The translations under genes and the position numbers were made by a program. Below, piece after piece: positions 1 through 33,555 of a stretch of DNA of 33,555 bases. The notes below the pieces were generated by a model. That model made no database searches and was not told the origin of the DNA. It saw nothing but the letters and a program-made list of their open reading frames with translations. Positions within the stretch are counted from its first letter, which is position 1, and the number at the start of each line of letters is the position of its first letter. This DNA is from Solirubrobacterales bacterium (GTDB lineage: Bacteria > Actinomycetota > Thermoleophilia > Solirubrobacterales > Solirubrobacteraceae). The DNA lies in NCBI GenBank assembly GCA_019239445.1, contig JAFAZV010000084.1, forward strand, positions 1 through 33,555, read 5' to 3'.

Positions 1-1885
1 AACCGGTCGGGATGTCGAGCAGCCAGGTGGTGAATAGCCAGGCGCCGGGATCATCGAGGCGGCCGGTGCCCCGATAAGCCCGCAGGATGGGGCAGGCGGC
101 GCGTACGTCGACCACCGTGCCCGACGGGAGCGTGATCAACGGGTGGGCGTCGCAAGCGGAAGCCAGCTGACGAGTCACGAGAGCCCCGCCGTAGTTGCCG
201 AACCGTCCGAGCATGCGCTGCATCGTGGCGATGTCAAAGCCGCGCGGCCCGAGACCGTCGGCTCCCGCCAGCCGCGCCTCGATCATCAGGTTGCCCTGCC
301 GGGTCCGGAACAGCTGCGGGGTCCGGTAGGGACCGAGGATGGGCGAGAACTGGCCGAACGGGTGGCGCGGGTTGGCGAGCCAATAGGAGTCGTTTGAGTT
401 CTCCACCCAGTCGCGGCGGATCGTCGCCGGCAGCGAACGCGGGCCGAGGATGTTCGAGCGCGGCGCCGCCGGGTCAGAGCGCAGGCCGCACGCCGAGCGC
501 GAGCCGTCGAGCGTGATGAGACCCGACTGCTGGTAGACGAGCTGCGGCAGGCCGGAAGGGATGCACCGAGCCGCCAGCTCGCGAGTCACGCCCGGATAGG
601 CCCCGACGTTGGCGTAGAGCGTCTCGCCGCGATCGTCGGCGGCGGTGATGTTGAACTCGGGGTTGCTGAGGTAGCGGCGGAGCACCGCCAGCAGCTCGCG
701 TACGCTCCGCACTCGGCCCATGTCGAAGTACTGGTTCGCGGTCGAGGCGAGCATCTGCGCGTCCGCGTCGAACAGGGCATACGCCGTGCTCCGGGTCCAG
801 GTGTAGCCGGCCCGCGGCAGGTCGAACACCGGGCCGAAGCGCGTGAAGTAGAAAGTGTGCGTGCGGCCGGCGGCGCGTACGACGCGTCGCGTCATCGTGT
901 ACCGGTGCCCGTCCACCAGGTACCCGGTCGGATCACCGGGCACGAGCTGCAGCTGGATCGGGACGAAGCGAAAGCCGGTGGCGTTTGTCGAGGTGAACGC
1001 GACGTGGCGGTTGAAGCCGACGCCGACGAGCGGGAAGCCGAACAGGGTGCCACCGAACATGTCGTATTGGCCGGGGACGTCGAGCTGCATCAGCCACAGC
1101 CGCTCCGGTCCGCGCCACGGGAAGTGGGGGTTGGCGAGCACCATGCCGGCGATGCCGCGGCGGGTGCCGCGCGATCCGACGCCGATCGCGTTTGAGCCGA
1201 TCCCGGGATCCGAACCGCCGCCGAACATGCGCTGAAGCGCAAGCGGGTCAAGGCGCGCCGGAGCCACGGTTCGAGTGGCCGTGGCCGTCGCGACCGCCGG
1301 CGGCTGCGCGCCCACGATCCCGGCCTCGAGTGCGGACGACGAGGGAAAGGTTTGGAACTGGTAGCCGCGCAGGTAGAGGTCCTCGGCTGTGATCGGCGTG
1401 ACCCACGGCTTCCCGCGGCAGCTCGGATCGCGGAAGCGACGCGAGCGCAGCCAGGCGTTATATCCCGCCGCCCAACCTCGGAACACCGCCGCCACCTCCG
1501 GACGCACGCCGCGGGCGAGTTGGGCGATCCGTCCGTTGGAGCGCACCTCGGTCCAATACAGGTCCGACACCGGGTTGGGATCCCGGGCATCGTTCGCGTA
1601 GTTTGCGGCCACGCCTGCCGCGCCGAAGTAGCGCGTGCGCTGGCCGCGGAGCGTCACCACGTCCTCGGCGAACACGCACAGGTTGTCCTGGGCGAAGCTG
1701 TAGCCCTGGCCGTAGCCAAGCGAGCCAAAGTCGCTGGCCGTAATGTGCGCGACACCGGCAGCGTCGCGGGTGACTGTGACCCGATACGTGGCGCGCGCCA
1801 GGCTGCTCGTTGGCAGCACGCCCCCCGCCAGCAGCAGCAGCAGCGGCAGCAGCCAGAGTCGCCAACCTAGGCGCGGATGAGCCAC
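1..1885 (-). CDS. Penicillin acylase family protein (penicillin amidase / AHL acylase-like), C-terminus cut off by window edge
   Basis: Open minus frame from GTG at 1885 through position 1, absent from the ORF track because no stop lies in the window. Translation has a signal-like N-terminus (VAHPRLGWRLWLLPLLLLLAGGVLP), 'GYGQGYSFAQDNLCVFAEDVVTLRGQRTRYFG', nucleophile-type 'GIGSNAIGVG', and 'LANPHFPWRGPERLWLMQLDVPGQYDMFGGTLFGFPLVGVGFNRHVAFTSTN'. Confidence 0.88.
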   Translation of the reverse strand, partial: MAHPRLGWRLWLLPLLLLLAGGVLPTSSLARATYRVTVTRDAAGVAHITASDFGSLGYGQGYSFAQDNLCVFAEDVVTLRGQRTRYFGAAGVAANYANDARDPNPVSDLYWTEVRSNGRIAQLARGVRPEVAAVFRGWAAGYNAWLRSRRFRDPSCRGKPWVTPITAEDLYLRGYQFQTFPSSSALEAGIVGAQPPAVATATATRTVAPARLDPLALQRMFGGGSDPGIGSNAIGVGSRGTRRGIAGMVLANPHFPWRGPERLWLMQLDVPGQYDMFGGTLFGFPLVGVGFNRHVAFTSTNATGFRFVPIQLQLVPGDPTGYLVDGHRYTMTRRVVRAAGRTHTFYFTRFGPVFDLPRAGYTWTRSTAYALFDADAQMLASTANQYFDMGRVRSVRELLAVLRRYLSNPEFNITAADDRGETLYANVGAYPGVTRELAARCIPSGLPQLVYQQSGLITLDGSRSACGLRSDPAAPRSNILGPRSLPATIRRDWVENSNDSYWLANPRHPFGQFSPILGPYRTPQLFRTRQGNLMIEARLAGADGLGPRGFDIATMQRMLGRFGNYGGALVTRQLASACDAHPLITLPSGTVVDVRAACPILRAYRGTGRLDDPGAWLFTTWLLDIPTG

Positions 1886-1892
1886 GACGGTA

Positions 1893-1910
1893 AAGTACCG
1901 GTGCGTACCT
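1893..1910. promoter_or_regulatory. Candidate TetR operator (imperfect palindrome AAGTAC-cggtgc-GTACCT)
   Basis: Inverted half-sites AxGTAC(N6)GTACxT lie between the acylase start (1885, minus) and the TetR start (1943, plus). Confidence 0.35.
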
Positions 1911-1942
1911 CACTTGTCCAGCCCAGTCGCGAACCTGTCTGC

Positions 1943-2578
1943 ATGACCGTTTCCGATCGTCTTCCCAAGGGGCCGCACGGGCTGCCTCGTGCGGAGGTTG
2001 AGCGCTCGCAGCGGCGGCGGCTGATTGCGGCAACCGCTCATCTGGTCGCGGAGCACGGCTACAGCGGGCTACGCGTCGCCGATCTGGCCGCCGTGGCCGG
2101 CGTGTCGCGCAGCGCGTTCTACGACCAGTTCCGCACCAAAGAGCAGCTGTTCCTCGCTTGCTACCAGCCCGCATCCGACACGCACCGGCGGGCCGTGGAG
2201 CGGGCGCTGCGCGCGGAGCACGACCCCGGCGCGCAGATCCGAGCCGCGATCACCGCGTACCTCGAGATACTGGGCGAGAGCTCAGACCTCGCCCGCGCCT
2301 TCTTCGTCGAGGCACAGCACGCGACTCCCGCGATCCGCCAGCGGTTCCTCGCCAACCAGAGCGCCTACGCCGACCTCTTGGCTGAGTGGCACGCCGGCGT
2401 GCAGGCCAGGCGACCGGACCTGCCAAATGTGCCGCAGATTTGCTGGATAGGGGTGATCTCCGGGATCGTCGGACTCGTCACTCAGCAACTCGAAGGCGGC
2501 TCTGCCGCCGACGCGCCAGCCAAGCTGACCGAGCCATGCGTACAACTCGTGCTCGCCGTCGCCGGCCTGCGCCTCTGA
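1943..2578 (+). CDS. TetR/AcrR family transcriptional regulator
   Basis: N-terminal HTH 'RRRLIAATAHLVAEHGYSGLRVADLAAVAGVSRSAFYDQFRTKEQLFLACYQ'. ORF extends to 1877 but the internal Met at 1943 is the likelier start. Confidence 0.93.
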   Translation: MTVSDRLPKGPHGLPRAEVERSQRRRLIAATAHLVAEHGYSGLRVADLAAVAGVSRSAFYDQFRTKEQLFLACYQPASDTHRRAVERALRAEHDPGAQIRAAITAYLEILGESSDLARAFFVEAQHATPAIRQRFLANQSAYADLLAEWHAGVQARRPDLPNVPQICWIGVISGIVGLVTQQLEGGSAADAPAKLTEPCVQLVLAVAGLRL

Positions 2579-2638
2579 GCCGACGGACCGGCGCCGGGTG
2601 CGGCAACAATTCGGCGATGCTCGTCGACGAACGGGAGC

Positions 2639-3184
2639 TCAACCGCCGCCACGGGTGAACCATCGACTGGCCTCGATATCGCCGTGCCCTTCTCCCAGGT
2701 CGAGTTCACGCCGCAGCTTGCCCACGAGCCCCGCGAAGAGCGGATAGGCGCCTGGCCCGTGCAGGGCGTCGATGGCCGGTTTCCACATCTTCCAGCGCAG
2801 GATCAGCGTAGGCCCGAGCAGCAGCTTGATCAGCTCCAGGTCGAACGCGCCGCGGCTCTCGAGCGCGGCGAGCTGTTCGAAGTAATCGAGCTCGCGGTAG
2901 AGCATGTATGCCTCTGGCGCATCCGCGGCGACGAAGCCCGCGAACGCATCCCGCAGCTCTTCGGGTGACTTGAAGCGCGCGACCAGGCGGCGCGTCTCGA
3001 CGAGCGCATCCTCGCTCCAGCGGCGGAAGAAATCGGCAGCGATCTGCACCTCCCGGCTGCGGCGCGTCTCCCGGACCTGCTGGGCGGCGAACGCCGCTGC
3101 GCCGAAGCCGCCAAGCAACCCGACCGCCAGGATGCACGTGGCGATCGCGGTGACCTCGCTCCAGTCAACGGCCGCGACCAGCAA
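2639..3184 (-). CDS. Small membrane-anchored protein, DUF4760-like
   Basis: 181 aa; one N-terminal TM segment then 'AQQVRETRRSREVQIAADFFRRWSEDALVETRRLVARF'. Good coding character; family call is tentative. Confidence 0.6.
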   Translation of the reverse strand: MLVAAVDWSEVTAIATCILAVGLLGGFGAAAFAAQQVRETRRSREVQIAADFFRRWSEDALVETRRLVARFKSPEELRDAFAGFVAADAPEAYMLYRELDYFEQLAALESRGAFDLELIKLLLGPTLILRWKMWKPAIDALHGPGAYPLFAGLVGKLRRELDLGEGHGDIEASRWFTRGGG

Positions 3185-3289
3185 AGACTCACCTCCGTCT
3201 TGGGGGGATCACCAGGGGCTGGACCATAGAGCGCCCGGCCGACGCATCGATCGGCATCGGCGAGCCATTGCCAGTGCATAAACTTGGGC

Positions 3290-4105
3290 ATGCCTCTGGC
3301 GTCGCTGCTCACGCTCCGGATCGAGTTGCCGGCGCACTTTCTCGACGACCGCGGTCGGCGTGCCGGCTTCGTGCTGATCGGTGCCTTTCTCGCCTCGTTC
3401 TTGTTCATTCGCACCAGCGCGCGGTTGATCCGCAGTCCGAAGGTGCCGTGGTGGCCCGGGAGTGTCAAGACCGCGAGCGGACTGCACCTGCACCATCTAG
3501 TTTGGGGGATCCTGCTGTTGATGGGCTCCGGTTTTCTGGGCTTCATCACCGACCCCTCGAGCCCGCGCACCGAGATCCTCGCCGCTGTCTTCGGCATCGG
3601 ATTGGGACTGACCCTCGACGAGTTCGCCTTGTGGATCCATCTCCGTGACGTGTATTGGGCTGACGAAGGACGTGCCTCCTTCGACGCGGTAGTCGTCGCC
3701 GCGACCATCGGGGGGCTGATCGTGCTCGGCGCCGGTCCGTTCGACCTCCATCACAACTCCTCGATCGACACCTTGATCACGGTGGTGCTCACCGACGTGA
3801 TCCTCGCCATGCTGGCCATCTTCAAGGGCAAGCGCCTGCTGGGCCTGATCGGCCTGTTCGTCGTCCCCGTCTCACTGGTCGGAGCGATGCGCTTGGCCGC
3901 GCCAGATTCACCGTGGGCGCGGCGGTTCTATGACCCGAGCGGACGCAAGCTGGCTCGCTCGCGAGCGCGATGGGAGCGGATTACGGCGCGCCGGCGGCGG
4001 ATCTCAGACGCGATCGCCGGCGCTCCCGAGGTTGCCGCCGGCGGCGAGCCTCCGGCGTCTGCCGCAGACGCGCCCCCTGAAGCGTTGCGCGAGAGTGAAA
4101 GATGA
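3290..4105 (+). CDS. Integral membrane protein of unknown function
   Basis: Several hydrophobic segments ('TEILAAVFGIGLGLTLDEFALWIHLRDVYW', 'VVVAATIGGLIVLGAGPF', 'VVLTDVILAMLAIFKGKRLLGLIGLFVVPVSLVGAM'). ATG at 3290 preferred over TTG at 3284. Confidence 0.75.
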   Translation: MPLASLLTLRIELPAHFLDDRGRRAGFVLIGAFLASFLFIRTSARLIRSPKVPWWPGSVKTASGLHLHHLVWGILLLMGSGFLGFITDPSSPRTEILAAVFGIGLGLTLDEFALWIHLRDVYWADEGRASFDAVVVAATIGGLIVLGAGPFDLHHNSSIDTLITVVLTDVILAMLAIFKGKRLLGLIGLFVVPVSLVGAMRLAAPDSPWARRFYDPSGRKLARSRARWERITARRRRISDAIAGAPEVAAGGEPPASAADAPPEALRESER

Positions 4106-4153
4106 CGAGCCGCCAGCGGGGCGCTCGAGGATGGGTGCGCCGCGCTCGACGCG

Positions 4154-4500
4154 TCAGACCGGTGTGGTGTGGCTGACCGGCGTTCCCACCCCACGAGCGA
4201 GTGGATCGCCGGAGTATTCGTAGAAGCGCCCAGGATGGTCGGTCTCGACGCCGTAGCCGATGCCGAGACCTTCGAGAGCCTCGCGGACCCGGCCGAGGCT
4301 CGGCCAGTCGAAGTTCTCAAACCGGACATCTTTGGGAACGCCGACGTCCCTGCCGACCTCGTTCTGGGCGAACCGGACGAGTGCGCGAGGAACTGCGCGC
4401 GAGCGGAGAGACGAGCCGGCCTCGCCGTCCCGAGGCCTGAGATCAGCTCTCGCCGCAGGAACTTCAGATCGCGCGGCTCGCAGCTGACGGGTACCGAATG
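4154..4500 (-). pseudogene. Possible frameshifted coding remnant (unknown family)
   Basis: Minus strand reads CEPRDLKFLRRELISGLG in one frame, then DGEAGSSLRSRAVPRALVRFAQNEVGRDVGVPKDVRFENFDWPSLGRVREALEGLGIGYGVETDHPGRFYEYSGDPLARGVGTPVSHTTPV* in another. Protein-like composition; no intact ORF. Confidence 0.3.
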
Positions 4501-5027
4501 TTTCCCAAGGTCGGAATCACCGCTTCGCGCTCGATTGGCTTCCCGTGCTCCCCACCGCGCCCGACGAACCGACTCGGCCGTCGTGAGTATGGCCAGCCGC
4601 ATCGCTTACGTCGTGCCTCGCGCACCGGCTGGGCGATGCCAGTGAGGTTGCCCTCGCTGTCGTAGAAGAACGTGCCGACCTCGCCGGTGCCCTTGCTCGG
4701 GTAGTTGTCAGGCGCGACGATCGTGTCGCCGCGGGCGTCAAAGCCGGACATGTCGAAGCGCTCGAAGGTCACGCCCCGGGCGCGCGGATCGGCCAGAGTC
4801 GCCTCGAGGTCCTCGACCTCAAACCCCATCTGGGTCGATTGTCCGGATGGCGCGCCCGACGAGCTGAAGAGGTGGAACTCGGTCTGCCCGCACACGTAGC
4901 GCAAGCCGCCTGTCCGCTCCTCGATTGGCTCTAGGCCGAGCTTGTCCCGGTAGAAAGCGCGCGCCCGCTCGAGGTCCTGAGCCGGGAGCTTGGTTACGAC
5001 GTGGGCGTTGCTGAGCGGTCCGGGCAT
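4464..5027 (-). CDS. VOC (glyoxalase/bleomycin resistance/dioxygenase) superfamily protein
   Basis: 'NAHVVTKLPAQDLERARAFYRDKLGLEPIEERTGGLRYVCGQTEFHLFSSSG...GTFFYDSEGNLTGIAQ' is a typical VOC beta-alpha-beta pattern. Start taken at MPGPLSN. The C-terminal tail after 'IAQPV' is atypical. Confidence 0.85.
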   Translation of the reverse strand: MPGPLSNAHVVTKLPAQDLERARAFYRDKLGLEPIEERTGGLRYVCGQTEFHLFSSSGAPSGQSTQMGFEVEDLEATLADPRARGVTFERFDMSGFDARGDTIVAPDNYPSKGTGEVGTFFYDSEGNLTGIAQPVREARRKRCGWPYSRRPSRFVGRGGEHGKPIEREAVIPTLGNIRYPSAASRAI

Positions 5028-5104
5028 GGTCGTCTCCTGAGCAGCGTTAGATGCCGGCGGTGTGAGTGGGCGTATGGTCAACAGCGAGCGAAAGGGACCG
5101 AGTC

Positions 5105-6046
5105 ATGAGCGACCAGGTAAGCGAGCATCTGCCGCTCCGGTTCGAGCAAGCCGAGCGTCGCCTGTTTGCAACGTGTGGCGTGCAAATCGACAGCCGACGC
5201 GTGCGCCTCGCGGATCCTCCGGTTGCCGTGCGGGTTCTCGAGGCCGGCGACGGCCCGCCGCTCGTCCTCGTGCACGGTAGCGGCATGAGCGCGTCGACCT
5301 GGGCACCGTTGATGCCCCACCTGGGGCGCCATCGGCTGATCGCCTTCGACCTCCCCGGGTTCGGGCTCAGTGACGCGTTCGACTACAGCGGTCGACGGCT
5401 GCGATCGCACGCGGTCGCCCAGCTCACCTCGCTGCTCGATGCGCTCGACCTCGAGCGTGTGCCGATCGTCGGCACTTCGCTCGGCGGGATGTGGGCGCTG
5501 TGCCTGGCCGCCGACGCGCCGAATCGGGTCGCGGCCGTGGCCTCACTCGGTGTCCCGGCCGTCGCGCTGCCCGGCATGCACGGCGATCCTGCCTTCACCG
5601 CGCTCTCCACGCCCGTCGTGCGCCAGATCGTCGCGCGGATCGGCTCGCCCAGCGTTGCGATGACACGCCACGCGCTGGCCGGTGGCGCCATCGGCCCTCG
5701 CGCTGCCGAGCAAGCGCCCGATGGGTTCTTCGAGGTTGTCCACGAGGGCATGCACCAGCCCGGCTTCCGGACCGCAATGCTCACCCACATGCACCTCGCC
5801 CTGCTGGTCGGCCGGCCCCGCCCGGAGAACTTCCTCTCCGACACTGATCTGCGACAGCTCGCCAGGCCGGTGCTCATGATCTGGGGCGACGAGGACCCCT
5901 ATGGCGGACCACAGATCGCTCAACGCGCCTGCGCCCTGTTGCCCGACGCTCGGCTCGAGGTCATCCCAGGTCGCCACGCCCCCTTCCTCGACGACCCGAA
6001 GCGCTGCGGCGCGCTGATCGACGATCTCGTTCGCCGCGCCATCTGA
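5105..6046 (+). CDS. Alpha/beta fold hydrolase
   Basis: Oxyanion region 'PLVLVHGSGMSASTW', nucleophile elbow 'GTSLGG', 'LMIWGDEDPYGG', and C-terminal His 'PGRHAPFLDDP'. Start at MSDQVSEHL. Confidence 0.92.
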   Translation: MSDQVSEHLPLRFEQAERRLFATCGVQIDSRRVRLADPPVAVRVLEAGDGPPLVLVHGSGMSASTWAPLMPHLGRHRLIAFDLPGFGLSDAFDYSGRRLRSHAVAQLTSLLDALDLERVPIVGTSLGGMWALCLAADAPNRVAAVASLGVPAVALPGMHGDPAFTALSTPVVRQIVARIGSPSVAMTRHALAGGAIGPRAAEQAPDGFFEVVHEGMHQPGFRTAMLTHMHLALLVGRPRPENFLSDTDLRQLARPVLMIWGDEDPYGGPQIAQRACALLPDARLEVIPGRHAPFLDDPKRCGALIDDLVRRAI

Positions 6047-6113
6047 TCCCACTCCGATGAGGCCCGCGGCCGCTCGGTCTGCCCGACGCCATTGCCACCC
6101 CGCTGTAGACGTT

Positions 6114-6168
6114 TCGGGGATGACGCACGGGTCGGGGATGACGCACCGGGTCGGGGATGACCGCAGGG
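6114..6168. repeat. Three tandem ~18-bp units (TCGGGGATGACGCACGGG)
   Basis: Units 6114-6131 (18 bp), 6132-6150 (19 bp), 6151-6168 (18 bp), in a region without convincing coding. Confidence 0.8.
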
Positions 6169-6362
6169 CCTCGCAGGCCCGTGGCGGCGCCTGGGGGACC
6201 AGCCCGCACCAGCACGCGCACGACCCAATCGCATGCATGCGCCGGCGATCGAGCCGCTTCCTCGCGTTCTGGCGAATAAATCGACAAAACACATGCAACT
6301 GCCGGCGCCGGCGATCGAAGGCATGCGGTTTGGCGCTTCCCAATCGGTGGAACATCGCCGCA

Positions 6363-6471
6363 GCGTTCGAAAGCGGAGGCGAAGTTCCGAGCTTCCGAAC
6401 ACGGCGGCGAAAAAAACGACGTGGCGTTCGCGAGCGACGATCGTGGCCGGCGCTTTCGAACGTGGCGGCGA
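6363..6471. repeat. Three dispersed copies of a degenerate 20-mer GC(T/G)T(T/C)CGAA(C/A)nnGG(C/A)GGCGA
   Basis: Copies at 6363-6382, 6391-6410 and 6452-6471, same orientation. Confidence 0.55.
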
Positions 6472-6602
6472 CTTGCGGAGAGTCGCGGTCTTGCGCGGCT
6501 GCGAGCGGGCGGGCCCGCAGCCAAAGCCGGCGACTCAGCGCCCTGCAACGTCATCGCGCCGACCTACCCATTGCTCGACCGGAACGCAAACACTGCTGTC
6601 AA

Positions 6603-6620
6603 CCGCGCGTTGACGCGCGG
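6603..6620. terminator. Hairpin CCGCGCG-TTGA-CGCGCGG
   Basis: Perfect 7-bp stem with 4-nt loop, about 175 nt downstream of the minus-strand cupin. No U-tract, so terminator function is uncertain. Confidence 0.35.
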
Positions 6621-6795
6621 CTATGACTTCTTCACCCCGATCGGGTTTCGAGATGTTTCGACCGGATCCTGTGGTACGCGGTGCATGGTTCCCGCTCGCA
6701 GCCGCCTCCTCCGGGGCTGAACGCGCTCAAGGATCAGTAGGCGTCTCGACTCGCTGGCCGTGGCAGGCGCTCGACGTGCCCCTCCGCGCGGCCGG

Positions 6796-7080
6796 CTATG
6801 CGGACTTGAGCTCGATCTCGACAAACGTGGCGGGACGACCGCTGCGGTTGACCACGTCATGGGTCGTCCCGGCCAGCCCGAGGTAGGGCACGGCAGCGTC
6901 CTGGATCATCTCGTGGCTGCCTTCGCTGTCGATGACCGCGAACGTGCCGCCCGTCACCGGAACGATCACGTAGTCGAACTCGTGGCGATGGTGTCCGGTG
7001 GCGTCGCCGTCCTCGAACGTCCAGGTCGTCACCCGCACCTTCTCAGTCTCGAAGTTCCTGGTGGCTCGCCCGTTCGGCAA
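6796..7080 (-). CDS. Cupin domain protein
   Basis: 94 aa, 'VTTWTFEDGDATGHHRHEFDYVIVPVTGGTFAVIDSEG...PYLGLAGTTHDVVNRSGRPATFVEIELKS', cupin motifs 1 and 2. Confidence 0.82.
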   Translation of the reverse strand: MPNGRATRNFETEKVRVTTWTFEDGDATGHHRHEFDYVIVPVTGGTFAVIDSEGSHEMIQDAAVPYLGLAGTTHDVVNRSGRPATFVEIELKSA

Positions 7081-7114
7081 AGTCGTCTCCTCGAAGCGAG
7101 AGGGAAGAAGCGTG

Positions 7115-7510
7115 CTACGTCGTCAGCCGGAACTCGTTGGCGAAGGTGTCCAGGAACCCTTCGCCGGGATCGTCGCTGTATGCGCGCTCGAAGAACTCGG
7201 CGGTGCGTAGAGCGGGTCGCACTTCCCAATGCAGCACGGCAGCCCCGTCACCGGCCATCTGGTGTGGCGTCCGTGCCGGGATATCGAATGCGTCGCCAGC
7301 TACGTACCGGCGCTCCGCGCCGTGGATGACCGCTCGCACGGCACCTTCGACCACCTCGAAATGCTCGTCTTGAGCGGGGTGGTAGTGCTCTCGCGGGAGG
7401 CCGCCTTGCCCGCTGTAAGAAGCTTCCATCTCGAGGACATCGGGCGTGATCCGGAGCAGCTTCAGCCGGAATCCGTCGTGCCCAACCAGCTCCTGGCCCT
7501 CATGCGGCAT
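7115..7510 (-). CDS. Cupin domain protein
   Basis: 'LPREHYHPAQDEHFEVVEGAVRAVIHGAERRYVAGDAFDIPARTPHQMAGDG', canonical cupin motifs. Confidence 0.9.
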   Translation of the reverse strand: MPHEGQELVGHDGFRLKLLRITPDVLEMEASYSGQGGLPREHYHPAQDEHFEVVEGAVRAVIHGAERRYVAGDAFDIPARTPHQMAGDGAAVLHWEVRPALRTAEFFERAYSDDPGEGFLDTFANEFRLTT

Positions 7511-7646
7511 GCGACCCGATCATAACCGTGCCGAGCGTGGCTGGACGGGCGCGGGTCGCTTTTGCCGCCGGGCCTCAGCTAGCGCACCGTCTTAACAGCT
7601 GGGCCCCAGCGTGCATGGTCGACGGCTGCTACGTTGCGTCGAGACG

Positions 7647-9860
7647 ATGATTGGCCTGAGTCGCTGGTGCATTGCTCATCGCCGTTGGGTCGTCGTGGGC
7701 TGGGTCCTCGCGGCCGTCCTCACGACCATGATCGCGAGTGCCGTCGGGCGGCACTACGCGACGAACTTCAGCCTCCCGGGGACAGAGTCACAGCAGGTCG
7801 TTGACCTGCTCAAGCGCGAGTTCCCCGCCCAGAGCGGTGATGTCGACTCGATCGTCTGGCATACCGCGAACGGCGTGGTGACGGCGCCCGCGGTGCGAGC
7901 GAAGATCGAGCCCCTGCTCGCGAAGGTGGCGACGATGCCGCACGTCGTAACCGTGATCAGCCCGTATTCAGCCGCCGGAGCGGTGCAGATCTCAAAGGAT
8001 CGACGAACGGCGTTCGCCACCCTCAACTACGACAAGCGCGCGAATCTGCTCCCGAACGACACCGGCAAACCGGTGCTGGACGCGATCGGAGCGATCAAGC
8101 TGCCCGGGCTCGAGATCGCCGCCGGAGGGCAGGTGATCGAACAGGCGCAGGGGTTCAGCATCGGTCCCGCAACCTCGGTAGGTGTGGTGGCGGCGCTCAT
8201 CATCCTGCTTCTGACCTTCGGGTCGCTGGTGGCGGCGGGGATGCCGATGATCACGGCCGGATTGGGGCTCATCACGGGGATCGCCCTCGTCGGATTGGCG
8301 ACTCACATCACGAGCATGTCCAACATCGCTCCCGAGCTCGCGGTCATGATCGGTCTCGGCGTCGGCATCGACTACGCGCTGTTCATCGTCACGCGCTTTC
8401 GGGAGAACTACAAGCGCAGCGGCGACGTGACTCTGGCCGTGATTGGGGCCATGGACACTTCGGGCCGAGCGATTCTGCTCGCCGGAACGACGGTGATCAT
8501 CGCGCTGCTCGGGATGTTCGCCACTGGCGTGAGCTTCATGTACGGCCTCGCGATCGCCTCGGTGGTGGCCGTCCTGCTCGTGATGGCGGCTTCGCTGACG
8601 GTCCTGCCGGCGATGCTCTCCGTCGTCGGTAAACGAGTCGCGCGCCCAGGGCGGGCGGCGCGGCGTCGAGAGGCCAGAGGGCAGCCTCCCAGGCCTTCGG
8701 CGTGGCGGCGCTGGAGCCAGCTGGTGCAGGCTCGGCCATGGCCACTCGCTGGCGTGTCACTGCTGGTGATGCTGGTGTTCCTGGTGCCGTTCTTCGCAAT
8801 GCGGCTGGAAACCAGCGACGCCGGGAACGATCCTCCCAACACGAGCACGAATCGCGCCTTCAATCTGCTCGCTGATGGGTTCGGGCCCGGCTTCAACGGT
8901 CCGCTGCTGATCACCACGCAGCTCTCGAGCCCAGCTCAGCGTCTGCAGCTTCCCGCCGTACGGGCGGCGGTCCAGCAGACGCCGGGCGTTGCCGTGGTGA
9001 CTGCGGCGCGGCTCTCGCCATCCGGGAGGGTCGCGGTGATGAACGCCTACCCGACCTCGGCGCCCCAGGCGCAGGCGACAACTGACCTCGTCAAGCGGCT
9101 GCGGACCAACGTACTGCCACCGCTCGCGGATCGGTTTGGCTCGCGGCCGCTGGTCGGCGGCTTCACGGCCGGATCGATCGACTTCTCGCAAGTGCTGTCG
9201 AGCAAGCTGCCGCTGTTCGTCGGGCTCGTCGTCGTGCTCTCGGCGCTGCTCCTGTTCGTGATCTTCCGCTCGATCGTCATCCCGATTCAGGCCGCGCTGA
9301 TGAACCTGCTCAGCATCGCAGGCGCCCTCGGCGTGACCGTGCTCGTCTTCCAGGAGGGCTTCCTGGCCGGAGCGCTCGGGATCTCGAAGGGACCGGTTGA
9401 ACCTTGGGTCCCCGTGCTGATGTTCGCCGTCGTGTTCGGGTTGTCGATGGATTACGAGGTGTTCCTCATCTCACGGGTGCGTGAAGAGTGGATTCGCCAA
9501 CGCGACGCCACGGCAGCGGTGACGGATGGGATCGCGCTCACGGGCCGGGTGATCAGTGCCGCGGCCGCGATCATGATCTGCGTGTTTCTGTCGTTCATGC
9601 TCGGCGACGAGCGTTCGGTCAAGGAGTTCGGATTCGGGCTCGCCGCGGCAGTGTTCCTTGACGCGATCGTCATCCGCTGCGTGCTGCTCCCAGCGATCCT
9701 CGAGCTGCTCGGGGAGCGGACCTGGTGGCTCCCGCACTGGCTCGACGCGCGCCTGCCGCGGATTCGCATCGAGGGTCACGCCGCCGAGACCGATGCGCTC
9801 GCGGCGCAGCTGTCCGGCGAGGAGCGTGCTGCGCCCACACCGAGCGGGACGCGAAGCTAA
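7647..9860 (+). CDS. MMPL family (RND superfamily) transporter
   Basis: Two RND halves: 'PELAVMIGLGVGIDYALFIVTRFREN' and 'VLMFAVVFGLSMDYEVFLISRVREEW'. Start at MIGLSRWCIAHRR. Confidence 0.95.
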   Translation: MIGLSRWCIAHRRWVVVGWVLAAVLTTMIASAVGRHYATNFSLPGTESQQVVDLLKREFPAQSGDVDSIVWHTANGVVTAPAVRAKIEPLLAKVATMPHVVTVISPYSAAGAVQISKDRRTAFATLNYDKRANLLPNDTGKPVLDAIGAIKLPGLEIAAGGQVIEQAQGFSIGPATSVGVVAALIILLLTFGSLVAAGMPMITAGLGLITGIALVGLATHITSMSNIAPELAVMIGLGVGIDYALFIVTRFRENYKRSGDVTLAVIGAMDTSGRAILLAGTTVIIALLGMFATGVSFMYGLAIASVVAVLLVMAASLTVLPAMLSVVGKRVARPGRAARRREARGQPPRPSAWRRWSQLVQARPWPLAGVSLLVMLVFLVPFFAMRLETSDAGNDPPNTSTNRAFNLLADGFGPGFNGPLLITTQLSSPAQRLQLPAVRAAVQQTPGVAVVTAARLSPSGRVAVMNAYPTSAPQAQATTDLVKRLRTNVLPPLADRFGSRPLVGGFTAGSIDFSQVLSSKLPLFVGLVVVLSALLLFVIFRSIVIPIQAALMNLLSIAGALGVTVLVFQEGFLAGALGISKGPVEPWVPVLMFAVVFGLSMDYEVFLISRVREEWIRQRDATAAVTDGIALTGRVISAAAAIMICVFLSFMLGDERSVKEFGFGLAAAVFLDAIVIRCVLLPAILELLGERTWWLPHWLDARLPRIRIEGHAAETDALAAQLSGEERAAPTPSGTRS

Positions 9861-9891
9861 GGCGTCTGGTGGACGTCCGGCGGACCGCCGC

Positions 9892-9954
9892 CGGCGCATT
9901 ACCGGCTGCGCCGCGGGTCGGTTCTCGTGCCGGTGCCTGCGAGATAATGCGCCG
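9892..9954. repeat. Nested inverted repeats in the 5' region of the Thr-rich gene
   Basis: CGGCGCATTA (9892-9901) pairs perfectly with TAATGCGCCG (9945-9954). Inside it ACCGGC (9901-9906) pairs with GCCGGT (9929-9934). Confidence 0.6.
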
Positions 9955-9962
9955 ACCGGCCG

Positions 9963-10394
9963 ATGAGCCACCGAGACCCTCCGCCGCCTGGTGGCGAGCC
10001 GCCAGAGAGATCTAGCGATCCCAACGCGCCTCCGTACCGCGCTCTACCGCCGGAGGCGAGCGGCCCTCCGCCCCCCTACGACGATCCCGCACACCGCGAC
10101 AACCGTCAGCTGGCGATGCTGGTGGCGATTGCCGTTGCGATCGCGGCGATCGTCGGCCTCGTGCTGGTCGCTACCGTCGGCGGAACGTCGAGCTCGACGA
10201 CGACGTCTAGGGTGACGACGACGTCCGTCAGCGTCAGCAAGACAACTGTCACCAAGCCGACCACTCGAACCGCAACCACGACTGAGACGACGAGCCGGAC
10301 GGTGACCTCGTCGCGGACAAGCACGATCACCTCGACCAAGACCCTGACGAGCACGACTACTTCGAGTCCGACAACGACGACGACGACGAGGTAG
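9963..10394 (+). CDS. Single-pass membrane protein with Pro-rich cytoplasmic N-terminus and Ser/Thr-rich C-terminal tail
   Basis: Pro-rich N-terminus (MSHRDPPPPGGEPPER), TM 'LAMLVAIAVAIAAIVGLVLVATVGG', then a Thr/Ser-dominated tail (TTTSRVTTTSVSVSKTTVTKPTTRTATTTETTSRT...TTTTTTR). Confidence 0.72.
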   Translation: MSHRDPPPPGGEPPERSSDPNAPPYRALPPEASGPPPPYDDPAHRDNRQLAMLVAIAVAIAAIVGLVLVATVGGTSSSTTTSRVTTTSVSVSKTTVTKPTTRTATTTETTSRTVTSSRTSTITSTKTLTSTTTSSPTTTTTTR

Positions 10395-10474
10395 TGTCGT
10401 TCGCCCGGGAAGGGTCAGCTCAGCTCGAACCGGTCGCGCGCTCGGCCGTCCACGCTGAGGGACCTGACCGGCAC

Positions 10475-10927
10475 CTACTGCCGCCGCCGGCGAGCGCACC
10501 GCTTGCACACGCCGACAATCGCGAAGTGGGTGAAGCCCGCCCGGAAGCCGAATTCGCGCTCGAGGTGACTGCGGACCGGGTCGAGGTCGTGGGTCGCGAC
10601 TGGGGTCACGTTCTCGCAACGCTCGCAGTACAGGTACTCGAACTCCCGCCGACCGGCGAGCACGTACAGGCCGGCGCCGTGTCCGAGGTGGACGTGGCGG
10701 ACGACGCCGAAGCGCTCGAGCAGCTCAAGGTTCCGGTACACCGACGTCGTATCGACTGCCAGTTCACGCGCGAGCTGTTGCGCCGACACCGGGCCTTCGG
10801 CTGCAAACAGCGCTTGTAGCACCAGCCGGCGCGCGGTCGAGACGCGCAGTCCTCGAGCCCGCATCGCGGCGATCGCCTCCTCGACGGTGGCGAAGTGCCG
10901 TGGAGCTGTCTGCGGGGCGGCCGTCAA
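10475..10927 (-). CDS. Fur family metal-responsive transcriptional regulator
   Basis: 'AMRARGLRVSTARRLVLQALFAAEGPVSAQQLARELAVDTTSVYRNLELLERFGVVRHVHLGHG' winged helix; zinc Cys pairs 'YCERCENV' and 'VCKRCARR'. Confidence 0.92.
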   Translation of the reverse strand: MTAAPQTAPRHFATVEEAIAAMRARGLRVSTARRLVLQALFAAEGPVSAQQLARELAVDTTSVYRNLELLERFGVVRHVHLGHGAGLYVLAGRREFEYLYCERCENVTPVATHDLDPVRSHLEREFGFRAGFTHFAIVGVCKRCARRRRQ

Positions 10928-10983
10928 GTGGCTCGCGGCTGGTTCGGCCGGCAGGCGGTCAACGTCGAACCGCCATCTTATTA

Positions 10984-12132
10984 CTAGTCACGCTCGCCGC
11001 TGGCGCGTGCACGCGCCATCTCCAGCCCGAGCGTCCAGCGCTCTTCGATGCGCGCGAAGCGCCAGACGGCAAGCGCGAGCATCCAGGTGAAGACGAACAT
11101 CCCAACGATGATGAACCCGGCGGTGTTGACGTTGAAGTTCTGAAACCAGTCGACCAGTGAGCCGTGAAGACCGAGCTTGTCGGTCAACAGCCCGACCAGC
11201 TCGATGGTGCCGATGAACAAGGCAACGGCGACAGAAAGACCGGTGATCGTGATGTTGTAGTACACCTTGCGCACCGGCTTTGAGAACGCCCAGCCGTAGG
11301 CGAAGTTCATAAACGACCCGTCGATCGTGTCCAGCAGCGACATCCCGGCGGCAAACAAGATCGGCAGGCACAGGATCGCGTAGAACGGCAAGCCCGCCGC
11401 GCCGGCGCCCGCGGCAAGAACGAGCAGCGCGATCTCGGTCGCTGTATCGAAGCCGAGGCCGAACAGCACCCCGAGCGGGTACATCTGCCACGGCTCACGG
11501 ATCTTGTTCATCCGCCGGCCGAAGAAGCGATTCATCAACCCGCGCGAGTTCAGCTGCTCCTCGAGCTCCTGCTCGTTATAGGTGCCGCGGCGCATCTCGA
11601 AAAAGATCCGCACGACGCTGACCAGAATCAGGAGGTTGAGAATCGCGATCAGGTAGAGAAACGACCCCGACACCGTCGTGCCGATCACGTTGGTCGCCTT
11701 GTGAAGCGTCGAGCCGTCGTTCTGCACCGGACCGCTGAGCGCGCGCACCCCCACCGAGAGCAGGAACGCGAGCGCGAAGACGACCGTCGAATGCCCCAGC
11801 GAGAAGAAGAAGCCGACGCTTAGCGGGCGCTTGCCCTCACTCATCATCTTGCGCGTCGTATTGTCGATCGCAGCGATGTGGTCGGCATCAAACGCGTGGC
11901 GCAGACCCAGCGTGTAGGCCGTGATCCCCGTGCCGATCGCGAACGTCCCGGCAGCGCCGAGCTTGAAGTGCTGCGGCACCACGAGCAGGATCAAGATCCC
12001 AAACCCGACGACATGCAGGCCGACGATGGCCGCCGCCATGGCACCGGCGCGACGCCATTCGGCCGGGCTCATCGATGCCTTGACGTGCGCAAAACGCGAA
12101 GCTCGCGACAACGTGAGAGACGAGGCTTCCAT
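10984..12132 (-). CDS. HoxN/HupN/NixA (NiCoT) family nickel/cobalt transporter
   Basis: Signature 'GLRHAFDADHIAAIDNTTR' (HX4DH), plus 'LGHSTVVFAL', 'LGFDTATEIALL', 'GMSLLDTIDGSFM'. RBS GGAG before ATG at 12132. Confidence 0.95.
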   Translation of the reverse strand: MEASSLTLSRASRFAHVKASMSPAEWRRAGAMAAAIVGLHVVGFGILILLVVPQHFKLGAAGTFAIGTGITAYTLGLRHAFDADHIAAIDNTTRKMMSEGKRPLSVGFFFSLGHSTVVFALAFLLSVGVRALSGPVQNDGSTLHKATNVIGTTVSGSFLYLIAILNLLILVSVVRIFFEMRRGTYNEQELEEQLNSRGLMNRFFGRRMNKIREPWQMYPLGVLFGLGFDTATEIALLVLAAGAGAAGLPFYAILCLPILFAAGMSLLDTIDGSFMNFAYGWAFSKPVRKVYYNITITGLSVAVALFIGTIELVGLLTDKLGLHGSLVDWFQNFNVNTAGFIIVGMFVFTWMLALAVWRFARIEERWTLGLEMARARASGERD

Positions 12133-12193
12133 CACAATCTCCTCTCCGCGCGCCGTGCCACCGGTCGCGCGCGCACCTGCGCCGAACCTAGCG

Positions 12194-12232
12194 ACCACCA
12201 AGTGGTTATTGCAACCGTCTGGTAATTGCGAT
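12194..12232. promoter_or_regulatory. Candidate metal-regulator operator/promoter region upstream of the NiCoT gene
   Basis: Direct repeat TGGTTATTGC (12203-12212) / TGGTAATTGC (12220-12229), 17-bp periodicity, 9/10 identity. Adjacent palindrome ACCAC-CAA-GTGGT. Confidence 0.35.
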
Positions 12233-12326
12233 GACTCAGGCCGAGGGCGTGCACCGGCTGCGCCGGTAGCTGCCCCCGAGCTAGGCTCCGCAGTCCGCCC
12301 GGCTCGACACTGTTTTTCTTGCTTGC

Positions 12327-12344
12327 GACCGGCGTTTGCCGGTC
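12327..12344. terminator. Hairpin GACCGGC-GTTT-GCCGGTC downstream of GH15 gene
   Basis: Perfect 7-bp stem and 4-nt loop in the intergenic region between GH15 (ends 12393) and NiCoT. No U-tract on the minus strand. Confidence 0.4.
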
Positions 12345-12392
12345 TGACCCGCTATACGGAGCCGGGCTCGTCGCGGATCAGCGCGCAGCCGA

Positions 12393-14333
12393 TCACGCCG
12401 CGCCACTGTACTGGGGCAGGATCTCCCAGAACGCGATCCGGATAGCTGCCTCGAGGAGCGCGAGGTGCGAGAAAGCCTGCGGGAAGTTGCCCAGGTGGCG
12501 GCCCGTGTCCACATCGAACTCTTCGGCGTAAAGGCCGAGCGGGGACGCGATCTTCAGCAGCCGCTCCATCAGGTCCCGTGCCCGCTGGAGCTCGCCCACG
12601 ATCACCAAGGCCGAGACGAGCCAGAACGAGCAGATCAGGAATGTTCCCTCCTTGCCCGAGAGGCCGTCATCGGTCTCATCGGTGCGATAGCGCAGGACGA
12701 AGCCGTTCTCCGTCAAATCGGAGTCGATCGCATCCACCGTGTTGCGCAGCCGCGCGTCGCCGCGGGGCAGGAAGCCGAACATCGCGGCCAGCAGCACCGA
12801 GGCGTCGAGGGCGTCCGTCTCGTAGTGCTGTCGCAGCACCCCGGCGTCGCTGACACCTCGCGTCAGCACCTCGTTGCGGATCTCCTCGGCCGTAGCGGCC
12901 CAGGAGGACGTAAGCGCGTCGTCGCCTCGGATCTCTGCGAGCTTGGCTGCGCGATCCATCGCGACCCAGCACATGAGCTTCGACGAGACGTAGTGCTTCG
13001 GTTCGCCGCGGGCTTCCCAAATGCCCTGATCCGGCCGCTGCCACACCTCGGTGGCACACCGGGCCTGCGCCTCGACCACCGGCCAAAGCCGTCGCGGAAG
13101 GCGCTGGCTGCGCTGAGTGTGCAGGAAGATCGAGTCGAGCACGGCCCCGAACACGTCGTTCTGGCGCTGGTCGAAGGCGCCGTTGCCAACGCGCACCGGC
13201 CGCGCGCCGGCGTAGCCCGAGAGATCGTCGCGAATCTGCTCGGTCAAATCTCGCCGTCCATCGATGCCGTACATGATCTGCAGCGAACCGTCGGGGTTCG
13301 GCTCGAGATCGGCCACGAACTGCATGAACTCGTCCGCCTCCCAGTCGAGATCGAGCCCGTGCAGCGCGCGCAGCGTGAACGTCGAGTCGCGCATCCACGC
13401 GAAGCGATAGTCCCAGTTGCGTTCGCCGCCGGGCGTCTCGGGGAGCGAGGTAGTGAGCGCCGCGGCGGTGGCGCCGGTCGGCATGTAGGTGAGCCCTTTC
13501 ACGACCAGCGCGGAGCGCTGAATCGGATCGCGCCAACGATGATCGGGGATGCGCGCCCGACCGAGCCACGAGCGCCAGAACGTCGACGTCGTGGCGAGGC
13601 GCGCATTAGCGTCATCGACATCGGCGGGACCCTCCAGCTGCTCGGACCACGACAGGGAGCAAAACGCCTGATCGCCCTGGCGCAGGACATGCCGCGCCCG
13701 TACTCGGCCTCCTTCGACGCCTAGTGCCAGATCGGTGCGCAGGCGGATCGTCTGGCCTGCACCCGTGGCGTCGGCGCTGTGTCGGTCGTCATCGGTCAGG
13801 CTCCACTCGGCCGGTGCGCGGCCATAGTCGAAGGCGGGTTCGCAGATCAGCTCGAGCTCCACCTCGCCGTCGATGCAGACGACGCCTCGCACGAGCAGGT
13901 GTCCAGCATCGTCGTCGGTGGGAGGCCGCGTGTGGGGTGTGACTGCGTCCTCGTGGCGCCGCGGTCCCATGATCAGGGCGTCGCGCACGACGATCCAGCC
14001 ATGGGGGGTCTTCCAGGTTGTGTTGAGCACGTTGGTGCCGGGCTCGTAGATCCGCGCGGTCGGATGGTCGATCCCGTAGGGACCGAAGCGGAAGCTGCCG
14101 GCTTGGCGGTCGAGCAGCGCCCCGAACACGCTCGGCGCGTCGAAACGGGGAACGCAGAGCCAGTCGACAGCTCCGTCGGGCGCGATCAGGGCGCCGGTGT
14201 GGCAGTCCGACAGGAACGCGTACTCGTCGATGCCGGGAAATGGCGAGGGCGCGGCCGCGCTCTGCGGCCGGCTCGCCGGCGCCTGTTCGGCCGCCGGGTC
14301 GGCAGCTGAGCTGGATTCTGCGGATGTCGTCAT
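12393..14333 (-). CDS. Glycoside hydrolase family 15 protein (glucoamylase / trehalase-like)
   Basis: 'YAFLSDCHTGALIAPDGAVDWLCVPRFDAPSVFGALLDRQAGSFRFGP', 'ERNWDYRFAWMRDSTFTLRAL', 'GKEGTFLICSFWLVSALV'. Confidence 0.95.
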   Translation of the reverse strand: MTTSAESSSAADPAAEQAPASRPQSAAAPSPFPGIDEYAFLSDCHTGALIAPDGAVDWLCVPRFDAPSVFGALLDRQAGSFRFGPYGIDHPTARIYEPGTNVLNTTWKTPHGWIVVRDALIMGPRRHEDAVTPHTRPPTDDDAGHLLVRGVVCIDGEVELELICEPAFDYGRAPAEWSLTDDDRHSADATGAGQTIRLRTDLALGVEGGRVRARHVLRQGDQAFCSLSWSEQLEGPADVDDANARLATTSTFWRSWLGRARIPDHRWRDPIQRSALVVKGLTYMPTGATAAALTTSLPETPGGERNWDYRFAWMRDSTFTLRALHGLDLDWEADEFMQFVADLEPNPDGSLQIMYGIDGRRDLTEQIRDDLSGYAGARPVRVGNGAFDQRQNDVFGAVLDSIFLHTQRSQRLPRRLWPVVEAQARCATEVWQRPDQGIWEARGEPKHYVSSKLMCWVAMDRAAKLAEIRGDDALTSSWAATAEEIRNEVLTRGVSDAGVLRQHYETDALDASVLLAAMFGFLPRGDARLRNTVDAIDSDLTENGFVLRYRTDETDDGLSGKEGTFLICSFWLVSALVIVGELQRARDLMERLLKIASPLGLYAEEFDVDTGRHLGNFPQAFSHLALLEAAIRIAFWEILPQYSGAA

Positions 14334-14408
14334 CGGGCCACCTTCAATCGGGCGAGGGTGGATCGGATCCCTCGCGGCGGGTGAATGTGGCGATCCTAAC
14401 CTCGCGCG

Positions 14409-16448
14409 CTATACGAGGGGACAGAAGAGCGCTCGCCGCGCCGCCTCGCCCGCGGTGCTCTCGTAGTAGACGTGCAGCGAGGCGGTATAGATGGTGTCGC
14501 CAGAGGCGCGAGCCGAGCTGGTCGCGGCGGCCTGAGCGCCGAACAGCGGACCGCAGAGCGCCGGCGCCGTTGCTTCGCCCGGCAGCGAATTGTTCAGCTC
14601 ACTGCGGTCGAGAACGTTGTCGTAAATGCCATTGTGGTTGTAATCGATTCCGTGCACGACGACGACGGCGTTGCCGGCGCGAATGGCATCGGCCACGCCG
14701 GGAGGTAACGTGATCGTGCGCCTGTAGCGGATATCGCCGACTGAGGGGTAGCGGGGGAAGTCGATGATGCTCTTGGGGCTCGTGTCGCCGCGGAGGGTCA
14801 ACGACGTTTGTGGCGGCCCGTAGAACTTGATCCCGTCGGTCGTGCTGATCGCGAGGTTGCCGTTGTGCCGGCGTGCCGCCGAGGCGGGCGGGCAGATGCC
14901 CTGACCGCCGGCGTGGATGTGCATCGCGTGCGGTTGGCCATTCAGCAGCCCATTCGTGTCGAGCGTGACGGCCAACGTGTCGCCGTGCAAACGCAGCTGC
15001 GCGGTGCCGCTGCCGGTCACCCGGTTGGTCGGCACCGGGTGCGCAGCGGCGAGGAAGCGCTCCGCGGCGGGGGTGGCCTGCTGAGCCGAGTTTGAGCCGC
15101 CCGAGGTGAGGGCGATCACGACGGCCGCGACCGCTATCAGCAGGACCGGCAGCGCATAGAGGAACCGCGGAAAGCGGCGGCCTGTGGGGCGCGGGGGTGG
15201 GCCTTGGGGTGGGGGAGCCGGCGGCGTCAAGTGCGGCGGCCCGCCGGCCGGGGCCGCGCTCGGCGCGGTGCTCGGCGGTTGCGTTGGCGCCGCGGTGCTC
15301 GGCGGGCCCGTTGGCGCCCCGGCGCTCGGCGGTCGCGCTGGCGCCGCGGTCGGCGGCACGCCGGACGAGGCGGTCGAGTCGGGACCGAGCGACCCGATCG
15401 TCGTCTCCGGAAGCGCCGCGTCCGCGGGATCGGGCGGTAGCGCGCGGCCGATCGCCAACGCCTCGTCGACCTGAGACGGCCGCGCCTCGTCGATCTGAGA
15501 CGGCCGCGCCTCGTCGATCTGAGACGGACGCGCCTCGTCGATCTGAGACGGACGCGCCTCGCCCGTCGCGACCATCGTGGCGGGGCCGGTGTAGCGGCGC
15601 CCCCGGAGTGCGGCCGTCGCGTCACGCGCGAAGTCGCCGGCCGACAAGTAGCGCTCTGCCGGCTCCTTGGCCATCGCTTTGTGGAGGACCTCGGAGAAGG
15701 TCGGATACGGAGTTGATATTTCGTCTTGGAGCGGCGGCGGCGGCTCGTGAACGTGCGCGAACAGCTTCGCCACGGAGTTCTCGCGCTCGTAAGGCACCTT
15801 TCCGGTGAGCATCTGGAAGAACACGCAGCCGAGCGCGTAAACGTCGGTCCGGGCATCGGTGCGGGTTCCCGTGATCTGCTCCGGCGACATGTAGTCGACG
15901 GTTCCGACTACCGCGCCTTGCGCCGTCAGTCCGCCCATCGTGTCGAACCGCTTCGCGACGCCGAAGTCGGTGAGATAGGCGTGCTCCTGGCCGTCGCGAA
16001 CGGTCAACAGGACGTTCGCCGGCTTGACGTCCCGGTGCACGAGGCCGCGCTCGTGCGCCGCATCGAGTGCGGCGGACAGCTGCTCGAGGATGTCGACCGC
16101 GCGCTCCGGCTCGAACGCGCCCGAGCGCTTGAGCAGGTCACGCAGGTCGGTGCCGACGACGTAGTCCATGACGAAGAACAGCAGCCCGTCCTGCTCGCCG
16201 GCGTAGTGGATGGCGACGACGTTGGGATGGCTGATCGACGCGGCGACGCGCATCTCGCGTTTGAAGCGCTCGCGGAACGCGTCGTCTTCGGCGAGGTCAG
16301 GCGCCAGTACCTTGAGCGCGTAGATGCGGTTGAGCGCGACATTGGTCGCCCGGTAGACGACGCCCATGCCGCCCCGGCTGATCAGCTCATCGATGCGATA
16401 GCCGCCGATCACCGAACCGCGCTCGAGCTGACCGCCACGCAGTTGCAT
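14409..16448 (-). CDS. Transmembrane Ser/Thr protein kinase (PknB-type) with extracellular CHRD-like domain
   Basis: Kinase motifs 'HRDVKPANVLL', 'DFGVAKRFD', 'MSPEQITG'; Pro/Ala linker; TM 'FLYALPVLLIAVAAVVIAL'; then 'RLHGDTLAVTLDTNGLLNGQPHAMHIHAGGQGICPP...VVVVHGIDYNHNGIYDN'. Start at MQLRGGQLERGS. Confidence 0.92.
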   Translation of the reverse strand: MQLRGGQLERGSVIGGYRIDELISRGGMGVVYRATNVALNRIYALKVLAPDLAEDDAFRERFKREMRVAASISHPNVVAIHYAGEQDGLLFFVMDYVVGTDLRDLLKRSGAFEPERAVDILEQLSAALDAAHERGLVHRDVKPANVLLTVRDGQEHAYLTDFGVAKRFDTMGGLTAQGAVVGTVDYMSPEQITGTRTDARTDVYALGCVFFQMLTGKVPYERENSVAKLFAHVHEPPPPLQDEISTPYPTFSEVLHKAMAKEPAERYLSAGDFARDATAALRGRRYTGPATMVATGEARPSQIDEARPSQIDEARPSQIDEARPSQVDEALAIGRALPPDPADAALPETTIGSLGPDSTASSGVPPTAAPARPPSAGAPTGPPSTAAPTQPPSTAPSAAPAGGPPHLTPPAPPPQGPPPRPTGRRFPRFLYALPVLLIAVAAVVIALTSGGSNSAQQATPAAERFLAAAHPVPTNRVTGSGTAQLRLHGDTLAVTLDTNGLLNGQPHAMHIHAGGQGICPPASAARRHNGNLAISTTDGIKFYGPPQTSLTLRGDTSPKSIIDFPRYPSVGDIRYRRTITLPPGVADAIRAGNAVVVVHGIDYNHNGIYDNVLDRSELNNSLPGEATAPALCGPLFGAQAAATSSARASGDTIYTASLHVYYESTAGEAARRALFCPLV
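15463..15558. repeat. Four 24-bp tandem repeats encoding (EARPSQ[I/V]D)4 in the kinase linker
   Basis: TCGTCGA(C/T)CTGAGACGG(C/A)CGCGCC units at 15463, 15487, 15511 and 15535; nearly identical. Confidence 0.92.
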
Positions 16449-16577
16449 CACGCTCCTTCTGCGCTCGCCGGTCCAGGCCGATCCAGGCACACGGCTTGCA
16501 TCGTCGTTTTCGAGACTAACGACGCCATATTCGCTGTCAAGCTTCCAACGCCGAGCGGACGCCGCTCCGGAGATTGG

Positions 16578-17252
16578 TCACACTTCGTGTGCGGAGGCGC
16601 TCCCGTCCTCGGCTCGGAGCCAGGCGAGCACAGCGAGCACGCGGCGGTGATCGCCACTTCCGGCCGGGAGGTCGAGCTTCCAGAAGATGTTCGACACGTG
16701 CTTCTCCACCGCGCGCTCGCTGACTACGAGCGTCTCAGCGATCCCGCTGTTCGACCGTCCTTCCGCCATCAACGCGAGCACTTCGTGTTCGCGTGGCGTG
16801 AGCAAGCCGAGGCGGCCTTGACGCTCCGACCCGCTCAGGAGGGCAGCGACGGCCTCCGGATCCAGAGCGGTTCCCCCGGCCGCAACGCGTTTGACCGCTT
16901 CGACGAACTGACTCGGATCGGCGACGCGATCCTTTAAGAGATAGCCGACACCGCCTTCTCCGCTCGTGAACAACTCGCGCGCGAAGGTCTGCTCGACGTA
17001 CTGCGAGAGGATCAGTATCGGTAGCCCGGGCACCATCTGCCGCGCCTCGAGTGCCGCGCGCACGCCTTCGTCGGTGAAACTCGGCGGAAGCCGGACGTCG
17101 AGGACGCACACGTCCGGGGCCCCGGCTCGCAGCGCAGCCAGAAACGCGCCGGTGTCACCGACGGACGCGACAACCTCAAATCCATGCGTGCTCAACAATC
17201 GCTCGAGGCCGTCGCGCACCAGCGCGTGGTCCTCGCAGATCATCACGCGCAT
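16578..17252 (-). CDS. NarL/LuxR family response regulator
   Basis: Receiver 'MRVMICEDHALVRDGLERLL...DVCVLDVRLPP' and LuxR HTH 'LLTPREHEVLALMAEGRSNSGIAETLVVSERAVEKHVSNIFWKLDL'. Confidence 0.96.
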   Translation of the reverse strand: MRVMICEDHALVRDGLERLLSTHGFEVVASVGDTGAFLAALRAGAPDVCVLDVRLPPSFTDEGVRAALEARQMVPGLPILILSQYVEQTFARELFTSGEGGVGYLLKDRVADPSQFVEAVKRVAAGGTALDPEAVAALLSGSERQGRLGLLTPREHEVLALMAEGRSNSGIAETLVVSERAVEKHVSNIFWKLDLPAGSGDHRRVLAVLAWLRAEDGSASAHEV

Positions 17253-18553
17253 GGAATCTCCGCGCGCAGAACCGTCGGGCCGCCCACGGGACTTTTGAGC
17301 TCGAGCAGGCCGTCGAGCGCGCGAATGCGCGTGCGAAGCCCCTGGATCCCGGAGCCCGCGGCGTTCGCACCACCGCGTCCGTCGTCGACGATGCTGATCG
17401 CGAGCTCGAGCTCGCCGCGCTCGACCGTTACGTCGACCGATGCCGCGCCGCTGTGCTTGTTGACGTTGGTCAGCGCCTCGGCGACGAAGAAGTACGCGGC
17501 CGTGCTAACCGCGTCGGGCGCGTCATCGAGCGATCCTTTGAGCGTGAGTGTGGCGGGCACGGCCGAACGTTGCACGAGCGCTTCGATCGCCGTCCGCAGT
17601 CCGCGCTCCTCGAGCAGTGCCGGGCGCAGCCCGCGCGAGAGCCCACGCAGCTCGCCTAGCGCTTCGAGTGCTTCGTCGCGTGCTTTGCGTACCGCCGCGC
17701 GGGCGGCGTCCGGATTGCGCGCGACTTCCTCCTCGGCCATACCTAGCTCCATCGCCAGGGCTACCAGTCGGGCCTGCGCACCGTCGTGGAGGTCGCGCTC
17801 GATTCGCCGCAGCTGCTCATCGGCGGCGCTGACCACATCCGAGCGGGTGCTTGCCAGCTCGCGAACCCGCGCGTGCAGCTGCTGGCGCTCGGAGGGCCCA
17901 AGCACGCGCGCCACTAGCGCGGCATGGAGGCTGGCCACACCGCGGTTGAGCAGCAGCGCGAGTGGAGCTAGCAGCAGGCCGATCGCGGTCGTCAGCAAAG
18001 CCCAGCCGGTGGAAGTTACGGTGTAGATGCCCAGGTTGAGCGTTCCGTACTGCTTGCTCGGGTCGGGTATGGCCCACCACCACAGCGGCATCGCGACGTA
18101 GGAGATGACGAGGACGGTAACGCTGAGGGCGACGGTGGCGAGCACGAAGCCGAGCACCGAGTTCAGCACCAGCCAGGCGAAGTCCTTCCACGTCTGCGGA
18201 TCGGTCGTCACCGCGCGCAGCCGCGACAGCAGCCCGCGTTGCGTCGGCCGACGGTAAACCGCCGGTACGGGAGCACCGCGCCACCATCCGGCGAGCGCGC
18301 GATCGACCGCGCACGTCCAGCGGAACACGTAGGCCGTGGCGAGCCAGGCGAGCACGCCGACGATCAAGACCAGCAAGGACAACGTGACCGACGCCCCGGT
18401 GACCCAGACGACGAACTCGAGAATGCTCAAGACGAACATCGCCAGCAGGTACAGCAGATCCCGACCAGCCATCCTGGGCAGTCGCCGCACCCGGCGCGAC
18501 CAGGTCGCTGTTACTGGCATCGATTGCGTTTGCAGTGTGTTCATGTCGATCAT
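17243..18553 (-). CDS. Sensor histidine kinase (HisKA_3/NarX-DesK type) with N-terminal membrane sensor domain
   Basis: 'RIERDLHDGAQARLVALAMELGMAEEE', 'EALTNVNKHSGAASVDV', 'DDGRGGANAAGSGIQGLRTRIRAL'. Overlaps the response-regulator start by 10 bp. Confidence 0.94.
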   Translation of the reverse strand: MIDMNTLQTQSMPVTATWSRRVRRLPRMAGRDLLYLLAMFVLSILEFVVWVTGASVTLSLLVLIVGVLAWLATAYVFRWTCAVDRALAGWWRGAPVPAVYRRPTQRGLLSRLRAVTTDPQTWKDFAWLVLNSVLGFVLATVALSVTVLVISYVAMPLWWWAIPDPSKQYGTLNLGIYTVTSTGWALLTTAIGLLLAPLALLLNRGVASLHAALVARVLGPSERQQLHARVRELASTRSDVVSAADEQLRRIERDLHDGAQARLVALAMELGMAEEEVARNPDAARAAVRKARDEALEALGELRGLSRGLRPALLEERGLRTAIEALVQRSAVPATLTLKGSLDDAPDAVSTAAYFFVAEALTNVNKHSGAASVDVTVERGELELAISIVDDGRGGANAAGSGIQGLRTRIRALDGLLELKSPVGGPTVLRAEIPCA

Positions 18554-18819
18554 GTTCGATCGACGCGGCCGAGCCGGGAATACGGGAGTCGCGGGTACCG
18601 AAGGTAGTGCTGGCCGTACCCCCGGCGCGCGCTGTCGCGTGCCCAGGGGCGCACCGGAGCGACGAATTTTCCCGGATTTGCGCCAAGCGGTGGGGTTAAC
18701 CGAACGCCGGCAGGTGAGCTGACGCGCTTGACCTGACACCAGCTGGCCGTCTCCCGTTCAGCCTCGCCCGCTGGGACTCTCTCGGCGCATCGGATCACCA
18801 GCAAGCGGAGGTACTCGAC

Positions 18820-20997
18820 ATGCGACAGGAGAATCTTGCGGCCCGCGCGGGAAGGTGGAGCGCCCATCATCGCAAAGCGGCGATCGTCGGCTGGATCGCG
18901 TTCGTGGTCGCGGCCGTTCTCATCGGCGGAGCGATCGGAACCAAGCAGATCCCGCAGGACGCGGGCGGCAGCGGTGAGTCGGGGCGCGCGCAGCGGATCC
19001 TGCACGACCACTTCCCGCAGCCCGCGAGCGAGCAGGTGCTCGTTCAGAGCGCTGCGCTGACCGTCAAGGCGCCGTCGTTTCGGTCCGCTCTGGTCGACGT
19101 GGCTGGCCGCCTGCGCGCCCTTCCCTCCACCGAACGCGTCCGCTCGCCGCTGGGAAGCCGCGATCCGGGGTTGATCTCAAGCGACGGTCATTCCGCGTTG
19201 GTTCAGTTCGACCTGAAGGGCAAGGCGGATGGCGCCGACAAGCGCGTCGCGGCGTCGCTGGCGTCAACTGCGGCGGCGCAGCGAGATCATCCCGAGCTCC
19301 GCATCGAGCAGGCCGGGGATGCGAGCGCCAACAAGGCGCTCTCGAAGAGCTTCAGCGACGATTTCGCCAAGGCTCGGACGCTGTCACTCCCGATCACTCT
19401 GGTCATCCTGGTGATCGCTTTCGGCGCCATCGTGGCGGCAGGAATCCCGGTGCTGCTCGCAATCACTGGCGTCGCTGCGACGCTCCGGCTCGTCGCGCTC
19501 GTCAGCCACGTGTCGGCCATCGATCCGGCCGTGTCTGAGGTCGTGCTTCTGGTCGGGATGGCGGTTGGCGTTGACTACTCGCTGTTCTACATGCGTCGCG
19601 AGCGCGAGGAGCGCGTTCGCGGTCTGAGCGAGCCGGCTGCGTTACGGGCGGCGGCGGCCACTTCCGGTCGCTCGGTCCTCGTGTCGGGGCTGACCGTGAT
19701 GGCCGCGATGGCCGGCATGTATCTCGCCGGCGACAAGACGTTCGCGTCGATGGCAACGGGAACGATTCTCGTCGTGGCGGTCGCGGTGCTCGGCTCGCTC
19801 ACGGTGCTGCCCGCCCTCCTGTCAAAGCTCGGCGACCGGGCAATGAAGGGACGCGTGCCTTTCGTCGCGCGGCGGCGGGAGCGCTCTGCAGAGCCGAAGC
19901 TGTGGGGTGCGCTGATCGAGCGGGTGCTGCGCCGTCCGGTGGCGGCAACGCTTCTCGCCGGCGGCGCGCTGCTGGCGCTGGCGGTGCCGGCGTTCGGCCT
20001 GCACACGGCGACGCCGGGGCTCGCGGGCTTGCCGAGTGGGCTGCCGATCGTCAAGACGCTGAACCGGATGGAGGCCGCGTTTCCGGGCGGAGCTCAACCC
20101 GCCCAGGTCGTGGTCCAGGCACGCGATGTCCGCGCGCCGGCGGTGCGCCAGGCGATCGCCGGGCTCGAGCGGCGGGCGCTGGCGACGGGACAGATGCACC
20201 CGCCGGTGAGCGTTGCCATCGACCGCGCGGGCGCGGTCGCGGTCGTCTCCGTGCCGCTGAGCGGCACGGGCACCGACGCCGCTTCGTACCGCGCCCTGGC
20301 GGTGCTGCGTGGGGACGTGATCCCGTCGACGCTGGGGCAGGTGCCCGGTGTCAAGGCGCAAGTGACCGGGATGACGGCGAGCTCGAAGGACTTCAGCGCA
20401 TCGATGAAGGCTCACCTTCCGCTCGTGTTCGCGTTCGTTCTCACGATGGCGTTCGTGCTCCTGCTGGTGACGTTCCGCTCGATAACGATCGCGCTGCTGG
20501 CGATCGTCCTCAACCTGCTCTCCGTCGGTGCCGCCTACGGCGTGCTCGCGCTCGTCTTCCAGCGCCACTGGGCGGAAGGGCTGCTGGCGTTCAAATCGAC
20601 CGGTGCGATCACGTCGTGGCTGCCGCTGTTCCTGTTCGTGATCCTGTTCGGCCTATCGATGGACTACCACGTGTTCATCCTCAGCCGGATCCGCGAGGCC
20701 CACGACCAGGGCGCGCCAACTGCCGAGGCGATCGCGCAGGGGATCAAGTCGACGGCCGGGGTGGTCACGAGCGCAGCGATGGTGATGGTGGCCGTGTTCG
20801 CGATCTTCGCGTCCCTCGGTGCCCTCGAGTTCAAGCAGCTGGGCGTTGGGCTGGCAGCGGCGATCCTGATCGACGCAACGATCGTGCGCGCCGTGCTGCT
20901 GCCGGCGTTGATGAGGCTGCTGGGCGAGGCCAACTGGTATCTCCCCGAACGGCTCGGGTGGCTGCCGCATGTGGCGCACCAAGGCGCCCGCGCCTGA
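18820..20997 (+). CDS. MMPL family (RND superfamily) transporter
   Basis: 'VSEVVLLVGMAVGVDYSLFYMRREREER' and 'LFLFVILFGLSMDYHVFILSRIREAH'. Confidence 0.95.
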   Translation: MRQENLAARAGRWSAHHRKAAIVGWIAFVVAAVLIGGAIGTKQIPQDAGGSGESGRAQRILHDHFPQPASEQVLVQSAALTVKAPSFRSALVDVAGRLRALPSTERVRSPLGSRDPGLISSDGHSALVQFDLKGKADGADKRVAASLASTAAAQRDHPELRIEQAGDASANKALSKSFSDDFAKARTLSLPITLVILVIAFGAIVAAGIPVLLAITGVAATLRLVALVSHVSAIDPAVSEVVLLVGMAVGVDYSLFYMRREREERVRGLSEPAALRAAAATSGRSVLVSGLTVMAAMAGMYLAGDKTFASMATGTILVVAVAVLGSLTVLPALLSKLGDRAMKGRVPFVARRRERSAEPKLWGALIERVLRRPVAATLLAGGALLALAVPAFGLHTATPGLAGLPSGLPIVKTLNRMEAAFPGGAQPAQVVVQARDVRAPAVRQAIAGLERRALATGQMHPPVSVAIDRAGAVAVVSVPLSGTGTDAASYRALAVLRGDVIPSTLGQVPGVKAQVTGMTASSKDFSASMKAHLPLVFAFVLTMAFVLLLVTFRSITIALLAIVLNLLSVGAAYGVLALVFQRHWAEGLLAFKSTGAITSWLPLFLFVILFGLSMDYHVFILSRIREAHDQGAPTAEAIAQGIKSTAGVVTSAAMVMVAVFAIFASLGALEFKQLGVGLAAAILIDATIVRAVLLPALMRLLGEANWYLPERLGWLPHVAHQGARA

Positions 20998-21002
20998 AGC
21001 GG

Positions 21003-21033
21003 GGCGGCTGAGGGTTATCCGACTCTAGCCGCC
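21003..21033. terminator. Candidate bidirectional terminator between convergent genes
   Basis: GGCGGCT (21003-21009) / AGCCGCC (21027-21033), spanning the 17-bp gap and the 3' end of the decarboxylase. Confidence 0.4.
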
Positions 21034-22442
21034 ACCAGCTCGCGGAGGACGTCGACCAGCAGATCGACGTCCTCTTCGCGCGTACGCCAGTTGACGATCG
21101 CCGGTCGCAACGCGACCTTGCCGGCGTAGGTCGTGGTGCCGACGAACACCCGGCCGTCGGCCAGCAGCGCCTCACCCACCTCACGGTTCAGCGCGTCCAA
21201 TTGCTCGTCCGGCCAGCCCTCGGGATGGACGCGGAAGCAGACGATGTTCAATCGCACCTCGGCGAGACGCTCCAGCTCGGGCGTCGCGTCGATCCGCCTG
21301 GCGAGGTGCTGGGCCAGAGCCAGATGCCGCCGGACCATGGCGCGGTGACCGTCGCGCCCGTAGGCCCGCAGCGTCGCCCACACGCTGAAGGCCCGCGCCC
21401 GGCGTGAGCTCTCAGGCGCGATGAAACCGAAAGACGGATGGGGATCAACGGCAGAGGGCAGATAGGGGGCTCCCACATTGAGCGCCCGAGGCAGCCGCTC
21501 CACCTCGCGCACGAACGCGAAACCGCAGTCGTAGGGCACGTTCAACCACTTGTGCGCGTCGGCGATCACCGAATGCGCGCGCTCGACGCCCTCCGCGAGC
21601 TCGCGAGCCTCCGGCACGAGGCGCGCGAACAAGCCGAAGGCGCCGTCGACGTGCAGCCAGGCGTCGTAGCGTTCGGCCAGATCCGCGAGCTCGGCGATCG
21701 GGTCGAAGTCGCCGGCGTTGACTTCGCCTGCGTTCGCGATCACGATCGAACGAGCGGGAGCGGCGAGATCCAACGCGCGCTCGACCGCACCAAGGTCGAT
21801 CCGGCCGACCGGGTCGTTGGTCAGACGTCTGATCGATCCGCGGCCGAAGCCGAGCATCCCGATCGCCTGAACGGCGCTCGGATGCAGGTAGCCGCTCGAG
21901 ACGATCAGCGGTTCGGGCAGCTCGCGAAGCCCCCGCTCCTCCACGTCAACGCCGCAACGCTCCGCCCACCAGTTGCGCGCGGCAGCCAAGGCGACGAAGT
22001 TGGCCATCGTCGCTCCGCTCGTGAATACGCCGCCGAACTCGCGCGGCAGCTCGAAGAGCTGGCGCAACCAGTCGAGCGCTACCTGCTCGAGTCGCGCCGC
22101 CAGCGGCGAGGAGGCCCAGGCAAACGCGACCTGGTCATAGGTTGACGTGAGCCAATCGGCTCCGAGCGCCGCGGGCGTGCCACCGCCCATGACGAAATGA
22201 AAGAAGCGCGGGCCACTCGAACGGGTAGCCGCGCTCGCGCCGCGCGTGGCCAGCTCGCGCAGGGCAGCCAACGTCCCGTCTCCCGTCTCCGGCATGGCGT
22301 CGCTCCAACCATCGATTGTCTTCTCGAAGCCGGGGCAGAGGATCCGCGCCTGATCGATGTCGCCCAGGTAATGCTGCGCAGCGCCGGCGGCGAAATTGAG
22401 CGCTTCGGCGAGCTGATCGTGATCGTCCAGCGGGTCGGGCAC
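21015..22442 (-). CDS. Pyridoxal phosphate-dependent decarboxylase (group II, aromatic-L-amino-acid decarboxylase-like)
   Basis: PLP-lysine motif 'SVIADAHKWLNVPYDCGFAFVRE'; 'GVFTSGATMANFVALAAAR'; 'DAWLHVDGAFG'. Confidence 0.94.
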   Translation of the reverse strand: MPDPLDDHDQLAEALNFAAGAAQHYLGDIDQARILCPGFEKTIDGWSDAMPETGDGTLAALRELATRGASAATRSSGPRFFHFVMGGGTPAALGADWLTSTYDQVAFAWASSPLAARLEQVALDWLRQLFELPREFGGVFTSGATMANFVALAAARNWWAERCGVDVEERGLRELPEPLIVSSGYLHPSAVQAIGMLGFGRGSIRRLTNDPVGRIDLGAVERALDLAAPARSIVIANAGEVNAGDFDPIAELADLAERYDAWLHVDGAFGLFARLVPEARELAEGVERAHSVIADAHKWLNVPYDCGFAFVREVERLPRALNVGAPYLPSAVDPHPSFGFIAPESSRRARAFSVWATLRAYGRDGHRAMVRRHLALAQHLARRIDATPELERLAEVRLNIVCFRVHPEGWPDEQLDALNREVGEALLADGRVFVGTTTYAGKVALRPAIVNWRTREEDVDLLVDVLRELVAARVG

Positions 22443-22529
22443 GAGATCGCGAGGCTAGGCCGACGAGCTCGTCAGTCCCTGGTTCTGATAGAGCATCCCC
22501 ACATCCACGTAAGAACAGGAGACTCGCAG

Positions 22530-22736
22530 ATGAAGCTCAGCGCCCGCAACCAGCTCACCGGCACGGTAACCAGCATCAATCGCGGCGAAGCGATCGCCAA
22601 CGTCGCCATCGACGTGGCAGGGGAGCGCCTCGTGGCTTCGATAACCGTTGAGGCCGTGCAGGAGCTCGGGCTTGGCGAAGGCACTCAGGTCACGGCGGTG
22701 ATCAAGGCCTCCGACGTGATCCTCGCCACCGAGTAG
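22530..22736 (+). CDS. mop: Mop-family molybdopterin-binding protein (molbindin, single TOBE domain)
   Basis: 68 aa 'MKLSARNQLTGTVTSINRGEAIANVAIDVAGERLVASITVEAVQELGLGEGTQVTAVIKASDVILATE'. Embedded in a longer listed ORF (22197..22736); purine-rich RBS upstream. Confidence 0.93.
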   Translation: MKLSARNQLTGTVTSINRGEAIANVAIDVAGERLVASITVEAVQELGLGEGTQVTAVIKASDVILATE

Positions 22737-22756
22737 CGGCGCCGGGCAGCGCCGTT
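22735..22756. terminator. Hairpin between convergent mop and encapsulin genes
   Basis: CGGCGC-CGGGCA-GCGCCG (22737-22754), extendable by a G-U and an A-T pair. Confidence 0.45.
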
Positions 22757-23555
22757 AGGCGCTCAGCGTCACCGCTGCCTCGGGCGTGGCGACGTGGAAG
22801 CTGAAGCTCTCCTCGAGGTACATCCGCACCACATCCGCGTCGTGGCTCGTATAGCCGAGCGAGAGATCCTGCCCGGACTCGAACAAGAAGTCGCCACCGC
22901 GCAGGCTGAGCACGATCGCGCCCCGCACGCCTGGCGCCCACACGATCGGACCTTCGAGGATCTTGCGCAGGTGCTCGAGCAGCGGGTAGCCGCCGTGCTC
23001 CGCCGTCTCGACCACACGGGTGTACTGCTCGCCGCCGAGCGCCAGCGCGTAGGAACCGCTGACGCCGTGCTGGAGCAGGCGCTGGACGGCCGCCGCGACC
23101 GGTCGCGGGTACTCATCGGGAACGGGGCCAAGCGGGATCGGCTCGTGAGGCGAGACCTCGCTGATCCCCGCGAGCGCGCCGGGCCAGCCATGGAACACGG
23201 CGATGTTCTCGGCCACGGCAATCTGATGCGCGGCCTTGTCGAGAGGCGCGAGGTCTGGATCTGATGCGCCCCGATCGGCATCGCGCAGCTCGCTGAGCGC
23301 GAGCTCGAACTCGGCTCGCACCTCGACCAGCGGGAGAACGCGGCGGCGCAGCCCGCTGACCCCGGTGCAGGGGGCCTCGCCAAGGGGCGCCGTGCGGCCC
23401 AGGTTGGTGGCGGAGTGCTCCCAGCCGTGCGGCCCGGAGAAGTCGACCAACTTGCGCGCAGCCAGCGGCGGCGATAGCCGCTCGCGCGCCTCGTCGTCGA
23501 GCGCGGTCCAGGCCGCATCGCTGATCGGGGCGAGTCCTCGTAGTAGGTGGTTCAT
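22755..23555 (-). CDS. Family 1 encapsulin nanocompartment shell protein
   Basis: Resembles Thermotoga-type encapsulin along its length: 'MNHLLRGLAPISDAAWTALDDEARERL...RKLVDFSGPHGWEHSATNLGR', 'GLRRRVLPLVEVRAEFELALSEL', 'GGDFLFESGQDLSLGYTSHDADVVRMYLEESFSFHVATPEAAVTL'. Start is the ATG overlapping the upstream stop. Confidence 0.95.
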   Translation of the reverse strand: MNHLLRGLAPISDAAWTALDDEARERLSPPLAARKLVDFSGPHGWEHSATNLGRTAPLGEAPCTGVSGLRRRVLPLVEVRAEFELALSELRDADRGASDPDLAPLDKAAHQIAVAENIAVFHGWPGALAGISEVSPHEPIPLGPVPDEYPRPVAAAVQRLLQHGVSGSYALALGGEQYTRVVETAEHGGYPLLEHLRKILEGPIVWAPGVRGAIVLSLRGGDFLFESGQDLSLGYTSHDADVVRMYLEESFSFHVATPEAAVTLSA

Positions 23556-23941
23556 CGCTCGATTCCTCTCAAGCTCCGTATTCCCAGGGAGCCGTCTTCC
23601 GTCGCGCCTTCGCTTCCGGACTCGCCCTCGAGGACCTCGGCCTCGACCGTCTCGGCTCGCTCGACCACGTCGCCCGGTTGGAAGAGCACGCCTTGAGCGA
23701 TCTTCCTCCAGGGCGGCGTCCGCCGCAGCAGCATCTCGAGGTCCATCGAGAAGTGCTTGAACTCTTCTCCCTGCGCATCGCGCATGACCGCGGCGGCGTC
23801 GGGATCGCGTTCGAGCGCGAGGCGCTGCTCGTACCAGCCGATCGCCTCGGCCTCTTCGGTCAGCGACGCACACAGGCGCGCGAAGGTTCGCGTCGCCGAT
23901 GGCAGCTCTTCCGGCGGCTCGTGATACTGATCAAAGCCCAT
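23552..23941 (-). CDS. Encapsulated ferritin-like protein (EncFtn), encapsulin cargo
   Basis: 'LTEEAEAIGWYEQRLALERDPDAAAVMRDAQGEEFKHFSMDLEMLLRRTPPWRKIAQGVLF' has the WY motif and E-x-x-H. C-terminal cargo peptide 'DGSLGIRSLRG'. Confidence 0.94.
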   Translation of the reverse strand: MGFDQYHEPPEELPSATRTFARLCASLTEEAEAIGWYEQRLALERDPDAAAVMRDAQGEEFKHFSMDLEMLLRRTPPWRKIAQGVLFQPGDVVERAETVEAEVLEGESGSEGATEDGSLGIRSLRGIER

Positions 23942-24026
23942 CTGGCCTCCTCGCGGTCACATCAGCTTGAGCGGGGAATCCTACGGCCAGCGAACCTTCG
24001 CCCCTCGACGACGACAAGGAGAAACC

Positions 24027-24857
24027 GTGTCAGATCAATACGTGCTCCCGGCCGAACGGCTACGTGAGCTCTCGGACGGCAACCGCATGCCGGTCCTCGG
24101 CCTGGGCGTATGGCAGGTACCGGACGGGCGTGAATGCGAAAACGCTGTCCTGTGGGCGCTCGAGGCCGGCTATCGGCACATCGACACCGCGCAGGCGTAC
24201 GGCAACGAGGCGAGCGTCGGCCGCGCGCTTCAGAGCAGCGGCGTTCCGCGGGATGAGGTGTTCCTCACGACCAAGTTCTATCCAGCTCGCAAAGACCCCG
24301 CGGAGGAGATCGAACGGAGCCTCGAGCGGCTTGGGGTCGATCAGGTCGACCTGTACATCATCCACTGGCCCCAGGGCGGCTCGACGTGGGCGTGGCCGGG
24401 GATGGAGCGGGCACACGAACGCGGCCACGCCCGCTCGATCGGCGTCTCGAACTTCAGCACGTCAGAGCTCGAGCAGGTGATCGGCGCAGCCTCCACGCCG
24501 CCCGTGGTCAACCAGGTCCAGTTCAGTCCGGTCGAGTACCGCCGCGGCCTGCTCGCGGCGTGTGAGCGGCACGACGTAGCGCTCGAGGCCTACAGCCCGC
24601 TCGGCACCGGGCGCCACCTGCGCGATCGCGCAGTGACCTCGATCGCCGAGCGCGTAGATCGCACTTCAGCGCAGGTGCTGTTGCGCTGGTGCCTGCAGCG
24701 GGACACGATCGTGATCCCCAAGTCGACACATCAAGAGCGGATCGAGGAGAACGCGCGCATCTTCGACTTCACGCTCAGCGACGAGGAGATGTCCGAGCTC
24801 GATCGCCTCGACCAAACCGGCGGCACCGAGGAGGCGCGCGAGCGGAAGTGGTGGTAG
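24027..24857 (+). CDS. Aldo/keto reductase
   Basis: Catalytic tetrad context 'GYRHIDTAQAYGNE', 'LTTKFYP', 'YIIHWPQG'; 'SIGVSNFS'; 'IPKSTHQERIEEN'. GTG start at 24027 after AAGGAGAAACC. Confidence 0.95.
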   Translation: MSDQYVLPAERLRELSDGNRMPVLGLGVWQVPDGRECENAVLWALEAGYRHIDTAQAYGNEASVGRALQSSGVPRDEVFLTTKFYPARKDPAEEIERSLERLGVDQVDLYIIHWPQGGSTWAWPGMERAHERGHARSIGVSNFSTSELEQVIGAASTPPVVNQVQFSPVEYRRGLLAACERHDVALEAYSPLGTGRHLRDRAVTSIAERVDRTSAQVLLRWCLQRDTIVIPKSTHQERIEENARIFDFTLSDEEMSELDRLDQTGGTEEARERKWW

Positions 24858-24877
24858 CTCTGCCCGCGGCGCAACGG

Positions 24878-24912
24878 CGGCGCCGGCCCGACGTAAGGCT
24901 CGGCCGGCGCCG
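24878..24912. terminator. Strong GC hairpin between aldo/keto reductase and antiporter genes
   Basis: Perfect 11-bp stem CGGCGCCGGCC / GGCCGGCGCCG, 13-nt loop, 20 nt after the reductase stop; no U-tract. Confidence 0.55.
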
Positions 24913-24968
24913 AGGCCGGCGTTCGAGCCGAATCTGAGATGTCCACACGCGACGGATAGCCGACGCGC

Positions 24969-26552
24969 ATGCACCAGGCCGAGATCGTGCTCATCGCGCT
25001 GCTGGTGGCGGTTGCCGGCCTCGGAGCGGTGGCCCGCCAGATGGGGCTCCCATACCCGATCGTGCTGGTCGTGGGCGGAGCGCTGTTCGGCTTCATCCCG
25101 GGCATCCCAACCGTCACGCTGAATCCGAACGTCGTGCTCGTTGTGTTCCTGCCTCCGCTGCTGTACTCGGCCGCGTTCTTCGCCAACCTGGGCGACATCC
25201 GCGCGAATCAACGCGGCGTGACCTTGAGCGCGGTCGGGCTGGTGCTCGTGACGATGGCCGCTGTGGCGCTGATCGCCCACGCGCTGATCCCCGGTCTGCC
25301 GTGGGCAGCGGCATTCACGCTCGGCGCGATCGTCTCGCCCACCGATCCGCTCGCCGGCACGGAGATCATGCGCCGCCTCGACTTCCCGCGCTTTCTCGTC
25401 AGCGCGGTCGAGGCCGAGGGACTGTTCAACGACGCCACCGCGCTCGTCGCCTACAAGGTGGCCATCGCCGCCGTGGTCAGCGGCACGTTCTCGATCCTCG
25501 ATGCCGGGCTGCGGTTCGCCGTCGGCGCCGTGGGTGGCATTGCGATCGGCGTCGTCGTGGGGTGGGTGGTCGCTCAGGTGAGGGGGCGCATCAGCGACGC
25601 CCAGACCAGCATCACGATCTCGCTGCTCAGCGGCTACGCCGCATTCCTGCCCGCCAACGCGGTTGGCGCCTCCGGTGTGCTGGCGGCGGTGACGACCGGG
25701 ATCTACATGGGCATCAAGGGCCCGCGCATCATCTCGGCTCGCGTTCGGCTGCAGGGCTTGTTCGTCTGGGAGATGCTCGACTACATCCTCAACGCGAGCC
25801 TGTTCGTGCTGGTCGGGTTGCAGTTGCGCAGCGTGGTCCGAGGCCTCTCCGGCGACTCCTTCAGCACCTACGCCGGCTACGCGGTCGCTGTGGTGGTCGT
25901 CGTGATCTTGGCCCGGATCGTTTGGTTCTTCACCGTGCCGTACCTCATCCGGGTACTCGACCGGCGTCCTAGCCAGCGCGCGCGCCGGATTGGGGCCGGG
26001 CCGCGACTCGTCCTGGCCTGGAGCGGGATGCGCGGCGCGGTGTCGCTGGCGGCGGCCCTGGCCGTGCCGTTGTCGACCAACTCCGGTCAGCCATTTCCGA
26101 GCCGCAACCTGATCATCTTCCTCACCTTCGCCGTGATCTTCGGCACGCTGGTCCTCCAAGGGCTGACGCTGCCAACGCTGATCAGGCGCCTTCACGTCGT
26201 ACGTGACGGCAGCGAGGAGGCCGAGGAGATACGCGCGCGCCTGGTCGCGACGAAAGCGGCGCTGCGCCAGCTCGATGAGCTGGCGAGGGAGGAGTGGACG
26301 CGCGAGGACACGATCGAGCGCTTGCGCGGGATGTACGACTACCGGCGGCGCCGCTTCGCCGCGCGCGCCGGCAAAGTTGAAGACGACGGCTATGAGGATC
26401 GCTCGCTCGCTTTCCAGCAGGTCGTGCAGAGCGTGCTCGCGGCGCAGCGGGCGGCCCTGATCGACGCCCGCGACGACGGCGCGATCTCGAACGAGACGAT
26501 GAACAGCGTGATCCGCGACCTCGACCTCGAGGAGTCACGGCTGGAGATCTGA
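24969..26552 (+). CDS. CPA1-family Na+/H+ antiporter (NhaP-like)
   Basis: 'LGAIVSPTDPLAGTEIMRRL', 'VEAEGLFNDATALVAYKVA', 'RLVLAWSGMRGAVSLAAALAVP'. Confidence 0.94.
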   Translation: MHQAEIVLIALLVAVAGLGAVARQMGLPYPIVLVVGGALFGFIPGIPTVTLNPNVVLVVFLPPLLYSAAFFANLGDIRANQRGVTLSAVGLVLVTMAAVALIAHALIPGLPWAAAFTLGAIVSPTDPLAGTEIMRRLDFPRFLVSAVEAEGLFNDATALVAYKVAIAAVVSGTFSILDAGLRFAVGAVGGIAIGVVVGWVVAQVRGRISDAQTSITISLLSGYAAFLPANAVGASGVLAAVTTGIYMGIKGPRIISARVRLQGLFVWEMLDYILNASLFVLVGLQLRSVVRGLSGDSFSTYAGYAVAVVVVVILARIVWFFTVPYLIRVLDRRPSQRARRIGAGPRLVLAWSGMRGAVSLAAALAVPLSTNSGQPFPSRNLIIFLTFAVIFGTLVLQGLTLPTLIRRLHVVRDGSEEAEEIRARLVATKAALRQLDELAREEWTREDTIERLRGMYDYRRRRFAARAGKVEDDGYEDRSLAFQQVVQSVLAAQRAALIDARDDGAISNETMNSVIRDLDLEESRLEI

Positions 26553-26609
26553 GCTGGGACGCCCGATGGTGCGGTTCGGGCTCGGGGTCGACCTGTAAGA
26601 CTGGGGTGC

Positions 26610-27596
26610 GTGACCCGCCGCGCCTGGCTTGCCTTTGCCGCGATCTCGCTGATCTGGGGCATCCCGTACCTGTTCATCCGGATCGCCGTCCGCGGCGGCG
26701 TAACGCCGTTCGTGCTCGCGTGGGGGAGGGTCGCGCTAGCCGCCGCCGTGCTGCTGGCGCTTGCGTGGCGAGCGGGAACGCTGCCGGCGCTGCGCGGACA
26801 CCTGCGCTGGCTCGTGCTCTACGCCGTGGCCGAGGTGACGTTCCCGTTTCCGCTCATCGCCTACGGCGAACAGCGCGTGTCCTCGTCGCTGGCGGCGATC
26901 GTGATCGCCTCGGTGCCGCTGATCGGCGCGCTCCTGGCGCTGCGCTACGACCGCTCGGAGCGCCCGACGTCGCTGCGAGCCTTTGGTCTGTTGATCGGTT
27001 TCGGCGGGGTGGTGGCGCTCGTCGGCATCGACGTCGCCGGGAGTGGCAGTGAGCTACTCGGCACGGCGGCGATCCTGTTGGCCGCCGCCGGCTACGCGAT
27101 CGGGCCGATGGTGATCAAGCTGCGCCTGCCCGGGCTCGATCCGCGCGCCGCCATCGGCGCGAGCCTGGCGGTGGCGTCCGTCCTGCTCGCCCCGGGCGCG
27201 GCGCTCGACCTGCCGGCGCGCGTGCCGTCGGCTGGAGCGATCGCGTGCGTGATCGTGCTGGGGCTTCTGTGCACCGCGCTCGCGTTCGTGATCTTCACAG
27301 TGCTGATCCGCGAGGCCGGCACGAGCCGGGCCACCGTCATCACCTACGTAAATCCTGTGGTTGCCGTGGCGCTGGGCGTGGCCCTCCTGGGCGAGCGGCC
27401 GGGCGCGGGCGCAGTCGCCGGCCTCCTGCTGATCCTTGCCGGTTCCTGGCTTTCGACCGGCGGTCGGCTCCCGCCGCGGCTTGCTGCCTGGCGTCCTCGA
27501 GGGCCGGAGAGGGCCGCGGGAGCGGGCAAACGGCCGGTCCGGGATCCCGCGCGCGGGTGCGACGGCTCCGCGGCGGGCGCGGCTTGCGCCGGCTGA
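26610..27596 (+). CDS. EamA/DMT superfamily transporter
   Basis: Two EamA repeats: 'LIWGIPYLFIRIAVRGGVTPFVLAWGRVALAAAVLL', 'RATVITYVNPVVAVALGVALLGERPGAGAVAGLLLILAGSWLS'. Confidence 0.92.
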   Translation: MTRRAWLAFAAISLIWGIPYLFIRIAVRGGVTPFVLAWGRVALAAAVLLALAWRAGTLPALRGHLRWLVLYAVAEVTFPFPLIAYGEQRVSSSLAAIVIASVPLIGALLALRYDRSERPTSLRAFGLLIGFGGVVALVGIDVAGSGSELLGTAAILLAAAGYAIGPMVIKLRLPGLDPRAAIGASLAVASVLLAPGAALDLPARVPSAGAIACVIVLGLLCTALAFVIFTVLIREAGTSRATVITYVNPVVAVALGVALLGERPGAGAVAGLLLILAGSWLSTGGRLPPRLAAWRPRGPERAAGAGKRPVRDPARGCDGSAAGAACAG

Positions 27597-27719
27597 TTCA
27601 CCGCCGCCGGAGGGCCTCTCGGCGCGACCCCTCACGACGCCCTGACAATCACTGCATAGACCTCTGCGCGTGGGGTAAGGTCGAGGTTTGACCGCGCAAA
27701 AACCTGAGGAGAGAGAGGA

Positions 27720-28226
27720 ATGAGCACGACCGTGCCGGTACGCCTGAAGGTCAACGGCGTCAAGGAAGAAATCGATGTGCAGCCGCGCCTGCTGCTCGTC
27801 CACGCGCTGCGCGACAGGCTGGGACTCACCGGCACGCACGTCGGCTGTGACACCTCGAACTGCGGCGCCTGCACTGTTCATCTCGACGGGCGGGCGGTGA
27901 AGTCGTGCACCGTACTCGCGGTTCAAGCCGACGGGGCCACCGTGACGACGATCGAGGGCATGGGCTCGGAGGATCAGCTGCATCCGCTCCAGGAGGCGTT
28001 CTGGAACGACCACGGACTGCAGTGCGGCTACTGCACACCGGGGATGATCATGGCCGCCGCCGGCCTGCTGGCCGAGAACCCGAATCCGACTGAGGAGGAG
28101 GTCAGGCACGCACTCGAAGGCAACCTGTGCCGGTGCACGGGCTACCACAACATTGTTCGCGCGGTGCTCGATGCCGCCAAGACGAAATCAGCCACGGTTG
28201 CGCAGCAGCAGGAGGTGACGGCATGA
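27720..28226 (+). CDS. coxS: [2Fe-2S] small subunit of CO dehydrogenase/xanthine dehydrogenase-family molybdenum hydroxylase
   Basis: '[15 protein letters not shown]', '[12 protein letters not shown]', '[10 protein letters not shown]', both [2Fe-2S] clusters. Confidence 0.95.
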
Positions 28227-30655
28227 GCGCAGGCGGTCCCGAGGCCGAGATCGCGCGAATTGCCGCTAAGGCGGCGCATGAGCGTGACACGGCCGCAGCC
28301 GGCCTCCACGTGGGGCAAGCGCTGCGCCGCAAGGAGGATCCCCGCCTGATAACCGGTCGGGGGCGGTACGTCGACGATCTCACGTTGCCGGGCACGTTGT
28401 GGGCGGCGCTGGTCCGCTCGCCCGAAGCTCACGCGAGGATCGTCTCGATCGACTCGAGCCAAGCCACCGAGCGAGCGGGAGTGCACGGTGTGTTCACCGG
28501 GCAGGACATGACCAACCTGCAGGCGCCGCTGCCGATGGCGTGGGGGCCGCCGGGAGTCGAGGTCCGTAACCCGCCGCACTGGCCGCTGGCGCGCGACAAG
28601 GTGCGTTACGTCGGCGATCCCGTCGCGGTCGTCATCGGCGAGGACCGCTATCGCGTAATGGACGCAGTCGAGGACGTCCTCGTCGAGTACGAGGCGCTTC
28701 CCGCAGTTGTCGACCCTGAGGCAGCGCTCGAGGAGGACGCCCCGCTGGTTCACGAGGAGCTCGGGACGAACAAGATCCACGAGTGGCCGCTCGAGGGAGG
28801 CGACGTCGAGCAGGGCTTTGCCGAGGCCGAGGTGATCGTCGAGCGCCGCGTCGTCAATCACCGTACCTCGGGTGCGCCGATCGAGCCGAGGGCTGTGCTG
28901 GCCGACTACCGGGCGGGCTCGGTCACGGTGTGGAGCTCGACTCAGATTCCGCACTACACGAGGCTGTTTCTGGCGCTGATGCTCGGCATCAGCGAAGAGA
29001 AGGTGCGGGTGATCGCGCCTGAGGTCGGCGGCGGCTTCGGCGCCAAGCTGCAGATCTACGGGGAAGAGATCCTGATCCCGTGGTGCTCGCGCCGCCTCGG
29101 AATGCCCGTGAAATGGGTCGAGACGCGCAGCGAGCACATGGCGACGAGCCACCATGGCCGAGACCAGATCGCGCACGTGCGGATGGGTGCGAAACGCGAC
29201 GGGACGATCACCGCCTGGCACGTGCGGATCCTCGCCGACATGGGGGCGTACAACATGTTCCTCACCCCGCTGATCCCGTCCCTCGGGGCGTTCGTGATGG
29301 GCGGGTGCTACGCGATCCCGAACGTGAAGACGGAGATCGTCGGCGTGTTCACGAACAAGATGTCGACGGACGCGATACGCGGAGCCGGCCGGCCCGAGGC
29401 GACGCACATGGTCGAGGTGACCCTCGAGCAGCTGGCTCAGGAGCTCGGAATGGATCGTCTGGAGCTGAGACGCAAGAACTTCATCCCCGAAGATGCGTTC
29501 CCGTACCAGTCGGCGACCGCCGTCGTCTACGACTCCGGCGACTATGAGAAGACGCTCGCGCGTCTACTCGAACACGTCGACGTTGACGCTTTCCGCCGCG
29601 AGCAGGAGCAGGCGCGGCGGCAAGGCACCCTCCGCGGCCTCGGCTTCTCGACCTACACGGAGATCTGCGGACTCGCACCCTCGCGCGTCGCAGGTCCACC
29701 GATCGTCGGCGTGCAGGCCGGTTTCTGGGAGTCCGCGATGGTCCGTGTGCACAACACCGGTGCCGTCACCGTCTACACCGGCAGCTCGCCGCATGGCCAA
29801 GGCCATGAAACCGGCTTCGCGCAGATCGCCGCCGACCGGCTCGGCGTGGATCCGTCAGTCGTCGAGGTCGTGCACGGGGACACCGGTTTCGGCCCTGAGG
29901 GCCGGGGAACCTACGGCTCGCGGTCCCTGGCCGTGGGTGGCGAGTCGGTTGCGCAGGCGGCCAATCAGGTGGCAGCGAAGGCCAAGCTGATCGTCGCCCA
30001 CAAGCTGGAGGCCGCACCTGAGGACATCGAGCTCCGCGACGGGAAGTTCGCTGTCCGGGGTTCACCTGACAAAGGCATGTCGCTGGCGGACGTCGCGGGC
30101 GAGGCCTATCTCGGCATCGACTTGCCCGAGGGGATGCAGCCGGGGCTCGAGATGACCAACTTCTACGAGCCGGAGAACTTCGTGTTCCCGTTTGGTGCTC
30201 ACGCCTGCATGGTCGAGGTCGACACGGAGACGGGGAAGGTCGACGTCGTGCGGTACGTCGCAGTGGACGACTGCGGCCCGGCCATCAACCCGATGTTGAT
30301 CGCGGGGCAGGTGCATGGCGGGATTGCGCATGCGATTGGGCAGGCTCTGTATGAGCGCATCGCCTACGACGAGAACGGACAGCTCGTGACCGGCACGTTC
30401 GTCGACTACGCCTTGCCGACGGCTGCCGAGCTGCCCAGCTTCGAGACCGACCGAACCGAGACGCCTTCGCCCGTCAACTCGCTTGGCGTCAAAGGAGTCG
30501 GCGAAGCCGGAACGATCGCGGCCAGCGCCGCGGTCACAAATGCTGTGATCGACGCGTTGCGCCCGCTCGGCATCACCTACATCAACATGCCGCTCACTCC
30601 GATGCGGGTCTGGGAGGCGATACAGGAGGCGCAGAACGGAGGTGCGGCGGCATGA
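28223..30655 (+). CDS. coxL: Molybdopterin-binding large subunit, form II CoxL-like
   Basis: Start ATG overlaps the coxS stop. '[14 protein letters not shown]', active-site loop 'AIRGAGR' (29372-29392), '[12 protein letters not shown]'. Confidence 0.94.
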
Positions 30656-31497
30656 TTCCGGCGGAGTTCGACTACGTGGCGCCGGAGACGCTGGAAGCGG
30701 CGCTCACCGCACTGGCGGAAGGAGGCGAGGACGCGAAGCTGCTGGCCGGCGGCCACTCGCTGCTGCCGCTGATGAAGCTCCGTCTGGCCGCTCCGTCGCT
30801 GCTCGTCGACCTGCGCAGGGTTCCAGGTCTGCACGGGGTCCAGAAGCAGAACGGCGGCTGGAGGATCGGCGCGATGACGCCGCACACCGTGCTCGAGCAC
30901 ACGCCCGAGCTCGGTCTCCTCGCTCGCGCTGCCGGCACGATTGCAGACCCGCAGGTGCGCAATCGCGGCACAATCGGCGGCTCGCTGGTCCACGGCGATC
31001 CGGCCTCGGATCTCCCGGCCATCATCCTCATGGCCGAGGCTAGTGTGACCGCGGTCGGCCCCCACGGACAGCGCACGATCGCGGCCAAGGATCTGTTCCG
31101 CGATTACCTCGAGACTGCAGTCGAGCCCACAGAGGTCCTCACGGAAGTGCACTTCCCGGCCTTCGACGGCTGGGGCTTTGGCTACGAGAAGTTCAACCGC
31201 CGCAGCGAGGACTGGGCGATGGTGGCGGTGGCGGCGCTGGTCAAGCGCAGCGGCGAGGTCTGCGAGGACATCCGGATCGGCCTCACGCACATGAGCTCCG
31301 TGCCGCTACGTGCCACCGGCGTCGAGGAGGCGTTGCGCGGGCAGCCGCTGAGTGCTGAGACGATCGCCAAGGCCGCGGAGCACGCGGCCGATGGCACCGA
31401 GCCGCCGGCTGACCTCAACGCCAGCTCCGACTATAAGCGCCACTTGGCGCGCGTCCTGTGCCGGCGCGCTCTCGAGGAGGCCGCCGGGCCGCAGTGA
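30652..31497 (+). CDS. coxM: FAD-binding medium subunit of molybdenum hydroxylase
   Basis: 'LLAGGHSLLPLMKLRLA' and 'VRNRGTIGGSLVHGDPASDLPA'. Confidence 0.94.
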   Translation: MIPAEFDYVAPETLEAALTALAEGGEDAKLLAGGHSLLPLMKLRLAAPSLLVDLRRVPGLHGVQKQNGGWRIGAMTPHTVLEHTPELGLLARAAGTIADPQVRNRGTIGGSLVHGDPASDLPAIILMAEASVTAVGPHGQRTIAAKDLFRDYLETAVEPTEVLTEVHFPAFDGWGFGYEKFNRRSEDWAMVAVAALVKRSGEVCEDIRIGLTHMSSVPLRATGVEEALRGQPLSAETIAKAAEHAADGTEPPADLNASSDYKRHLARVLCRRALEEAAGPQ

Positions 31498-32345
31498 GCT
31501 TCTCCGACATCGGCTCCGTCGAGGCGGCGCGCGCCGCGCTCAGCGCCCAGGGATACCTCGCCGATCGCCCGCTCGCGCTGGCAGTCGCGCTCGCGGTCAA
31601 GCTCGAGCAGCCGCTGCTCGTCGAAGGAGAGGCGGGCGTCGGCAAGACAGAGGTGGCGCGAGCCATGGCCGCGGCGAGCCGCGCTCGCCTGATCCGCCTG
31701 CAGTGTCATGAGGGGATCGACCTTCACCACGCGGTCTACGACTGGGACTACGCGCGGCAGCTGTTGGCGCTGCGTGCCGCTGAGAGCGGCGTCAACGAAG
31801 GCGAGCTGTTCTCACGCCGTTTCCTGCTCCGGCGGCCGCTGCTCGAGGCGCTCGAACACGCAGGCCCGGTCGTGCTGCTGATCGACGAGATAGACCGTGC
31901 CGATGACGAGTTTGAGGCCTTCCTGCTCGAGTTCCTGTCCGACTTCGCGGTGACGATTCCCGAGCTCGGCACGGTCTCCACCCAGCACCGTCCCGTGGTT
32001 GTCCTCACCTCCAACCGCACGCGCGAGCTCCACGATGCGCTGAAGCGCCGCTGCCTCTATCACTGGATCGACTATCCGTCACCTGAGCGCGAGCGCGCGA
32101 TCGTGCACGCACGGGTGCCCGACGTTCCCGAGTCGGTCGCCGCCCGCGTCGTGACCGCGGTCTCACGGCTGCGCGAACAGGCCGACCTGTACAAGCTTCC
32201 AGGGGTGGGCGAGACGCTCGTATGGGCTCAGGCGTTGCTCGCACTCGGCGAAGACGGCGATCTCGAGGAGACGCTCGGCGTCGCTCTGAAGGTCCACGAG
32301 GACCTGCAGCGCGTACGCGAGCGCAAGGTGCTGGAAGGTGTCTGA
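31494..32345 (+). CDS. coxD: MoxR family AAA+ ATPase (CoxD-like)
   Basis: Walker A 'VEGEAGVGKTEVARAM', Walker B 'VVLLIDEIDRADDEFEAFLLEFLSD'. GTG start overlaps the coxM stop. Confidence 0.92.
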   Translation: MSFSDIGSVEAARAALSAQGYLADRPLALAVALAVKLEQPLLVEGEAGVGKTEVARAMAAASRARLIRLQCHEGIDLHHAVYDWDYARQLLALRAAESGVNEGELFSRRFLLRRPLLEALEHAGPVVLLIDEIDRADDEFEAFLLEFLSDFAVTIPELGTVSTQHRPVVVLTSNRTRELHDALKRRCLYHWIDYPSPERERAIVHARVPDVPESVAARVVTAVSRLREQADLYKLPGVGETLVWAQALLALGEDGDLEETLGVALKVHEDLQRVRERKVLEGV

Positions 32346-33459
32346 GGCGGTCGTAGACCCGCTCTCGAGGCTCACCGCGCAGATGCGCCTCGCGGGCGCG
32401 CGCGTCGGCCTCGGCGAGTTATTGACGGCGCATCGCGCCCTGGCGGCGGTGGACTGCACTTCGCGCGCCGATGCCAAGCGGGCGCTGCGGGCGGTGCTGT
32501 GCTCGCGCCGGGAGGATCTCGAGCACTTCGAGCACGCGTTCCTGTCGGTGTTCGGGGACGAGCATCCGCCCGGCCGGGAGCAGCCGCTGAACGAGCTGGG
32601 CACGGTCGAGCGCGAGGCTCTTCCGCGATCGGGAATGAGCGGCGCCGCCCCCGAGCAGGCGACGGGCGCCGAGGATCCGGCGCCGGTTCCGGCCGCGTGG
32701 AGCGAGCTCGAGCTGCTGCGCGTGAAGGACTTCGCCCACTACAGCGACGCCGAGATGGCCCAGGCTCGCGAGCTCATCGCGCGCCTCGCACACCGCGGTC
32801 CGACGCGCATCTCGCGCCGGACGCGGCCGGTCCGTCGGCGAGGCCACGAGCCCGACCTGCGGCGGCTGCTGCGAGCGTCGCTGCGCACGGTCGGCGTTCC
32901 CGTGCATCGTCACTGGCGCGCGCCGAGCGTGCGGCAGCGGCCAGTCGTGCTCGTGTGCGATGTCTCGGGCTCGATGGAGCCGTATGCGCGAGTGCTGCTC
33001 CAGTATCTGCACGCCTGCGTCGCGGCCCGGCGCCGTGTCGAAGCTTTCGCGTTCGGCACCCGGCTGACGCGGATCACGCACGAGCTCTCCGGCCGCGATC
33101 ACGACCGCGCGCTCGATCGTGCCGCCGAGGCGGTGGTCGACTTCGCGGGCGGAACGCGGATCGGAGCCGCGCTGGCCGAGCTGAACCGCGCCCATGGACG
33201 CCGACTCGGACGCGGAGCTGTAGTCGTGATCCTGTCCGACGGCTGGGATCGCGGAGATCCCGATGTCTTGGGACTCGAGATGCAGCGGCTGCGGCGGAGT
33301 GCGCATCGCCTCGTCTGGCTGAACCCGCTGGCGGCCCATCCCGACTACGAGCCGCTCACCCGAGGCATGCGCGCGGCCGTCCCGCACACCGATGAGCTCC
33401 TGGCGGGAAACTCGCTTGCTTCACTTGAACAGCTGGCCGAGACCTTGGAGGAAATGTGA
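32338..33459 (+). CDS. coxE: VWA domain-containing protein (CoxE-like)
   Basis: MIDAS 'VVLVCDVSGSMEPYARVLLQYLHAC', 'VILSDGWDRGDP'; follows the MoxR ATPase with overlap. Confidence 0.92.
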   Translation: MSEAVVDPLSRLTAQMRLAGARVGLGELLTAHRALAAVDCTSRADAKRALRAVLCSRREDLEHFEHAFLSVFGDEHPPGREQPLNELGTVEREALPRSGMSGAAPEQATGAEDPAPVPAAWSELELLRVKDFAHYSDAEMAQARELIARLAHRGPTRISRRTRPVRRRGHEPDLRRLLRASLRTVGVPVHRHWRAPSVRQRPVVLVCDVSGSMEPYARVLLQYLHACVAARRRVEAFAFGTRLTRITHELSGRDHDRALDRAAEAVVDFAGGTRIGAALAELNRAHGRRLGRGAVVVILSDGWDRGDPDVLGLEMQRLRRSAHRLVWLNPLAAHPDYEPLTRGMRAAVPHTDELLAGNSLASLEQLAETLEEM

Positions 33460-33555
33460 GAGACGTACTTCCGGAAATCACCAGATGGCACGAGCGGGGC
33501 GATCGCGTCGCGCTCGCCACCGTCGTGGGGGTTCAGCGCTCGGCGCCGAGGCCGC
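33456..33555 (+). CDS. XdhC/CoxI/CoxF family maturation protein, truncated at window edge
   Basis: VRDVLPEITRWHERGDRVALATVVGVQRSAPRP matches the conserved N-terminus of XdhC/CoxI proteins. GTG overlaps the coxE stop. Confidence 0.8.
   Translation, partial: MRDVLPEITRWHERGDRVALATVVGVQRSAPRP

What the first reader, a model, noticed from the sequence alone, without database searches (positions are those of the whole stretch)
22755..23941. Two-gene encapsulin nanocompartment: EncFtn cargo translationally coupled to a family 1 encapsulin shell
Seen: a 129-aa EncFtn with the WY and E-x-x-H ferroxidase-type motifs is followed by a shell protein resembling Thermotoga encapsulin. The cargo stop and shell start overlap as ATGA (23552-23555). 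Established: EncFtn-encapsulin pairs form iron-mineralising compartments (Rhodospirillum rubrum type). Inference: this is a complete minimal iron-storage/oxidative-stress organelle. The family is known; the interest lies in this host lineage and context.
Basis: partly seen in the sequence, partly recalled or inferred. Interest (0 to 1): 0.82.

Follow-up and report, generated by a model that had tools for sequence, protein, structure and literature searches.

The report
Two-gene ferritin-loaded encapsulin iron compartment
A soil actinobacterium carries a two-gene protein nanocompartment (an iron-oxidising ferritin-like cargo plus its virus-like shell) of a known kind; its only unusual part is that the cargo belongs to a little-described branch in which the iron site on the outer face, conserved in the studied relatives, is altered.

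Summary
On the minus strand, 23552-23941 encodes a 129-aa EncFtn and 22755-23555 a 266-aa family 1 encapsulin shell; they overlap as ATGA at 23552-23555. Profile searches, PDB searches and AlphaFold/Foldseek agree: the cargo matches R. rubrum and Haliangium EncFtn, the shell matches T=1 family 1 encapsulins. All ferroxidase-centre ligands (E30, Y37, E60, H63) and the C-terminal targeting peptide (GSLGIRSLRG) are present. The pair is conserved in Solirubrobacterales and other Actinomycetota: 68 of 71 shell-linked cargos carry the peptide and 51 of 71 have the 4-base overlap. The compartment is therefore ordinary in kind. The ferroxidase centre is intact, but the His57 and Glu64 equivalents of the proposed outer iron-entry site are replaced by Asp and Lys. 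This clade also has short members with no targeting peptide and no nearby shell, including on conjugative Bradyrhizobium/Rhodopseudomonas plasmids beside heavy-metal efflux genes. Shells close to the window's carry DyP peroxidase instead, so cargo is swapped. Assembly, loading and iron chemistry remain untested.

The parts
23552..23941 (-). EncFtn cargo gene, 129 aa, decamer-type encapsulated ferritin
   Evidence: PF22277 8.5e-18 over cut-off; R. rubrum EncFtn by phmmer 1.7e-16; AlphaFold model pLDDT 84 matches 5da5/5l8g/5n5f/3k6c, TM 0.86-0.89 by target. TIGR04535 hit is 76 bits, below its cut-off of 125
23753..23857 (-). Ferroxidase region EEAEAIGWY...DAQGEEFKH (residues 29-63): E29 E30 E32 W36 Y37 E59 E60 H63 kept; D55 and K62 replace R. 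rubrum His57 and Glu64
   Evidence: alignment to R. rubrum EncFtn; residue roles from PMC5012862 and PMC11202242
23555..23587 (-). C-terminal targeting peptide GSLGIRSLRG and last residues (part of residues 117-129)
   Evidence: aligned to the R. rubrum and Haliangium peptides SLGIGSLKG/R; present in 68 of 71 shell-linked relatives, 0 of 18 shell-less ones
23552..23555 (-). ATGA overlap: cargo stop TGA, shell start ATG
   Evidence: sequence; 4-base overlap in 51 of 71 related pairs (33 ATGA, 17 GTGA, 1 TTGA)
22755..23555 (-). Family 1 encapsulin shell gene, 266 aa, HK97 fold
   Evidence: NF041155 275 bits over cut-off 100; PF04454 7.8e-76; AlphaFold pLDDT 90, pTM 0.86; Foldseek top hits are T=1 encapsulins, TM about 0.9

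Best explanation
A two-gene iron-storage nanocompartment. The cargo is made first and the shell is translated from the overlapping start. Cargo decamers form ferroxidase centres at their dimer interfaces, and the C-terminal GSLGIRSLRG peptide binds the inside of a T=1 shell of 60 subunits. Fe2+ enters through shell pores, is oxidised at the E30/Y37/E60/H63 centre and is mineralised inside, where it is kept away from peroxide. Shown here: gene identity, intact ligands, targeting peptide, predicted folds, conserved pairing. Inferred: assembly, loading, chemistry, coupling. In this cargo clade the outer site is D/N...K instead of H...E, so iron probably reaches the centre from the inner C site (E29/E32 kept) rather than from the outer C' site.
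For: families and PDB relatives; predicted structures match EncFtn and T=1 encapsulins; ligands conserved in nearly all rows; residue 64 changes once on the tree; targeting peptide and overlap; the pair recurs in dozens of Actinomycetota while the flanking genes do not; published function of the residues.
Against: No experiment. The cargo is below the NCBIfam cut-off for the encapsulin-associated ferritin subfamily. Glu64 and His57 are replaced, so iron entry may differ from characterised EncFtns. Shells within the same well-supported clade carry DyP peroxidase, so the shell alone does not say iron. The genome also has a clear ferritin-family protein (127.6 bits) and two weak hits, so this need not be the main iron store.
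Confidence: 0.9

Rival explanations
1. A protective compartment for oxidative or metal stress rather than iron storage: the cargo oxidises Fe2+ (or handles another divalent metal) with little mineral stored, and the altered outer site reflects different metal traffic.
For: Outer site H/E to D/K throughout the clade; short clade members sit beside heavy-metal efflux or iron-export genes on plasmids; the host has a separate ferritin-family gene.
Against: The ferroxidase ligands are unchanged, and the window has no metal-efflux gene next to the pair.
Confidence: 0.15
2. A decayed or silent copy of the pair.
For: Decayed relatives exist: an internally deleted cargo (L036) and a deletion-fused cargo-shell frame (L081/L140).
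Against: Both window frames are intact, all ligands and the targeting peptide are kept, and both models fold with high confidence.
Confidence: 0.03
3. The shell mainly houses another cargo encoded elsewhere, such as a DyP peroxidase.
For: Shells in the same well-supported clade carry DyP directly upstream (L007, L011, L013, L034).
Against: This genome has no Dyp_perox_C match, and the EncFtn with its targeting peptide is the overlapping neighbour.
Confidence: 0.03

Closest known systems
Rhodospirillum rubrum EncFtn-encapsulin (Rru_A0973; PDB 5da5, 9rzu; PMC5012862)
   Same: Same two components, cargo fold, ferroxidase ligands, SLGI-type targeting peptide, T=1 shell relative
   Different: Cargo only about 34% identical; His57 and Glu64 of the outer metal site are Asp55 and Lys62 here
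Haliangium ochraceum EncFtn-encapsulin (PDB 5n5f, 7oe2)
   Same: Same fold, peptide and shell type (shell 43% identical by Foldseek)
   Different: H...E outer motif described for bacterial EncFtns rather than D...K
Nitrosomonas europaea NE0167 (3k6c), short EncFtn (s-FLP)
   Same: EncFtn fold, decamer
   Different: No targeting peptide; the K-type clade has its own short, shell-less members
Thermotoga maritima encapsulin (3dkt)
   Same: Family 1 HK97 shell
   Different: More distant shell (E 3e-44) than the R. rubrum and Haliangium shells; not the nearest relative
Actinobacterial DyP encapsulins
   Same: Closely related shells, and the same peptide type on the cargo
   Different: Cargo is a haem peroxidase

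Membership tests
Family 1 (classical) encapsulin shell | NF041155 / PF04454 match over curated cut-off | tested here: met
   275 bits vs 100; 255 vs 24.3
Family 1 (classical) encapsulin shell | HK97 fold | tested here: met
   AlphaFold pLDDT 90; top Foldseek hits are all encapsulins, TM about 0.9
Family 1 (classical) encapsulin shell | self-assembles into a closed particle with cargo | not testable with these tools
   needs co-expression and TEM
EncFtn (encapsulated ferritin with targeting peptide) | EncFtn-like profile and two-helix EncFtn fold | tested here: met
   PF22277 64 bits vs 27; TM 0.86-0.89 to 5da5/5n5f/3k6c
EncFtn (encapsulated ferritin with targeting peptide) | ferroxidase ligands Glu32, Tyr39, Glu62, His65 (R. 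rubrum numbering) | tested here: met
   E30, Y37, E60, H63
EncFtn (encapsulated ferritin with targeting peptide) | C-terminal targeting peptide SLGIGSLK/R | tested here: met
   SLGIRSLRG
EncFtn (encapsulated ferritin with targeting peptide) | HxxxEExEH motif stated as conserved in bacterial EncFtns (PMC11202242) | tested here: not met
   DAQGEEFKH: His57 is Asp, Glu64 is Lys. Not a catalytic-ligand requirement, hence a variant
NCBIfam TIGR04535 encapsulin-associated ferritin-like protein | score over curated cut-off 125 | tested here: not met
   76.4 bits
EncFtn (encapsulated ferritin with targeting peptide) | ferroxidase activity, iron mineralisation in the shell | not testable with these tools
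   needs assay

The most novel reading that the evidence does not exclude
The window's cargo represents a second deep class of EncFtn (D/NxxxEExKH) that joined family 1 shells separately from the R. rubrum class, using the same targeting peptide, and that feeds iron to an unchanged ferroxidase centre without the outer C' glutamate pocket.
Probability: 0.35. Interest if true: 0.5.

Novelty: new variant of a known kind. Interest (0 to 1): 0.33.

Why it matters
Two models place iron entry into EncFtn at different sites: the inner C site (Glu31/Glu34) and the outer C' site (Glu61/Glu64 with His57), as reviewed in PMC11202242. The window's clade is a natural, widespread variant that keeps the first and replaces Glu64 and His57 of the second, so it can separate the models. 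Its short, shell-less members and the DyP/EncFtn swaps on related shells also bear on how cargo and shell become partners.

Tried and rejected
Iron-regulator (IdeR-like) box upstream of the cargo: the best match in the window (10 of 19) is no better than shuffled background, and relatives share no motif beyond Shine-Dalgarno-like sequence. Functional link to neighbours (aldo-keto reductase, Mop/TOBE protein, Na+/H+ antiporter, decarboxylase): not conserved around relatives. Second cargo of DyP type in this genome: none found. No held paper mentions encapsulin together with Thermoleophilia or Solirubrobacter; supplementary tables of published encapsulin surveys could not be read, so K-type sequences may already be listed there.

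Full report
What is there. The window is contig 434 of a 4.3-Mb genome in 462 contigs, 92.5% complete with 6.9% contamination. The closest named relatives of its shell are Solirubrobacterales MAGs (79% identity).

Identity. The cargo hits Pfam EncFtn-like at 8.5e-18, over the cut-off, and R. rubrum and Haliangium EncFtn in the PDB at 1.7e-16 and 3e-13. It reaches only 76 bits of the 125 demanded by TIGR04535. The shell hits encap_f1 at 275 bits, over the cut-off of 100, and R. rubrum, Haliangium and other T=1 shells ahead of Thermotoga. AlphaFold models (pLDDT 84 and 90) match EncFtn crystal structures (TM by target 0.86-0.89) and T=1 encapsulins (TM about 0.9).

Active parts. Aligned to R. 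rubrum EncFtn, the ferroxidase ligands Glu32, Tyr39, Glu62 and His65 (roles in PMC5012862) are E30, Y37, E60 and H63. The inner C-site pair Glu31/Glu34 is E29/E32 and the tryptophan is W36. The C-terminus GSLGIRSLRG lines up with the published SLGIGSLK/R peptides. Across relatives, 68 of 71 distinct shell-linked cargos carry this peptide and none of 18 shell-less ones does. The 4-base overlap occurs in 51 of 71 pairs.

Context. No flanking gene of the window recurs consistently around the 80 related shells, and no regulatory box was found, so the two genes are the unit. The genome holds another, clear ferritin-family gene at C195 and two weak hits, and no DyP peroxidase.

The part that departs from the textbook. 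The review PMC11202242 describes HxxxEExEH as conserved in the bacterial EncFtns it treats, with Glu61/Glu64 forming an outer C' pocket proposed as the iron entry site and His57/Glu61 forming flanking sites. The window has DAQGEEFKH: His57 is Asp and Glu64 is Lys. Of 108 EncFtn rows, 41 are H..E and 65 are D/N/S..K, and the state at residue 64 changes once on the tree, across a branch with 100% SH-aLRT (columns 57 and 64 were left out of the tree). The tree has few columns and a midpoint root, so only the deep split is firm. Both sides of the split hold shell-linked members with the peptide and short members without it. In the Thermoleophilia family f7, all 17 EncFtn-bearing genomes sampled lack a convincing PF04454 shell; only one has weak fragments. 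Short K-type proteins of 104-105 aa are also encoded on Bradyrhizobium and Rhodopseudomonas conjugative plasmids and on a Gemmatirosa replicon. Where annotated they are called 'hypothetical protein', and on the plasmids read they lie next to CadA/CzcA efflux genes or the iron exporter gene mbfA; no shell was found in the stretches fetched.

Cargo exchange. In the shell tree, the well-supported clade holding the window's shell (95% SH-aLRT, 18 rows) mixes K-type EncFtn and DyP cargo. Frankia and Acidimicrobiaceae shells carry the R. rubrum-type EncFtn, and Pseudonocardia-group shells carry a small cargo with the peptide that is a hemerythrin in the two cases tested.

Mechanism. I take the standard mechanism as by far the most likely: peptide-directed loading of EncFtn decamers into a T=1 shell, ferroxidation at the dimer interface, mineral stored in the shell lumen. 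Shown by computation: identity, fold, ligands, peptide, conserved pairing. Inferred: assembly, loading, coupling, chemistry. The outer-site change makes inner-site entry the better guess for this clade, but that is untested.

Verdict. The compartment is real and of a known kind. Interest is moderate to low for the pair itself.

Noticed in passing
L087-L104, L159 (Thermoleophilia genomes, mostly family f7): Short K-type EncFtn (about 104-110 aa) without targeting peptide and without a shell gene nearby; in family f7 no convincing PF04454 shell genome-wide.
   Followed up: partly
L173:5001-5315, L175:4001-4315, L176:4001-4315, L174:4001-4315: Short K-type EncFtn on conjugative Bradyrhizobium/Rhodopseudomonas plasmids beside CadA/CzcA metal efflux genes or mbfA, and on a Gemmatirosa plasmid; called hypothetical protein where annotated; 62-68% identical to the window cargo.
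   Followed up: partly
L081:5866-6867, L140: Cargo and shell joined in one frame by what looks like a deletion (first half of EncFtn followed by shell sequence lacking its middle) in a Solirubrobacterales MAG.
   Followed up: partly
L036:5795-6001: EncFtn with an internal deletion that removes most of the ferritin domain but keeps the targeting peptide (69 aa) upstream of an intact shell.
   Followed up: no
L007:4910-6004, L011:4937-6004, L013:4301-5392, L034:4949-6004: Shells in the window's shell clade have a DyP peroxidase cargo with the same targeting peptide instead of EncFtn.
   Followed up: yes
window 27720-30655; L016:104-556; L002:488-985; L076, L077: A molybdenum hydroxylase-type oxidoreductase (2Fe-2S and large subunit) lies upstream of the pair in the window, and related genes lie near a few other encapsulin loci; may be chance.
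   Followed up: no
window 22530-22736: Stand-alone 68-aa Mop/TOBE molybdopterin-binding protein, convergent with the shell gene.
   Followed up: no
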